This document shows positions 1 to 64,000 of a DNA stretch of 64,000 nt, piece after piece. This stretch comes from Actinomadura soli (GTDB lineage Bacteria > Actinomycetota > Actinomycetes > Streptosporangiales > Streptosporangiaceae). How positions within the stretch are numbered: the stretch's first letter is position 1; every line of letters starts with the position of its first letter. A program made the translations under genes and the position numbers. Under the pieces are notes generated by a model that made no database searches, was not told where the DNA came from, and saw only the letters and a program-made list of their open reading frames with translations. Location: positions 1 through 64,000 of the forward strand of contig NZ_VCKW01000005.1 in assembly GCF_005889715.1 (NCBI RefSeq), read 5' to 3'.

Positions 1-165
1 CTTGTGGTGAGACCTGTCCTACCAGAGGCTTCACGTCTGTGTGCATCTACGGCTCGACACCGGGCCCGTCCCCTGAGCGCGCTTCGTGGCTACTTCGCGC
101 AGATCATTTCGCTGAGAAAACGTCAGTAGCTCGGGCCATGCGGCGATCACCGGGAGGCAGGAACA

Positions 166-1032
166 ATGCTGACTCCCGGTGTCGCGCATGAGACCCTCCT
201 CTCGGGAAGAACGCTCCAGTTGTGGGCCGTCACGTTCTTGACGTGCTTCGGAATCGCCTCGGCCGCGGCCGGGCTGATCGAGGCATTGTTCAATGACCCC
301 TTCAAGCCGTTCGGCGCCTATTACCTCGGCGCCGCCCTCCTCGGCTGCTGCACGATCGCCACGGTCCGGGTGTGGCCGCGCAAATCCTTCTCCCGCTACT
401 TCCCCATCCCCGGGACGACGATCACGATCGTCATCGGAGACCTCTTCGACCAGGACGGACACCTCATCGTCGGTGTGAACGACACCTTCGACACCGACAC
501 CACCTCCGTGATAGCCCCGCACAGCATCCAGGGCCAGATGCTCCACCGCGAGTACAGCGGCGACCTCCCGCGCCTGGACGAGGACCTTGAGAAGGCTCTC
601 CGGGACGTCCAACCGGCCCGGCTGGAATCACGCGCCGACCGTCCACAGGGAAAGCTGGCGAGATACCCGGTCGGGACCGTCGCCGTGATAGGCGAAAGGG
701 ACAGGAGGTTCTTCTGCGCCGCCTATGCCACCTCGGACAACGGCAACGTCGTCCACTCGACCCTCGACCACCTGTGGCAAAGCCTCTCCGAAATCTGGGA
801 GGCCGTCCGCCGCCACGGCGAACGGAGAACCGTCTCCGTCTCCGTCCTCGGGACGGGCCTCGCCCGGATCAGCAACCTGCCACCCGGCGACCTGATCCGC
901 CTGATCCTCATCTCCTACATGGCCGCCAGCCGCGAAGCGGTCATAGCCGACCAGCTCCGCCTCGTCATCCACCCGACCCTGGCCGCCAACCTGAACATCA
1001 AGGAAATAGAAGACTTCCTCTCAGCTCAGTGA
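166..1032 (+). CDS. Two-helix membrane protein with macro-type domain (ThsA-like, type II Thoeris effector family)
   Basis: The 288-residue product has two hydrophobic helices (about residues 19-38 and 49-67), then a soluble domain. That domain carries the signature I101-V-G-V-N-D-T-F-D-T, a following APHSIQGQM loop, YPVGTVAVIG near 167, and GTGL near 233. This layout and the VNDxFDT motif match my recollection of the macro-domain ThsA proteins of type II Thoeris, which sense a TIR-made ADP-ribose signal and then attack the membrane. The ATG follows an AGGAAC ribosome site. The convergent neighbour is a DUF4062 protein, whose fold is TIR-related. Family placement is by motif only, and no canonical TIR gene is visible in the window. 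Confidence 0.7.
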   Translation: MLTPGVAHETLLSGRTLQLWAVTFLTCFGIASAAAGLIEALFNDPFKPFGAYYLGAALLGCCTIATVRVWPRKSFSRYFPIPGTTITIVIGDLFDQDGHLIVGVNDTFDTDTTSVIAPHSIQGQMLHREYSGDLPRLDEDLEKALRDVQPARLESRADRPQGKLARYPVGTVAVIGERDRRFFCAAYATSDNGNVVHSTLDHLWQSLSEIWEAVRRHGERRTVSVSVLGTGLARISNLPPGDLIRLILISYMAASREAVIADQLRLVIHPTLAANLNIKEIEDFLSAQ

Positions 1033-1156
1033 GAAGGATCGGACGCCGGCGCGTCACTCTCCCGCTCTTGCTGAAGTTGCAGAGCCGCCGCTAGCCCGAT
1101 GGCACGTTCGGTAAAACGATAGTCATGCTCGTGCCGTTCCAAGATGCCGGAAGCGA

Positions 1157-1987
1157 TCATGAAGATGAGAATTTTGTGGTGCTTTTGTCGGTCGGATATA
1201 TGACGTTTTCAAACCCCCATTGTGCGCTCAATAATTGACCGATTTGATACTGAAGAGATTGCGGGTCAATTAAGCGCAGGGCAATCGGGGTCATCGCGAG
1301 GAATATTTCGTTCCACGTCATCCGAGCCGAGTATTTCGGTTCAAATACAACTGTTATCGATTCATCACCTCCCTCCAGGATCGAGTTCCGTGATATCGAC
1401 CGTCGACCGATGCTGGACCGCAACGAGGTGAGTTCGGTTTCGAGTTCCATGATGCGCTCGCGGAGCGCGACGTCGCCATGGGTGTCGGCGCGCACCCAGC
1501 CGGGCATCGGATGCGATCGCCGCAGCCGGACCATGCCCCGACTCACCGCCCCGCCCAGGTCTTCCGGAGTCTTCCAGAATTTGCACAGCTTCTGGCCGAC
1601 GAGTTCGCGGAACGAGGCGAGTGCCTTCTGCCCGGTTTCGGATACCTCACTGCGCTCCATCGGGATGCTTCCAGGATCACCATGGAGAAATCCCATTATC
1701 GGCTTCCCGGAGTCCCGCGCGTACTCGTATTCCATCCGGGTGTAGGAGATGCCGGTGGTGTCGTGCACGGATCCGTAGCGGCCGCCCACGATGACGATGT
1801 AGTAGTCCGACTCGTCGATGACCTGCTTGATGAGCGTCCAGGAATCGTCATCGGAGGCGGGGAAGAGCTCCATCCCCGCAGGTATGCAATCGAGTTCCAG
1901 GAGCGCCTGCATGACGTGCCTGCGCTCCTCCACAAGATCGGTGAAAGTCGAACTCACGAAGACCTGGTGGCGTGGGTCACTGGCCAC
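1157..1987 (-). CDS. DUF4062 (TIR-like) domain protein
   Basis: The protein has 276 residues with a GTG start. The N-terminal DUF4062 domain spans about residues 7-105, with VFVSSTFTDLVEERR (10-23), the DESDYYIVIVGGRYGS strand-loop (58-73) and SYTRMEYEYA (81-90). E86 or E88 could be the counterpart of a TIR catalytic glutamate; that is inference. A coiled-coil-like stretch lies near 180-195 (ELETELTSLRSS), followed by a C-terminal domain I do not recognise. DUF4062 is generally grouped with TIR-fold signalling domains. The gene converges on the macro-type membrane protein, with 124 bases between the stop codons. Its 3' third is visibly richer in A/T than the surroundings, which suggests transfer. 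Confidence 0.8.
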   Translation of the reverse strand: MASDPRHQVFVSSTFTDLVEERRHVMQALLELDCIPAGMELFPASDDDSWTLIKQVIDESDYYIVIVGGRYGSVHDTTGISYTRMEYEYARDSGKPIMGFLHGDPGSIPMERSEVSETGQKALASFRELVGQKLCKFWKTPEDLGGAVSRGMVRLRRSHPMPGWVRADTHGDVALRERIMELETELTSLRSSIGRRSISRNSILEGGDESITVVFEPKYSARMTWNEIFLAMTPIALRLIDPQSLQYQIGQLLSAQWGFENVIYPTDKSTTKFSSS

Positions 1988-2043
1988 GGCCCGCCCCTCT
2001 CGGCACGCGAATGAACGGCTAAGACTTTACGTGCCTCAAGGAC

Positions 2044-2074
2044 GCGGAGGGACGGAAACGAGCCGTCCCTCCGC
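2044..2074. terminator. Perfect 12-bp inverted repeat, probable terminator
   Basis: The arm GCGGAGGGACGG (2044-2055) is complementary to CCGTCCCTCCGC (2063-2074), with a 7-base loop. It lies just after the likely original stop (2082) of the degenerate ATPase gene and upstream of the DUF4062 gene. There is no clear U-run, so termination is inferred from position. Confidence 0.5.
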
Positions 2075-2081
2075 TTCGCCT

Positions 2082-2404
2082 TCAAGCGTTGAGAACCGCG
2101 AAGACGACCTTGCCCGCGTCACCCGCCAGCGGCCGGGCTCCCCAGCATCCTGAACCTCGACCCACACCACGCCCTCGGGCGTCCGCCCGATGCGGAAGAT
2201 CGCCTCGTCCTCGGGCCCGATCGCGTACCGGATAGCGTTGGTGACCAGCTCGCCCGCGATCAGGCAGGGGACGAAGTCGTCCACACCCCACCCGCCCACC
2301 ACAAGCCGCACGAACGTCCGCACCCCCGCCACAGCCCGCAGCACCCGCTTGACCACGACCCCGCAGACCTGTCCGTCCTGACGAAAACTCTGGTTGCCCT
2401 CCGC
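2082..2404 (-). pseudogene. Degenerate RsbW-type ATP-binding protein
   Basis: One frame encodes RAVAGVRTFVRLVVGGW, then the N-box GELVTNAIRYA and the G1-like VEVQDAGEP. This is the start of an HATPase_c protein of the anti-sigma or DUF397-linked kind. The glycine-rich G2 region (GRGL-type) is missing. The typical last strand (GKVVFAVLNA) appears in another frame and ends at 2082. No good start precedes the motif: the upstream in-frame stop is at 2405-2407 and only a GTG at 2356 is available. An open frame does run to 2036, but it passes through the terminator-like hairpin at 2044-2074. I read this as a gene with an internal deletion and frameshift. A short expressed protein from 2356 to 2036 cannot be excluded. 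Confidence 0.5.
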
Positions 2405-2473
2405 TCACAGGCACTCACGGAACAGATGTCACGCGAGTTGATCAGAAAGGTGGCCCAGGAGAAATGGACCTGA
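2366..2473 (+). pseudogene. C-terminal remnant of an XRE/DUF5753-type regulator
   Basis: The frame ending at TGA 2471-2473 reads DLSVLTKTLVALRSQ, then ALTEQMSRELIRKVAQE and KWT. This resembles the last helix of DUF5753 (Scr1-type) regulators, which normally sit directly upstream of a DUF397 gene and overlap its start, as here (10 bases). Upstream of 2366 the frame runs antisense into the ATPase fragment and has no helix-turn-helix. A deletion therefore seems to have removed most of this gene and the start of the divergent ATPase gene. It rests on about 35 residues. Confidence 0.45.
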
Positions 2474-2652
2474 GAAACGCCAATTGGCATAAGAGCAGCC
2501 ACAGCGCATCCAATGGCGGTAACTGCGTCGAGTTGGCCATGCTTCCCGGCGCGGTGGCTGTCCGGGACGGCAAGGACCCGGATGGGGCCGTCCTGCTGCT
2601 GGCACCCGCCAACCTTCGCGCGGCCATTAAGTCGGCGTCCACAATCCGCTAG
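2464..2652 (+). CDS. DUF397 domain protein
   Basis: The 62-residue protein has the family pattern WHKSSHSASNGGNCVELA, then VAVRDGKDPDGAVLL and a short tail. DUF397 proteins are small actinobacterial partners of XRE/DUF5753 regulators and are often described as toxin-like or developmental components; their biochemistry is unclear. The ATG follows AGGAG and overlaps the end of the regulator remnant, the usual operon arrangement. With its regulator apparently lost, this copy may be an orphan. Confidence 0.85.
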   Translation: MDLRNANWHKSSHSASNGGNCVELAMLPGAVAVRDGKDPDGAVLLLAPANLRAAIKSASTIR

Positions 2653-2759
2653 ACGCCCCCAATCGGCCCTCGTCCAGACTCGCCTTGCACAGACGTCACG
2701 GGCGAGGGCACCAACGTCCACGCCACATATGTCAGGGACGTGGCGGGCAGCCAAGAAGC

Positions 2760-2951
2760 ATGGACCTGAGCAACGTCAAGTGGCGCAAGAGCAGCCACAG
2801 CGGCTCCAACAGTGGTGACTGCGTCGAGTTGGCCCGGCTGGTGGGTGCGGTGGCGGTGCGGGACAGTAAGGACCCGGACGGGGCCGTTCTGCTGGTGGCA
2901 GCCGCCAGCCTTCGCGCGGCTATCCAGGCGGCCGCTCCCGCGACGGCCTGA
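2760..2951 (+). CDS. DUF397 domain protein, second copy
   Basis: The 63-residue protein starts at the ATG of MDLSNVKWRKSSHSGSN. It is very close to the preceding DUF397 protein (same SSHS, DCVELA, VAVRD and KDPDGAVLL blocks), so a tandem duplication is likely. An in-frame GTG/ATG further upstream (2685) would add residues with no family resemblance. The roughly 100 bases between the copies end in a frame reading YVRDVAGSQEAWT with its stop overlapping the start. This could be another regulator tail copied along with the gene, but the match is weak. Confidence 0.8.
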   Translation: MDLSNVKWRKSSHSGSNSGDCVELARLVGAVAVRDSKDPDGAVLLVAAASLRAAIQAAAPATA

Positions 2952-2966
2952 CGCCAACCTGCCCCT

Positions 2967-3365
2967 TCATGTCTTGGTGGCTGTCACCATTACCGGGTGG
3001 CCGTCGGGGTCGGCGACGTAGGCGATGCGCTCGCCCCAAGGGGTGTCGGCGGGCGGCATGAGGACCGGATGTCCGAGGGCGGCCAGCTCTTCGATCGAGG
3101 AATCGACGTCGTCGCAGTACACGCACAGCTCGAAGAAGCGGCCGGAGATCGGTCGTTGTGGCAGCCCGTGAATGCCTGCTCCGCCGTCCGGGACCACGCC
3201 CAGGCCGATGGACGAGCCGTCGCCCAGTCGGAGTGCGACGAAGGTTGGCTTCCCGTCGTCCTCGAACCGGTAGGTCTCCTGGAAGCCGAGTGCATCACGG
3301 TAGAACTCAAGAGAGCGCTGCAGATCATCGCAGGCCAGCATGGGAAACGCTGAACGAAACTCCAT
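2967..3365 (-). CDS. VOC-family (glyoxalase/bleomycin-resistance fold) protein
   Basis: The 132-residue protein is the length of a single-chain VOC protein with two beta-alpha-beta-beta-beta modules. Module one has MLACDDLQRSLEFYRDALGF (9-28). Module two has FELCVYCDDVDSSIEEL and ends YVADPDGHPVMV, the usual C-terminal metal-side strand. Members include glyoxalases, dioxygenases and antibiotic-binding proteins, and no substrate can be assigned. It is divergent from another VOC gene starting 75 bases away, so the two may share a promoter region. Confidence 0.85.
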   Translation of the reverse strand: MEFRSAFPMLACDDLQRSLEFYRDALGFQETYRFEDDGKPTFVALRLGDGSSIGLGVVPDGGAGIHGLPQRPISGRFFELCVYCDDVDSSIEELAALGHPVLMPPADTPWGERIAYVADPDGHPVMVTATKT

Positions 3366-3439
3366 GCCCCGCGACGCTACCGCCGCCCACTGACATCCGT
3401 GCTGGACGACCGGAGAGGGGCGCCTTCTAGTCTGGTGGG

Positions 3440-3850
3440 GTGCGGCTCGACTTGATCGCGATCGTTGTGGACGACTACGACCGCGCCATCGAATTCTTCA
3501 CCGATGCCCTTGGCTTCGATCTGGTCGAGGACTCGCCATCGCGCACCAACGACGGCCGCCCGAAACGATGGGTCGTCGTCCGGCCGCCGGGCGCCGAGAC
3601 CGGAATCCTGCTGGCCCGCGCGGACGGCGACCGCCAGTCCGCCGTCGTCGGAGAGCAGGTCGCGGGTCGCGTCGGGTTCTTCCTCCGTGTAGATGACTTC
3701 GACGAGGCCCACCAGCGTATGAAGTCCGCAGGCGTGGACTTCGTGACCGCACCACGTACTGAGCCCTATGGGCAGGTCGCCGTGTTCGTCGACATAGCGG
3801 GCAATCGGTGGGACCTCCTAGGGCCCCCTCTCGGCAGGGCCGTGCAATAG
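3440..3850 (+). CDS. VOC-family protein
   Basis: The 136-residue protein starts at a GTG (MRLDLIAIVVDDYDRAIEFF). Both VOC modules are present: DYDRAIEFFTDALGFDLVED near 11-30 and VGFFLRVDDFDEAHQRMKSAGV, ending AVFVDIAGNRWDLLGP. The RWVVVRPPGAETGILLARA segment is typical of lactoylglutathione-lyase-like single-domain proteins. It is divergent from the VOC gene at 2967-3365. Function beyond the fold is not evident. Confidence 0.85.
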   Translation: MRLDLIAIVVDDYDRAIEFFTDALGFDLVEDSPSRTNDGRPKRWVVVRPPGAETGILLARADGDRQSAVVGEQVAGRVGFFLRVDDFDEAHQRMKSAGVDFVTAPRTEPYGQVAVFVDIAGNRWDLLGPPLGRAVQ

Positions 3851-3923
3851 GCTTGCCTTTGCCTGGAACCGTCCAGTTGCCGCCAATCTCCGGGGGTCGG
3901 CGTGCGAGCCTGGGGAAGGACCT

Positions 3924-4663
3924 ATGTCGGCAGCGCTGCTCAACGTCCTGATCGGCCTGGTGACCAGTGTCTTGAGCGGCGGCGTATGGGCGCTGAACCG
4001 CACGAAGCAGGCGCGGATGCTGAACCGGAGGGCCGATTTCTTCGGTCTCGAAGGTGGTGCGCCCTGTGTCGTGGTGATGAACGACAAGTACAGCAAGCCC
4101 GGGAGCATGGCCCAGGACGACGTCTACGCGCTCGTCGAGATCGCCATGCTAGGACGGGAACTGGGCAGTCCCGTCACCATCCGCCGGGCGCGGGAGTTCC
4201 GGGAGCGTAACGGCTCCAGTACCGAGTTCTGCATCGGCGGTCCGAGCGGCGGGTCCAATCCGCGGACCGGGGGGCATCTGGCCGCGCACCTGCCCGGCGT
4301 CACCGTCCTCCCCTTCAGCCGGGACGACGACTCGATGGCGTTCCTGATCGATGGTGAGCTTTTCGGTATGAGCCCGGTCAGCGAGAACGTGTTCTGGTGG
4401 CCAAATTCCGTCCCGATCCCGGTTCTCGGCCCGTCTTCCTCATTTGCGGGCAGACCGCCATCTCCAACCGCGCCGCCGTCCACTTCCTGAAGCGCCAGCA
4501 CCGCGATCTGGCCGAGTCCCTGGAGAATGTCGAACAGTTCTGCCTGATCATCCGGGTGGACGCGATAGAAACGTACGGCTTCCAGGCGGCCACTCTGGAA
4601 CGTGATGTCACCCGCGCCGCCTTCGCCCCGGTGAACGCCGGCAACGAAGCCGCGCGGGGCTGA
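3924..4663 (+). pseudogene. Membrane-anchored protein of unknown family, split by a frameshift
   Basis: Frame one starts at ATG 3924 after AAGGA and encodes a membrane helix (LLNVLIGLVTSVLSGGVWAL, about 5-24). A soluble domain follows with VVVMNDKY, VYALVEIAMLGRELGSPVTI and FCIGGPSGGSNPRTGGHLAA. Near 4388 the sense continues in another frame as VLVAKFRPDPGSRPVFLICG, then TAISNRAAVHFLKR, CLIIRVDAIETYGFQAATLE, ending at 4663. One missing G in GTGTTCTGG (for GTGGTTCTGG) would explain the shift. The whole product would be about 246 residues. The paired blocks look like two alpha/beta units, but I do not recognise the family. It could be a real mutation or a sequencing error. Confidence 0.6.
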
Positions 4664-4684
4664 CCAGCGTTGACCGTCACAAAG

Positions 4685-4714
4685 CAAAAAGCCGCAGATC
4701 TGACGATCTGCGGC
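4685..4714 (-). terminator. Intrinsic terminator of the tRNA transcript
   Basis: The perfect 10-bp stem GCCGCAGATC / GATCTGCGGC (4691-4700 and 4705-4714) has loop TGAC. Read on the minus strand it is followed by UUUUUGCUUU. It lies 12 bases beyond the 3' end of the first tRNA-Glu gene. Confidence 0.85.
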
Positions 4715-4726
4715 TGCGTCCTCGCG

Positions 4727-4799
4727 TACCCCCGAGCGGATTCGAACCGCCGTTACCGCCTTGAGAGGGCGGCGTCCTAGGCCACTAGACGACGGGGGC
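4727..4799 (-). tRNA. tRNA-Glu (CTC)
   Basis: The 73-base gene folds as a full cloverleaf. Acceptor strands are GCCCCCG and CGGGGGT with discriminator A, the anticodon stem-loop is CCGCC-CTCTCAA-GGCGG (anticodon CTC), and the T arm is CGGCG-GTTCGAATC-CGC. No CCA is encoded. It is identical to the copy at 5087-5159. The 287 bases between the copies hold no gene, only a G/C hairpin at 5022-5038. Confidence 0.95.
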
Positions 4800-5086
4800 C
4801 TGCCAGTGCGCCCGCGCGATCTCCCGCTCGGGCCCCACCCACCTTACCGGACGCCGCTCACCGCCTCGACCGGGTTTCCGCACACCACGCCCGAGCACGA
4901 ACCCAGGGTTCTTGGATGATGCAGATACAAGCCCTGCAGGAGCCGCGCCTAAGGTAGCCGTGCGTTCGACAGCGACCGCAACCACAAGGGGGCGTGGGGG
5001 CGGAGCCACCACATCGGGGGTCTGGGGGTCGCCCCCCAGATAGACACGAAGTCCGGCGAAGACGGCCAGAGGCCGTCGATTAGGGG

Positions 5087-5159
5087 TACCCCCGAGCGGA
5101 TTCGAACCGCCGTTACCGCCTTGAGAGGGCGGCGTCCTAGGCCACTAGACGACGGGGGC
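5087..5159 (-). tRNA. tRNA-Glu (CTC), second identical copy
   Basis: This copy has the same 73 bases as the gene at 4727-4799, including the CTC anticodon loop and acceptor stem. It lies 25 bases downstream of the tRNA-Gln gene on the same strand, so the three tRNAs are probably one transcript ending at the hairpin near 4685-4714. Confidence 0.95.
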
Positions 5160-5184
5160 GTGTGTCCGTTGAACGCGGACGCAG

Positions 5185-5256
5185 CTGGGGTACCAGGACT
5201 CGAACCTAGACTAAGTGAACCAGAATCACTCGTGCTGCCGATTACACCATACCCCA
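5185..5256 (-). tRNA. tRNA-Gln (CTG)
   Basis: The 72-base cloverleaf has acceptor strands TGGGGTA and TACCCCA with discriminator G, and anticodon stem-loop AGTGA-TTCTGGT-TCACT (anticodon CTG). It is first in the tRNA cluster. The gatCAB genes 27 kb away encode the amidotransferase that makes Gln-tRNA in organisms without GlnRS. Confidence 0.95.
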
Positions 5257-5351
5257 GTGAGGTACGGGCGCCCGTGCCGTTGGGGGCTGGGTCGCTCGCG
5301 CCTCGATGAGAATACAGGACCTTGGGACTGCGACCAAAACGATTGACGCAG

Positions 5352-5368
5352 CCGGCCCGCCGGGCCGG
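5352..5368 (-). terminator. Possible terminator hairpin after the VOC gene
   Basis: CCGGCCC / GGGCCGG is a perfect 7-bp stem with loop GCC. On the minus strand it lies about 30 bases past the VOC stop codon, and a short T-rich stretch (CGTTTT) follows after about 12 bases. It is weak as an intrinsic terminator. Confidence 0.35.
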
Positions 5369-5397
5369 AGCCCCCGTCGACCCGGCCCGGCCGGGCG

Positions 5398-5832
5398 TCA
5401 TCCAGGCGAGTCTGTGGAGGGGTCCGCGGGACGGCCCGCGGGTTCCATGGCGAAGAGTTCGAGCTGGATGTCGTCGGGGTCGCGGAAGCACAGGACGGGC
5501 CCGAACGGCGTCTCGGCGACCGGCGAGCAGGTGACGCCGAGTCCGACGAGGCGGGTGTACCAGTCTTCGAGGGCCGCGCGGTCTGTGACGGCGAAGGAGA
5601 GATGGTCGAGGCCGGCGTGGCGGTGGTCGAAGGGGCCGGCGGCGTCCCGGTGCTGGAGGAGGCCGAGGACGGTCAGGCCGTCGGGGAGGATGCAGATCGT
5701 CTCCAGCCGGCGGTCGTCGTCCTGCACGTAGAACGGGGTGAAGCCGAGGACGTCCCCGTACCACTGGACGCTCTTGTCACGGTCCGTGACGGTGAGGGCG
5801 AGGTGGGAAAAGCCGGTGACCGGCGGCGGCAT
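5398..5832 (-). CDS. VOC-family dioxygenase-like protein
   Basis: The 144-residue protein starts at the ATG of MPPPVTGFSHLALTVTD. It has two VOC modules: DKSVQWYGDVLGFTPFYVQDD in the first, GLDHLSFAVTDRAALEDWYTRL in the second. The end FRDPDDIQLELFAM carries the glutamate that is a metal ligand in glyoxalase-type members. H9 and H76 (FSHLAL, LDHLSF) are plausible metal ligands too. The open frame extends upstream but crosses the palindrome at 5844-5884, so the shorter start is preferred. It is divergent from a PadR regulator gene, which probably controls it. Substrate unknown. Confidence 0.85.
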   Translation of the reverse strand: MPPPVTGFSHLALTVTDRDKSVQWYGDVLGFTPFYVQDDDRRLETICILPDGLTVLGLLQHRDAAGPFDHRHAGLDHLSFAVTDRAALEDWYTRLVGLGVTCSPVAETPFGPVLCFRDPDDIQLELFAMEPAGRPADPSTDSPG

Positions 5833-5843
5833 GCGCACTCCTT

Positions 5844-5884
5844 TACTCCGATCCGGAGTATCGACGATACTCCGGATCGGAGTA
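5844..5884. promoter_or_regulatory. 41-bp perfect palindrome, likely PadR operator
   Basis: The arm TACTCCGATCCGGAGTATCG (5844-5863) is the exact reverse complement of 5865-5884 around a single central A. Each arm is itself nearly palindromic (ACTCCGATCCGGAGT), so there are effectively two half-operators. It fills most of the 64-base gap between the divergent VOC and PadR genes and ends 12 bases before the PadR start. Confidence 0.75.
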
Positions 5885-5896
5885 TCGTCAAGGCCC

Positions 5897-6496
5897 ATGG
5901 CACGGGAACTGACGACGACGTCCTTCGCGATCCTGTCGTTGCTGGCCGTCCGGCCCTGGACGACGTACGAGCTCAAGGAGCAGATGAAGCGGGCCATGCA
6001 GCCGGTGTGGCCGCGCGCGGAGAGCGTCCTCTACGAGGAGCCGAAGAAGCTGGTCGAGCACGGGCTGGCCCGGTCGCGCACCGAGTACACGGGGCGGCGC
6101 AGGAGCACGGTCTACGAGATCACCGAAGAGGGACGGGCCAGTCTGCGGCAGTGGCTGGACGAGCCCGGCGCCGGTCCCGTGCTGGAGTTCGAGGCCCTGC
6201 TCAAGGTGGCCTTCGCCGACCACGGCGACCTGGAGCAGTTGCGCACGACGCTGCGGCGCATACGGGACGACGCCGAGCGGCGCGTCGCCATCACCGAGGC
6301 CAGGATGGCCGAGTACGAGGAGGGCGGCCCGTATCCCGAGCGGCTCCCCGTGATCGCGCTCCCCGCGAAGCTCCTGCGGGAGCAGAACGCGTTGCTGCTG
6401 CGCTGGGCCGAGTGGGCGCTGGACGAGGTGGAGCACTGGGACGGTGTGACCCCCCAGACCGGGGCCCGCGTCCCGCCGGACGCGTTCAGCGGGTGA
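5897..6496 (+). CDS. PadR-family transcriptional regulator
   Basis: The 199-residue protein has an N-terminal winged helix: TSFAILSLLAVRPWTTYELKEQM (about 8-30), the dimer-facing SVLYEEPKKLVEHGLARSR, and the wing GRRRSTVYEITEEGRASL. An alpha-helical C-terminal dimerisation domain follows (LLKVAFADHGDLEQLRTTLRRI). The ATG at 5897 is chosen because the palindromic operator lies immediately upstream; longer in-frame starts would run through it. It is divergent from the VOC gene and probably represses both promoters. The inducer is unknown. Confidence 0.9.
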   Translation: MARELTTTSFAILSLLAVRPWTTYELKEQMKRAMQPVWPRAESVLYEEPKKLVEHGLARSRTEYTGRRRSTVYEITEEGRASLRQWLDEPGAGPVLEFEALLKVAFADHGDLEQLRTTLRRIRDDAERRVAITEARMAEYEEGGPYPERLPVIALPAKLLREQNALLLRWAEWALDEVEHWDGVTPQTGARVPPDAFSG

Positions 6497-6571
6497 CGCC
6501 GCACCGCCGCCCAGCGGGCCGATCGATCAGCGAGCCGGTCAGCGGGAGCGGCCCGTCACGGGAGCGGCCCG

Positions 6572-7225
6572 TCAGCGGGTGAAGTCGGGTGGGCCTATGT
6601 GGCGTCGTCCCCAGTCGACGAGGGGGCGTAGGCGGCGCCACGAGTCTCGGACGCGCGTCACCACCTCTGGAGTCTCCATCCACGGGTCGGCGGGCCAGCC
6701 CTGGTGGGCGTACAGGGAGCGGTGGCGCAGCAGTTCCAGCCGTGGATGGTCGTCGGGCGTGCCGCGCGGACGGGTCTTGAGCCGGTCCCCCGCGATCTCC
6801 ATCCCGGCGGAGCGCAGGTCGTCCACGATGCCCTGGAGCTCCGGGCCGTAGACGTCCGAACCGACCGCTTCACGGTATTGGCGGAGCTGGTCGGGCGAGG
6901 GCGCGTACATGCCGCCCGCGACCATCAGCCCGTCGGCGTCGACCTGGACGTAGAACCCCTCGCTCGTATGACCGCCCTGATGCGTCTTGTACGGCGTCTT
7001 GTCCTTGCTGAACCGGACGTCGCGGTACGGACGGAAGAGCTTGACCGCGCCGAACTCTTCCTCAAGCTCGGCGCACAGCTCCGTCAAGGGTTCGCGCACA
7101 TGGCGTTCGTACGTTTCCTTGTGGGCCGTCCAGTACGCCTTGCTGTTGTCGACCTGCAAGCCCTCATAGAACGAGAACGCCTCATCGGTGAAGCCGCTGA
7201 AGCCGCTCACCTCGCCGGCAGCCAT
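6572..7225 (-). CDS. DUF2461 domain protein
   Basis: The 217-residue protein matches the DUF2461 pattern along its length: FTDEAFSFYEGLQVDNSKAYW (12-32), LFRPYRDVRFSKDKTPYKTH (63-82), GFYVQVDADGLMVAGGMYAP and the C-terminal DPWMETPEVVTRV. The family is widespread and of unknown biochemical role. No signal peptide or membrane segment is seen. The next gene on the strand begins 11 bases past its stop, but a functional link is not apparent. Confidence 0.9.
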   Translation of the reverse strand: MAAGEVSGFSGFTDEAFSFYEGLQVDNSKAYWTAHKETYERHVREPLTELCAELEEEFGAVKLFRPYRDVRFSKDKTPYKTHQGGHTSEGFYVQVDADGLMVAGGMYAPSPDQLRQYREAVGSDVYGPELQGIVDDLRSAGMEIAGDRLKTRPRGTPDDHPRLELLRHRSLYAHQGWPADPWMETPEVVTRVRDSWRRLRPLVDWGRRHIGPPDFTR

Positions 7226-7236
7226 GACCTTCCCCT

Positions 7237-8004
7237 TCAGTCGCGGGCGACGACGCGGTTGGTGAGGCTGCCGATGTTCTCCACGGTGACGGTCACCTCG
7301 TCACCGATCTCCAGCGGCCCCACCCCGGCGGGCGTGCCGGTGAGGATGAGGTCTCCGGGCAGCAGCGTCATGACCTGGCTGACGTACTCGACCAGGGCCG
7401 GGATGTCGTGCAGCAGCAGGGACGTGCGGGCGTCCTGCCGGACCTCCCCGTTGACGGTCGTGGTGATGGCCAGGTCGGCGGGGTCGACCTCCGTCTCGAT
7501 CCACGGGCCGATCGGGCAGAACGTGTCGAAGCCCTTGGCCCGCGTCCACTGCCCGTCCTTCTCCTGCAGGTCGCGGGCCGTGACGTCGTTCGCGCACGTG
7601 TAGCCGAGGATGACGTCGGCGGCGCGGGACGCCGGGACCTCGCGGCACATCCGGCCGATGACGACGGCCAGCTCGCCCTCGAAGTCGACCCGCTCCGACA
7701 GCTTCTGCGGGTAGGCGACCGCCTCGCCCGGGCCGATCACGGCGGTGGACGGCTTGGAGAACACCACCGGCTCGGCGGGTGGCGCGGCACCGCCCATCTC
7801 GCGGACGTGGTCGGCGTAGTTCTTGCCGATCGCGATGACCTTGCTGGGCAGGATCGGCGCGAGCAGCCGGACGTCGGCGAGCGGGAGACGCTGCCCGGTG
7901 AACGTCAGATCACCGAACGGGTGGGCCGCGATGGCGGCGACGGTGTTCTCCTCCACCACCCCGAAGGACATGCCTTCATCGGTGGAGAACCTGGCGATAC
8001 GCAT
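7237..8004 (-). CDS. Fumarylacetoacetate hydrolase-family protein
   Basis: The 255-residue protein has the FAH C-terminal catalytic domain after a short N-terminal domain (MRIARFSTDEGMSFGVVEE). Landmarks are VIAIGKNYADHVREMG, the metal-binding VDFEGELAVVIGR (E in FEGE, E in GELA), YTCANDVTARDLQ (D), FDTFCPIGPWI and LLPGDLILTGTPAGVG. Family members hydrolyse or decarboxylate 2-oxo or beta-keto acids in aromatic degradation, and the exact substrate cannot be told. It starts at MRIARF because upstream residues show no family similarity. Confidence 0.9.
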   Translation of the reverse strand: MRIARFSTDEGMSFGVVEENTVAAIAAHPFGDLTFTGQRLPLADVRLLAPILPSKVIAIGKNYADHVREMGGAAPPAEPVVFSKPSTAVIGPGEAVAYPQKLSERVDFEGELAVVIGRMCREVPASRAADVILGYTCANDVTARDLQEKDGQWTRAKGFDTFCPIGPWIETEVDPADLAITTTVNGEVRQDARTSLLLHDIPALVEYVSQVMTLLPGDLILTGTPAGVGPLEIGDEVTVTVENIGSLTNRVVARD

Positions 8005-8072
8005 GGTCGAGAGCCTAGCCCCTGCCAGGGACACACCTCCGGCACCCCTGAACCCGCCTTCGGATCGGGCCG

Positions 8073-9434
8073 TCAGAAGCCGCAGGGCCGGGTGTTGAGC
8101 TCGCAGCCCTTCGGGGTGGACGTCGGTCCCGACGCGCCGAACTGGACGTCCCATGTCCCGCCCGGCGGAATCGCGGGCGCGCCGTCCAGGTTCCTGATCT
8201 CGACGCTCGAGCCGCCGCTGACGAGCCGCGCGCCCCAGATGTTCTTCACCACCGCGCCGGGGACCTGGAACGTGAGACGCCACGTCCGCATCGGCTTGCC
8301 GGTGCGGTTGGTGATCACCATCTTGCCCTCGAAGTACCCCTGGCTCTGCTGGACGAGCTGGTACGTGATGCCCTCGCCGTCCAGCACGGGGCCGATCGGC
8401 GCGCTCGGCGCGGCCGGGGCCTGGGTCGGCTGGCCGGGCGCCCCGCCCGAGGGCCCGGCGGTCTGCGGAGGCGTCGCGGGCGCCTCACCCGGCGGCGGCC
8501 CGCCGGGATCGCCGGGCGACGTCGGGGCGGCGGACGCCGACGACGGTGCCGGCGCGGCCTTCCCCGTCGTCTCGGAGCCCCGGTTGTACAGCAGCACCGC
8601 GACCGCGGCGATGGCGACGAGCAGCACGATGCCGATCAGCACGAGCAGCAGCAGCGGACGTCCCGAGCGGGACTGCCCAGGCTGCCCGGACGGCCCGACC
8701 GGCGGCACTCCCCCGGACGGCGATGCGACGGGCGGTACCGCCGGGGCGGTCGCTTCGTACGACGGCGGCACTGTCGCTTCGGCGGGAGGCGGCGGCGCGT
8801 ACGCGTGTGCCTGCCCCTGCGCCTGCGCTGGCGCCTGCGCCTGCCCCTGCGCGGGAGTTTCACTGCCGGGGTTCGTCGACTCCGACTCCGCGCCGAACTG
8901 CTCCGTCCAGGGCGCTTCCCCGACCACGGGCCGCGCCGCCTGTGGTCCGGCGGCCGGAGGCGGCGCCTGCTCTTCCTCGGGCACCGTGACCGGCTCTGCC
9001 TGAGGCGCGTCCTGGCCGGGCATCTCGAATGCCATCACCTTCGGTGGCACGCGAATGTCGGAGACGGTCACGGAGGCGTGATCTTCTGGATCGTCCTCCG
9101 GATCGTCTACCGCGTCGTCCTCCAGGTCGTCCGCCGGGACGTCTTGGAGCGTCACGTTCGCGGGCTCTGCCGGGCCCTCGACATCGGCGTCCGCGACGAG
9201 GTCGTCTACCGGCATATCGGTGAACGTGACCGGTGGGCTGTCCTCGGATGCCGCGTCCTGGGAGGTCACGCCGGGGTCGATGAGATCGTCCACGGGTTCG
9301 TCGACGATGGTCGCCTCGGGCCCCGGCCCAGCGGCGGCCCGGGGATCCGCGGGCCTTCCGGGGACGCGGAACTCGGCGGTGGTCTTGTGGTCCGGGGGCA
9401 CGTACCCGGGCTCCTCGCCGCTCAACTCGTCCAC
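8073..9434 (-). CDS. Single-pass membrane protein with acidic repeats and C-terminal CBM2-like domain
   Basis: The 453-residue protein has four zones. Residues 1-150 are acidic with repeated blocks (IVDEPVDDLI, FTDMPVDDLV, LQDVPADDLE). Then comes a Pro/Ala/Gln-rich stretch (APAQAQGQAHAY), a membrane helix near 268-290 (LLLLVLIGIVLLVAIAAVAVLL), and a Pro/Ser-rich linker. The C-terminal region of about 95 residues (YFEGKMVITNRTGKPMRTW, NIWGARLVSGG, AIPPGGTWDVQFG) fits the beta-sandwich of carbohydrate-binding module family 2, with a Cys pair near the end. The predicted topology is cytoplasmic repeats, an outside binding domain and no catalytic domain. A cell-surface role is likely but unproven. 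Confidence 0.75.
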   Translation of the reverse strand: MDELSGEEPGYVPPDHKTTAEFRVPGRPADPRAAAGPGPEATIVDEPVDDLIDPGVTSQDAASEDSPPVTFTDMPVDDLVADADVEGPAEPANVTLQDVPADDLEDDAVDDPEDDPEDHASVTVSDIRVPPKVMAFEMPGQDAPQAEPVTVPEEEQAPPPAAGPQAARPVVGEAPWTEQFGAESESTNPGSETPAQGQAQAPAQAQGQAHAYAPPPPAEATVPPSYEATAPAVPPVASPSGGVPPVGPSGQPGQSRSGRPLLLLVLIGIVLLVAIAAVAVLLYNRGSETTGKAAPAPSSASAAPTSPGDPGGPPPGEAPATPPQTAGPSGGAPGQPTQAPAAPSAPIGPVLDGEGITYQLVQQSQGYFEGKMVITNRTGKPMRTWRLTFQVPGAVVKNIWGARLVSGGSSVEIRNLDGAPAIPPGGTWDVQFGASGPTSTPKGCELNTRPCGF

Positions 9435-9517
9435 CCTCCACTGTCGTCGATCTCATGAAGTCCGACGACGGGCATGGGGGTTCGGTTCATGACGAACCGG
9501 GAGGTATCCGAAAGGCG

Positions 9518-9889
9518 TCAGCCGGTCGGGGAGGGTTCCAGCCCGCGCCGCGCCGCCTGCCGCAGCTGCCGGTTGAGCATGTCGGTGATCAGCTCGATGG
9601 CGTCGGGGGTGGTGGCGTCCTGCGCGCCGCTGAGCCAGCGCGTGGCCTCGGCCAGCAGGTCCTCGGCCGAGTCGGCGGCGGTGTCCGCGTCGGCCAGGCG
9701 GCCCAGCACGGCGCCGAGCCGCAGCGCCGCGTCCGCGCGGCCCGACTCGGCGGCCCGCCGGTACCAGCCCGCGGCCTGCTCCAGGTCGCCCTCGCGCTCA
9801 TAGGTCTCACCGAGGCCGAACGCCACGTCCGCCCACGTCCCATCCGTCGGACGCCCAAGGTCCTCGGGGCTCCAGGGTCGGACGGGCAT
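9518..9889 (-). CDS. Small TPR/Sel1-like repeat protein
   Basis: The 123-residue protein contains WADVAFGLGETYEREGDLEQAAGWYRRAAESGRADAAL in pieces that match one TPR/Sel1 unit (about 19-56), then a second weaker helical pair and a basic tail (RQLRQAARRG). Such proteins mediate protein contacts; no partner is known. It is transcribed toward the CBM2-like membrane protein gene, with 83 bases between its stop and that start. The ATG is preceded by a 420-base gap with an inverted repeat at 9922-9950. Confidence 0.65.
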   Translation of the reverse strand: MPVRPWSPEDLGRPTDGTWADVAFGLGETYEREGDLEQAAGWYRRAAESGRADAALRLGAVLGRLADADTAADSAEDLLAEATRWLSGAQDATTPDAIELITDMLNRQLRQAARRGLEPSPTG

Positions 9890-10335
9890 AAGATCACTCC
9901 GGCAGGTCGGTCAACTGAGAGACGGCACGTGGAACCGTCACACGTGCCGTACCGGTCCCATGGTGGACGCTCCACCCGAAATCCGCCACCGGTTTCGTAT
10001 CTTTCGGCGAAATTTCTGCGCAGCCACCCCGATAATGGCGGAAACACGCCGTCTACGGGTACGCGTCCGTCTGGTCCCAGCCGTCGCGGACGGGCCATGA
10101 GGAGCGGAACCGTCCCAGGCGCGGCTGAGCGCCCATGGTCGGAGCCTCGGGCCACACCATCACCGCTCGCGTCTCCGGACCCGCGCCGCGCCGGGCCTGG
10201 CCTCGCCCACTGCTCTCCATGGCGATCACTCCTCGTCAGGCTTGCGGCCGCTGCGGGACGGTCCGTGCGGATTCGACACTCCCGGACAGGACGCCCAGGG
10301 CCGAGCGCCTATGGGTTGGACGATCGCAGGGCCCG
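9890..10335. promoter_or_regulatory. Non-coding stretch with a 10-bp inverted repeat
   Basis: No credible gene is seen here. The inverted repeat ACGGCACGTG / CACGTGCCGT (9922-9931 and 9941-9950, 9-base spacer) lies 33 bases upstream of the TPR gene start and could be an operator. The rest may include eroded 5' sequence of the cyclase-like pseudogene that follows. Confidence 0.4.
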
Positions 10336-10680
10336 CGAGACTTCTACGAGGAGGACCGCGGCGACGCCTACCGAGGCGGTCGTCGACCCCATGGTCGCGC
10401 ACCTGGCCGTGGCGCTGCGCCGCCACAACCGCCGCGCCGCCGGCGCCGCCCGGATGCAGCTGCGGGCAGCACTGCACGTGGGTCCGGTGCGGCGCGGGCC
10501 GAAGGGCGTGTCCGGCATCTCGATCATCACGGCGCGGCGGACGGTGGACGCGCCCGCGGTGCAGCGGCGGGTCGCCGACACGGGCGCCGCTACGCGCGCG
10601 TCCGGGTGCGGCTGAAGGAGGCGTCGCTGTCGGCGTGGCTCACCCTCGAAGGCGGCGAGCCGCGGCTCCGCGCCGTCTGA
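10336..10680 (+). pseudogene. Decayed nucleotidyl-cyclase-like gene fragment
   Basis: Three pieces in alternating frames rebuild the C-terminal part of a common actinobacterial cyclase-homology protein. They are DFYEEDRGD (from 10339), then EAVVDPMVAHLAVALRRHN, MQLRAALHVGPV and GPKGVSGISIITARR in a second frame, then YARVRVRLKEASLSAWLTL back in the first frame to the stop at 10680. About 30 residues expected before YARV are absent. At least two frameshifts and a deletion mean no functional product. The N-terminal half of the expected domain is not found. Family placement is from memory of the EDRGDG and VRVKE motifs. Confidence 0.55.
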
Positions 10681-10690
10681 ACCCCACGGG

Positions 10691-10978
10691 TCAGGCGGCG
10701 ACCAGGTCCTGGTAGTCGGGGTGCTTCTCGATCCACCTCTTGATGAACGGGCAGATCGGCGCCGGCGCGACCGACAGGCCCCGCGCGCGGACGTCGTCCA
10801 GAACGCCCCGGGCGAGCGCGCCGCCGACGCCCTTCCCCTCGAACGCGGACCCGACCTCGGTGTGGACGAGCGCGACGGAGCCCTCCCCCTTCTCGTACTC
10901 GACGAACCCGGCGAGCTCGCCGTCCAGCCTGATCTCGTAGCGGTCCTGCCCGGCGTTGTCGGTGATCTCGGTGCTCAT
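10691..10978 (-). CDS. GNAT-like N-acetyltransferase (YjdJ/GNAT_acetyltransf_CG type)
   Basis: The 95-residue protein is short for a GNAT, as usual for this subgroup. RYEIRLDGELAGFVEYE, ALVHTEVGSAFEGKGVGGALARGVLDDVRARG and the end APICPFIKRWIEKHPDYQDLV match the minimal acetyl-CoA-binding domain, with EGKGVGGAL as pyrophosphate loop. Substrate unknown. It lies 38 bases after cimA on the same strand and may be read through from it. Confidence 0.9.
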   Translation of the reverse strand: MSTEITDNAGQDRYEIRLDGELAGFVEYEKGEGSVALVHTEVGSAFEGKGVGGALARGVLDDVRARGLSVAPAPICPFIKRWIEKHPDYQDLVAA

Positions 10979-11016
10979 GCCCCCGATAATGCCCACTGAG
11001 CCGCGAGAATTCCCTG

Positions 11017-12594
11017 TCAGCCCGCCTCGTGGCCCGCGCGGAGGAGGCAGTAGGTGACGGCCTCCTCCAGGGCCTGCCAGGACGCGGCGATGACGTTGTC
11101 CTCGACGCCGACCGTGCCCCATTCGCGCTCGCCGTCCCCGGACTCGATGAGCACCCGCGTGCGGGCGTCGGTGCCGTGCGCGCCCTCCAGGATGCGGACC
11201 TTGTAGTCGACGAGCTCCAGCCGCGCCAGCTCCGGGTAGAGGCGGCCGAGCGCGATGCGCAGCGCGTTGTCGAGGGCGTTGACGGGGCCGTTGCCCTCGC
11301 CGGTGGCGATGATCCGCTCGCCCTTGGCGTGCAGCTTGACGGTGGCCTCGCTGACCATGGACCCGTCCGGGCGGCGCTCGACGATCGACCGCCACGACTC
11401 CACCTCGAAATGCCGCTGCCGGACGCCGGTCAGCTCCTCGCGCAGCAGCAGCTCGAACGAGGCGTCCGCCGCCTCGAAGGTGTAGCCCTTGGACTCCAGC
11501 GCCTTGACCTTGTCCACGACGGCCTTGGCCTTCTCGCCGGACAGGTCGTAGCCCAGCTCGCGTCCCTTCAGCTCCACGGACGCGCGCCCGGCCATGCTGG
11601 ACACCAGCATCCGCATGTCGTTGCCGACGGCGGCCGGGTCGATGTGCTGGTACAGGTCCGGGTCGACCTTGACGGCGGACGCGTGCAGCCCCGCCTTGTG
11701 CGCGAACGCCGACAGGCCCACGTAGGGCTGCTGGGAGCTGGGCGCGATGTTGGTGACCTCGGAGACGGCGTGCGCGATCCGCGTCATCTCGGCGAGCTGC
11801 CCGTCCGAGACCAGCGGCATCCCGCGCTTGAGCTGCAGGTTCCCGACGACGGTGAACAGGTTGGCGTTGCCGCTGCGCTCGCCGTACCCGTTCGCGCACC
11901 CCTGGACGTGGGTCGCCCCGGCCTTCACGGCGGCGAGCGAGTTCGCGACCGCGCAGCCGGAGTCGTCGTGGCAGTGGATGCCGACGCGGACGCCGAGCGA
12001 CACGACGTCGTGGACGACGTCGGCCAGCTCGTCCGGCAGCATCCCGCCGTTGGTGTCGCACAGCGCGACGACGTCCGCGCCCGCCTCGGCGGCGGTGCGG
12101 ACGGCCTCCAGCGCGTACGCGCGGTTCGCCTTGTAGCCGTCGAAGAAGTGCTCGGCGTCCAGGAAGACTCGTTGGCCCTCCGCACGCAGGTGGGAGACCG
12201 TGTCGCGGATCATCGCGAGGTTCTCCTCCAGGGTGGTGCGGAGGGCCAGCTCGACATGCCGGTCGTGACTCTTGGCGACAAGGGTCACGACGGACGCGCC
12301 GGAGTCGCGCAGCGCGGCAACCTGAGGGTCGTCGGCGGCCCGCACACCGGCCCGGCGGGTCGCGCCGAACGCGGTGAGCTGCGCGTGCGTCAGGTCGAGC
12401 TCTGTTCGAGCGCGCCTGAAGAACTCGGTGTCCTTGGGGTTGGCTCCGGGCCAGCCGCCCTCGATGAAGCCCACGCCAAGGTCGTCCAGGTGCCGCGCGA
12501 TGGCGAGCTTGTCGGGCACGGAGAGGTTCAGCCCCTCCTGCTGCGAGCCGTCGCGCAGGGTGGTGTCGTAGACGTGGAATGCGTCGTCTTGCAT
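11017..12594 (-). CDS. cimA: Citramalate synthase
   Basis: The 525-residue protein has the DRE-TIM metallolyase fold: HVYDTTLRDGSQQEGLNLS (6-24), GFIEGGWPGANPKDTEFF, GIHCHDDSGCAVANSLAAV and NGYGERSGNANL. The C-terminal LeuA-type regulatory dimer domain follows (about 390-520). The SQQEG after the DGS motif and the HKAGLHASAV block fit the CimA/LeuA2 group rather than 2-isopropylmalate synthase. It condenses pyruvate with acetyl-CoA to (R)-citramalate, the threonine-independent entry to isoleucine. The ATG at 12594 is preferred; a longer start would use the leader terminator region. It lies downstream of ilvE and its own attenuator-like leader. Confidence 0.93.
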   Translation of the reverse strand: MQDDAFHVYDTTLRDGSQQEGLNLSVPDKLAIARHLDDLGVGFIEGGWPGANPKDTEFFRRARTELDLTHAQLTAFGATRRAGVRAADDPQVAALRDSGASVVTLVAKSHDRHVELALRTTLEENLAMIRDTVSHLRAEGQRVFLDAEHFFDGYKANRAYALEAVRTAAEAGADVVALCDTNGGMLPDELADVVHDVVSLGVRVGIHCHDDSGCAVANSLAAVKAGATHVQGCANGYGERSGNANLFTVVGNLQLKRGMPLVSDGQLAEMTRIAHAVSEVTNIAPSSQQPYVGLSAFAHKAGLHASAVKVDPDLYQHIDPAAVGNDMRMLVSSMAGRASVELKGRELGYDLSGEKAKAVVDKVKALESKGYTFEAADASFELLLREELTGVRQRHFEVESWRSIVERRPDGSMVSEATVKLHAKGERIIATGEGNGPVNALDNALRIALGRLYPELARLELVDYKVRILEGAHGTDARTRVLIESGDGEREWGTVGVEDNVIAASWQALEEAVTYCLLRAGHEAG

Positions 12595-12628
12595 AGCGTG
12601 GTACCCCCAGGGGGCTGCGCCAGGACAC

Positions 12629-12658
12629 AAAAAAGACCCCTCACGGACGTGAGAGGTC
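12629..12658 (-). terminator. Attenuator terminator before cimA
   Basis: On the minus strand GACCTCTCAC pairs with GTGAGGGGTC (12649-12658 with 12635-12644, one G-U pair, 4-base loop) and is followed by six U. It sits between the leader peptide stop and the cimA start. The preceding G/C-rich pair at 12660-12670 and 12689-12699 could form the alternative pause/antiterminator structure. Confidence 0.85.
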
Positions 12659-12678
12659 TGCGCGCCGGCGCTGTCCCG

Positions 12679-12726
12679 TTAGCTGCTGCCGGCGCGCCAG
12701 CCGATAATCACGAGGCTGTCGCGCAT
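12679..12726 (-). CDS. Leader peptide of the cimA attenuator
   Basis: The ATG-started 15-codon frame encodes MRDSLVIIGWRAGSS and ends TAA. Leu-Val-Ile-Ile in a row is what is expected for ribosome-mediated attenuation by branched-chain amino acids. The Arg-Ala-Gly ending echoes the leader before ilvB in this window. The stop lies 21 bases before the terminator stem. It is inferred from sequence only; the peptide is a sensor, not a structural product. Confidence 0.8.
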   Translation of the reverse strand: MRDSLVIIGWRAGSS

Positions 12727-12770
12727 GATGAGCGCCAGTCTGCCACATGGTTCCCGTTTGTGGGACATCC

Positions 12771-12788
12771 GTCTCAGATAATGAGACA
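12771..12788. promoter_or_regulatory. Operator-like palindrome upstream of the cimA leader
   Basis: GTCTCA-GATAA-TGAGACA lies 45 bases upstream of the leader peptide start. It differs in only two spacer positions from the palindrome before ilvB (GTCTCA-CATAT-TGAGACA at 27917-27934). This implies the same DNA-binding regulator for both transcripts. Confidence 0.7.
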
Positions 12789-12854
12789 CAGGGGTGGCGT
12801 AAGAAGGGCGCGGCTCCGGCACGCACCGTGCCGGAGCCGTGGTCACGCCGGGAA

Positions 12855-13958
12855 TCAGACGATCTTGTGGACCCAGCCGTAGGGGTCGGGACGGGTGCCG
12901 TACTGGATGCCGACCAGCGCCTCGCGCAGCCGCATCGACACCTCGCCCGGCTCGCCGTCGCCGATCGTCCACTCGCGGTCGGCGCCCTTGACCCGGCCGA
13001 CCGGGCTGATGATCGCGGCGGTGCCGCAGCCGAACACCTCGGTGATCGCGCCGGACTCGCAGCCGGACTGCCACTCCTCGATGCTGATCTTGCCTTCCTC
13101 AGCGGGGATGCCGAGGTCGGGCGCCAGCTTGAGCATGGAGTCGCGGGTGACGCCGGAGAGGAGCGTCCCGGTGAGCGCGGGCGTGAGGAGCCGGGCCTGG
13201 GTGCCGGAGCCGTAGACGAACAGCAGGTTCATCGAGCCGACTTCCTCGACCCAGCGGTGCTCGACCGCGTCCAGCCAGACGACCTGGTCGCAGCCCTCCG
13301 CGACGGCCTGCGCCTGCCCGGCGAAAGAAGCCGCGTAGTTCCCGCCGGTCTTGGCCTCGCCGGTGCCGCCCGGCGCGGCGCGCGTGTAGTCCTGCGACAG
13401 CCACACCGAGACCGGCTTGATGCCCCGCGGGTAGTACAAGCCGGACGGGGACGCGATGACCATGAAGAGGAACTCGTTCGCCGGGCTGTTGACGCCGAGC
13501 GCGCGTGTGGTCGCGAACATGAACGGGCGCAGGTAGAGGCTGTGCCCCTCGGCGTCGGGCACCCAGTCCTTGTCGGTGCGGACGAGCAGCTCGATCGCGT
13601 CCACGAACAGCTGCTCGGGGATCTCCGGCATCGCCATCCGGCGGGCGGACCGGTTCATCCGGGCCGCGTTCATGTACGGCCTGAAGGTCACGATGGAGCC
13701 GTCCGGCTGCTTGTACGCCTTGAGGCCCTCGAACAGCTCCTGGGCGTAGTGGAACACCTGGCTGGCCGGGTCCATCGGGATCGGCCCGTACGGTTCGAGT
13801 CTCGCGTCGTGCCAGCCCCGGTCCGCGGAGTACCGGATCGTGACCATGTGGTCGGTGAAGTAGCGGCCGAAGCCGGGATCGGCCATGACGCGCTCGCGCT
13901 CCGCGGCGGTCGCGGGCCGTTCCGTGCGCGTGATCTCGAAGTCCAGGGTGTCGCTCAT
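12855..13958 (-). CDS. ilvE: Branched-chain amino acid aminotransferase
   Basis: The 367-residue protein is a fold-IV PLP enzyme that transaminates leucine, isoleucine and valine. It shows FHYAQELFEGLKAYK (about 69-83), RPYMNAARMNRSARRM, YLRPFMFATTRALGV, the Schiff-base lysine in GEAKTGGNYAAS, EVGSMNLLFVYG and EVFGCGTAAIISPVGRV. Length and motifs match the large (class IIIa) bacterial BCATs. It starts at MSDTLDFEIT; an earlier in-frame start adds 11 unrelated residues. It lies between leuB and cimA on the same strand, the usual actinobacterial arrangement. Confidence 0.95.
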   Translation of the reverse strand: MSDTLDFEITRTERPATAAERERVMADPGFGRYFTDHMVTIRYSADRGWHDARLEPYGPIPMDPASQVFHYAQELFEGLKAYKQPDGSIVTFRPYMNAARMNRSARRMAMPEIPEQLFVDAIELLVRTDKDWVPDAEGHSLYLRPFMFATTRALGVNSPANEFLFMVIASPSGLYYPRGIKPVSVWLSQDYTRAAPGGTGEAKTGGNYAASFAGQAQAVAEGCDQVVWLDAVEHRWVEEVGSMNLLFVYGSGTQARLLTPALTGTLLSGVTRDSMLKLAPDLGIPAEEGKISIEEWQSGCESGAITEVFGCGTAAIISPVGRVKGADREWTIGDGEPGEVSMRLREALVGIQYGTRPDPYGWVHKIV

Positions 13959-14186
13959 CGCGGTTCTCGTCCTCTCGCGGATCGCCGGCACGGCCCCATC
14001 GCCGTTGCGGCTTCCTAATCCCTATTGTCGTACTTCGTCCAGACTCACTCCTTCACCGACCACTCTTCCTCCTGCGCGGGGCCACCCGGGGCGGGAGAGT
14101 GTTCGTCACGGCGCACACTAAACCGGGCGCGCCGCGAGGGCACGCCCGGAGTTCTCTTTCCCGTGGACCGGCAGAGAGGCGCGCCC

Positions 14187-15242
14187 TCAGCCGGATACTC
14201 GCTTGGCGATCGCGTCGCCGATCTGGGCCGTGGGCCGCTCGCCCAAGGCGGCGCGCTCGGCGAGGTCGTCGGAGACGGCCTGCTCGACGCGGCGGGCGGC
14301 GTCGCCCGCGCCGATGTGGTCGAGCAGCATGGCGACGGAGAGGATCGTGGCGGTCGGGTCGGCCTTGCCCTGCCCGGCGATGTCGGGGGCGCTGCCGTGC
14401 ACCGGCTCGAACATCGACGGCGCGGTGCGGGCGGGGTTGACGTTGCCGGACGCGGCGAGCCCGATGCCCCCGGCGATCGCGGCGCCGAGGTCGGTGATGA
14501 TGTCGCCGAACAGGTTGTCGGTGACGATCACGTCGAACCGGCGCGGCTGCGACACGAAGAACATCGTGGCCGCGTCGACATGCAGGTAGTCGGTCGTGAC
14601 CTGCGGGTACTCCCGCGCGACCTGCTTGAGGACGCGCTGGTACAGCTCTCCCGCGAAGGTGAGGACGTTGTCCTTGTGGACGAGCGTGAGGCGCTGGCGG
14701 GGCCGCGCGGCGGCGACCTCGAACGCGTACCGGACGACCCGCTCGACGCCGTAGGCGGTGTTGACGCTCTCCTGCGTGGCGACCTCGTGCGGGGTGCCCT
14801 TGCGCAGGACTCCGCCGACGCCGGTGTAGGGGCCCTCGGTGCCCTCCCGGACGACGACCATGTCGACGTCCTCCGCCGTCACGCCCGCCAGCGGGGTCGC
14901 GACGCCCGGGAACAGCTTCACCGGGCGCAGGTTGACGTAGTGGTCCAGCGCGAACCGGGCCCGCAGCAGCAGCCCGCGCTCCAGCGTCCCGCTCGGCACG
15001 CTCGGGTCGCCGACGGCGCCCAGCAGGATGACCTCCTGCTCGCGCAGCTCGTCCAGGACCGAGTCGGGCAGCGTCTCGCCGGTCCGGTGCCAGCGGGCGG
15101 CACCGAGGTCGTAGGACGTCCGCTCGAACGCCAGACCGCTGGACGGCGACACGGCGTCGAGGACCTTCAGCCCTTCGGCGACGACCTCTGGACCGATCCC
15201 GTCCCCGGGGATGACGGCCAGACGAACACTGCGGGAAACCAT
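14187..15242 (-). CDS. leuB: 3-isopropylmalate dehydrogenase
   Basis: The 351-residue protein catalyses the NAD-dependent oxidative decarboxylation in leucine synthesis. It shows [17 protein letters not shown] near the N-terminus, [33 protein letters not shown], and the metal-binding [45 protein letters not shown] near the C-terminus holds the NAD-binding loop. It is upstream of ilvE, with about 230 non-coding bases between that may carry a separate ilvE promoter. The region before its start has a GTCTCA half-site (near 15264) but no second half. Confidence 0.95.
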
Positions 15243-15280
15243 GCGCGCACTCTACTGCAAACGTCTCAGTGCGTGGGCTT

Positions 15281-15979
15281 TCATCTCACATCCCGGGACG
15301 ATTGGTCCCGTTTCAGGAGGGAGCAGTCACCGCACATCCCGCCGCCCGGCACGCGGTAGTACAGGCAGCAGCTCCGCCGGACGTACCCGCCCGGCCCGAA
15401 CTCCCCCGCCCCGGTCAGCGGCTCCCGCGCGAGCAACTCCAGGACCACGGCGCGCCGCGCGGTATCGGGCGGCCCCACATTCAGGCCCCCGACGAGAGCG
15501 GAGGCGGCGTTGCCCCAGACCAGGCCGTCCGCGAGCCCGACGAAGGTCGACATCGCGTCACGAAGCGGCTTGAGCAGGCCGTCCATGACCATGGGCCAGA
15601 TGAGGGCGGCGGCTTCGGCGGCTTCGTCCACCCGCCACCCGGACGGCGCCCCGACCCGAAGAGCGATCGCCTCGCCCGGCGCCCAGCACCAGCGCAGCCC
15701 GGCCAGTTCGGGCACGATCCCGCGCGCCGCCGCCGCGACGACCGGCGACCACAACCGCGCCGCGAGGCCCTGGAAGAGTAGCGACGCCGCCACTCGCCGC
15801 TCCCCCGTCCCGAGCCGCTCGGCGTAGTCAGCGGTCAGCGCGCCGAGCCGGGCGGGCTCACCAGGGAACGGCCCGCAAGCGGGGCCGCCGTCCCCGATGC
15901 CGATCTCGAAGTACGGCCCGAGCCGGGCCACCTCCCGAAGCACCCGGCCCACCTCGGCGGAACCCGCGTCGAGCGCCAT
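15281..15979 (-). CDS. FhuF-like (2Fe-2S) protein
   Basis: The 232-residue protein ends with SCCLYYRVPGGGMCGDC, the Cys-Cys-x10-Cys-x2-Cys pattern that binds a [2Fe-2S] cluster in FhuF-type ferric siderophore reductases. The body is Ala/Leu-rich and helical, as in that family (ASLLFQGLAARLWSPVVAAAARGI). Reduction of siderophore-bound iron is the family role; the substrate is unknown. No siderophore gene is nearby. It starts at MALDAG; ten more residues are possible from 16009. It lies 38 bases before leuB on the same strand. Confidence 0.82.
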   Translation of the reverse strand: MALDAGSAEVGRVLREVARLGPYFEIGIGDGGPACGPFPGEPARLGALTADYAERLGTGERRVAASLLFQGLAARLWSPVVAAAARGIVPELAGLRWCWAPGEAIALRVGAPSGWRVDEAAEAAALIWPMVMDGLLKPLRDAMSTFVGLADGLVWGNAASALVGGLNVGPPDTARRAVVLELLAREPLTGAGEFGPGGYVRRSCCLYYRVPGGGMCGDCSLLKRDQSSRDVR

Positions 15980-16571
15980 GCCCCCAGTGTCCCACCACAC
16001 CGACCTCAACCGCCGCGACCATGCGACGACCTCAACGCTTGCGATCGCGTCCGAAGGCAGGTTTCGAGCCTGCGAGAAACCTGATCGCGCAGCGAGCCGC
16101 CAGGCGAGACGAAGCGATGCAGCGATCGCGCGCAGCGTTCGACGATGGAGGCCCTCTAGGGCCGAAGGAGGAGAGAAAGGCTAGTCGGCACGCCGGTCCA
16201 GGGCTGCCTGCAAGGCGCGGGCGGCTTCTTCTTCGGCGTCGTCGGTGGGGGCGTTGTTCAGGGTGTTGTTGTCCATGGTGGTTCGCTCCGTGTCGCTGTG
16301 TTGAGACCAGTGGGGCCGCCGGAGCGCCGTGGTTCGCACGGTCCGGCGTCGGCATCGGACTCACGGCCAGGCAGAGCCTCCGCAGCGGGTGCCGGCCTGC
16401 CGATGATCAGGCCCCGCTGCGGCAGCGAAGGATTACTACGAAGCGCCGCATGACTACCTGCGAGATTACCCCCGGACCAGCGGACTGTCCCGACCCGTGG
16501 CGGAAAATCTCACGATCTGAGACGTGGAGCGCGTGAGAACCGCCACGGGATGGGACAAGTCGCCGTGGGAT
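15980..16571. other. Long stretch without a firm gene
   Basis: This 590-base gap between serA and the FhuF-like gene contains one possible 31-codon frame (16181-16276, minus). Around 16080-16140 the motif GCGATCGC recurs with similar flanks (GCGATGCAGCGATCGCGCGCAGC), like a dispersed intergenic repeat. I see no RNA gene. Confidence 0.4.
16181..16276 (-). CDS. Possible small acidic peptide gene
   Basis: The 31-codon frame begins MDNNTLNNAPTDDAEEEAA and ends LDRRAD with TAG. A GGAG lies about 10 bases before the ATG. The Asn-rich start and acidic helix do not resemble the surrounding GC-rich frames, which argues against chance, but the frame is short and I recognise no family. No modifying enzyme gene adjoins it, so a RiPP precursor is not supported. 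Confidence 0.3.
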   Translation of the reverse strand: MDNNTLNNAPTDDAEEEAARALQAALDRRAD

Positions 16572-18161
16572 CTAGCCTTCGAGGTCGACCCGGCGGCCCA
16601 TGTCGGCGCCGACCTCGGCGGTGATGGCGTCGACGAGCTGCGGCGGGATGGCCGAGTCGACGGTCAGCGCGATCAGCGCCTTGCCGCCCTTGGCCGCCCG
16701 GCCGACCTGCATGCCGGCGATGTTGACCTGCTCGTCGCCGAGGATCTTGCCGACCGCGCCGACGATGCCGGGACGGTCGACGTAGGAGAAGAACGCCATG
16801 TGCTCGGTCGGGACGAGCTCCATGTTGTAGCCGTTGATCTCGATGATCCGCTCGGCGTGCTTCGGGCCGGTGAGCGTGCCGGAGACCGACACGACGCCGC
16901 CGTCGGCCATCGTGCCGCGCACCTGCACGACGTTGCGCCAGTCGGGGCTGTCCTCGCTGGTGGTGAGGGTGACCTCGACGCCGCGGTCGCGGGCCAGCAG
17001 CGGCGCGTTGACGAACGTCACCGTCTCCTCGATCACGTCGAGGAACACGCCCTTGAGCGCGGCCAGCTCCAGCACCTTGACGTCGTGCTCGGCGATCTCG
17101 CCGCGGACGACGACGTCCAGCCGGAGGGGGACGCCGCCGGCGAGGGAGGTGAAGATGCGGCCGAGCTTCTCGGCGAGCGGCAGGCCGGGCTTGACGTCCT
17201 CGGCGACGGCGCCGCCCTGGACGTTGACCGCGTCCGGGACGAACTCGCCGGACAGCGCGAGCTTCACCGAGCGGGCGACCTGCGTGCCCGCCTTCTCCTG
17301 CGCCTCGTGGGTGCTGGCGCCGAGGTGCGGGGTGACAACGACGCTGTCGTGGTGGAACAGCGGGCTGTCGGTCATCGGCTCGGTGCTGAACACGTCGATG
17401 CCGGCGCCGGCGACGCGGCCGTCCTTCAGCGCGAGGTCGAGCGCCTCCTCGTCCACGATCCCGCCGCGGGCGGCGTTCACGATCCGCGCGGTGGGCTTGA
17501 CCAGCCGCAGCTCGCGGTCGCCGATGAGGCCGAGCGTCTCGGGCGTCTTCGGCAGGTGGACGGTGATGAAGTCGGACTCGCGGAGCAGCTCGTCCAGTGT
17601 GACGAGTTTCACGCCGAGCTGGGCGGCGCGGGCGGCCTGCACGTAGGGGTCGAACGCGATCACGTTCATGTCGAAGGCGGCGAGGCGCTGCGCGACGAGG
17701 ACGCCGATGCGCCCGAGGCCGAGCACGCCGACGGTCTTGCCCTGCAGCTCGACGCCGGTGTACTTGGACCGCTTCCATTCGCCCTGCTTGAGGGCGCTGT
17801 GGCCCTGCGGCACGTTCCGGGCGGTGGCGAGCAGCAGCGCGATCGCGTGCTCGGCGGCGGTGACGATGTTGGACGTGGGCGCGTTGACGACCATGACGCC
17901 GGCCTTGGTCGCGGCCTCCACGTCGACGTTGTCGAGGCCGACGCCGGCGCGGGCGACGACCCGCAGCCTGGCGGCGTGCTGGAACACCTCGGCGGTGACC
18001 TTGGTGGCGCTGCGGACGATCAGCGCGTCGACATCGGCGACGGCGGGCAGCAGCAGCGCGCGGTCGGCGCCGTCGACGTGGCGGACCTCGTAGTCGGCTT
18101 CCAGCACGGCGATGCCGGCGGGCGAGAGTTCTTCTGCGACGAGGACGACGGGCTTACTCAA
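16572..18161 (-). CDS. serA: D-3-phosphoglycerate dehydrogenase
   Basis: The 529-residue enzyme makes the first committed step of serine synthesis. The NAD-binding domain has VGVLGLGRIGVLVAQRLAAFD, ITVHLPKTPETLGLIG and VNAARGGIVDEEAL. The catalytic His is in TPHLGASTHEAQEKAG. After about residue 320 come the intervening ASB domain and the ACT domain (NGYNMELVPTEHMAFFSYVDRPGIVGAVGKIL), as in long mycobacterial SerA. The TTG start at 18161 gives SKPVVLVAEELS and has GAAGGA 9 bases upstream. It lies in the branched-chain cluster, as is usual in actinobacteria. Confidence 0.95.
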   Translation of the reverse strand: MSKPVVLVAEELSPAGIAVLEADYEVRHVDGADRALLLPAVADVDALIVRSATKVTAEVFQHAARLRVVARAGVGLDNVDVEAATKAGVMVVNAPTSNIVTAAEHAIALLLATARNVPQGHSALKQGEWKRSKYTGVELQGKTVGVLGLGRIGVLVAQRLAAFDMNVIAFDPYVQAARAAQLGVKLVTLDELLRESDFITVHLPKTPETLGLIGDRELRLVKPTARIVNAARGGIVDEEALDLALKDGRVAGAGIDVFSTEPMTDSPLFHHDSVVVTPHLGASTHEAQEKAGTQVARSVKLALSGEFVPDAVNVQGGAVAEDVKPGLPLAEKLGRIFTSLAGGVPLRLDVVVRGEIAEHDVKVLELAALKGVFLDVIEETVTFVNAPLLARDRGVEVTLTTSEDSPDWRNVVQVRGTMADGGVVSVSGTLTGPKHAERIIEINGYNMELVPTEHMAFFSYVDRPGIVGAVGKILGDEQVNIAGMQVGRAAKGGKALIALTVDSAIPPQLVDAITAEVGADMGRRVDLEG

Positions 18162-18402
18162 GGAAGACAGTCCTTCGGAAAGTGGATGGCCGTGTGAGTG
18201 TGTGCAGGTGACGTCTCGGGTCACCTCGTCGTGCCCTCGCCCCCAGGCGCCGAGTCTATCTCCCGGGGGCGGCCGCGGATCGCGGCGGGGAGACTCCTGC
18301 CGGTAAGTCCTGCTTTGCCGGAAGGTGCGCAGGGTGAGGCCCCGTCGGCGGCTTTCGGGGCCGGCGGTCCGGTCCGGTCTGGGCCGGTGCCGGCCGGGCC
18401 GC

Positions 18403-19041
18403 TCAGGCCGCGTTGGGCTCGGGCATCGCGACCAGGACGGACGCGACCTGCTCCGCGTCGGCGACGTGGACGTGCGGGACGTCCACGTACACGCGCAGCG
18501 GCCCGGCGGGGAGCCCCAGCTCGTCGGCGACCTGCACCTGCACCTCGCGGAGCGGGATGTAGGTCAGGTAGCCCCGGTAGACGTTCTGCGACCGGAACAT
18601 CGCCGTCATGATCAGCCGGTAGCCGCGGATGCGGAAGGACAGCGCCGTCAGGCTGGGCAGCCCCTCCGCCGGCTCGCCGGGGATCGTCAGCGAGATCCAC
18701 GCGCTGGTCGTCCAGGGCCTGGCCCGCAGCAGGTCGACGACCCAGCGGATCTGGTCGTTGCCCTCGAGATCGTGCAGCCTCGGCCAGTACCGCCCGCGGA
18801 CGACGCGGCGCGTGCGCTCCTGGGCCCGCCGGACGATCCGCGCGCGGTCGCCGTGCTCGTGGAGGATCGGGTCCTCCCAGCTCAGTGAGCTGACCTCGAA
18901 CAGCAGCGGCGGTCCCTCGATGATGGGGCCGCCCTCCTCCAGACCGGCCTCGCCGGCGCTCCAGACGTGCCGCAGGACGCCGATCCACGCCTGTCCGCAG
19001 GTATCCCAGCGCCGGACGTCCTTGTCCTCGTCCGCCGGCAC
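18403..19041 (-). CDS. Thymidylate-synthase-fold protein lacking the catalytic cysteine
   Basis: The 212-residue protein, with a GTG start, aligns by eye with the ThyA/dCMP-hydroxymethylase core. It has YWPRLHDLEGNDQIRWVVDLL (86-106), WISLTIPGEPAEGLPSLTALSF (115-136), MTAMFRSQNVYRGYL (146-159, cf. RSxD), LREVQVQVADELGLPAGPL and VDVPHVHVAD. The PPCH/LPC cysteine of true synthases is S130 here (GLPSL). It is also shorter at the N-terminus than ThyA. It therefore probably does not make dTMP; a nucleotide-binding or altered-chemistry role is possible. A 48-codon frame ends one base before its start, suggesting coupled translation. Confidence 0.65.
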   Translation of the reverse strand: MPADEDKDVRRWDTCGQAWIGVLRHVWSAGEAGLEEGGPIIEGPPLLFEVSSLSWEDPILHEHGDRARIVRRAQERTRRVVRGRYWPRLHDLEGNDQIRWVVDLLRARPWTTSAWISLTIPGEPAEGLPSLTALSFRIRGYRLIMTAMFRSQNVYRGYLTYIPLREVQVQVADELGLPAGPLRVYVDVPHVHVADAEQVASVLVAMPEPNAA

Positions 19042-19042
19042 G

Positions 19043-19189
19043 TCACGACTCCCCGCTGCAATTCATCCGATGGCCCGCATTGCGGATCGGGGAATAATCC
19101 GCCCGCGGCATTGCCGCGCGGGGGGCGATTTCCGTGTCGTCTCCGGCTCGTGTCTCTTCGTCGTTCTTGAACAGCATCACACCACTCAT
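19043..19189 (-). CDS. Possible small protein coupled to the TS-fold gene
   Basis: The 48-residue frame begins MSGVMLFKNDEETRAGDD and ends HRMNCSGES. GGCGGAGAG precedes its ATG at good spacing. Its TGA is separated by one base from the GTG of the TS-fold gene, an arrangement typical of translational coupling. It has lower GC than most local coding sequence. No family is recognised. Confidence 0.4.
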   Translation of the reverse strand: MSGVMLFKNDEETRAGDDTEIAPRAAMPRADYSPIRNAGHRMNCSGES

Positions 19190-19395
19190 GCTCTCCGCCC
19201 CAATGCCGCTACGGCGGCGGTCGCACGAGTGTTGCGCGGGGTCCCCGCGCCGGCCGCGGCCGTCACGGCTTTCCTCAAGTATCAGGCAAGAAGCGCTAAA
19301 ACGACAGAGCAATTTAGCCACAAGGTGCCTTCACCGTCATTCTGACCCGTGCTTCGATGATCGGTCAGCTGGACAATCTGTCCAAAATGTCGTGA

Positions 19396-20928
19396 TTATG
19401 ATGCGTCGCGGGTCCCGGACGTGCGGTGCAGCACGATGTAGCCGTCCTGCCGGAACACCTCGCGGTACCCCTCGGCCGCCAGTTCCTCGACCCGGCGCCG
19501 CTGGTCGGCCACGCTCGGGAACGGGAACTCCAGGCGCCCGACGTAGGCGACGACCCAGGGCGCGCCGCGCGAGTGCTCGTCCCACAGCAGGACGCGGGCC
19601 CGGGACGTCAGCGCGGGGCCGACGCCGTTGGCCGCCTCGACCAGCGCGCCGTCCGGGATCTTCGAGGCCGCGGCCGACGCGGCGCGGGCCCGGTCGTTCC
19701 GCGCCCACAGCGCGGGATCGGCGAGATGGCGGTACGCGAAGAACGGCACGCAGACGACCATCGCGGCCAGGACGGCGGCCGTCGGCAGCGCGGACGGGGC
19801 CCGTCGCAGAGCCGGGATCCTGCCGCGCAGCCGTGCCGCCCCGTCCACCGCCGCCAGGACGAGCACGGCGATGATGAACGCGTTGTAGTGGTAGTGCGGC
19901 TCCCACCAGTTGCTGAAGCGGCTGTTGAGCATCCGTTCGGCCAGCAAGGGCAACGCGGTCAGGGTCAGCGGCGACGCCAGCGGAAGCAGAAGCAGCGGAA
20001 GGACGACCAGCGCCATCGTCAGAACCTTCTGCGGCGGGGTGCCGAGAACGGCCACGACGTCCCACGGATGGGTCAGGGCGTGGACGGCCGCATGGGGCAG
20101 GTCAGGGCCGAGTGACCCGTACGCCCAGTAGTAGTCGTTGTCCCCGCCGAACGCCGCGATGATCACGCGGGAGCACACCCACGTGGCGGCCAGCCCGACG
20201 ACGGCGTAGGCGAGCCCCGCCCGCCGGTCGCCCCTCGGCAGCAGGTCGCGCAGCCGCCTCGGCCTCGCTTCGAACCGGGTGAGCAGGTACAGGCCGAAGC
20301 CCGTGAGGAGCAGCCCCATGTCCTCCTTGACCAGCAGCAGCGCGAACGCCGCCACCGCCGCCTGGCCCCGCCGTCCGGCGTCGTGCCGCTCCACCATCAG
20401 CGCCGACAGCAGCGGGACGAACGCGACCTCGTGGAAGTCGAACGCGAGCGCCTCGGCGATCGGCCACGACAGGGCGTAGGCGCCGGCGGCGCAGTACGCG
20501 GCGCGGGCGCCGAGCCTGCGCTCGGTGAACCGCCAGATCGGCACGATCGCGAGCGCGAGCAGGACGGCCTGCGCGAGCAGCAGCGTCACCGGCCCGTCGT
20601 GGATCCAGTACAGCGGCGCCAGCAGGACGAGGATCGGCGAGAAATGGTCGCCGAGGACGGAGAAGCCGGGCCCGAACCCGTTGTGGACGCCCTTCACCAT
20701 GGCGACCGGCAGCTCGAAGCGGCTGTAGGAGCGGATCGCCTGGTCGAAGATGACCAGGTCGTAGCTGCCCGACCGGAACGCCCGCAGCCGCATCAGCGAG
20801 TACGCCGCGTACAGCACGGCGCTCGCGCTGATCATCGCCGTGAGCGCCGTCCGCCGGCGCCCGGCCCGTCCCCAGCGGCCCGCCGGGACCTGCCCGGCAG
20901 GCCCCTCCACCGCAACCGCCTCAGCCAC
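19396..20928 (-). CDS. DUF2079 multi-pass membrane protein
   Basis: The 510-residue integral membrane protein has about nine hydrophobic segments. Family landmarks are FRSGSYDLVIFDQAIRSYSR (51-70), HFSPILVLLAPLYWIHDGP, EALAFDFHEVAFVPLLSAL and LLLVKEDMGLLLTGFG. The last 100 residues are mostly soluble. DUF2079 proteins resemble GT-C-type glycosyltransferases in layout, with acidic residues in the first outside loop, but their reaction is unknown. No polyprenyl-sugar pathway genes are adjacent. Confidence 0.88.
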   Translation of the reverse strand: MAEAVAVEGPAGQVPAGRWGRAGRRRTALTAMISASAVLYAAYSLMRLRAFRSGSYDLVIFDQAIRSYSRFELPVAMVKGVHNGFGPGFSVLGDHFSPILVLLAPLYWIHDGPVTLLLAQAVLLALAIVPIWRFTERRLGARAAYCAAGAYALSWPIAEALAFDFHEVAFVPLLSALMVERHDAGRRGQAAVAAFALLLVKEDMGLLLTGFGLYLLTRFEARPRRLRDLLPRGDRRAGLAYAVVGLAATWVCSRVIIAAFGGDNDYYWAYGSLGPDLPHAAVHALTHPWDVVAVLGTPPQKVLTMALVVLPLLLLPLASPLTLTALPLLAERMLNSRFSNWWEPHYHYNAFIIAVLVLAAVDGAARLRGRIPALRRAPSALPTAAVLAAMVVCVPFFAYRHLADPALWARNDRARAASAAASKIPDGALVEAANGVGPALTSRARVLLWDEHSRGAPWVVAYVGRLEFPFPSVADQRRRVEELAAEGYREVFRQDGYIVLHRTSGTRDAS

Positions 20929-20995
20929 GCGCCGGACGCTATCAGCAGCGCCCGGCGCGCGGCCGGACCCCCAAGAACGCAGCTCCAGGGAAGCC

Positions 20996-22045
20996 CTAGG
21001 AGAGGACGCGGCGCGTCATGGGGAGGCGGTCCCGGGTGAACGTCCCGGCGACGAGGGCCGCGGCGAGCGGGATGAGCACGCCGATGGCCAGCAGCAACGT
21101 CCACGGGATGTCGATGATCGTGCCGTGGCTCGCGGCGCCCGCCTGCTCGGGCTGGCCGGTGAGCGGGCGCGCCACCGCGAGGCCGGGGACGAGCCCGCCC
21201 GCGATGCCGAGCCAGCAGCCGAGCCCGGCGACGAACGCGGCCTGCCCCATCGTCAGCACCCGCCAGGTCAGCGGGCGGGCGCCGACCGCGGCGAGGGTCG
21301 CGAGGTCGGGCCTGGCGTCGGCCGCCGCCAGGCTCGTGGCGATCAGCGCGCCGCCGAGCGCCAGCACGCCCGCCACCGACGCCAGCAGCAGCGTGATCGT
21401 GCCGAAGGACTCGGTGAAGCCCCGCTCGACGTACACGGCGTCCGTGTACGGGTTGAAGGGACTCACGGCCTTCTTCAGCCGCGCCTCCTCGGCCTTCGTG
21501 ACGCGGTGGTCGGCGCGGTCGACGCCGAACGCCTCCGTCTGGACGGGCATGCCGATCCGCTCGGCGATCTTCGGCGGGACGATGGCGCGCACGCCCGGAT
21601 GACCGCCCCCCGCGACGGCCGGCAGGCCGTCGACCTGCCTGAGCGTGCGCTCCACGTCGTTGTCCCACACGAACACCCTGGCGGCCGTCGTCCCGCCCCC
21701 GGTGGGCTTCGCGCCGAACAGGACGACCTTGCCCGCCGCCAGGGCGGACGTGACGGCGGGGTCGTCGCGGCCCAGCAGCATGCGCGCCTCCCGGGCGCCC
21801 CCGACGACGTTGTCCAGGAGGACGGTCATGCCCGCCGGGTCCTCGCGGGCGACGAAGCTGAGGGCCGGGCATTGCGCCGCGTCGGCGTGCACGCACGTCC
21901 CGGTGACGCCCGGCAGGGTCCTCAGCGGGAGGACGGGCACACCGGGCAGGTCGCGCCGGATCTCCCGCTCCGCCTCGTCCGCGCTGTTCTGCGGGGCGCG
22001 GATCAGTGTGCTCCCCAGGGGAAGCGTCGCCTGGTACGCAGGAAC
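20996..22045 (-). pseudogene. FtsX-type ABC permease, N-terminal half deleted
   Basis: From about 22045 the frame encodes YQATLPLGSTLIRAPQ and a periplasmic-type domain. Three membrane helices typical of the C-terminal FtsX domain follow (TITLLLASVAGVLALGGALIA, VLTMGQAAFVAGLGCWLGIA, IPWTLLLAIGVLIPLAAALVA), then the stop at 20996. Permeases of this family usually have about 800 residues with four or more helices. Here the first helix and first FtsX module are absent, and the frame enters directly from the ATPase gene in another frame. An internal deletion spanning the gene junction explains this. A shortened protein from an internal start cannot be excluded. Confidence 0.6.
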
Positions 22046-22683
22046 ACGACCCGGTCGGCCCAGGCGGCGTGCCTCGACTCGTGCGTGACCATTAAGCAGG
22101 ACGCGCCGGCGTCGCACCGGCCGCGCAGGACGCGCATGACGTCCTCGCCGGTGTGGCTGTCGAGCGCGCCGGTCGGCTCGTCGGCGAGGACGAGGCGGCG
22201 GTCGCCGACCAGCGCGCGGGCGATCGCGACGCGCTGCTGCTGGCCGCGGGACATCTCGTCCGGGAAGCGTCCGGCCAGCTCCTCGACCCCGACCTCCGCG
22301 AGCGCCTCCCCGGCCTCCCGGCGGGCCCGGCGGGCGCGGACGCCGTCGAGCTCGCGGGGAAGCATGACGTTCTCGGCGGCGGTCAGGCTCGGGATGAGGT
22401 TGAGGTCCTGGAACACGTACCCGACGCCGCGACGGCGCAGGGCCGACCGCCCGGACCGTCCGAGCGCGCCGAGGTCGGCGCCGTCGAGGAGGACCTGCCC
22501 GGACGTGGGCGTGTCGAGGCCGCCGGCGAGCGTCAGCAGCGTGGACTTGCCGGACCCGGACGGCCCCATCACGGCGACGAACTCCCCCGCCGCGACGTCG
22601 AGCGTCACCTCCCGGAGGGCGTGGACGAGGCCGGGCCCGGTCCCGTGGTCGCGGGAGACGTCCCGCATGGCGAGCAGGCTCAT
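22003..22683 (-). CDS. ABC transporter ATP-binding protein (MacB/LolD type), altered C-terminus
   Basis: The 226-residue protein carries all core ATPase motifs: Walker A GPSGSGKSTL (about 40-49), Q-loop YVFQDLNLIPSLTA, signature MSRGQQQRVAIARAL, Walker B LVLADEPTGALD and the switch His in MVTHESRH. The last residues after ADRVVFL (RTRRRFPWGAH) are not family-like and come from reading the permease sequence in a shifted frame. The C-terminus is therefore fused by a deletion. Its start overlaps the PadR stop by four bases (ATGA). Confidence 0.85.
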   Translation of the reverse strand: MSLLAMRDVSRDHGTGPGLVHALREVTLDVAAGEFVAVMGPSGSGKSTLLTLAGGLDTPTSGQVLLDGADLGALGRSGRSALRRRGVGYVFQDLNLIPSLTAAENVMLPRELDGVRARRARREAGEALAEVGVEELAGRFPDEMSRGQQQRVAIARALVGDRRLVLADEPTGALDSHTGEDVMRVLRGRCDAGASCLMVTHESRHAAWADRVVFLRTRRRFPWGAH

Positions 22684-23306
22684 CGGCGCGCCTCCTCATC
22701 GGTCTCCACCGGCTCGTCGGTCTTCACCGGCTCGTCGGTCTTCACCGGCTCGTCGGTCTTCACCGGGAGGTGCGCGGGTGGCGTGGCGCGGGCCACGTAG
22801 GTCTCGCAGTGGTCGAGCCAGCGCACCTCGGCCTCCGCCTGGAAGATCATGGATTCGAGGACGAGCCGCCACGCGCGGTCGCCCTGCTCGGCGGGGACGG
22901 CGGGTGCGTCGGCCTTCAGGCGGGTGAGGTCCTGCAGGGCGCGCAGCGTGGCGCCCCGCTGGGTCTGGACGACCTCCGTGACGTCCACGCCGGGCGTGGT
23001 GACGGCCATCGCCAGCTTGATCGCCAGTTCGTCGCGGGGCCGGTCGGCGCGGACGATCGGGGTGGCGAACCACCGCCGCACGTCCGCCTCGCCCGCCGGG
23101 GTGATCCGGTAGACGAAGCGGCCCTCGTCGTCGGCGCCGACACGGGTGACGAGCTCGTCGCGTTCGAGGCGGGACAGGGTGGAGTAGACCTGGCCGATGT
23201 TGAGCGGCCAGGTGGCGCCGGTGGACGACTCGAACTCGGCGCGGAGTTGGTAACCGTAGCGGGGCCCCTGGGACAGCAGTGCCAGCAGGCCATGACGGAT
23301 CGACAT
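22680..23306 (-). CDS. PadR-family regulator of the ABC transporter locus
   Basis: The 208-residue protein has winged-helix sequence MSIRHGLLALLSQGPRYGYQL, GQVYSTLSRLERDELV and RFVYRITPAGEADVRRWF, then an alpha-helical Vir-type C-terminal domain. The C-terminal tail carries repeated VKTDEP hexapeptides (three identical units and a variant VETDEE) from an 18-bp tandem repeat. It is the first gene of a PadR-ATPase-permease operon and overlaps the ATPase start by four bases. It starts at MSIRHG, just downstream of the palindrome at 23317-23326. Confidence 0.9.
   Translation of the reverse strand: MSIRHGLLALLSQGPRYGYQLRAEFESSTGATWPLNIGQVYSTLSRLERDELVTRVGADDEGRFVYRITPAGEADVRRWFATPIVRADRPRDELAIKLAMAVTTPGVDVTEVVQTQRGATLRALQDLTRLKADAPAVPAEQGDRAWRLVLESMIFQAEAEVRWLDHCETYVARATPPAHLPVKTDEPVKTDEPVKTDEPVETDEEARR
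22711..22764. repeat. Three tandem copies of an 18-bp unit
   Basis: GGCTCGTCGGTCTTCACC is repeated exactly at 22711, 22729 and 22747, with a degenerate copy before 22711. It lies in frame in the PadR gene and encodes VKTDEP on the minus strand, so copy number can change without a frameshift. Confidence 0.95.
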
Positions 23307-23316
23307 ACCTACCAAG

Positions 23317-23357
23317 TATGCATACCGCGTATCCCTACGGCAATACCGAGTATGCAT
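23317..23357. promoter_or_regulatory. Repeated palindromic element upstream of PadR
   Basis: The perfect palindrome GTATGCATAC (23317-23326) is followed about 33 bases on by AGTATGCAT (near 23349). Both lie within 50 bases upstream of the PadR start. They are likely autoregulatory sites and contain the promoter -10-like TATGCAT. The spacing is about three helical turns. Confidence 0.5.
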
Positions 23358-23460
23358 CCAGGGCGACACACCACCGGGATTTCACTGTACGCAACGGCTC
23401 GGAGGCTTAACGTGACCATTGATCCCGGCCATCCGGTGATCCCGGCCATCAGGAGAGACC

Positions 23461-24255
23461 GTGACCTCGGACTGCACCATCAGCGTCCTGCGCGACGTGC
23501 TGCGCGTGTACGACCACCGCTACCTGAGCCTCGACCACGTCCAGCGCGAGCGCCTCGTCGAGGGCACCCGCCGGGTCATCGGCGAGGAGGGCCTCAGCGA
23601 CGCCGCCCGCGCCGCGCTGCCCGCGTCCATCCGGCTCAGGGCGTTCTGCGTCCAGCACGGCCTGAGCGACGAGCTGGAGCGGCTGATCCGCGACGAGATC
23701 GAGGGCGGCCCGGCGGGCGCCGTCGTGGTCGGCGGGCGGATCTACGCCATGTACCCGTACCTGCGCGGCGTCTCCCGGCAGGACGCCGACATCACCACCG
23801 AGGTCGGCGTCGACCACCGCCTGGACGCCGTCACCTGGCAGAGCAGGAAGATCCGCATCCGCGGCTTCGCGGCCCTGCAGCGCGTCGAGACGAACCGGAC
23901 CGCCGTGGACGTCATCCTGCGGGAACGGACGTCCGGACGGGAGCACGGCTTCCTCGCCGAGCCCCGCCAGGAGCGGCCCGGGGCGTTCGAGGCCGTCGCC
24001 GACCCGGCCGTCGTCGAGCCGGGGCGCTGGGACGTCCACGTCACCGCGACGAGCCTCGGCGTGACGCGCGAGGCCCGCTTCGGCTCGGTCCGCGGCGAGG
24101 ACGTGAAGACCGTCGAGCAGCGCCGCACCGCCGACGCCAAGGACGTCACGGTCTACTTCACCAAGGGCGGCCACCTGGCGCTGGTCGTCACCGGCACCGA
24201 AGGCCGGCCGTCGTCGCTCCGCGCCAGGCTCGGCCGCCTGCGCCGCGGCGGCTGA
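23461..24255 (+). CDS. Protein resembling the non-catalytic tail of actinobacterial glycosyltransferases
   Basis: The 264-residue protein has a GTG start after AGGAG. The first 80 residues are helical (VLRDVLRVYDHRYLSLDHVQ, LPASIRLRAFCVQHGLSDEL). The rest is beta-rich with AVVVGGRIYAMYPYL, KIRIRGFAALQRVETNRTAV and RWDVHVTATSLGVTREARFG. This resembles the C-terminal segment that follows the catalytic domains of family 2 or TagB-type glycosyltransferases in actinomycetes. No GT-A or GT-B motif is present. It is either a free-standing accessory domain or the remnant of a larger gene. A strong terminator follows. Confidence 0.5.
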   Translation: MTSDCTISVLRDVLRVYDHRYLSLDHVQRERLVEGTRRVIGEEGLSDAARAALPASIRLRAFCVQHGLSDELERLIRDEIEGGPAGAVVVGGRIYAMYPYLRGVSRQDADITTEVGVDHRLDAVTWQSRKIRIRGFAALQRVETNRTAVDVILRERTSGREHGFLAEPRQERPGAFEAVADPAVVEPGRWDVHVTATSLGVTREARFGSVRGEDVKTVEQRRTADAKDVTVYFTKGGHLALVVTGTEGRPSSLRARLGRLRRGG

Positions 24256-24258
24256 ACG

Positions 24259-24301
24259 CGGCGTGTTGCCCTGGCACGGCTCGCGTGAGGGCAACACGCC
24301 G
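24259..24301. terminator. Perfect 14-bp stem-loop between convergent genes
   Basis: CGGCGTGTTGCCCT (24259-24272) pairs exactly with AGGGCAACACGCCG (24288-24301), with a 15-base loop. It lies immediately after the 23461-24255 gene and 62 bases past the ilvC stop, so it is a likely bidirectional terminator. Confidence 0.8.
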
Positions 24302-24363
24302 GTCATCGATCAGCCGAGCGCAGCTCGTCCGTTGATTGGTGGTGGGTGGGGGCTGGAGGACGG

Positions 24364-25945
<1,582 letters not shown>

Positions 25946-25950
25946 CGGGG

Positions 25951-27714
25951 TCAGTCTCCGTTCTCCCACTCGGGCGCCATGTCCCGCGCGATCTTGATGT
26001 CGTCGTTGGTGGTGCCGGCCGCGACCATCGGCCAGACCATGGCGTCCTTGTGCACCACGAAGTCGATCACGACGGGCGCGTCGTTGATCTCCATCGCCTT
26101 GGCGATGACCTCGTCCACGTCCTCGGCCTTCTCGCAGCGCAGGCCGACACAACCGTACGCCTCGGCGAGCTTCACGAAGTCGGGGATGCGCTTCGCGGCG
26201 TGCCCGGTCTCGGACTGCAGGGTCGTGTTGGAGTAGCGCCCGTCGTAGAAGAGCGTCTGCCACTGCCGGACCATCCCGAGGTTCCCGTTGTTGATCACGG
26301 CGATCTTGACGGGGACGCCCTCGATCGCGCAGGTCGCCAGCTCCTGGTTGGTCATCTGGAAGCAGCCGTCGCCGTCGATCGCCCACACCGTCGCGCCGGG
26401 CGCGCCGACCTTGGCGCCCATCGCGGCCGGAACGGCGTAGCCCATCGTCCCGGCCCCGCCGGAGTTCAGGAACGCGCCGGGCCGCTCGTACTTGATGAAC
26501 TGCGCGGCCCACATCTGGTGCTGGCCGACGCCCGCGACGTAGTAGGCGTCGGGCCCGGCGATCCGGCCGATGCGCTCGATGACGTACTGCGGGGACAGCG
26601 AGCCGTCGTCCGGGGTGTCGTAGCCGAGCGGGTACGTCGCGCGCCACGCGTCGAGCTGCCGCCACCAGTCGCCGTAGTCGCCCTTGCGCCCGGCCTCGTG
26701 CTCGTTCTGCACGGCGACGATCAGGTCGGCGATGACCTCGCGGGCGTCCCCGACGATCGGGACGTCGGCGTGCCGGTTCTTGGAGATCTCCGCCGGGTCG
26801 ATGTCGGCGTGCACGATCTTGGCGCCGGTCGCGAACCCGTCCAGCTTGCCGGTGACGCGGTCGTCGAACCGGGCGCCGAGCGCGACCAGCAGGTCGGACC
26901 GCTGCAGCGCGCCGACCGCGCCGACCGCGCCGTGCATGCCGGGCATGCCCATGTGCAGCGGGTGGCTGTCGGGCAGCGCGCCCTTGGCCATCAGCGTGGT
27001 GACGACGGGCGCGCCGGTCAGCTCGGCGAGCACCTTCAGCTCGGCGGACGCGCCGGCCTTCAGCACGCCGCCGCCGACGTACAGCACTGGGCGCCGCGCC
27101 TGGACGATCAGCCGCGCCGCCTCGCGGACCTGCTTGGAGTGCGGACGGGTGACCGGCCGGTACCCGGGAAGCTGCAGCGCGACCGGCCACTCGAAGTCGA
27201 CCGTCGCCTGGAGCGCGTCCTTCGCGATGTCGACGAGGACCGGTCCAGGGCGTCCGGTGCCCGCGATGTGGAACGCCTCCGCGATCGTCCGGGCGATGTC
27301 GCCGGCCTGCGTCACCAGGAAGTTGTGCTTGGTGATGGGCATCGTGATGCCGGCGATGTCGGCCTCCTGGAAGCCGTCCGTCCCGATCAGCGACGACGCC
27401 ACCTGGCCGGTGATCGCCACGATCGGCACCGAGTCCATGTAGGCGTCGGAGATCGCGGTCACGAGGTTGGTCGCGCCGGGCCCGCTGGTGGCCATGCACA
27501 CGCCCACCTTGCCGGTCACCATCGCGTAGCCCTGGGCCGCGTGGCCGGCGCCCTGCTCGTGCCGGACGAGGATGTGGCGCAGTTTCGCGGAGTCGAACAG
27601 CGGGTCGTACGCCGGGAGGATCGCGCCGCCCGGAATACCGAACACGGTGTCGACGCCGACGTTCTCCAGGGCGCGGACCAGCGCCTGGGCTCCCGTCATC
27701 TGTTCGGTCGTCAT
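25951..27714 (-). CDS. ilvB: Acetolactate synthase large (catalytic) subunit
   Basis: The 587-residue ThDP enzyme forms acetolactate and acetohydroxybutyrate. It has the catalytic glutamate region [20 protein letters not shown] (residues 60-79), [29 protein letters not shown] (FAD domain), [20 protein letters not shown], the ThDP/Mg motif [18 protein letters not shown], and [12 protein letters not shown]. The start [10 protein letters not shown] is chosen over a longer frame that enters the leader terminator. It follows the leader peptide at 27815-27865 and heads ilvBNC. Confidence 0.97.
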
Positions 27715-27757
27715 GATTCTGCGTTTCCTTGGGGAGAAAGTTCGGGCTCCGGGCAAC

Positions 27758-27779
27758 AAAAAACCCTCGCCGCCGAGGG
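27758..27779 (-). terminator. Attenuator terminator before ilvB
   Basis: On the minus strand CCCTCG-GCGG-CGAGGG (27764-27779) is followed by six U (27758-27763). It lies 35 bases past the leader peptide stop and 43 bases before the ilvB start. Confidence 0.88.
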
Positions 27780-27814
27780 CGGTCGAGGGGAGGCGCGCAG
27801 GTCAGGGTGCTCGG

Positions 27815-27865
27815 TCAGCCTGCGCGCCGACCAAGTACTACGAGAATGGCGAGGTTGCTCTGCAC
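27815..27865 (-). CDS. ilvB leader peptide
   Basis: The GTG-started 16-codon frame encodes MQSNLAILVVLGRRAG and ends TGA. Seven of eight residues at positions 5-11 and nearby are Leu, Ile or Val, the classic sensor of charged branched-chain tRNAs. Similar LGRRAG/LGKRVG-ending leaders precede ilv operons in other actinobacteria. The terminator hairpin follows at the expected distance. Confidence 0.85.
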   Translation of the reverse strand: MQSNLAILVVLGRRAG

Positions 27866-27915
27866 GGGCCCCACTTTCGCCGATGTCGGGCCACCGGTCA
27901 AATCCTTGGACACTT

Positions 27916-27934
27916 TGTCTCACATATTGAGACA
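27916..27934. promoter_or_regulatory. Operator-like palindrome upstream of the ilvB leader
   Basis: TGTCTCA-CATAT-TGAGACA is a perfect 7-bp inverted repeat. It lies about 50 bases upstream of the leader start and next to TTGACC, a good -35 candidate on the minus strand. Its near twin lies before the cimA leader (12771-12788). Confidence 0.75.
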
Positions 27935-27948
27935 TCCAGAGAAGGCGG

Positions 27949-30789
27949 TCAGCCCGGAAGGGGCAGCGGGACGTCGCCGGAAAGGGCCCGTCCCTCCAGG
28001 TTCGTCCGCACCAGCGACTCGACCCGCTCCGCCGCCATCGGACGCGCCACGAGGAAGCCCTGGCCGCGCGGGCAGCCCATCTCGCGCAGCAGTTCCAGCT
28101 GCTCCGGACGCTCGATGCCCTCCGCCACCACGGTCAGGCCCAGGTCGCTGCCGAGCCGCACGATCGTCCGGGTGAGCAGCGTCAGGGTCTCGTCCGAGCC
28201 GAGGCCCGCCACGAACGACGGGTCGATCTTGATGATGTCGACGGGCAGCTGGCCGAGGTAGGCCAGCGAGGCGTATCCGGTGCCGAAGTCGTCGATCGCG
28301 AGCCGGACGCCGAGGTCGCGCAGCTCCACCAGCCGTTCCACGTTCTGGCCCGCGTCCTCGACGAGGACCTCCTCCCGCACCTCCAGCGTCAGCGCGTGCG
28401 GCGGCAGCCCGGTCTCCTCCAGCACCGCCGCGACCGACTCCACGAACCGCGGCGCCGCGATCTGCCGGGCGGTGAAGTTCACCGACAGGCCCACGGCCCA
28501 CGAGTCCCGGCGCCACCGGGCGACCTCGCGGCACGCCTCCCGCAGCACCCAGCCGCCGAGCGGGACCATCAGGCCGGACTCCTCCGCCGGGCCGATGAAC
28601 TCCTCAGGCGGCACCGACTCGCTCCCCCGCCACCAGCGCAGCAGCGCCTCCACGCCCGTCACCCGGGACGTCGCGAGGTCCACCACCGGCTGGAACTCGA
28701 CCGCGAACTGCTCCTCCGCCAGCGCCCGCTGCAGGTCGCTGCCGAGCTCAAGGCGCCGGACGACGTCGGCGTGCATGTGCGGCGCGTACACCTCGACGCG
28801 CCCGCCGCCGAGCTCCTTCGCGCGGGCCATCGCCAGGTCGCCGTTGCGCATCAGGTCGGCGGCGGTGCGGCGGAGCCTGCGCCCCGCGGCCTCCGAGGCG
28901 ACGGCCGCCGGCTCCTCCTCGTCGCCCGCGAACGCGATGCCGACACTCGCCGTCAGCACGATCTGCTTGTCACCGACCTGATAAGGGTCGGCCGAAAGAA
29001 CCCGCAGCAGGCGCCCGGCCAGCTCGACTGTGGCGCGTGTCTCACGGTCGTCCGGCGGGAGCTGGACGAGGACGGCGAACTCGTCGCCGCCCCAGCGCGC
29101 CACCGTGTCGTCCGCCTGGACGTTCGCGCGCAGCCGCCGCGCCGCCTGCGCCAGCACCTGGTCACCGGCCGCGTGCCCGTCGGAGTCGTTCACCGCCGTG
29201 AAGCCGTCCAGGTCGACGAACACGACCGCGACCCCGCCGCCGGACGGGTGCCGCGACAGCACCTCCCTGACGCGTTCCTCGAAGTAGGACCGGTTCGGCA
29301 GGCCCGTCAGGCCGTCGTGGAACGTCAGGTGCGCGACCTGCCGCTGCAGCGCCGCCTGCTCGCTGAGGTCGCGCGTCGTGACCAGCAGCCGCGCGGGCGC
29401 GCCGTCAGAGCCGCTGTAGCGGGAGATCGTGGACTCGGTCGGCAGCCAGGTGCCGTCCGCCGCGCGGACCCGGAACGACACGCGCAGCGCGTCCTGGAAG
29501 CCGCCGTGGAAGCCGTCCCCGGCCGCGGGGTCGTCGTCGAGGAACTCGGTGAACACGTCCTGGACGCGCGGCAGGTCCTCCGGGTGGATGAGCTCGCTCA
29601 GCGGACGGCCGAGCAGCTCGTCGGGCGTGTAGCGGTACGTGCGGAGCGCTCCGGCGCTGGCGTACTGGACGGTGGCGTCCATGTCGCAGATGAGCACCGC
29701 GTCGTTGATGCTCTCCGACAGGGCACGGAAGTGTTCCTCGCCGGTCACCACGGCGCGGCGCAGCGCGTCGTTCTCCCGCAGCAGGCCCGCCAGCCGCGCG
29801 AGCAGCACCAGGGCGGCCGAGCCCGCGGTGATCGAGACGCCGGGTTCGAGGCCGTTCTCCCCCGTGACCGAGTGGCCCGCGATGAACAGCCCGGCCGCCG
29901 CGGCGACCGCGGCGGGCGCGAGCCCGGGGCCGATCATGCGGCCGCTGCGCTCCGCGGGGGCGGCCTCGCCCTCGGGGACGTCGTCGACCGGCAGGTCGGG
30001 CTCGGCGGCCGGGCCCGTCCACGGGACCAGCAGCAGGAGCAGCAGCCCGGCGAGCCGCAGGATGTCGGACGGGTCGCCGGACGGGTCGCCGCCGTCCAGC
30101 CGGGCGAACGTCGTCACGATGTCGGCGACCGCGATGGCCGTCAGCGCGCCGTACCCCATCCAGGCGAGCCGGCGGTGCCCGCGCGCCGCGCCGAGGACGA
30201 ACGGCAGCGCGCCGCAGATGAACACGATGTCGATCAGCGGGTAGAGCAGCTCGAGCAGGAACTCGGAGGGCGACTCCCCCGACCGGTGGTAGAGCGTTCC
30301 GAAAACGGCGACCCAGCCGAGGACGAACAGGGCGCAGGCGCAGACATAGGTGTCGGCGGCGTAGCGCAGCCACGCGCCCGCGTCGCGCGGCAGCCTGATC
30401 GGCGCGACGAGGCCGACGACCAGCGCCACCAGGGCGAACAGGTAGAAGAGATCGGGTATTGACAGCGAAAGCGCGCTACGGGTGTGGCCGTCCCACAGGG
30501 CGCTGCCCAGCGCGCCGAGGAACCAGGACGCGGCGGCGAGGCCGTACCACCGCCAGGCCGCGCGCCAGAGGCCGCCGGGCCCGCCGTCCGCGGGGGCGCC
30601 GTCCGGCCGCCGGGCCGACAGCAGCAGGGAGACGGCGGCGGCGCCCGCGGCGCCCACCTCCGCCCACGCGATGAAGGCACGGCCGCCCCAGCCCAGCAAC
30701 GATCCGATGGCGTACAGCACGCCGACGACCGCGGCCATGGCGACCGGCAGCGCACGCGGCGGCAACCGCCTGGCGTAATCGCCGCTCAT
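27949..30789 (-). CDS. Membrane-bound PAS-GGDEF-EAL cyclic-di-GMP protein
   Basis: The 946-residue protein has about eight to ten membrane helices in residues 1-345, a PAS domain (ESINDAVLICDMDATVQYAS, then PDELLGRPLSELIHPED), a GGDEF domain and an EAL domain. ARWGGDEFAVL is intact. The inhibitory RxxD site is not (QADD in its place), so product inhibition may be absent. GVEALLRWW, DDFGTGYASLAYL and EGIERPEQLELL support phosphodiesterase capacity. It could both make and degrade c-di-GMP. It is separated from ilvB by the ilv leader. The start MSGDYARR is chosen because upstream residues are Arg/Pro-rich and unlike a membrane protein start. Confidence 0.92.
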   Translation of the reverse strand: MSGDYARRLPPRALPVAMAAVVGVLYAIGSLLGWGGRAFIAWAEVGAAGAAAVSLLLSARRPDGAPADGGPGGLWRAAWRWYGLAAASWFLGALGSALWDGHTRSALSLSIPDLFYLFALVALVVGLVAPIRLPRDAGAWLRYAADTYVCACALFVLGWVAVFGTLYHRSGESPSEFLLELLYPLIDIVFICGALPFVLGAARGHRRLAWMGYGALTAIAVADIVTTFARLDGGDPSGDPSDILRLAGLLLLLLVPWTGPAAEPDLPVDDVPEGEAAPAERSGRMIGPGLAPAAVAAAAGLFIAGHSVTGENGLEPGVSITAGSAALVLLARLAGLLRENDALRRAVVTGEEHFRALSESINDAVLICDMDATVQYASAGALRTYRYTPDELLGRPLSELIHPEDLPRVQDVFTEFLDDDPAAGDGFHGGFQDALRVSFRVRAADGTWLPTESTISRYSGSDGAPARLLVTTRDLSEQAALQRQVAHLTFHDGLTGLPNRSYFEERVREVLSRHPSGGGVAVVFVDLDGFTAVNDSDGHAAGDQVLAQAARRLRANVQADDTVARWGGDEFAVLVQLPPDDRETRATVELAGRLLRVLSADPYQVGDKQIVLTASVGIAFAGDEEEPAAVASEAAGRRLRRTAADLMRNGDLAMARAKELGGGRVEVYAPHMHADVVRRLELGSDLQRALAEEQFAVEFQPVVDLATSRVTGVEALLRWWRGSESVPPEEFIGPAEESGLMVPLGGWVLREACREVARWRRDSWAVGLSVNFTARQIAAPRFVESVAAVLEETGLPPHALTLEVREEVLVEDAGQNVERLVELRDLGVRLAIDDFGTGYASLAYLGQLPVDIIKIDPSFVAGLGSDETLTLLTRTIVRLGSDLGLTVVAEGIERPEQLELLREMGCPRGQGFLVARPMAAERVESLVRTNLEGRALSGDVPLPLPG

Positions 30790-31225
30790 CGCGCCGTGTC
30801 CCTTCCTGCCCCCGGTGGAGCGTCCAGTCCCTGCGTGCGCCGAACGCGCCAGGGGAGATGCCGGGTTCACGACCCTCACCGCACGGATAACGGTCGGAAG
30901 GCCCTGAATCGTGCCCCGCGCGGGATTCGGCGCGGGCCGGTGGCGGACCACGCCGGCTCGCCCGCCGGAAGATCAGCGACATTGCTGCACTACGGGATCA
31001 CCGTGTCGCTCAATGTACGTTCGGTAGGTCACGGAGCGATTGAGGCTGAGCGTCCTCCCGGCGACAAACAACCTCGTCGGATCACGGTTTTGGACACCCG
31101 AAAGGTGAACGTCCCTGATGGTCCCCTGCGGTCGGCATTACGCTGAGTGACCGCATCCGGCCGGGCGCCGGAGGCGAGCGGGAACGGCGGGTCGCTCGGA
31201 TCCGTACTACCTACGGGAGGCGCTC
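30790..31225. other. Divergent promoter region, no gene seen
   Basis: These 436 bases lie between the GGDEF-EAL gene and the sugar dehydrogenase lipoprotein gene, which diverge. I see no conserved frame, RNA or strong hairpin. The last 250 bases are less GC-rich than average, as expected for promoters. CGGGAGGC near 31213 is the ribosome site of the lipoprotein gene. Confidence 0.5.
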
Positions 31226-32314
31226 ATGCGACTGCACACGATCGTCCTGGCCACCGCCGCGGTGCTCCTGGCGGCCTGCTCGTCGGACTCGTCCGAGAAG
31301 GGCGGCGCGCGCACCCCGCCGCCCCTGTCCACCACCGCGACGCCCGGGACGGGGAGCCCCGGCGAGCCGCGGAGGATCGCCGCCGGGCTGAAGGTGCCGT
31401 GGGCGATCGCGTTCCTGCCCGGCGGCGACGCGCTCGTGACCGAACGCGACAGCGCGAACCTCGTGCGGGTCACCCCGTCTGGCGAGTGGGAGCAGGTCGG
31501 CAAGGTGCCCGGTGTGGAACCGGGCGGCGAGGGCGGTCTCATGGGCGTCGCCGTCTCCCCCGCCTACGCCACCGACCGCCTCATCTACCTGTACTACACG
31601 GCCGCGTCCGACAACCGTGTCGTCCGCGCCACCTTCGACGGGCGCCTCGGCACGCCGCAGCCCATCGTCACCGGCATCCCGAAGGGCTTCAACCACAACG
31701 GAGGACGCCTGGAGTTCGGCCCCGACAAGATGCTCTACATCACCACCGGCGAGGTCGGCGACGAGGGGCTCTCCCAGGACAAGGACTCCCTCGGCGGCAA
31801 GATCCTCCGCGTCACCCCCGACGGGAAGCCCGCGCCCGGCAACCCGTTCGGCAACCGCGTCTGGACGTACGGGCACCGCAACGTCCAGGGCCTCGCCTGG
31901 GACGACAGGGGCCGCCTGTTCGCCACCGAGTTCGGCCAGAACCGCTTCGACGAGATCAACCTGATCGAGAAGGGCAAGAACTACGGCTGGCCCGACGTCG
32001 AAGGGGTCGGCGGCCGCGACGGGTTCACCGACCCCCTCCTCACCTGGTCGACCGGCGAGGCGTCCCCGTCCGGCCTCGCCTACGCGGGCGGGTCGCTGTG
32101 GGTCGCCGCGCTGCGCGGCGAGCGCGTCTGGCAGGTCCCGCTCGACGACGGCAGGACGGGCCGTCCGGCCGCCCGGTACAACTCCGAGTACGGCCGCGTC
32201 CGCGCCGCCGTCCGGGCCCCGGACGGCTCGGTCTGGATCGCCACCAGCAACCACGACGGCCGGGGCGAGCCGGGCCGCGACGACGACAGGATCCTCAGCA
32301 TCCCCGTCCGCTGA
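31226..32314 (+). CDS. PQQ-dependent sugar dehydrogenase-like lipoprotein
   Basis: The 362-residue protein has a lipoprotein signal (MRLHTIVLATAAVLLAAC, lipobox LAAC, lipidated Cys18), a Ser/Pro-rich spacer and a six-bladed GSDH propeller. Landmarks are LKVPWAIAFLPGGDALVTERDS, GEGGLMGVAVSP, GFNHNGGRLEFGPDKMLYITTGE, NPFGNRVWTYGHRNVQGLAWD and ATEFGQNRFDEINLIEKGKNYGWP. Members oxidise aldoses at the cell surface with PQQ. Catalytic and Ca/PQQ sites seem present, but the substrate and cofactor use are not provable here. Confidence 0.9.
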   Translation: MRLHTIVLATAAVLLAACSSDSSEKGGARTPPPLSTTATPGTGSPGEPRRIAAGLKVPWAIAFLPGGDALVTERDSANLVRVTPSGEWEQVGKVPGVEPGGEGGLMGVAVSPAYATDRLIYLYYTAASDNRVVRATFDGRLGTPQPIVTGIPKGFNHNGGRLEFGPDKMLYITTGEVGDEGLSQDKDSLGGKILRVTPDGKPAPGNPFGNRVWTYGHRNVQGLAWDDRGRLFATEFGQNRFDEINLIEKGKNYGWPDVEGVGGRDGFTDPLLTWSTGEASPSGLAYAGGSLWVAALRGERVWQVPLDDGRTGRPAARYNSEYGRVRAAVRAPDGSVWIATSNHDGRGEPGRDDDRILSIPVR

Positions 32315-32338
32315 CGCGTCCGCCCGGCCGCCTGCGGG

Positions 32339-33841
32339 TCAGGACGCGCCGAGCCTCTCCAGGATCAGCTCGCGCGCCCGTCCGGCGTCGGCCTGGCCGC
32401 GGGTCGCCTTCATGACGGCGCCGACCAGGGCGCCCGCCGCGGCGACCTTGCCCGCGCGGACCTTGTCGGCCACCCCGGCGTTGTCGGCGATCACCTGGTC
32501 GACGACGGACGCGAGCTCCCCCTCGTCGCTGACGACCTTGAGACCGCGCGCGGCGACGACCTCGTCCGGCGTGCCCTCACCGGCGAGGACGCCCTCGAAG
32601 ACCTTGCGGGCCAGCTTGTCGTTCAGCTCCCCCGCGATGATCATCGCCTGGACGCGGGCGACCTGCTCGGGCGTGACGGGCAGCTCGGCCAGCTCGACGC
32701 CCTGCTCGGTGGCCTGCCGGGACAGCTGGTTCATCCACCACTTCCGCGCGGACGTCGCGTCGCTGCCGTGCGCGATCGTCGCCTCGATCAGGTCGACGGC
32801 GCCGGCGTTGACGACGTCCCGCAGCTCCAGGTCGGACAGGTCCCACTCCTGCTGGATGCGGCGGCGCCGCGCGGCCGGAAGCTCGGGCAGCGAGGCGCGC
32901 ACCTCCTCCACCCACGCGCGGGACGGCGCCATCGGCACCAGGTCCGGCTCGGGGAAGTAGCGGTAGTCCTGCGCCTCTTCCTTGCTGCGCCCGCTGGTGG
33001 TGCGGCCGGTGTCCTCGTGGAAGTGCCGGGTCTCCTGGACGACGCGGCCGCCGTCCGCCAGCACGCCGCCCTGCCGCTCGATCTCCGACCGGACGGCCCG
33101 CTCCACCGAACGCAGCGAGTTCACGTTCTTCGTCTCGGTCCGCGTGCCCCATTCGGTCGCGCCGCGGGGCATGAGCGAGACGTTCACGTCGCAGCGCATC
33201 GAGCCCTGCTCCATGCGCACGTCCGACACGCCCAGCGACCGCACCAGCTCGCGCAGTTCCGTCGCGTAGGCGCGGGCCACGAGCGGCGCCTTGTCGCCGG
33301 TCGCGACGATCGGCTTGGTCACGATCTCGACCAGCGGGATGCCCGCCCGGTTGTAGTCGACCAGCGAGTACTCCGCGCCGTGGATGCGCCCGGTCGAGCC
33401 GCCGACGTGCAGCGACTTGCCGGTGTCCTCCTCCATGTGGACGCGCTCGATCTCGATGCGGTAGGTGTCGCCGTCGACGTCCACCTCGAGGTGGCCGTCC
33501 ACGCACAGCGGCTCGTCGTACTGCGAGATCTGGAAGTTCTTCGGCATGTCCGGATAGAAGTAGTTCTTCCGGGCGAACCGGCACCACTCCACGATGTCGC
33601 AGTTCAGCGCGAGACCGATCTTGATGATGCCCTCGATCGCGGCGTGGTTGGTGACGGGCAGCGACCCGGGCAGCCCCAGGCACACCGGGCACACCTGCGT
33701 GTTCGGCTCGGCCCCGAACCCGGTCGGGCACCCGCAGAACATCTTCGACGCGGTACCCAGCTCGATGTGCGTCTCGATCCCGAGGACGGGCTCGAACCGC
33801 GCCAGCGCCTCGTCGTAGTCCATCAAGGTCGGGGTGCTCAT
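32339..33841 (-). CDS. gatB: Asp/Glu-tRNA amidotransferase subunit B
   Basis: The 500-residue protein shows [37 protein letters not shown] (with the Cys4 zinc site), [47 protein letters not shown] and [14 protein letters not shown]. The C-terminal YqeY-like tail domain ([19 protein letters not shown]) binds tRNA. With GatA and GatC it converts Glu-tRNA-Gln to Gln-tRNA-Gln. Its start overlaps the gatA stop by four bases. Confidence 0.97.
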
Positions 33842-35331
33842 TTCGCCTCCGCGAGTTCCGGGGCCTGGGCCAGGAGAGGGCCGTTCCAGCGGTCTTCGAG
33901 GGCCCGCTCGACGGCGGCGCCGACGCGGTAGACGCGGTCGTCGCCGAGGACGGGGGCCATGATCTGCAGGCCGACCGGGAGGCCGTCGGACAGCCCGCAC
34001 GGGACGGAGATCGCGGCGTTGCCGGTGAGGTTGGCCGGGATCGTGCACAGGTCGGCCAGGTACATCGCGACCGGGTCGTCGGCGCGCTCGCCGATCGGGA
34101 ACGCGGTGGTCGGCGTGGTCGGCGAGACGAGCACGTCCACCTGCTCGAACGCCGCCTCGAAGTCGCGCTTGATCAGTGTGCGGACCTGCTGCGCCTTGCC
34201 GTAGTAGGCGTCGTAGTAGCCGGACGACAGCGCGTACGTGCCGAGCATGATGCGGCGCTTCACCTCGGGTCCGAAGCCCTCGGCGCGGGTGAGCGCCATG
34301 ACCTCCTCGGCGCTGCGGGTGCCGTCGTCGCCGACGCGCAGGCCGTACCGCATCGCGTCGAAGCGGGCCAGGTTGGACGAGCACTCCGACGGCGCGATCA
34401 GGTAGTAGGCGGGCAGCGCGTAGGTGAAGTGCGGGCAGGACACCTCGACGACCTTCGCGCCGAGGGACTCCAGCAGCTCGACCGCCTCGTTGAAGCGGGC
34501 CGTCACGCCCGGCTGGTAGCCGTCGCCGGCGAACTCCTTGACGACGCCGACGCGCAGCCCGTTGACGTCGGCGCGGCGGGCCGCCTCCACGACCGGCGGG
34601 ACGGCCTCGCCGACGGAGGTGGAGTCCATCGGGTCGTGGCCGCTGAACGCCTCGTGCAGGAGGGCCGCGTCCAGGACGTTGCGGGCGAACGGGCCCGGCG
34701 TGTCGAGCGACGACGCGAACGCGATCACGCCGTAGCGCGACGAGCCGCCGTAGGTGGGCTTCATGCCGACGATCCCGGTGACGGCGGCGGGCTGCCGGAT
34801 CGACCCGCCGGTGTCGGTGCCGGTGGACAGCGGCGCCTCGTACGCGGCGACGGCGGCGGACGACCCGCCGGACGACCCGCCCGGCACGCGCTCCAGGTCC
34901 CACGGGTTGCGCGAGGGGAAGTAGGCGCTGTTCTCGGTGGACGAGCCCATCGCGAACTCGTCCATGTTCGTCTTGCCGAGGATGACCAGGCCCGCCTCGC
35001 GGAGCCGGGCCGTCACGGTCGCGTCGTACGGCGGCCGCCACCCCTCAAGGATCTTGGATCCGGCGGTGGTGGGCATGTCCTTGGTGGTGAACACGTCCTT
35101 GTGCGCGACGGGGACGCCCGCCAGCGGGCCGAGGTCCTCGCCCGCGGCGCGACGCTCGTCCACCCGGCGGGCCTGCGCCAGCGTCGTGTCGCGGTCGACG
35201 TGCAGGAACGCGCTGACCTGGCCGTCGACGGCGGCGATGCGGTCCAGGTGGGCCTCGGCCACCTCGACCGCCGACACCTCACCCGCGGCGAGCAGTGCGC
35301 CGAGTTCCGCCGCGCTCTTGTTGACCAGCAT
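33838..35331 (-). CDS. gatA: Asp/Glu-tRNA amidotransferase subunit A
   Basis: The 497-residue amidase-signature enzyme supplies ammonia from glutamine. The Lys of [15 protein letters not shown], the cis-Ser and nucleophile Ser of [13 protein letters not shown] and the [13 protein letters not shown] loop give the Ser-cisSer-Lys triad. [13 protein letters not shown] near 430 is typical of GatA. It sits between gatC (3 bases upstream) and gatB (overlapping by four bases). Confidence 0.97.
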
Positions 35332-35334
35332 CCG

Positions 35335-35634
35335 TCACGCCTCCTCGTCCAGGATCCGCGGGACGCGGAAGCGCTGCTCCTCGGCGGCGGGCGCGCCGGA
35401 GAGGGCCTGCTCGGGCGGCAGGCACGGGCGGATCTCGTCCGTCCGGTAGACGTTGGTCAGCGGGAGCGCGTGCGAGGTGGGCGGGATGTCCTCCGCGGCG
35501 ACCTCCTGCACCCGCGCGACCGCGGAGATGATCTGGTCGAGCTGGGCGGCGAGATGGTCGAGCTCGGAGTCGCCGAGCGCCAGCCGGGACAGCCGGGCGA
35601 GATGCGACACCTCGTCACGGGTGATGGCGGACAT
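35335..35634 (-). CDS. gatC: Asp/Glu-tRNA amidotransferase subunit C
   Basis: The 99-residue protein starts at [20 protein letters not shown] and contains [18 protein letters not shown], the Pro-rich [18 protein letters not shown] and the C-terminal [11 protein letters not shown], all as in GatC. It stabilises GatA in the complex and is first in gatC-gatA-gatB. A longer start adds 14 unrelated residues. Confidence 0.96.
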
Positions 35635-35798
35635 GAGAAACAACCGTTCCTGCGATGGGTTGGGTTCACCGGCCATCCTATGGGCCGGGCCCGCCTCCGC
35701 CCGACCGGTTTAAACGGCCGCGGCTCCGGCACGCCGTTTCAGATCCCGGTGGGGGGAACCATGGTGACGACCGCCCCGGACGACGAGAGGAGGACGCC

Positions 35799-36047
35799 GT
35801 GACCATCGGCGGCAGCATCGCCCTGCTCATCATCGGCGCGATTCTGGCCTACGCGGTGGACTACGAGTTCAGCGGCGTCGACATCCGGCTGGTCGGGGTG
35901 ATCCTGATGATCGGCGGCCTGATCGGGCTCGTCATCGGCGTCATCAGGATCGTCTCCGCCCGCCGCGCGATCGAGCGCCGCCCCCCGCCGCACGTGCGCG
36001 AGGAGTACTACGACTACGACTACGAGACCCGCCGCCGCCCCTACTGA
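35799..36047 (+). CDS. DUF6458-type small two-helix membrane protein
   Basis: The 82-residue protein has a GTG start after GAGGAGGA. Helices are IGGSIALLIIGAILAYAVDY (2-21) and VGVILMIGGLIGLVIGVIRI (31-50), joined by the short loop EFSGVDIRL. The basic, Tyr-rich tail ends EEYYDYDYETRRRPY. This pattern matches the actinobacterial DUF6458 family, of unknown function. It ends five bases from the convergent GGDEF-EAL gene. Confidence 0.85.
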   Translation: MTIGGSIALLIIGAILAYAVDYEFSGVDIRLVGVILMIGGLIGLVIGVIRIVSARRAIERRPPPHVREEYYDYDYETRRRPY

Positions 36048-36052
36048 GTGAT

Positions 36053-38293
36053 CTACGCGGCGGGTTCGGGGGCTCGTTGCATGTGGCGGCGCAGCCAGTC
36101 GGTGGCCGTGTCGGCGTCCATCGGGCGGCCGAAGTGCCAGCCCTGGGCGGCGTCGCAGCCCATCTCGCGGAGCATCCGCGCGGTGGCCGGGTCCTCGACG
36201 CCCTCGGCGACGGAGCGCAGGCCGAGGGTGCGGGCGAGGTCGACGATGGAGCGGACGATGACGGCGTCCTCGGTGGACTCGGTGAGCCGCCCCACGAACG
36301 ACGAGTCGATCTTGATCTCCTCGACGGGGAGCCGGTTGAGCCGGACGAGCGAGGAGTAGCCGGTGCCGAAGTCGTCCAGGCTGAGCGGGATGCCGAGCTC
36401 GGCGAGCGCGCCGACGGTGTCGGACGCGTAGGCGGGCTCGTTCATCAGGATCCGCTCGGTGATCTCCAGCTGGAGTGCGGCGGCGGGCAGGCCGCGGGCG
36501 AGGAGGCCCTCCTCGATCGTCTCGGTGAGGCCGGTGTCGAACAGGTCGCGTCCTGAGGCGTTCACGGCGACCTGGACGGTGAGGTCCTCGCGCCACCAGG
36601 CGGCGGCCTGCGCGAGCGCCGCCCCGACGACGTGGTGGGTGATCGAGCGCATCAGGTACGTCTGCTCGGCGACCGACAGGAACGCCACGGGTTCGAGGAT
36701 GCCCTTGTCGGGGTGGCGCCAGCGCAGCAGCGCCTCCATGCCGACGAGCTGGCCGTCCCGCAGGGACACCTTGGGCTGGTAGAACAGCTCCAGCTCGGAG
36801 CGGTCGATGGCGCGGCGCAGGTCGCCGAGCATGCTGAGCCGGGCCGGGGAGTTGCGGTCCTTGCGGGGGGAGTAGATCTCGACGCCGGAGCGGGCCTCCT
36901 TGGCGTTGTACATGGCGACGTCGGCGCGCTGCAGGAGCAGCTCGAAGTCGGGCGCGTGGTCGGGGAACAGCGCGATGCCGACGCTGCCCTCCAGGTCGAA
37001 CGACATGCCGTCCAGCCGGACGGGCTCGCTGAGCGCGGCGCGGAGCCGGGCGGCGACCTCGCGGGCGGCGGCCTCGTCCCGGACGGACGGCAGCAGCACC
37101 GCGAACTCGTCGCCGCCGAGCCGCGCCACGAGGTCGCCGGGGCGGACGCTGTGCGTGAGGCGGTGCGCGACGAGCTGCAGGAGGCGGTCGCCGGTGGGGT
37201 GCCCGAGGGTGTCGTTGACCTCCTTGAACCGGTCGAGGTCGAGGAGGAACAGCCCGGCGCGGTGCCGCGGCGGGTCGGCGGCCTTGCGGCGGCGCGGGCC
37301 GAGGGCGGCGGCGCGCGGGCCGAGCATCCCGGCGGCGCGGGCTTCCGCGTCGGCTCTCTCCGCGCCGTCCCGTTTCTCCTTGCTGTCCCGTTGCTCCGCG
37401 CTGTCCCGTTTCGCCGCGGCCGCTTTCTCCGCGGCCGTTCTGTCCGCGCTGCGTTTCTCCGCGCCCCGCGCTTCGGCAAGGGCCTCCTCCGTCCGGACGA
37501 TCAGCAGCTTGCGGTTCGGGAGCCCGGTCAGCCCGTCGTGCAGGGCCTGGTGCTCGCGCCGCACGGACACCGACGCGTTCATGTACACGGCGATGAACGG
37601 CAGGACGATCAGCGGCACGAAGGCGGCGGACCGGTCCATGGCGATGACCATGAGCGGAGCCAGGCCGAGCAACGCCAGGTGGACGAGGACCTGGTAGCCG
37701 AGGTCCCAGCGGAGCGCCTTGACCAGGGAGACCCGCTCGTGCAGCGCGACGGCGGAACCGACGAGCGTGTCGTTGCAGATGAAGTAGACGGCGCCGGCGA
37801 GCGCGATCGCGGGCAGGTCGGCGCCGCCCGGGACCCACAGGTCCGTGGGGGTGGCGAGGTCGCCGAACAGGGCGAGGACGAGCTGGGCGGCGGCGAGGCT
37901 GAGGGTGTACTGGGAGACGTTGAAGGCGATGCGGTGCGGGGTGCGGCCGCGGAAGATCCCGCAGGTGATGACGGCGGCGGCCTGCAGCGCGGCGGCGATC
38001 GGCAGCCCGGCGTACAGCAGCGCCGCGAACGAGAAGGTGGTGGACGTCGTCGCGCCGTTGTTCTCGGTGGAGCCGGGCGTGATGATCGGCCGGAGCTCGC
38101 CGAAGATGATGAAGCAGCCGAGGATCCAGAACACGGGCGTGCCGGCGAGCGCGTCCAGGTCGTCGCCGGTCAGCCCGGAGAACGCGGCGGCGCCCGCGGC
38201 GACGCCGAGCAGGATGACGACGACGAAGTAGATCCACAACGGGGAGCCACGGCGTGGCGCCGTGTTCCGCGTGTTGTTCGGGTCCTTCATCAC
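36053..38293 (-). CDS. Membrane-bound GGDEF-EAL cyclic-di-GMP protein with charged insert
   Basis: The 746-residue protein has an N-terminal sensor of six to eight helices (18-235), then GGDEF (HDGLTGLPNRKLL to about 460) and EAL. RLGGDEFAVLL is intact with an upstream inhibitory site RPGD. The domain is interrupted after LTGLPNRKLLIVRTEEALAEA by about 55 residues rich in Lys/Arg/Glu/Asp/Ala (EKRSADRTAAEKAAAAKRDS). GMEALLRWRH, DDFGTGYSSL and EGVEDPATARML indicate a complete EAL domain. No PAS domain is seen. It is a paralogue of the 27949-30789 protein on the other side of gatCAB. Confidence 0.92.
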   Translation of the reverse strand: MMKDPNNTRNTAPRRGSPLWIYFVVVILLGVAAGAAAFSGLTGDDLDALAGTPVFWILGCFIIFGELRPIITPGSTENNGATTSTTFSFAALLYAGLPIAAALQAAAVITCGIFRGRTPHRIAFNVSQYTLSLAAAQLVLALFGDLATPTDLWVPGGADLPAIALAGAVYFICNDTLVGSAVALHERVSLVKALRWDLGYQVLVHLALLGLAPLMVIAMDRSAAFVPLIVLPFIAVYMNASVSVRREHQALHDGLTGLPNRKLLIVRTEEALAEARGAEKRSADRTAAEKAAAAKRDSAEQRDSKEKRDGAERADAEARAAGMLGPRAAALGPRRRKAADPPRHRAGLFLLDLDRFKEVNDTLGHPTGDRLLQLVAHRLTHSVRPGDLVARLGGDEFAVLLPSVRDEAAAREVAARLRAALSEPVRLDGMSFDLEGSVGIALFPDHAPDFELLLQRADVAMYNAKEARSGVEIYSPRKDRNSPARLSMLGDLRRAIDRSELELFYQPKVSLRDGQLVGMEALLRWRHPDKGILEPVAFLSVAEQTYLMRSITHHVVGAALAQAAAWWREDLTVQVAVNASGRDLFDTGLTETIEEGLLARGLPAAALQLEITERILMNEPAYASDTVGALAELGIPLSLDDFGTGYSSLVRLNRLPVEEIKIDSSFVGRLTESTEDAVIVRSIVDLARTLGLRSVAEGVEDPATARMLREMGCDAAQGWHFGRPMDADTATDWLRRHMQRAPEPAA

Positions 38294-38547
38294 ATCCTCG
38301 GGGGGAGGTCGGGGGGTCGGCCCCCGGCACCGGACGTCCCCGACCTCGGGGGACGCCCCCCGGGTGTTACGTCCGGAGATTCAGGTGTAGGTCGTGATGA
38401 GAGGGAGGGTACGGCCTTTGCTCAACTTCGCGAAACCGTTTGGGTACGTTCCGTTATGCCTGATCCCTGCCCGCCGCTCACCGTTGGGTAGTTGAAGTGT
38501 ACCCCTGAGTAACGCAAAGCTGGTGGCGAGGTCTTGACCACGCGGCG

Positions 38548-41785
<3,238 letters not shown>

Positions 41786-41830
41786 AGGTGAGACCCTATC
41801 GGCGCGGCGATCACGTCCGTCCGCCCGCGC

Positions 41831-42907
41831 CTAGGCGGGGACGCGGGCGGTGTCGGCGATCGTCGCGGACGCGAGCACGCGGTCGCCGTCGTACAGGACG
41901 GCGGCCTGCCCCGACGCGACGCCGCGGGCCGGGCTGGACAGGCGGATGCGCAGGGTGTCGCCGTCCCGCTCGGCCGTGCAGCCGTAGACCTCGCCGTGCG
42001 CGCGGAGCTGGACGTGGCAGCCGAACGGCCCGTCCGGCGCCTCGCTCAGCCACACCGGGCGCTCGCCGGTGATCTCGTGGACGTCCAGCGAGTCGCGCGG
42101 CCCCACGGTGACCGTGTTCGTCACCGGGGAGATGTCCAGGACGTAGCGCGGGCGCCCGTCGGGCGCGGGCGTGCCGATCCGCAGCCCCTTGCGCTGCCCG
42201 ATCGTGTACGCGTAGGCGCCGTCGTGCCGTCCGACCTCGTTGCCGTCGGCGTCGACGATCGGGCCGGGCGCCGCGCCGAGCCGCTCGGCCAGGAAGCCGC
42301 GCGTGTCCCCGTCGGCGATGAAGCAGATGTCGTGGCTGTCGGGCTTGTCGGCCACCTGGAGGCCGCGCCGCTCCGCCTCCAGCCGGATGTCGGCCTTGGC
42401 CGTGTCACCCAGGGGGAACAGCGCGTGCGCGAGCTGCTCGGGCGTGCACACGGCCAGGACGTACGACTGGTCCTTGCCGGCGTCGACGCCGCGGCGCAGG
42501 ACGCCGTCGTCAAGCCGGGCGTAGTGGCCGGTGCAGACGGCGTCGAAGCCCAGCGCCATGGCACGATCCAGCAGCGCCGCGAACTTGATCTTCTCGTTGC
42601 AGCGCAGGCAGGGGTTCGGGGTGCGCCCCGCCGCGTACTCGCTGACGAAGTCCTCCACGACGTCGCGGTGGAAGCGCTCGGCGAGGTCCCACACGTAGAA
42701 GGGGATGCCGATCACGTCGGCGGCGCGGCGGGCGTCCCTGGAGTCCTCAAGGGTGCAGCAGCCGCGGGCGCCCGACCGGTACGACTGCGGGTTGCTGGAC
42801 AGGGCCATGTGCACGCCGGTGACGTCGTGCCCGGCCTCGGCGGCGCGGGCGGCGGCCACGGCGGAGTCGACGCCGCCGGACATGGCGGCCAGTACGCGAA
42901 GAGCCAT
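41831..42907 (-). CDS. mnmA: tRNA-specific 2-thiouridylase
   Basis: The 358-residue protein makes 2-thiouridine at wobble U34 of Glu, Gln and Lys tRNAs. It has the PP-loop [16 protein letters not shown] (7-22), catalytic Cys in [14 protein letters not shown] (about 97-110) and second Cys in [16 protein letters not shown] (about 197-212), then the beta-barrel C-terminal domains. Sulfur would come from the cysteine desulfurase encoded 1.5 kb upstream on the same strand, with an unrelated plus-strand gene between them. Confidence 0.97.
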
Positions 42908-43136
42908 AACCCTTCGAGGGTACGCGCCGCGGGCCCCTCCACCGTCATCGATTTCGGACCCGGCGGCCGCCGACGGGAAGCGCGGCGGCTCACGTAGGGT
43001 TTACGGGACGGGCATGGCCTCGGCGGAACACCGGCCGAGCCCCGCGCCATCCCGGGGACACATCCTCCAGCGACCTCATCGGGCCCAGGTCATGAGGCGG
43101 TTCGGCCACTTGACCACGACAAGGAAGAGACGACAG

Positions 43137-44216
43137 TTGGGAATCTTCCGTCGTCCGCGCGACGCGTCCGCCGTGACGCCGCCCGCGATCAGCGAGTTCT
43201 GGGAGTGGTGGGCGCAGGCCCGCCCGACGATCGAGGCGTCCCTGGCCGCCGGGCCCGACCAGCCCGAGGCCGAGACGCCCGGCGAGGGGCTGTCGGCGGA
43301 CGCGATCGAGGAGCTGTCCCGGCGCATCCACAAGATCCACCCAGGGCTGCTGTGGGAGATCGGCGGCGCGGAGGACCGGGCCCCGTCCCTCACCGTCACC
43401 GGCGGCGGGAACCCGGAGCTGCGCGGCGTCACCGAGCGGTGGGCGCGGTCCGCGCCGGCCGGCGCGGCGGCGGGCGGCTGGACCTTCCACCCGGCGCGGC
43501 AGCCCGACCCGGAGATGCTCGGCCAGGACCTCGTCCTCGGTGACCACGAGTTCGACCTGGAGTACGTCCGGCTCGGCATGCGCGCCGACTCCGGCCGCGC
43601 CCGCGTGCACCTCACCGCCTACCACCCCGACTTCCTGTTCGTCGCGGCGGAGCAGCAGATCCAGGTGGCGACGAACGTCCTGCACTGGGCGCTCGGCGAG
43701 GACGACGTCGCCCGCTGGGTCGGCGAGATCTCCATCGCGACGGAGGCGCCGATCGACGCGCTGCCGCCGTCGATGCTGCCCTCGGTCATCGAGCAGATCT
43801 CCGAGCCGTTCGCCGAGCCCGCCTGGCTCACCGGCGAGGGCCGCACCCCGCGCGGCCATCCCGCCCGCCTCGGCGCCCGGTTCCCGCTGCACCGGCAGGA
43901 CTACCCGCTCTGCGACCTGCACGTGGCGATCTCCGTCCCGTACGCCAACAGCAACCCCGACCGGCTGCCCGTCGAGCCGTCCTCAGGCGCGCTGCGCGCG
44001 TTCGAGAAGAAGCTCGCCAAGCTCGGCGACCGCGCCGTCCTCGCCGTCCGCGAGACCGGCGACGGCCTCCGTGTCTTCCACCTCTACGCCGACCCCGACT
44101 CCGGCGTCATCTCCGAGCTCGACCAGCTCGCCGCCGGATGGTCCGAGGGCAAGGCGAAGGTCGCCTCCACCAGCGACCCGGGCTGGAAGGCCCTGACGCC
44201 GTACCAGCCCCGTTAG
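43137..44216 (+). CDS. Hypothetical protein of unknown family
   Basis: The protein has about 359 residues if TTG 43137 starts it (MGIFRRPRDASAVTPPAISEFWEWW); AAGGAAGAG lies just upstream. An ATG at 43092 in frame would add 15 residues. It is soluble, Trp-rich and mixed alpha/beta, with RIHKIHPGLLWEIGG, TVTGGGNPELRGV, FVAAEQQIQVATNVLHWALG and FEKKLAKLGDRAVLAVRETG. Actinomycete genomes carry similar proteins next to mnmA/iscS genes as I recall, but no function is established. It may have a role in bacterial surface or stress biology; nothing in the sequence decides this. Confidence 0.7.
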   Translation: MGIFRRPRDASAVTPPAISEFWEWWAQARPTIEASLAAGPDQPEAETPGEGLSADAIEELSRRIHKIHPGLLWEIGGAEDRAPSLTVTGGGNPELRGVTERWARSAPAGAAAGGWTFHPARQPDPEMLGQDLVLGDHEFDLEYVRLGMRADSGRARVHLTAYHPDFLFVAAEQQIQVATNVLHWALGEDDVARWVGEISIATEAPIDALPPSMLPSVIEQISEPFAEPAWLTGEGRTPRGHPARLGARFPLHRQDYPLCDLHVAISVPYANSNPDRLPVEPSSGALRAFEKKLAKLGDRAVLAVRETGDGLRVFHLYADPDSGVISELDQLAAGWSEGKAKVASTSDPGWKALTPYQPR

Positions 44217-44332
44217 CCCAGGGGGCGACCCCTAGAACCCCCGTCAACGACGCAGGCGATCCTCACGCCACCGTTACGGTCTGTCGTGCCCGTTACGGAT
44301 GCGTGTGGCGTCGCTGCGGTCGCCTGCGTCGT

Positions 44333-44379
44333 CGGGTCGTGCGACCTCCGGCGCTGGGCGCCTCCGGCCACACGACCCG
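44333..44379. terminator. Long stem-loop between convergent genes
   Basis: CGGGTCGTG (44333-44341) pairs with CACGACCCG (44371-44379), and inner GGCGC/GCGCC extends the structure. It lies between the stop codons of the 43137 gene and the cysteine desulfurase gene and probably ends both transcripts. Confidence 0.6.
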
Positions 44380-44421
44380 TGACCCCGGCTCAGGTTCAAA
44401 CTGCCGGGGCTGAGGGCGGGT

Positions 44422-45600
44422 CTAGCTGAGGCCGGCTTGGCGGGCGCGGGCTGTGGCTGGGCCTATGGCGTCGGCGAGGGCCTTGACGTCGGCCTCAGTG
44501 GAGGTGTGGCCGAGGGTGAAGCGCAGCGAGCCGCGGGCGTGCTCGGCGGCGGAGCCCATCGCGGTGAGGACGTGGCTGGGCTGGGAGACGCCGGCGGAGC
44601 AGGCGGAGCCGGTGGAGCAGGCGATGCCGCGCGCGTCCAGCAGCATGAGCAGCGCGTCGCCCTCGCAGCCGGGGAAGGAGAAGTGCGCGTTGCCGGGGAG
44701 GCGGGCGGCGGGGTCGCCGTTCAGGACCGCGTCCGGCACGACGGCGCGGACGGCGTCGATCAGCTGGTCGCGCAGCTCGGTGAGCCGGCGGGCCTCGGCG
44801 TCCCGGCGCGCCACCGCGACCTGGACGGCGGCGGCGAACCCGGCGATGGCGGGCGTGTCGAGCGTCCCGGACCGGACGTCGCGCTCCTGGCCGCCGCCGT
44901 GCAGCAGCGGGACGGGGTCGACGAGGACGGGCGGCTTCGGCTTGGCGAGCAGCAGCGCGCCGACGCCGATGGGGCCGCCGAGCTTGTGCCCGGTGACCGT
45001 GAGCGCCTGGGCGCCGCTCGCCGCGAACGAGACGGGCAGCGTCCCGGCGGCCTGGACGGCGTCGGTGTGCAGGGGGACGCCCTGCTCGCGGGCGGCGGCG
45101 GCCAGCTCGGCGACCGGCTGGACGGTGCCGACCTCGTTGTTGGCCCACATCACGCTCGCGAGCACCACGTCGTCGCCGGCGCCCAGCGCCTCGTGGAGGG
45201 CCTCCGGACGGACGCGTCCGGCGGCGTCCACGGGGATCCAGTCGACGCGGGCGCCCTCGTGGTCGGCGAGCCACTGCACCGCGTCCAGGACGGCGTGGTG
45301 CTCGACGGCGCTCGCCAGCACGCGGGTGCGGGCCGGGTCGGCGGCGCGGCGCGCCCAGTAGAGGCCCTTGACGGCGAGGTTGTCGGCCTCGGTGCCGCCG
45401 GAGGTGAACACGACCTCGCTCGGACGGGCGTCGAACGCCTCCGCGATGATCTCGCGGGACTCCTCGACGACCCGGCGGGCGCGCCGGCCGGCCGCGTGCA
45501 GCGAGGACGGGTTTCCGATCTCGCGCAGCTCCGCCGTCATCGCCTCGATGGCCTCGGGCAGCATCGGGGTGGTCGCCGCATGGTCGAGGTAGGTCACCAC
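44422..45600 (-). CDS. Cysteine desulfurase (IscS/NifS family)
   Basis: The protein has about 392 residues and starts at [23 protein letters not shown]-site features are [57 protein letters not shown] and the Schiff-base lysine in [12 protein letters not shown]. The persulfide Cys is in [13 protein letters not shown], the short-loop form of group I enzymes. It provides sulfur for MnmA and probably for other acceptors. No iscU gene adjoins it. The start could be either of two adjacent GTG codons (45600 or 45597). Confidence 0.94.
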
Positions 45601-45701
45601 GCGGACAACAGTATCCGCGCCGGGGATGTTCCCCTCCGGGAGCCCTGGTGACACGGGTGGCCGTAACCGGGAATACGGGCTGGGACGGCCGGGTTATCGG
45701 T

Positions 45702-45723
45702 CTGTACCGTCCAGCCGGTACAG
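45702..45723. promoter_or_regulatory. Inverted repeat, probable TetR operator
   Basis: CTGTACCG-TCCAGC-CGGTACAG is a perfect 8-bp inverted repeat ending 10 bases before the TetR-family start codon. This is the usual site for autoregulation. A similar GGTAC-rich sequence was not found before the MFS gene. Confidence 0.65.
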
Positions 45724-45733
45724 TGAGATCGCC

Positions 45734-46267
45734 ATGATGAAGGAAGCCCTCCTCGACGCCGCCGAAGCCGTCCTCTCCGAGCAGGGGACGCAGGCGCTGA
45801 CGCTCACCGCGGTCGCGGACCGCGCCGGCGTCAGCAAGGGAGGGCTGCTCTACCACTTCCCCACCAAGGAGGCCCTCGTCCGGGCGATGGTGGCGCGGGT
45901 CATCGACGAGTTCGACGACCTGATCGCCTCCTATCTCGACTCCTACGGGGACGGCGTGCCGGGCGCCTACACCCGGGCCTACGTCGAGGCGACGTTCGAG
46001 ATCCTGACCGGGGAGGCCCGCGCGTACCGGCGCTGGTCGGCCATCACGGCCGCCGCGGCCGACCCGGAGCAGGCCGAGCCGCTGAACGAGGCGATGCGGC
46101 GCTGGCACGGCCGCGCCCCCGCGGACGACCCCGATCCGGGCATCGCGATGGTCGTCCGGCTGGCGGCCGAGGGCCTCTGGGAAGTGGTGAGCCGCGATCC
46201 CGGGCTGTACGGCCCGGAGCAGCTCGAAGCGCTGCGGCGGCGGCTCCTGGGCCTGCTGGAGCGATGA
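45734..46267 (+). CDS. TetR-family transcriptional regulator
   Basis: The 177-residue protein starts at MMKEALLDAAEAVLSEQG. The N-terminal helix-turn-helix is LTLTAVADRAGVSKGGLLYHFPTKEALVRAM (25-55). The C-terminal helical domain resembles TetR_C ligand-binding regions (AYVEATFEILTGEARAYRRWSA). It lies upstream of and in the same direction as an MFS transporter gene 94 bases away, and probably controls it in response to an exported compound. Confidence 0.92.
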   Translation: MMKEALLDAAEAVLSEQGTQALTLTAVADRAGVSKGGLLYHFPTKEALVRAMVARVIDEFDDLIASYLDSYGDGVPGAYTRAYVEATFEILTGEARAYRRWSAITAAAADPEQAEPLNEAMRRWHGRAPADDPDPGIAMVVRLAAEGLWEVVSRDPGLYGPEQLEALRRRLLGLLER

Positions 46268-46361
46268 CGCCGGACGGCGCCGCCCGTCCACCCGACCGAA
46301 CTGACTGAACGCGCCCGAATCGGGCCTGGAGCGTTCCACGATCGCCAGAAAGAGGTGAACC

Positions 46362-47579
46362 ATGCTGTTTCGTGCCCGTTCGGGAACGTTCCTGACCTTC
46401 GCGCTGGCCGGCCTGCTGACCGGGGTGTGGGTGGCGCGCATGCCCGCGCTGGCCGCCGAGTTCGGGGCGAACGAGGCCGAGATCGGCATCGTCGTCCTCG
46501 TCTGGGGGCTCGGCGCGATCGCGGCGATGCAGGCGCTGCGCGGCGTGATGGCCCGCGCCGGGAGCCGCGCCGCCCTGCGGGTCGCGCTGCCGCTGACGGC
46601 GCTGTCGTACGCGGCCGTCGCGCTCGCGCCCACGTACGGCGTGCTGCTCGCCGCCGTGGTGCTGTTCGGCATGACGTTCGGGATCACCGACATCGCGATG
46701 AACGCGCAGGGCAGCGTGGTCGAGCGGGCGTACGGGCGGTCCGTCATGAGCGGCATGCACGCCGGGTGGTGCGTCGGCGCGATGAGCGGCGGGCTGTTCG
46801 GCGTCGTCACCGCGGCGGCCGGGTTCGGGTTCACCGCGACCGTCCTGGCCATCGCGCTGCTGGCGCTGCCCGCCGGGCTCGCGCTCGGCCGCACGTACCT
46901 GCCCGACCCGCCGGTCCAGGCCGCGTCCGGGACGGGACGCAGGGCGCGCCGCATGCCGCCCGCCGTGTACCTGATCGGCGTCCTCGCGTTCATCGCGTTC
47001 ATGACGGAGGGCTCGATCGCCGACTGGAGCGGGCTGCTCCTGCACGACGAGATGGGCGCCACCGAGGCCGTGGCCGCGGCCGGGTACCCGATGTTCGAGC
47101 TGGCGATGCTGCTCGGACGGCTCGTCGGCGACCGCGTCCGGATGCGGCTCGGCACCCGCCGGCTGCTGGTCGGCGCGGGTCTCGGCACCGCTGTCGGCAT
47201 GACCGTCGTGGTGCTCGCGCCCGTGCCTTCGGTGGCCATCGCCGGGTTCTTCGTGACGGGGCTGGTGGTCTGCACGGTCGTCCCGACGACGATCTCGCTG
47301 GCCGGGAGCGCGGCTCCGGACCGTCCGGCGGCGGCCGTCGCGCAGGTCGGGGCGATGGGCTACGGCGGGCTGCTGCTCGGCCCGGTCGTGGTCGGGTTCC
47401 TGTCGGACGCCACGTCCCTGCGCGTGGGCGTCGGCACGGTGGTCGTGCTGGCGCTGCTCATCGCCGCCGGTGCCAGGTTCGTCCCGCTTCGTACCGGTGG
47501 CGACGTCGCCGCGCAGGTCGATGTCCCGCCGGACGCGGGCCAGCCCGGTGCCGCGCGGCCGGAGCCCGTCGCGGCCTGA
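46362..47579 (+). CDS. MFS transporter
   Basis: The 405-residue protein has twelve predicted membrane helices. It includes FALAGLLTGVWVARMPALAAEFG with the following ANEAEIGIVVL, GMTFGITDIAMNAQGSVVE (motif typical of the YbjJ/FucP-like branch), and GMHAGWCVGAMSGG. A cytoplasmic loop after helix six is basic (GTGRRARRMPP). The substrate is unknown. It is preceded by AAGAGGTGAACC and lies downstream of a TetR regulator, which suggests drug or metabolite efflux. Confidence 0.92.
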   Translation: MLFRARSGTFLTFALAGLLTGVWVARMPALAAEFGANEAEIGIVVLVWGLGAIAAMQALRGVMARAGSRAALRVALPLTALSYAAVALAPTYGVLLAAVVLFGMTFGITDIAMNAQGSVVERAYGRSVMSGMHAGWCVGAMSGGLFGVVTAAAGFGFTATVLAIALLALPAGLALGRTYLPDPPVQAASGTGRRARRMPPAVYLIGVLAFIAFMTEGSIADWSGLLLHDEMGATEAVAAAGYPMFELAMLLGRLVGDRVRMRLGTRRLLVGAGLGTAVGMTVVVLAPVPSVAIAGFFVTGLVVCTVVPTTISLAGSAAPDRPAAAVAQVGAMGYGGLLLGPVVVGFLSDATSLRVGVGTVVVLALLIAAGARFVPLRTGGDVAAQVDVPPDAGQPGAARPEPVAA

Positions 47580-47647
47580 GCCTTCTGCTCCGCTACGTGA
47601 TCCGATATAACCCCATCGGTGTTCTTTCCTGGTGATGGGGGCGGCGG

Positions 47648-49462
47648 ATGAGCGGGTGGCGGGTGCCGGGATACACGGAGCTGCGGGTGCTCGGCGAGGG
47701 CGGGCAGGGTCGCGTCGTGCTCGCGCGGCACGACGCGACCGGCCTCCCGGCGGCGATCAAGTACCTCGCGGAGTCCCTCGCCGGGGACGAGGGGTTCCGC
47801 ACGCGGTTCCGCGCCGAGGCCGGGCTGCTGCGGCGGCTGCGCAACCCGTTCGTCACCCAGCTGTTCGGGCTGGTCGAGGCGCCGGACGGTGCCGCCATCG
47901 TCATGGAGGCGGTGGACGGCGCGTCCCTCAAGGCGGTGCTCGCCGAGCGGGGGCCGCTGGAGCCCGAGGCCGCGCTGACCGTGCTGAAGGGCTCGCTGCT
48001 GGGGCTGGCGGCGGCGCATGACGTCGGGATCGTCCACCGCGACTACAAGCCCGCGAACGTCATCGTGCGCGGCGACGGGCTGAGCAAGCTCATCGACTTC
48101 GGCATCGCCGTGGACGCGGGCGAGTCCGGACGGTCGGGCACCCCCGTCTACATGGCGCCGGAACAGTGGCGGGACGAGCCCGCCTCCCCCGCCACCGACG
48201 TGTACGCGGCGGCGTGCGTGTTCTTCGAGTGCGTGACGGGCCGCCGGCCGTACACGGCCGAGGACCGGGCGGGGCTGATGGGCCGCCACCTGACGGCGCC
48301 GATCCCGGTCGAGGACGTCCCCGAGCCGCTCCGCCCGCTGATCGAGCGCGGCCTGGCGAAGAACCCGTGGGACCGTCCGCTCGGCGCCACCGGGTTCGTC
48401 GCGGAGCTGGAGTCGGTCGCGTCGGGCGCGTACGGGGCGCGCTGGGAGGCGCGGGGCGTCCGCACGCTCGCGGGGGCGGCGGCCGCGCTGTCCATGCTGT
48501 TCCCGCTCACCGCGCTCGGCATCGCGTCCGGCGGCGCGGCCTCGGGCGCGGCGGGCACCGCGGGCGCCGCCGGAGCCGGGGCCGGGGCCGCCGGAGCGGG
48601 CGCGGGAGGTGCGGGCGCGGGAGGCGCCGGGACGGCGGGCGCGGCGACGGGCAAGGGCGTGCTCGGCGCGCTCGGCGCCAAGGGGACGGCCGCCGTCGCG
48701 GGCGGGGCCGCCGCCGTCGCCGCGGGCGGCGGCGCGGCGGTCTACGTCGCGACCGCGGACGAGGCGCCGAAGCCGATCGTGGCGCGGCTCGCCGCGCTCA
48801 GCGAGCCCCGCCAGGACATGGGCGGCGGGATGACGTTCCAGGCGCAGGGGCAGATCGTCCGGGTCACGGGCGGCGCCGCCGCGCTCAACCAGAAGATCAA
48901 CCAGGCGCTGCGGGCGCCGCTCGAACAGCGCTGGACCAAGACCAGGAACGGCCTGAAGGACGTCGGCAGCGGCGCCTACACCGACGTGGTGAGGCCGCAG
49001 ATCCTGATGCGCACCGACCGGCTGCTGTCGGTCTGGTACACCGTCACGCTGCAGGGCCAGCGCGGGTCGGGCTGGGACACCCCGTCCGCGGCGGTCGTCG
49101 ACCTGCGGACCGGCACGCTCTACCGGCCGCCCGGCCTGTTCCGCGCCGCGACCCCGCAGGCGCTCGCGCCGTTCGACGCGAGGATCGAGGCGCACATGCC
49201 CGGCGGCGACTACTGCGGCGGCGGCGCGGACCAGGCCGCTCCGCCGGGCGGGGCCGACACCCCGTCCAAGTTCGTGAACACCGGCGACGTCGCGATGGCG
49301 CTCACCCCGAAGGGCGTCCGGGTCGCGTTCCACGCCGGGCTGCTGGGCTACACCATGGCGTGCGGGACGCAGGACACGGTCGTCCCGTACGGCGAGGTCG
49401 ACGGACTGCTGAAACCCGCGCTGCTGGCGGCCGTCCGCGTGCCGTCGCCGAAACGTTCCTAG
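47648..49462 (+). CDS. Ser/Thr protein kinase with RsiV/DUF3298-like C-terminal domain
   Basis: The 604-residue protein has an N-terminal kinase domain (about 5-260): [11 protein letters not shown] glycine loop, AAIKYL lysine, [13 protein letters not shown] catalytic loop, LIDFGIA and [10 protein letters not shown] hydrophobic stretch near 275-297 and a Gly/Ala-rich segment (GAAGAGAGAAGAGAGG) follow. From about 380 a beta-rich domain resembles the RsiV/DUF3298 sensory fold: [29 protein letters not shown], and near the end [20 protein letters not shown] and [13 protein letters not shown]. It is predicted as kinase inside and sensor outside. HRDY replaces HRDL, with catalytic Asp kept. Confidence 0.88.
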
Positions 49463-49469
49463 ACGCGGG

Positions 49470-49501
49470 ACGCCCCGGCGACGGGTCTGTCGCCGGGGCG
49501 T
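49470..49501. terminator. Perfect 13-bp stem-loop between kinase and etfA
   Basis: ACGCCCCGGCGAC (49470-49482) pairs with GTCGCCGGGGCGT (49489-49501) around GGGTCT. It sits in the 49-base gap between the convergent kinase and etfA genes and is a bidirectional terminator candidate. Confidence 0.8.
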
Positions 49502-49511
49502 TCGCGCGCGA

Positions 49512-50462
<951 letters not shown>

Positions 50463-50485
50463 TGTTCGCTAATCCCCTTCCCCGG

Positions 50486-51265
50486 TCAGACGAACTTCTT
50501 CGACGCGAGGAACTCGGCGATCTTCGCGCCGCCGTCGCCCTCGTCGGTGACGATCTGACCCTTCGCGCGCGGCGGCGCCTCGGCGAAGTCGACCACCTCG
50601 GTGGCCGCGTTCGCCAGGCCGACCCGGCCTGCGTCGATGCCGGCGTCGGCCAGGCCGAGCGTCTCCACCGGCTTCTTCTTGGCCGCCATGATCCCCTTGA
50701 ACGACGGGTAGCGCGGCTCGTTGATCTTCTCGACGACGCTGACGACCGCGGGCAGGGTGGCCTCGACCCGGTCGAAGCCGTAGTCGGTCTGCCGCTGCAC
50801 CTTGATGGACGTCCCGTCGATCTCGACCTTGTTCGCGAGCGACAGCTGCGGGACGCCGAGCCGCTCGGCGAGCATCGCGGCGAGCAGCCCGGTCCGCGCG
50901 TCGGTGGACTCCGACCCGAGGATCACCAGGTCGAACCCGGTGCGGCCGAGCGCCTGCTCGATCGCGTAGGACGTCTGCAGCGCGTCGGAGCCGGCGAGGC
51001 CGTCGTCGAGCAGGTGCACGGCCTTGTCGGCGCCCATCGCCAGGGACTTGCGGATGGACTCCGACGCCTTGTCGGGGCCCATGGACAGAACGGTCACCTC
51101 GCCGCCCTGGGCCTCCTTGACGCGCAGCGCCTCCTCGATCGCGTACTCGTCGAGTTCGTTGATCACGCCGTCCGCCGCGGCGCGGTCCAGCGTGCTGTCA
51201 TCGGACTTCAGCTTGCGCGGGCTCTCCGTATCGGGAACCTGCTTCACCAGGACGACGATGTTCAT
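50486..51265 (-). CDS. etfB: Electron transfer flavoprotein beta subunit
   Basis: The 259-residue protein starts at MNIVVLVKQVPDTE. It has the ETF adenine nucleotide alpha-hydrolase-like fold with NELDEYAIEEALRVKE, VLSMGPDKASESIRKSLAMGADKA, FDLVILGSESTDARTGLLAAMLAE and VEATLPAVVSVVEKINEPRYPSFKGIMAAKKKP, the last being the ETF-beta signature. It is first in etfB-etfA. Confidence 0.96.
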   Translation of the reverse strand: MNIVVLVKQVPDTESPRKLKSDDSTLDRAAADGVINELDEYAIEEALRVKEAQGGEVTVLSMGPDKASESIRKSLAMGADKAVHLLDDGLAGSDALQTSYAIEQALGRTGFDLVILGSESTDARTGLLAAMLAERLGVPQLSLANKVEIDGTSIKVQRQTDYGFDRVEATLPAVVSVVEKINEPRYPSFKGIMAAKKKPVETLGLADAGIDAGRVGLANAATEVVDFAEAPPRAKGQIVTDEGDGGAKIAEFLASKKFV

Positions 51266-51424
51266 GGCCGGTGGCCGACCTCCCTGCACTCAGTAGGCCG
51301 CTGAACTCAGCGGCGGACTCGATGTCACAGCCTGCCAAACACCCGAACGAGCTTCGGACCCGGGTCCCGGATTCGGCCATGCGCCCCTAATGTTACTCGT
51401 GGGTAGCCCGTGGGCACAATTCAC

Positions 51425-52747
51425 TCAGAAGCGGTTGACGGCGGTCTGCAGCCGGTCCATCGTCCCCTCCAGCGAGCTCTGCAGCCCGTACATCGGCGAG
51501 AAGCTGGGCGTCAGCGTCAGCGCGCCGAACACCGCCGCCAGCGCCAGCACGCCGAGCACGATCCCGGCGGCCGCGATGCGCCTCGGCCGCCGCGCGACGG
51601 ACAGGAACAGCCGCTCCAGCTGGCGCCGGGGGCCGCTGACGCCCGGCGCCGTCCACAGCACCGCCGCTCCCGTCCCGGCCCCGAACGCGCAGGCGCTGAG
51701 CGAGTCGATCTCCCCGCCGACCGCCGACACCGCGACGAGGCCGAGCGGCACGGCGACCGTGAACGCCGCCGCGTACGGGACGGTCAGCAGCGTCCGCCCG
51801 AGGGCCCGCGCCCAGCCGCGCGCCGTCGTCCCCGCGACCCGCAGCAGCGTCACCGCGCCCAGCGACAGGACGAGCCCCGCGATCGGCGCCATGATCACGA
51901 TGCCGACCGCGATCACCACGACCATGGCCGCGAGCAGCCGCGCCCATCCCCGCGCCACGGCCAGCTCGTGCGCGTCCGCCGCCGTCGCGGAGGCGGCCGG
52001 GACCGCCCGCGATGCCACCGGTGATGCGGGCGCGGGTGCGGGCGGCGGCGTGGAGGCCGGTGCCGGTGGTTCGGGACGCCTCGGTGCGGGCGCCGTGGGC
52101 ATGGTCAGCCGGGACGTCGCCGCCGCCAGCTCGGCCGCCGACGGACGCGCGCCCGGGTCGGGGTCGGCTGCCGCGATGACCAGCGGGCGCAGGCCGGGGG
52201 GCAGGTCGTCGGCGGGCGCCTCCGGGGTTCCGGTGGCCGCGAACGTCACGGTCGCGGCCCAAGCCCGGACGTCTCCTCCGGCGCTCGTGCTCTCCGTCAG
52301 CGCGAAGTCGACGACGACCGGTGCGCCGTCCACGACGAGGACGGTCTCGGGGCCGAGGTCGCCGTGCGCGAGACCGGTCCGGTGGATGGCGGCGAGCGCC
52401 TTGGCCAGCCCGAACGCCATGCGGTGCAGCGCGTCGCCGGACATCGGGCCCTGCTCGGCGACCGTCTCCGCCAGCGGCCGTCCGGGGACGAACCGGGACA
52501 CCACGTACGGCTGGGACGCGGTGGGATCGCCGTCCAGGACGTCCACGACGTAGGGGCTGAGCACCTCGCGCATACGGGTGATGTCGGGTGCGGCGCCCGG
52601 CGGGAGCAGCCTGATCGCCACGTCCCGGCCGTCGGCCCCCGCCGCGCGGTGGGCGGCGCCGCCGGCGCCCGTTCCGGCGCCGCCGCCCAGCCGGGACAGC
52701 AGCCGGTACGGACCGATGTGCTCCTGGTGGCCGATCTCGCCGCTCAT
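51425..52747 (-). CDS. Predicted pseudokinase with four-helix membrane domain
   Basis: The 440-residue protein has a Ser/Thr-kinase-like fold (about 12-220) in which key residues are changed. The glycine loop is GGGAGTGAGG; the VAIK lysine is R46 (DVAIRLL). The HRD motif is HGD (128-130, LAHGDLGPET), so Asp130 remains but the following Lys and Asn do not. DFG is DFA (147-149). After a Pro/Ala linker, four hydrophobic segments lie between residues 285 and 420. It has the same layout as the neighbouring kinase at 52843-54801 and is probably its paralogue. It likely serves as a scaffold or allosteric partner. Confidence 0.82.
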   Translation of the reverse strand: MSGEIGHQEHIGPYRLLSRLGGGAGTGAGGAAHRAAGADGRDVAIRLLPPGAAPDITRMREVLSPYVVDVLDGDPTASQPYVVSRFVPGRPLAETVAEQGPMSGDALHRMAFGLAKALAAIHRTGLAHGDLGPETVLVVDGAPVVVDFALTESTSAGGDVRAWAATVTFAATGTPEAPADDLPPGLRPLVIAAADPDPGARPSAAELAAATSRLTMPTAPAPRRPEPPAPASTPPPAPAPASPVASRAVPAASATAADAHELAVARGWARLLAAMVVVIAVGIVIMAPIAGLVLSLGAVTLLRVAGTTARGWARALGRTLLTVPYAAAFTVAVPLGLVAVSAVGGEIDSLSACAFGAGTGAAVLWTAPGVSGPRRQLERLFLSVARRPRRIAAAGIVLGVLALAAVFGALTLTPSFSPMYGLQSSLEGTMDRLQTAVNRF

Positions 52748-52842
52748 ATGGGACGCCACCCTACCGACCGGAGGCGTCCCGCCAAGACGCGTTCGATCTC
52801 CCGTGGGGGGACGGGTCCCCCCACACCCACGGAACAGCCTTG

Positions 52843-54801
52843 TCACATCCCGGGGAGGCCATACACGAGGTCGCGGACGTCGGCGCGCAGGCCCTCCAGG
52901 TCTTGGCCCATGCCGTCCAGCGGGGTGGTGTCGGGCGGCTGCTCCTGGGACAGGACGACCAGCACCACCGCGAAGATCCCGATGATCAGCGCACCGGCCA
53001 GGGCGGCCTCGGTGCGCGGGAACACCGCGCCCCAGACCCGGGCCAGCTGGCGCCGGGGCGCGCCGCTGCCCGGCGCGAGGCAGAGCAGCCCGATCACCGC
53101 CATGGCGGAGTACGCGATGGCGTTCGAGGCGGTCATGTCGGACTTGGCGAAGATCAGCACGCCGAGGATGATCAGCCCGGCGAAAAGGCTGAGGGACGTC
53201 CACAGCACCGTGGACATCAGCGCGCCGGGCAGGTGCAGCGGCGTCCTGAACGCCGCGGCGACCGCGTCGCCGGAGCGCGGCCCGCGCCGCGTCTGCCGTC
53301 CCTCCATGCCCTTGGCGGCCTTGTCGGCCATCCGCAGGACGAGCGCGCCCGCGACGGTGGCGCCGACGGCGAGCAGCGGCGCGATGTCGGCGAAGCCGAG
53401 CAGCGCCACCAGGACGAGGAAGCTGAGGAACCGGTACCAGCCGTAGGGTTTGCGGCGGTCGCGCTCGGCGCGGGCCCGCTCGTCGACACGGCGCTGCGCG
53501 TCCTGCGTCTGCGGGTCGTGCGGGCCGGGGCGGCGCTGCAGCGCACCCGGCGGCGGCTGGTTCGGCGGCGGGTACTGCGGCGGGTATCCGCCCTGGTCGT
53601 ACGGGCCGGGCGGGGCGTAGCCGCGCTGCTGGAACTGCTCGCCCGCCTTGTAGGGCGCGGGCCCCGGCGGCGGGACGGGCGGCGGCGCGGCGGGCGGCAG
53701 CTGCCCGACGAAGTCCCTCGGCTGCGCCGGGGCGGGAGCGGGCGTCGGTGGGGGCCCGGGGACCGGGATCGCGGTCGAGCCGGGCGTGGTCGGACGCGCC
53801 GGCCGCACCTCGTGCGGCGGCGGAGCCGACACCGGCATGGAGAACTGCCGGGAGTGGTCGGCCGCGGTCTCCTCCGCCGGCTGCGACGCGCTCGGCGTCG
53901 GCTGCGACGTGCCGGGCCCTTGCGACGTGCCGGGCCCCTGCGACGCGCTCGGCGACGGGTAGTGCCGGTCGACGCGGGTCTGGTCGGTGATGGTGGCTTC
54001 GAGGTGGATCCGCCGGGTGAGCTGCACCAGGTTGACCGCGGTGGGACGTTCGGCGGGGTGCCGCGCCATGGCCGAGCGGAGCACGGGCAGCATCGCGTCC
54101 GGCACGCCGTCGAGGTCGGGCGTGCCCTGCATGATCTTGTAGAAGATCGACTCGAAGGTGCCCGAGCCGAAGGGCGGGCGGCCGGTCGCGGCGTAGGCGA
54201 CCGTCCCGGCCCAGGCGTGCACGTCCGACGGCGGGCCCGCGTCCTCACCCTCGATGATCTCCGGCGCCAGGTAGCCGGGCGTGCCGATGACCATCCCGGT
54301 CGCGGTCAGCCGGGTCGCGTCGGCGCCCTGCGCGATCCCGAAGTCGATCACGACGGGCTCGCTGTCCACGAGCATCACGTTGCCGGGCTTCATGTCCCGG
54401 TGGACGATCCCGGCGCCGTGGATCGCCGACAGCGCCGCCCCCAGCCCCACGGCGAGCCGCTGCAGCGCGGGCCCGTAGATCGGCCCGGACTCCTCGACGA
54501 TCTCTTCGAGCGTCCGCCCAGGCACGTACTGGGTGACGATGTAGGGCTGGTCGGCGGTCACGTCGGCGTCGAGGATCTCCGCGACGTGGGGGCTGTGCAC
54601 CCGGCGCATCGAGTCGACCTCGCGGGCGAGCCGGCGACGCGCCGTGGCGTCCCCCGCGACCGCGGGCCGCAGCACCTTGATGGCCACATTCCGCCCCTCG
54701 GGGTCGGCGCCGAGGTAGACGACGCCCATCCCCCCTTCCCCGAGGGTCTGGAGAACGCTGTAGTGGCCGATTCGGTCCCCGGACGTGACTGCTCCCTTCA
54801 T
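52843..54801 (-). CDS. Membrane Ser/Thr protein kinase
   Basis: The 652-residue protein has an intact kinase domain at 10-270: LGEGGMGVVYLG, VAIKVLRP, GIVHRDMKPGNVMLV, VIDFGIAQG and GTPGYLAPEII, with TGMVIGTP as activation loop. A long Pro/Gln/Ser-rich linker follows, with a repeated SQGPGT unit, then four hydrophobic segments between about 455 and 640. The start MKGAVTSGDRIGHY is chosen over a longer frame. It is the middle gene of three tandem kinase genes, with 95 bases to the pseudokinase start downstream. Confidence 0.92.
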   Translation of the reverse strand: MKGAVTSGDRIGHYSVLQTLGEGGMGVVYLGADPEGRNVAIKVLRPAVAGDATARRRLAREVDSMRRVHSPHVAEILDADVTADQPYIVTQYVPGRTLEEIVEESGPIYGPALQRLAVGLGAALSAIHGAGIVHRDMKPGNVMLVDSEPVVIDFGIAQGADATRLTATGMVIGTPGYLAPEIIEGEDAGPPSDVHAWAGTVAYAATGRPPFGSGTFESIFYKIMQGTPDLDGVPDAMLPVLRSAMARHPAERPTAVNLVQLTRRIHLEATITDQTRVDRHYPSPSASQGPGTSQGPGTSQPTPSASQPAEETAADHSRQFSMPVSAPPPHEVRPARPTTPGSTAIPVPGPPPTPAPAPAQPRDFVGQLPPAAPPPVPPPGPAPYKAGEQFQQRGYAPPGPYDQGGYPPQYPPPNQPPPGALQRRPGPHDPQTQDAQRRVDERARAERDRRKPYGWYRFLSFLVLVALLGFADIAPLLAVGATVAGALVLRMADKAAKGMEGRQTRRGPRSGDAVAAAFRTPLHLPGALMSTVLWTSLSLFAGLIILGVLIFAKSDMTASNAIAYSAMAVIGLLCLAPGSGAPRRQLARVWGAVFPRTEAALAGALIIGIFAVVLVVLSQEQPPDTTPLDGMGQDLEGLRADVRDLVYGLPGM

Positions 54802-54842
54802 CGTTTCCGAAACCCTACCCCCGTCGATCGTGCCCGAAGTTC

Positions 54843-55718
54843 TCATCCGCTGGTGGCCGCGGACACGCCGTGACGCCTGTTACCGGCGGTAGGACGCCCT
54901 CCCGCCGGGCTTTGGGCCGGCCGGGCGAGGCCGTCGCGCTCCGCGAGCGCGCCCGCGAGCCAGCGCGCCGACGGGCGCTTGGACGGGTCGCGCTGGAACG
55001 CCATCCGCAGCAGCCCGGCCAGCTCGTCCGGCACGCCGTCGAGGTCGGCCTGGCCGCGCAGGATCCGGAAGCAGACGCCGTGTAGCGAGCCGCGCCCGAA
55101 CGGCGGGCGCCCCGTCGCCGCGCACGCGACCGTCGCCGCCCACGAGAACACGTCGGACGCGGTGGTGGCGCGCTCCCCCTCGATGAGCTCCGGCGCCAGG
55201 TAGGCGGGCGTCCCCACGACCATCCCGCGCCTGGTGATCTGCTCGGCGCCCGACTCGTGCGCGATGCCGAAGTCGATCAGCGTCGGCCGGTCGCCCATCA
55301 CGATCACGTTGCCGGGCGCCACGTCCCGGTGCAGGACGCCCGCGTCGTGGACGTCCCCGAGCGCGAGCGCCAGCCGCCGCGCGAACCGGGCGAGCCGGTC
55401 GCGGCGCAGCGGCCCGTACGCGGAGATCAGGTCGTTCAGCGGGCAGCCGGGCACGTACTGCATGACCACGTACGGCCGCTCCGCCGTGATCTCCCCGTCC
55501 AGCAGCCGCGCGACGTACTCGCTGCGCACCCGCGCCTGCGCGGACATCTCGCGGGCCAGCCGGCTGATCGCCTCCGGCTCCCCCGCCACCTCCGGGCTCA
55601 GCTCCTTCACCGCGACCTCGCGGCCGCGGGGGTCCATGGCGAGGTGGACCACCGCCGTACTCCCCCGGCCGATCTCGTCCAGCAACCGATAGCCGCCCAG
55701 CCGTCGATGCTTCCCCAT
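54843..55718 (-). CDS. Soluble Ser/Thr protein kinase
   Basis: The 291-residue protein consists of the kinase domain only. It shows IGRGSTAVVHLA, VAVKELSP, VLHRDVAPGNVIVM, LIDFGIAHE and GTPAYLAPELIEGE, with a short basic tail. HRDVAPGN replaces HRDLKPEN, so the usual Lys is Ala, but Asp and Asn remain. No membrane helix is present. It lies 41 bases upstream of the membrane kinase gene on the same strand and is probably in its operon. The start could be extended a few codons upstream (VKGGMGKHRR). Confidence 0.9.
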   Translation of the reverse strand: MGKHRRLGGYRLLDEIGRGSTAVVHLAMDPRGREVAVKELSPEVAGEPEAISRLAREMSAQARVRSEYVARLLDGEITAERPYVVMQYVPGCPLNDLISAYGPLRRDRLARFARRLALALGDVHDAGVLHRDVAPGNVIVMGDRPTLIDFGIAHESGAEQITRRGMVVGTPAYLAPELIEGERATTASDVFSWAATVACAATGRPPFGRGSLHGVCFRILRGQADLDGVPDELAGLLRMAFQRDPSKRPSARWLAGALAERDGLARPAQSPAGGRPTAGNRRHGVSAATSG

Positions 55719-55795
55719 GCCCCCTTTGACGCCGCGAACCGTCACGACGTTCCGGACAAATCGGACCAACGATCCAGCCGGTGGTCCGGAAGGGG

Positions 55796-56746
55796 TCAGG
55801 AGCGGCGGGCGGCCTGGCGGGCGCGGCGCTCCTCGCGGCGGGTCTCGAACTTGGTCGCCGCCGCGTCGAGCTGCTCCAGGAACTCGCCCAGTTCCTCGCG
55901 GGCCTTCTCGCCCTCGCCGGTCAGGTCGGTGCGGTCGAAGATGTTCCACTTGCGCAGCACCGGGATGAGGACGTCGTCGTGGTGCAGGCGCAGGTCGTAG
56001 ATGCCCGCGTTGGCGATCAGGACCGACTTGCGCAGGAATCCGTCGATGCTGTGGCCGGGCATCTGGAACCCCTTGACGACGTCGGTGATCGCCCGCATCG
56101 TCTCGTTCGGCGCCGCCTCCAGCGCGGCGTCCATCAGGTTCCGGTAGAAGATCATGTGGAGGTTCTCGTCCGCGGCGACGCGGGTCAGCATCTGCTCGCA
56201 CAGCGGGTCGCCGGACGCCCGGCCCGTGTTGCGGTGCGAGACGCGGGTGGCGAGCTCCTGGAACGACACGTACGCCGCGCCGTGCAGGAACGAGTCGCCG
56301 TGGTCGGCGTCGTAGCCGGCCTCCATGTGGTGCATGCGGGCGCGTTCCAGGGCGACCGGGTCGACCGCGCGGGTGGCGGTCAGGTAGTCGCGGATGACGA
56401 TGCCGTGCCGGTTCTCCTCGGCCGTCCACCGGTTGACCCACGTGCCCCAGGCGCCGTCGCGGCCGAACGCGGTGGAGATGGCGTTGTGGTAGCCGGGCAG
56501 GTTGTCCTCGGTGAGCAGGTTGACGATGAGCGACTCGCGCGCCTCGGCGCTCAGCTTCGACTGTTCGAGCGACCACGGCTCGCCGCCCAGGGGGCCGTCG
56601 AAGTCGCGGCCCTCACCCCACGGAACGTACTGGTGGGGGAACCATTCCTTGGCCATCGACAGGTGCCGGTTCAGTTCCCTCTCGGCGACCGGCTCGAGGT
56701 CGACCATGAGGCTGAGCTGGAACTTCTCTTCGGGGGTCACGGACAT
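55796..56746 (-). CDS. Acyl-ACP desaturase (DesA/DesA2 family)
   Basis: The 316-residue ferritin-like di-iron protein starts at MSVTPEEKFQLSLMVDL. Iron ligands are expected in TAEENRHGIVIRDYL (ENRHG, about 138-152) and VAADENLHMIFYRN (DENLH, about 213-226), with E of SLIVNLLTEDNLP as an earlier ligand. Family proteins introduce a double bond into acyl-ACP chains; mycobacterial DesA2 is the close type. It lies 77 bases upstream of the soluble kinase start. Its promoter region carries the inverted repeat at 56837-56856. Confidence 0.92.
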   Translation of the reverse strand: MSVTPEEKFQLSLMVDLEPVAERELNRHLSMAKEWFPHQYVPWGEGRDFDGPLGGEPWSLEQSKLSAEARESLIVNLLTEDNLPGYHNAISTAFGRDGAWGTWVNRWTAEENRHGIVIRDYLTATRAVDPVALERARMHHMEAGYDADHGDSFLHGAAYVSFQELATRVSHRNTGRASGDPLCEQMLTRVAADENLHMIFYRNLMDAALEAAPNETMRAITDVVKGFQMPGHSIDGFLRKSVLIANAGIYDLRLHHDDVLIPVLRKWNIFDRTDLTGEGEKAREELGEFLEQLDAAATKFETRREERRARQAARRS

Positions 56747-56836
56747 GCGGTTCCTTCGCTGGACGAGGGCGGTCTGCCGGACGGGCACCGCCGGGCTCGC
56801 GGCGCCGAAAGGGCTCCTAGCAGGCCGGACGTGCAT

Positions 56837-56856
56837 AACCTACTAAAGCGTAGGTT
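56837..56856. promoter_or_regulatory. Operator-like inverted repeat upstream of the desaturase
   Basis: AACCTAC-TAAAGC-GTAGGTT is a perfect 7-bp inverted repeat in the short AT-richer segment 90 bases before the desaturase start. The form suits a TetR-type lipid regulator, as seen for mycobacterial desA genes. The regulator is not encoded in the window next to it. Confidence 0.6.
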
Positions 56857-56958
56857 CGATCGTCGCCACTGAGCGTGATCCCCGTCAAGTAAGGCCCGCG
56901 ACAACCAACCGGCGGCGAGTTTTGTAGGTCCGAGCAATAAGGGGGCGTGCGGTCTCCG

Positions 56959-57726
56959 TCACCTCGTGTCGGCGGCCTGCTGCCACATGCGGTTCACGGC
57001 GGCCCTGAGCAGCGGCCTCGGGACGAGCCGGAGGGCAGGGAACGCGGCCTTGTACTGCATGCCCGGGATGCACAGCGCGCGTCCGGTGGCCACCGCTTCC
57101 AGCCCTGCCTTCGCGACGTCCTCGCGCCGCAGCCACAGCAGGTTGGACGGGACGCCGTCGTCCGTCCGCGTGAACCCGGGGCACAGCGCCGTCACGTGGA
57201 CGCCCTTCCCCGCGACCTCGGAGTGCAGGCTCTCGGAGAAGGACGCCACGTACGCCTTCGTCGCGCCGTAGGTGGCGCTGCCGGGCGACGGCGCGAACCC
57301 CGACATCGACGACACGTTCAGGACGCCGCCCCGCCCCCGCTCGACCATCCCCGGCAGGACCGCGTGGGTGAGCCGGACCAGCGCGGTCACGTTCAGCTCG
57401 ACCTGCGCGAGCTGGTCGTGCAGCGGCGCCTCCGCGAACGCTCCAAAAGCGCCGTGGCCCGCGTTGTTCACCAGAAGTTCCACCGGGTCGGTGATCAGCC
57501 GTCCCTCGACCTCGGCGCGCTGCGCGGGGTCGGTCAGGTCGGCCGCCAGCACCTCCACCGCGACGCGGTACCGCTCGACCAGCTCGCGGGCCAGGCCGTC
57601 CAGCCGCTCGGCCCGGCGCGCCACGATCACCAGATCGGTGCCGCGGCCGGCGAGGAGGCGGGCGAAGCTCTCACCGATCCCGCTGGACGCACCCGTCACG
57701 AGCGCGGTGCGGTACGCGTGTCGCAT
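56959..57726 (-). CDS. Short-chain dehydrogenase/reductase (SDR)
   Basis: The 255-residue protein has the cofactor motif ALVTGASSGIGESFARLLAGRG (7-28), NNAGHGAFG, the catalytic Ser in LNVSSMSGFAP and Tyr-x3-Lys in SATYGATKAYVASF, then LCPGFTRTDDG. The layout resembles classical SDRs of the DltE/YqjQ type. Arg after the Rossmann region (VARRAERLDGL) suggests NADP preference. The substrate is unknown, and the C-terminal helix ends before the stop at 56959. Confidence 0.92.
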   Translation of the reverse strand: MRHAYRTALVTGASSGIGESFARLLAGRGTDLVIVARRAERLDGLARELVERYRVAVEVLAADLTDPAQRAEVEGRLITDPVELLVNNAGHGAFGAFAEAPLHDQLAQVELNVTALVRLTHAVLPGMVERGRGGVLNVSSMSGFAPSPGSATYGATKAYVASFSESLHSEVAGKGVHVTALCPGFTRTDDGVPSNLLWLRREDVAKAGLEAVATGRALCIPGMQYKAAFPALRLVPRPLLRAAVNRMWQQAADTR

Positions 57727-57790
57727 GGCGGCAGATGCTATCGGCGGAACTTGACAAGGCCGGGCGGCTCGCCCAAGAAACTGTGGAGAT

Positions 57791-58447
57791 TCACCCAGAT
57801 GTGGGCCGCGGGTCGCCGCCGGCGTATTCGGGCGGCGTGACCATGGCGGACGGGTCCTCGCCCGCGACCCACAATCCGACCAGGAACGCCGTGGTCGCCT
57901 CCAGCAGCCCGGCCCGCTCCAGCCCGCCGCCGGCCATCGGCACGCACCCCAGGTCGGCCACCAGACCGCGGACCACCGCCAGCGCCTCCTCGTCGTCCCC
58001 GCACAGCGGGACGCCGAGCGGCCGTCCGCCGAAGACGGGCGGTGTCATCCGCCACACGCTCTCATGGCACAGGTTGAACGCCTTGACCACCCGCGCGCCG
58101 CTCGCGTCGGCGACGCGCCGCGCGGCCGACGGGCCGCCGTCCGTCTTCAGCGTCTCGAACGGCGGCTCCATCGGGTTGGTGCAGTCGATGAGCACCCGTC
58201 CGACGAGCGGGCCCGCCTCGCGCAGGACGTCCTGGACGCCCTCGTACCAGACGGCGAGCAGGATCACGTCCCCGAACTCGGCCGCCTCGCGGAGCGTGCC
58301 GCCCGCCGCTCCCCGGCCCACCCGCTCCGCGAGCGCGGTCGCCTTCCCTGGCGTCCGCGCACCGAACCTGATCTCGTGACCCTTGCGCGCCCATTGCGTG
58401 GCCAGCGCGTCCGCCATGTTCCCCGCACCCAGCACACCGATCCGCAT
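57791..58447 (-). CDS. F420-dependent NADP reductase-like protein
   Basis: The 218-residue Rossmann protein starts at MRIGVLGAGNMADALATQWA. KGHEIRFGARTPGKA, GDVILLAVWYEG, LIDCTNPM and VVKAFNLCHESV fit the NADPH-F420 oxidoreductase (NADP_oxidored F420_redox) family, as does the C-terminal LERAGLLEATTAFLVGLWV. The F420 cofactor itself cannot be proven. It is divergent from an HxlR regulator gene 98 bases away, which probably controls it. Confidence 0.87.
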   Translation of the reverse strand: MRIGVLGAGNMADALATQWARKGHEIRFGARTPGKATALAERVGRGAAGGTLREAAEFGDVILLAVWYEGVQDVLREAGPLVGRVLIDCTNPMEPPFETLKTDGGPSAARRVADASGARVVKAFNLCHESVWRMTPPVFGGRPLGVPLCGDDEEALAVVRGLVADLGCVPMAGGGLERAGLLEATTAFLVGLWVAGEDPSAMVTPPEYAGGDPRPTSG

Positions 58448-58545
58448 GATGAACCTCCCCGGTCGATTACCGTCGGACGGGACGCTAAGCGGTCCGTTCG
58501 GCACCATCCGGTACGTATCGGGCGCGGCAGAATCACGGGGTGCTC

Positions 58546-58917
58546 ATGGACGAGATCCGGCTCGACGAGATCCGGTACGCGGCCGACTGCCAGACTCGGC
58601 TCGGCCTCGACCTGCTGTCCGGCACCTGGACCGGCGTCGTCCTGTGGACGCTGCGCAACGGCCCGCTCCGCCCGCGCGAACTCCAGGACCGGATCGGCGG
58701 CATCAGCCACAAGGTCCTGAACGGGACGCTCCGCCGCCTCGAACAGAACGGCCTCGTCACCCGCCGCCGCTACGCAGAGGCGCCGCCGCGCGTCGAGTAC
58801 GGCCTGACCGAGCCGGGACGCGGCATGCTCGAACCGCTCGTCGCCCTGAGCCGCTGGACGGAGCAGTACGCCGACGAGGTCCTGACCGCCCAGGAACGCG
58901 CCCTCAGCGACCGGTGA
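58546..58917 (+). CDS. HxlR-family transcriptional regulator
   Basis: The 123-residue winged-helix protein has a conserved Cys near the N-terminus (YAADCQTRLGLDLLSGTW), then TGVVLWTLRNGPLRPRELQDRIGGISHKVLNGTLRRLEQNGLVTRR and the wing RVEYGLTEPGRGMLEPL. Such proteins often respond to reactive electrophiles or redox change through the Cys. The ATG at 58546 fits the CACGGGG ribosome site better than the GTG at 58540. The 3' end overlaps the convergent enoyl-CoA hydratase gene by 14 bases. Confidence 0.92.
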   Translation: MDEIRLDEIRYAADCQTRLGLDLLSGTWTGVVLWTLRNGPLRPRELQDRIGGISHKVLNGTLRRLEQNGLVTRRRYAEAPPRVEYGLTEPGRGMLEPLVALSRWTEQYADEVLTAQERALSDR

Positions 58918-59686
58918 ACTTCGCCTTGCCGGGGCCTTCCTCCATGAAGCTCCGCATGCCGCTGGCCTGGTCCTCGGTGGCGAACAGGGCGGCGAACTGC
59001 GTCCGCTCGATCTCCAGCCCGGTCTCCAGGTCGACCTCCAGGCCCGCGTCGATGGCCTGCTTGGCGGCGCGCAGCGCGATCGCGGGCCCGCCGACGAAGG
59101 TCGCCGCCCACTCCTTGGCGGCCGTGTAGACGTCCGCGTCCGGGACGACGCGGTCGACCAGCCCCATCGCGAGGGCCTCGTCCGCCGCGACGTGCCGCCC
59201 GGAGAAGACCAGGTCCTTGGCCTTGGACGGCCCGATCAGCCGGGACAGCCGCTGCGTCCCGCCCGCCCCGGGGATGATGCCGAGCTGGATCTCCGGCTGC
59301 CCCACCTTCGCGCCCTCGCCCGCCACGCGGAAGTCGGCGGTCAGCGCGGTCTCCAGGCCACCGCCGAGCGCGTACCCGGTGATCGCGGCGATCACCGGCT
59401 TGGGGATCCCGGCGAGCGCCCGCGCGAAGTCCTGCAGCAGCCGCGAGTGCCCCGCGGACATCTGCGCGTACGACATCGGCGCCATCTCCTTGATGTCCGC
59501 GCCGGCCGCGAACACCTTCTCGCCGCCGTAGAGGACGACCGCGCCGACGGCGTCGTCCTGCGTGACCTGCCGGGACGCGTCGATCAGCTCCCGCTGCATC
59601 TGGGCGTTCAGGGCGTTCATCTTCGGGCGGTCCAGCCTGATCGTCGCGATTCCGTCCTCGACCTCGACCCGTACGAACTCGCCCAC
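58904..59686 (-). CDS. Enoyl-CoA hydratase/isomerase
   Basis: The 260-residue crotonase-fold protein has ATIRLDRPKMNALNAQMQ near the N-terminus and an oxyanion region at KVFAAGADIKEMAPMSY. GYALGGGLETALTADFRVA and PEIQLGIIPGAGGTQRLSRLIG carry glutamates corresponding to the catalytic pair. MGLVDRVVPDADVYTAAKEWA and the usual C-terminal helices follow. It belongs to the fatty acid beta-oxidation type. Downstream convergence with HxlR has no clear link. Confidence 0.95.
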   Translation of the reverse strand: MGEFVRVEVEDGIATIRLDRPKMNALNAQMQRELIDASRQVTQDDAVGAVVLYGGEKVFAAGADIKEMAPMSYAQMSAGHSRLLQDFARALAGIPKPVIAAITGYALGGGLETALTADFRVAGEGAKVGQPEIQLGIIPGAGGTQRLSRLIGPSKAKDLVFSGRHVAADEALAMGLVDRVVPDADVYTAAKEWAATFVGGPAIALRAAKQAIDAGLEVDLETGLEIERTQFAALFATEDQASGMRSFMEEGPGKAKFTGR

Positions 59687-59837
59687 GGCGACCCTCCTGC
59701 GTATGAACGGCCCTGCACTGAACTAACTGGAATGTCCCGAGCCTAACGCGGCGGTTCGGGCCCGCAGTGACGGCAGTCGGGCGGGCGACAGCAGTCATGG
59801 GCAGGGACGTCGGAGGCTGCTGATAGCTTCGGTGACC

Positions 59838-62813
59838 ATGCTCGTCGCCCACGCCACCTGGCATGGCGGTGCGCTGTGCCTTTGGGCCGAACGCACCGGC
59901 CCGTACGAGTTTTCACCTGACGTCCACCCCTTCGCGACCTGCGACTTCGCCGGGACGTCCTATGAGCCGCTCGTCCGCTCCGCGTTCCGCGTCGAGCTGA
60001 CGATGTCGCTGCCCACGGCCGGCGACCATCCGCTGCCCTCCGCCGAACTGGGCCCCGAGCCGGTCTCGGGCGAGCCCGAACTGCGTCCGTGGCGGGTGCC
60101 CGCGCTCGTCCTGGAGCCGTTCCCCGCCATGGCCCTGCTCCAGGCGGCCGAGCACAGCGCCGACGTCGTCCCCGGCACCGACCTGCGCTTCCTCTGCATG
60201 GTCGCGGACGAGGCCGTCCATCTGACCGGGCGCGGCCAGGTCCTGCCCGCGCTCGTGCGCGAGGACGGCGACCTCGTGGCCCGCTGGCGGCCGGTGATCG
60301 ACGACCCGGCGCGGTTCCGGGCGCTGGCCCGCGCGATGCCCGCCGCGTGCCGCGCCGCGGACGGCGGCCGTCCCGCGGGCGAGGTGCTGCGCGAGGCCCT
60401 GTCCGGCCTGGTCGACACGGCCGTCCGGGGCGTGGTGCCGCATCCGCTGCTGGTGTCCCGGCGCAAGGTCCCCGACCGGCTGCCGCTCGCCGAGCGCTGG
60501 GTGGCGGCGCTGACCGGCCCGTCCCCCGAGGTCGCCCGCGAGCCCCGCGACGACCCCGACGACCTGATCGCCGAGCTGGACGCGTGGGCCGCCGGGGCGC
60601 GCCGCCCGTCCGGCCCGCTCCGCGCGTGCTTCCGCCTCGCCGAACCGGACGCGGACGACGATTCCGACTCCTGGCGCATCGAGTTCGCCCTCCAGGGCAC
60701 CGACGACCCGAGCCTCTACGTCCCCGCCGCCCTCGTCTGGGCGGGCGAGGCGGCCTCGATCGCGAACGCCGAGGAGACGCTCCTCACCGGCCTCGGCCGC
60801 GCCCTGCGCCTGTTCCCCGACCTGGCCCGCGCGCTGGACGGCCCCGAACCCGCCGAACTCGTCCTCGACACCGCGGGCGCGTTCCGCTTCCTCCGCCAGG
60901 CGGCCCCGATGCTCGCCGCCGCGGGCTTCGGCGTCCTGCTCCCGCAGTGGGCGGGCAAGGCGAAGCTCGGCATGAAACTGACGACGCGCGGCGACGACCC
61001 CGAGGCGTCGTCCGGTTCGGCCGTGGCGTCGGGCTTCGACATGAAGGCCGTGGTCGACTTCCGCTGGGACCTCGCCATCGGCGACGACAGCATCGACGAG
61101 GCCGAGCTGGAGGAGCTCGCCCGCCTCAAGACGCCCCTCGTCCGCCTCCGCGGGCAGTGGGTCGAGCTGGACGAGCGGCAACTGGAGGCCGCGCTCGACT
61201 TCCTCCGCCACCCCCGCCGCGGCCGCATGACCGCCGCCGAGGCGATCCGCGCGGTGGTCCACGCGGGCGACGACACCCTCCCCCTCACCGGCGTCGACAC
61301 GGACGGCGCCCTCGGCGACCTCCTCTCCGGCGAAGCCGACCGCCGCCTCACCCCCATGCGCACCCCCGAAGAGCTGGACGCCGAACTGCGTCCCTACCAG
61401 GAGCGCGGGCTCGCCTGGCTGACCTTCATGGACGGTCTCGGGCTGGGCGCCCTGCTCGCGGACGACATGGGGTTGGGGAAGACCATCTCCGTCCTTTCGC
61501 TGCTCGTCCACGAGAGGGAGGACGGGGCGGGCCCCGACCCGACGCTGGCGATCCTGCCGATGTCGCTGGTGGGGAACTGGCAGCGGGAGGCGGCCCGGTT
61601 CACGCCGAAGCTGCGCGTCTACGTCCACCACGGGACGGGGCGGCATCGCGGCGAGGATCTGGTCGAGGCCGTGGCGGCGGCCGATCTGGTGCTGACCACC
61701 TATGGAACGGCGACGCGGGACGCGGAGATGCTCGCGGGGATCGCGTGGGGACGGGTCGTCTGCGACGAGGCGCAGGCGCTCAAGAACAGCGGGACGCGCC
61801 AGGCCAGGGCCGTGCGGAGCATCCCGGCGCGGAACCGGATCGCGCTCACCGGCACGCCGGTGGAGAACCATCTCACCGAGCTGTGGTCGATCATGGAGTT
61901 CGCGAACCCCGGGCTGCTCGGGCCGCGCGCCGCGTTCCGGCAGCGGTTCGCGATCCCGATCGAGCGGGACGGCGACGAGCGGGCGGCGCTGGCGCTGAAG
62001 CGGGCGACGCAGCCGTTCGTCCTGCGCCGTCTCAAGACCGACAAGTCGATCATCTCGGATCTGCCGGAGAAGCAGGAGATCAAGGTCTACTGCAACCTGA
62101 CCACCGAGCAGGCGTCGCTCTACCAGGCCACCGTGGACGACATGCTCGCCCAGATCGCCGAGGCGGAGGACTCCCGGCGCCGCGGTCTCGTCCTGGCGAC
62201 GATGGCGAAGCTCAAGCAGGTCTGCAACCATCCGGCGCAGCTGCTCAAGGACGGGTCGCGCCTCCCCGGCCGCTCCGGGAAGCTGGAACGCCTTGAGGAG
62301 ATCTGCGCCGAGGTGCTGGAGCAGGACGAGAAGGCGCTCGTGTTCACCCAGTACGCGGAGTTCGGGTCGATGCTCCAGCCTTATCTGGCGGCCCGGCTTG
62401 AGCGGACCGTTCTGTGGCTGCACGGCGGGACGTCCAAGCAGGCGCGGGACGACCTCGTCCAGCGCTTCCAGGACGACGCCGAACCGTCGATCTTCCTGCT
62501 CTCGCTGAAGGCCGCCGGGACGGGCCTGACCCTCACGGCCGCCAACCACGTCGTGCACGTGGACCGCTGGTGGAACCCCGCCGTCGAGGACCAGGCCACC
62601 GACCGCGCGTTCCGCATCGGGCAGACCCGCAACGTCCAGGTCCGCAAGTTCATCTGCGTCGGGACGATGGAGGAGCGCGTCGACGAGATGATCGAGCGCA
62701 AGAAGGCGCTCGCCGACTCCATCGTCGGCACCGGCGAGGACTGGCTCACCGAACTGTCCGTGGCCGAGCTGCGGGACGTCCTGCGCCTGTCGCCCGAGGC
62801 GGTGAGCGACTGA
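59838..62813 (+). CDS. SNF2-family DNA helicase/translocase
   Basis: The protein has about 991 residues. The N-terminal half contains the SNF2-associated bacterial domain (DUF3670 type; SGFDMKAVVDFRWDLAIGDD near 395-414). The ATPase follows: Walker A in ALLADDMGLGKTISVLSLL (about 540-558), DEAQ box (VVCDEAQALKNSGT), LTGTPVENHLTELWSIMEF and LRRLKTDKSIISDLPEKQE. The helicase C domain ends with LLSLKAAGTGLTLTAANHVVHVDRWWNPAVEDQATDRAFRIGQ. A GTG six bases earlier is an alternative start. Its TGA overlaps the ATG of the SWIM gene by one base. Confidence 0.95.
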   Translation: MLVAHATWHGGALCLWAERTGPYEFSPDVHPFATCDFAGTSYEPLVRSAFRVELTMSLPTAGDHPLPSAELGPEPVSGEPELRPWRVPALVLEPFPAMALLQAAEHSADVVPGTDLRFLCMVADEAVHLTGRGQVLPALVREDGDLVARWRPVIDDPARFRALARAMPAACRAADGGRPAGEVLREALSGLVDTAVRGVVPHPLLVSRRKVPDRLPLAERWVAALTGPSPEVAREPRDDPDDLIAELDAWAAGARRPSGPLRACFRLAEPDADDDSDSWRIEFALQGTDDPSLYVPAALVWAGEAASIANAEETLLTGLGRALRLFPDLARALDGPEPAELVLDTAGAFRFLRQAAPMLAAAGFGVLLPQWAGKAKLGMKLTTRGDDPEASSGSAVASGFDMKAVVDFRWDLAIGDDSIDEAELEELARLKTPLVRLRGQWVELDERQLEAALDFLRHPRRGRMTAAEAIRAVVHAGDDTLPLTGVDTDGALGDLLSGEADRRLTPMRTPEELDAELRPYQERGLAWLTFMDGLGLGALLADDMGLGKTISVLSLLVHEREDGAGPDPTLAILPMSLVGNWQREAARFTPKLRVYVHHGTGRHRGEDLVEAVAAADLVLTTYGTATRDAEMLAGIAWGRVVCDEAQALKNSGTRQARAVRSIPARNRIALTGTPVENHLTELWSIMEFANPGLLGPRAAFRQRFAIPIERDGDERAALALKRATQPFVLRRLKTDKSIISDLPEKQEIKVYCNLTTEQASLYQATVDDMLAQIAEAEDSRRRGLVLATMAKLKQVCNHPAQLLKDGSRLPGRSGKLERLEEICAEVLEQDEKALVFTQYAEFGSMLQPYLAARLERTVLWLHGGTSKQARDDLVQRFQDDAEPSIFLLSLKAAGTGLTLTAANHVVHVDRWWNPAVEDQATDRAFRIGQTRNVQVRKFICVGTMEERVDEMIERKKALADSIVGTGEDWLTELSVAELRDVLRLSPEAVSD

Positions 62814-63598
62814 TGAGCGAGGGCGTCGAGGGCATCAGGGCCCGGACGAAGCGCGGGTCGATCGGGTCGCAGTGGTGGTCGCGCCGTTTCATCGACCTGG
62901 TCGAGTCGTTCGCCGACAAGGGGCGCCTCCAGCGCGGCCGCACCTACGCGCGCAAGGGCAACGTGGTCGACCTGAAGGTCGCCCCCTACGAGGTGACCGC
63001 GAGGGTGCACGGCTCGGCGCCCGAGCCCTACGAGGTGGCGCTGAGCATCGAGGCGATCGACGCGGACGGCTGGCGTGCCGTCGAGGCGGAGCTGGCGTCC
63101 CGGGCGGTCTTCCGGGCGCGGCTGCTCGCCGGGGAGATGCCGCCGGAGATCGAGTGGGTGTTCGCCGAGCTGGGCCTGGCGCTCTTCCCTGGCTCGGCCG
63201 CCGACCTGCACCTGATGTGCGACTGCCCCGACTGGGGCGACCCGTGCAAGCACGCCGCGGCGGTCTTGTACCTGCTGGCGGAGGCGTTCGACGACGACCC
63301 GTTCCTCATCCTGCAGTGGAACGGCCGGGGCAGGGAACAGCTCCTGGCGGCGCTGCGGCGCGGCACCGAGACCGCGCCCGACCCGTTCGAGATGGAGGAC
63401 GTGCCGCTCACCGCCGCCGGTTTCTGGACGCCCCCGTCCGGGCTGGGCCGCCTGCGCGACCGTCCGGCGACGCCGCCCGTCCCGCCCGGTTTCGTGCTTC
63501 AGGTGGCCACTCCCCCGCCGATCAGGATCCGCCGCCGTCCGCTCACCGACGTGCTGGCCTCCGTCTACGAGGCCCTCGCCGCCGAGCCGGATGGGTGA
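62813..63598 (+). CDS. SWIM zinc-finger protein
   Basis: The 261-residue protein has the SWIM motif CxCx6CxH in HLMCDCPDWGDPCKHAAAVLY (about 127-147). The N-terminus WWSRRFIDLVESFADKGRLQRGRTYARKGNVV is family-typical. A C-terminal Pro/Arg-rich segment (VATPPPIRIRRRPLTDVL) follows. SWIM domains bind DNA or proteins and commonly pair with SNF2 enzymes in bacteria. Here the TGATG junction makes translation coupled, so the two probably form one complex, perhaps in DNA repair or chromatin remodelling. No catalytic domain is visible. Confidence 0.92.
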   Translation: MSEGVEGIRARTKRGSIGSQWWSRRFIDLVESFADKGRLQRGRTYARKGNVVDLKVAPYEVTARVHGSAPEPYEVALSIEAIDADGWRAVEAELASRAVFRARLLAGEMPPEIEWVFAELGLALFPGSAADLHLMCDCPDWGDPCKHAAAVLYLLAEAFDDDPFLILQWNGRGREQLLAALRRGTETAPDPFEMEDVPLTAAGFWTPPSGLGRLRDRPATPPVPPGFVLQVATPPPIRIRRRPLTDVLASVYEALAAEPDG

Positions 63599-63656
63599 GC
63601 GGTTCGAGGGCGACGGGCCCGCGAGCCTCTGACCAGGGGCTCAGCGGGCGCCGTGG

Positions 63657-64000
63657 TCAGGCGGGGAGGCGGGCGTGGATGGTGAAGCCGCCGCCGGGGC
63701 GGGCGGCCGCCTCGAAGTCGCCGCCCAGCGCCTCGGCGCGGTCGCGCATGCCGCGGATTCCGCTGCCGTCCCCGGACGGGGCGGTCGTGGGCGCGCCGTC
63801 GTCGTGCACCTGGACGGTCACGTCGCCGGTGCCGTAGCGGATGCGGACGACGGCCGCGGACGCGCTGGAGTGCCGCGTCACGTTCGTCAGGGCCTCCTGG
63901 ACGATCCGGTACGCCGCGAGGTCGGCCTCGGCGGGCAGTGACCGGGGGTCGCCCTCGACCTCGGTCCGGACGCTGAGGCCGGCGGTGGCGAGGCCGCCGG
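63657..64000 (-). CDS. Sensor histidine kinase, C-terminal part (cut by window edge)
   Basis: The visible 114 residues on the minus strand are the ATPase domain of a NarL/LiaS-type two-component kinase. The N-box is AYRIVQEALTNVTRHSSAS, D-box VQVHDDGAP, and G-box GSGIRGMRDRAEALGG. The protein ends GGGFTIHARLPA. The phosphoacceptor His and sensor domain lie beyond the window. A response regulator gene is expected next to it, outside the window. Confidence 0.9.
   Translation of the reverse strand, partial: GGLATAGLSVRTEVEGDPRSLPAEADLAAYRIVQEALTNVTRHSSASAAVVRIRYGTGDVTVQVHDDGAPTTAPSGDGSGIRGMRDRAEALGGDFEAAARPGGGFTIHARLPA

Follow-up and report, generated by a model that had tools for sequence, protein, structure and literature searches.

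The window (the whole stretch of 64,000 nucleotides analysed here) harbors three consecutive protein kinase homologues, K1, K2 and K3, all on the minus strand (Table 1), and the last of them appears by its sequence to be a pseudokinase. We propose that K3 is a catalytically dead, membrane-anchored partner of K2, a reading to which we give about even chances. Its multi-helix membrane tail, homologous to the tail of K2, would hold K3 beside K2, and the shrunken cytosolic pseudokinase domain would serve as an allosteric or scaffold subunit controlling K2 output. The two proteins would then be in physical contact, control would run from the presumably inactive K3 towards K2, and the output might be linked to etfBA or to lipid metabolism. 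Because K2 and K3 have a common anchor, lie together wherever this could be scored, and only K3 has lost kinase features, a two-part membrane complex seems to us the best explanation of the locus. The preliminary description of this DNA had listed three kinase homologues in a row with R46, HGD and DFA in the third, and both genes and residues are as described.

Table 1. Genes and features of the kinase locus, in coordinates of the window
Feature	Position	Strand	Remark
FA_desaturase_2 family protein	55796-56836	minus	upstream of K1 (of K2 where K1 is missing)
K1 kinase, soluble, 291 aa	54843-55718	minus	stop overlaps K2 start
K2 membrane Ser/Thr kinase, 667 aa	52843-54846	minus	alternative start 54801
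K2 membrane tail, residues 465-667	52846-53454	minus	
K3 membrane pseudokinase (by sequence), 440 aa	51425-52747	minus	ATG start 52747
K3 Arg46 codon AGG, beta-3 lysine position	52610-52612	minus	
K3 H128-G129-D130, HRD position	52358-52366	minus	
K3 D147-F148-A149, DFG position	52301-52309	minus	
K3 membrane tail, residues 255-440	51428-51985	minus	homologous to K2 tail
EtfB	50486-51289	minus	downstream of K3
EtfA	49512-50462	minus	

The Pkinase profile is matched almost end to end by K1 (E 3e-38) and K2 (E 7e-40). All K2 motifs are intact in the window (VAIK, HRDMKPGN, DFG and APE), and the same holds for 28/28 distinct whole K2-type kinase parts, a few of them from genera without K3; another 16 K2-type open reading frames, all cut by a stretch edge, stand outside this count. 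The catalytic loop of K1 reads HRDVAPGN and is without the lysine that follows HRDx. K1 is an otherwise complete kinase and such a change of HRDxK is unusual; the window has Ala at this position, and of 34 distinct K1-type stretches 30 have Ala, Ser or Thr and four have Lys (the example shown is from g62).

The start assigned to K3 is backed by an MSGE-like N-terminus common to most orthologues. Against Pkinase (PF00069), K3 aligns at profile positions 49-165 only (E 9e-9), and its score of 35.5 bits lies above the curated cut-off of 31.7, which places it within the protein kinase fold. The damage goes well beyond three point changes, as the glycine loop, most of helix C, the activation segment, APE and helix G are missing too. 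An AlphaFold2 model built from 19 sequences has a confidence of 84 to 96 per ten-residue block over residues 31-210, with the exception of 74 at 151-160. Strands 1-5 are accompanied by a one-turn helix C (56-60) and by helices D and E; helix F lies close behind the DFG position and is followed by helices H and I, helix G being absent. The helix names are our own assignment. The best solved neighbours of the predicted fold are kinases of the active type. Foldseek gives PknB, and VIA-align 2 has PknI (Z 21.4, rmsd 2.6, 207 residues), PknB (Z 20.9, rmsd 2.6, 203 residues), PknA and tyrosine kinases among its best 50 matches, with Z close to 21. PknB, PknA and PknI, which are among the closest solved relatives of both K2 (by sequence) and the K3 fold, have an activation segment and helix G, whereas K3 is without both. 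Arginine at position 46 and the loss of the activation segment and APE set K3 apart from catalytic Ser/Thr kinases. A kinase fold with a missing catalytic motif, conserved across the family of proteins (54/54 of the genus), is the mark of a pseudokinase, and the earlier assignment of K3 to this class has been borne out by sequence, with the degeneracy spanning the genus.

We searched a profile of the K3 tail over 341 genomes of the bacterial family and found K3-type tails in 78 of them, including 62 genomes of g1, the genus of the window (best E at most 1.4e-47). This genus is presumably Actinomadura; a search for related loci gave 26 loci, 24 of them Actinomadura. Loci L001-L024 overlap in organisms with the genomes designated G, and the main counts are taken from the latter. 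The analysis covered 61 of the 62 g1 K3s (G318 was left out), and 54 of them, the window's included, have a readable kinase part; seven edge fragments and eight tail-only g62 proteins were set aside from the motif counts. All 54 readable kinase parts are degenerate. The beta-3 position is occupied by Arg in 53 and by Thr in one, the HRD arginine is replaced by Gly in 52, and APE is found in none. The DFG Asp is kept in 52, the third letter being Ala in 24 and Gly in 30, and only 5-8 residues stand where intact K3s have 29 (the activation segment). The position of the catalytic Asp is much more variable (D16, A17, E12, G3, R3, S3). The conserved marks of K3 are therefore R46 and HG and not HGD or DFA: of the two features whose conservation was proposed as a check, R46 is conserved (53/54) and DFA is not (24/54). 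HG is conserved as well (52/54), the Asp of HGD is not (16/54). The sole g1 K3 with Thr for Arg46 (G292, L162) also has Glu for the DFG Asp and sits on a long branch. One K3 is frameshifted (L024, apparently the same as G287).

A sequencing or assembly error behind the state of K3 is excluded, since the tails recur in 61 other g1 genomes and degenerate kinase parts in 53 of those. Three g1 genomes are without a K3 tail. Two of them (G288 and G004) are without etfB as well, so that absence of K3 there looks like an assembly gap. The third, G008, retains K1, K2 and etfBA without K3, and is likely the sole real loss of K3 among the 63 g1 genomes in which K3 or the etfB locus was found.

Could K3 still be an active kinase despite its motifs? 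The window copy keeps D130 and D147, and two orthologues in other genera carry all motifs. Against this, the activation segment, APE, helix G and most of helix C are gone, and the catalytic Asp is absent in 38/54 K3s of the genus; we consider continued activity almost certainly the wrong answer. Somewhat more can be said for K3 as a sensor that binds a nucleotide or another ligand via R46 and D147, or that has an activity other than phosphotransfer. Arg46 and Asp147 are the residues kept in 53/54 and 52/54, Arg stands at the same position in three g77 K3s that were apparently degraded separately, and ATP binding is predicted for an ActPs2 protein, which has Arg there too, according to a recent review (PMC12599244). 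The glycine loop, however, is lost and its region variable in length, and a change from Lys to Arg is an easy one-base step in a GC-rich genome, which makes a sensor of this kind very doubtful in our eyes.

To see how strongly K3 is held, we calculated dN/dS by the Nei-Gojobori method with our own script, using only pairs with dS of 0.15-1.2 and leaving out the L024 K3; as simple counts from a GC-rich genome the values are rough and perhaps too high. The median is 0.335 for the K3 kinase part (209 pairs), 0.298 for the K1 kinase (149 pairs) and 0.121 for the K2 kinase (137 pairs). Tails have 0.513 in K3 (188 pairs), which is above the K3 pseudokinase part, and 0.375 in K2 (150 pairs), and the linkers reach 0.731 in K3 and 0.625 in K2. 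As the value of the K3 kinase part resembles that of K1, this part is retained under purifying selection and does not evolve freely. Positions invariant in 19 aligned K3s include R46, S64-P65-Y66, H128-G129, L131 and P133, among others (the contig-edge fragments L015, L020 and L021 were left out of this first alignment). The idea that K3 is a decaying pseudogene is rejected for the genus on both the dN/dS of 0.335 and the invariant positions. The same two observations bear on a milder version of it, namely that K3 matters only for its membrane tail, the pseudokinase domain being a passive remnant in the course of being lost. Such a remnant would agree with the tail-only form of all eight K3s found in g62, with the loss of kinase features on more than one occasion and with the free drift of the catalytic Asp, but it is hard to reconcile with purifying selection at about the level of the K1 kinase part and with so many positions invariant across the 19 proteins; we hold it to be improbable.

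The relation of K3 to K2 is visible in both halves of the protein. The best paralogue of K3 in its own genome is K2, with 47% identity over residues 1-175, and a tree built from 64 kinase domains unites K1, K2 and K3 in a single group (SH-aLRT 84), each of them monophyletic (97 to 100). A further kinase with a long Gly/Ala-rich stretch, encoded at 47648-49462 on the plus strand and convergent to etfA, is present in many of the related loci, not in all, and falls outside this group. Profile comparison of the K2 and K3 tails gives a probability of 97.8 (E 1.2e-12), and six controls, five column-shuffled and one reversed, give at most 2.6; the two tails are homologous. The preliminary description was thus right about a tail common to K2 and K3 and wrong about its four helices: when the tail is modelled by itself (mean pLDDT 81), it forms five long membrane-type helices, an amphipathic one and another at the C-terminus. 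Hydropathy alone marks three helices in the K3 tail and four in that of K2. Loop charges, read by eye, would fit a tail that starts inside and ends outside. The K3 tail matched no Pfam family and the K2 tail only one at chance level (E 0.93); a PDB fold search with the K3 tail gave nothing better than E 1.7, which is not evidence for a new fold. The locus draws attention to a membrane domain for which these searches yielded neither a Pfam family nor a PDB fold match. The tail of L025 as a relative of the K2 tail is unsupported (E 0.21).

Gene order ties K3 to K2 and to etfBA. A K2-type gene lies upstream of K3 in 60 of 77 loci, and these are all the loci that could be scored. The other 17 comprise seven that start at a contig edge (G295, G301, G306, G307, G310, G313, G314), three in which the K3 frame is open to the start of the stretch (G010, G015, G319) and seven in which the stretch ends in or before the next gene (G001, G009, G284, G290, G305, G317, G326). 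EtfB is encoded downstream of K3 within the stretch covered at 74 of 77 loci, at some of them with another kinase gene between; it was not found in the stretches of G081, G120 and G303, and in the last (apparently L023) it follows farther on, behind another kinase gene. At nine loci (G003, G006, G011, G017, G139, G095, G127, G096, G347) K1 is missing and the desaturase gene directly precedes K2, hence the conserved core is K2 and K3, and K1 is not part of it. A three-kinase cassette as conserved unit, as the locus had first been described, is contradicted by these loci and by other kinase genes inserted elsewhere. In G018, from a different family, a K2-like kinase with a related tail directly precedes etfBA with no K3 between them (1.5 kb upstream were covered), an arrangement that fits K2 as the older gene. 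Our literature searches found nothing on the K1-K2-K3 cassette.

The decisive evidence comes from K3 orthologues in other genera. K3 is intact at this locus in G095 (g76) and G127 (g77), where it has VAIK or VAVK, HRDLKPxN, DFG, GTPGYLAPE and a tail of the K3 type. The occurrence of VAIK and DFG in orthologues had been named beforehand as a result that would speak against a pseudokinase; such orthologues do exist in these two genomes, they fit an ancestral intact state, and they do not revive the protein of the window, which is degenerate all the same. Six more orthologues outside g1 are partly degraded, four in g77 and two in g60. Of the g77 proteins, the one in G096 retains the Lys but its activation loop is rewritten; Arg and shortened loops are found in G345, G346 and G347. 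The two g60 proteins (G079 and G119) still have Lys, HRD and DFG and are without APE. Finally, the eight K3s found in g62 consist of the tail alone; their open frames encode 223-256 residues and begin in a similar way, with MT[WS]D.

The K3 kinase domains fall into one clade (99/97) that unites intact with degenerate members, among them that of the window. A topology test rejects a single clade for the tails of all degenerate and tail-only K3s, and with it the idea that degeneration happened just once (p-AU 8.3e-5); a single loss for g1, g60 and g62 is disfavoured (p 0.028). The test took in 21 of 60 g1 rows, and G287 was left out of the tail trees. One tail tree joins g60 with g62 (support 80), which gives three losses, and the other, on which the topology test was made, separates them and suggests four. 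The position of the intact g76 as sister to g1 is weakly supported in the latter tree (85/57) and has a support of 83 in the former. If the intact state is ancestral, K3 most likely lost its kinase features three or four times. Such repeated loss of kinase parts with the membrane anchor kept suggests that the dead copy is retained to help or control its working neighbour K2.

Six of the eight g62 loci have an extra kinase gene upstream of the tail-only gene. Its product clusters with the kinase encoded after K2 in g58 (100/99), and a grouping with K3 is rejected (p-AU 0.003), so it is not the lost kinase half of K3; the g58 gene, too, was dropped as a K3 orthologue and is another paralogue, common to g58 and g62. 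In the g62 members of this paralogue GPE stands instead of APE. In G152 and G081, both of g62, the tail-only gene comes after K2 with no kinase between.

Several observations count against a K2-K3 complex or limit it. Common tails and gene order fit mere co-localisation and are no proof of contact. Because G008 does without K3 and eight g62 genomes do without the K3 kinase domain, the pseudokinase domain is not always needed. It is conceivable that K3 is not a partner of K2 at all and acts as a membrane scaffold that recruits other proteins, perhaps after being phosphorylated by a neighbouring kinase. There is a precedent in the MviN pseudokinase domain, which is phosphorylated by PknB and recruits FhaA, according to the same review (PMC12599244); the deletions of helix G and the activation segment remodel the usual protein-binding faces, and K2 persists without K3 in G008. 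Nevertheless, a scaffold independent of K2 leaves aside the tail common with K2 and the K2-type gene upstream at each of the 60 scorable loci out of 77, and we regard it as rather unlikely.

If K3 is the partner of K2, the way in which the two would touch is a separate matter. At the position of PknB Leu33, K2 has Glu (by alignment) and K3 has Asp39 (read by eye), and PknB L33D and L33E mutants are present in the structure list of K3-fold neighbours. These mutations reportedly block PknB dimers. A back-to-back contact of the PknB type thus gets no support from the acidic residues and is not favoured for K2 and K3. HER3, which works with EGFR or HER2, is a membrane pseudokinase paralogue of active kinases. 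The likeness concerns only the proposed manner of working; only the kinase fold is common, and the membrane anchors are different.

Bacterial pseudokinases are largely unexplored experimentally, according to the abstract of a 2025 review, which describes the families ActPs1, ActPs2, ActPs3/MviN and others (PMC12599244). We compared K3 with these families by the descriptions given there. ActPs2 resembles K3 in being actinobacterial, in Arg at the beta-3 Lys (53/54 in K3) and in membrane regions C-terminal to the domain. Its own features are Asn for the HRD Asp, a mostly deleted DFG and insertions of 32 aa behind beta-3 and of about 250 aa within the activation loop, whereas K3 has a variable residue for the HRD Asp (Asn in 0/54), mostly keeps DF[AG] and has its activation segment deleted. 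ActPs1 is likewise actinobacterial with degenerate motifs, and helix G is missing in about 60 percent of ActPs1 as it is in K3. Many ActPs1 proteins, however, have a PQQ domain where K3 has a membrane tail, and ActPs1 is described by substitution of all three catalytic residues, whereas K3 has the DFG Asp in 52/54; in the bacterial kinase tree the ActPs1 family sits beside Act1. ActPs3/MviN is a bacterial pseudokinase domain linked to the membrane, and a role as regulator or scaffold has been proposed for it, which brings it near to K3 (all PMC12599244). It is characterised there by fusion to the MviN membrane protein and a VALT motif; K3, in contrast, has VAIR and no Pfam MviN match, and stands beside a paralogous active kinase with the same tail. 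MviN is absent among the best 50 structural matches to the K3 fold, which excludes nothing. Going by these descriptions, K3, a pseudokinase by its sequence, would be filed in none of ActPs1, ActPs2 and ActPs3/MviN.

More tentatively, and with less than even confidence, we suggest a broader view, in which one orthologous membrane kinase turned into a dead partner three or four times, with full loss of the kinase domain in one genus, whereas its active twin was retained together with an undescribed membrane domain of five helices. On this view the conserved working part would be the membrane domain, a module for assembling kinases into hetero-oligomers, and the pseudokinase would be a trimmed regulatory arm. 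The K3 locus presents one orthologue in a natural gradation, from the intact form through partly degraded and dead ones to the bare tail, next to an intact paralogue, so that the reasons for keeping a dead kinase can be tested by comparison. If the view is true, intact, half-degraded, dead and domain-less orthologues at one locus would provide a direct test of the role of a kinase after its catalysis is gone.

Additional kinase genes occur around this locus. Rows of two to four of them lie upstream of etfBA in L171-L174 (g58, g16, g42), L084 and L122-L127 (g62). An extra gene, K4, stands between K2 and K3 in L014 (3605-5947) and also in L007, L008, L010, L019 and L065; in L014 its product has two DivIVA-type stretches (TIGR03544, above the cut-off) behind two complete kinase domains, and this kinase might act in polar growth or division. 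The kinase between K3 and EtfB in L023 (6567-9101) is fused to DnaJ C-terminal domains (PF01556, two stretches, E 4e-33) and has apparent membrane helices.
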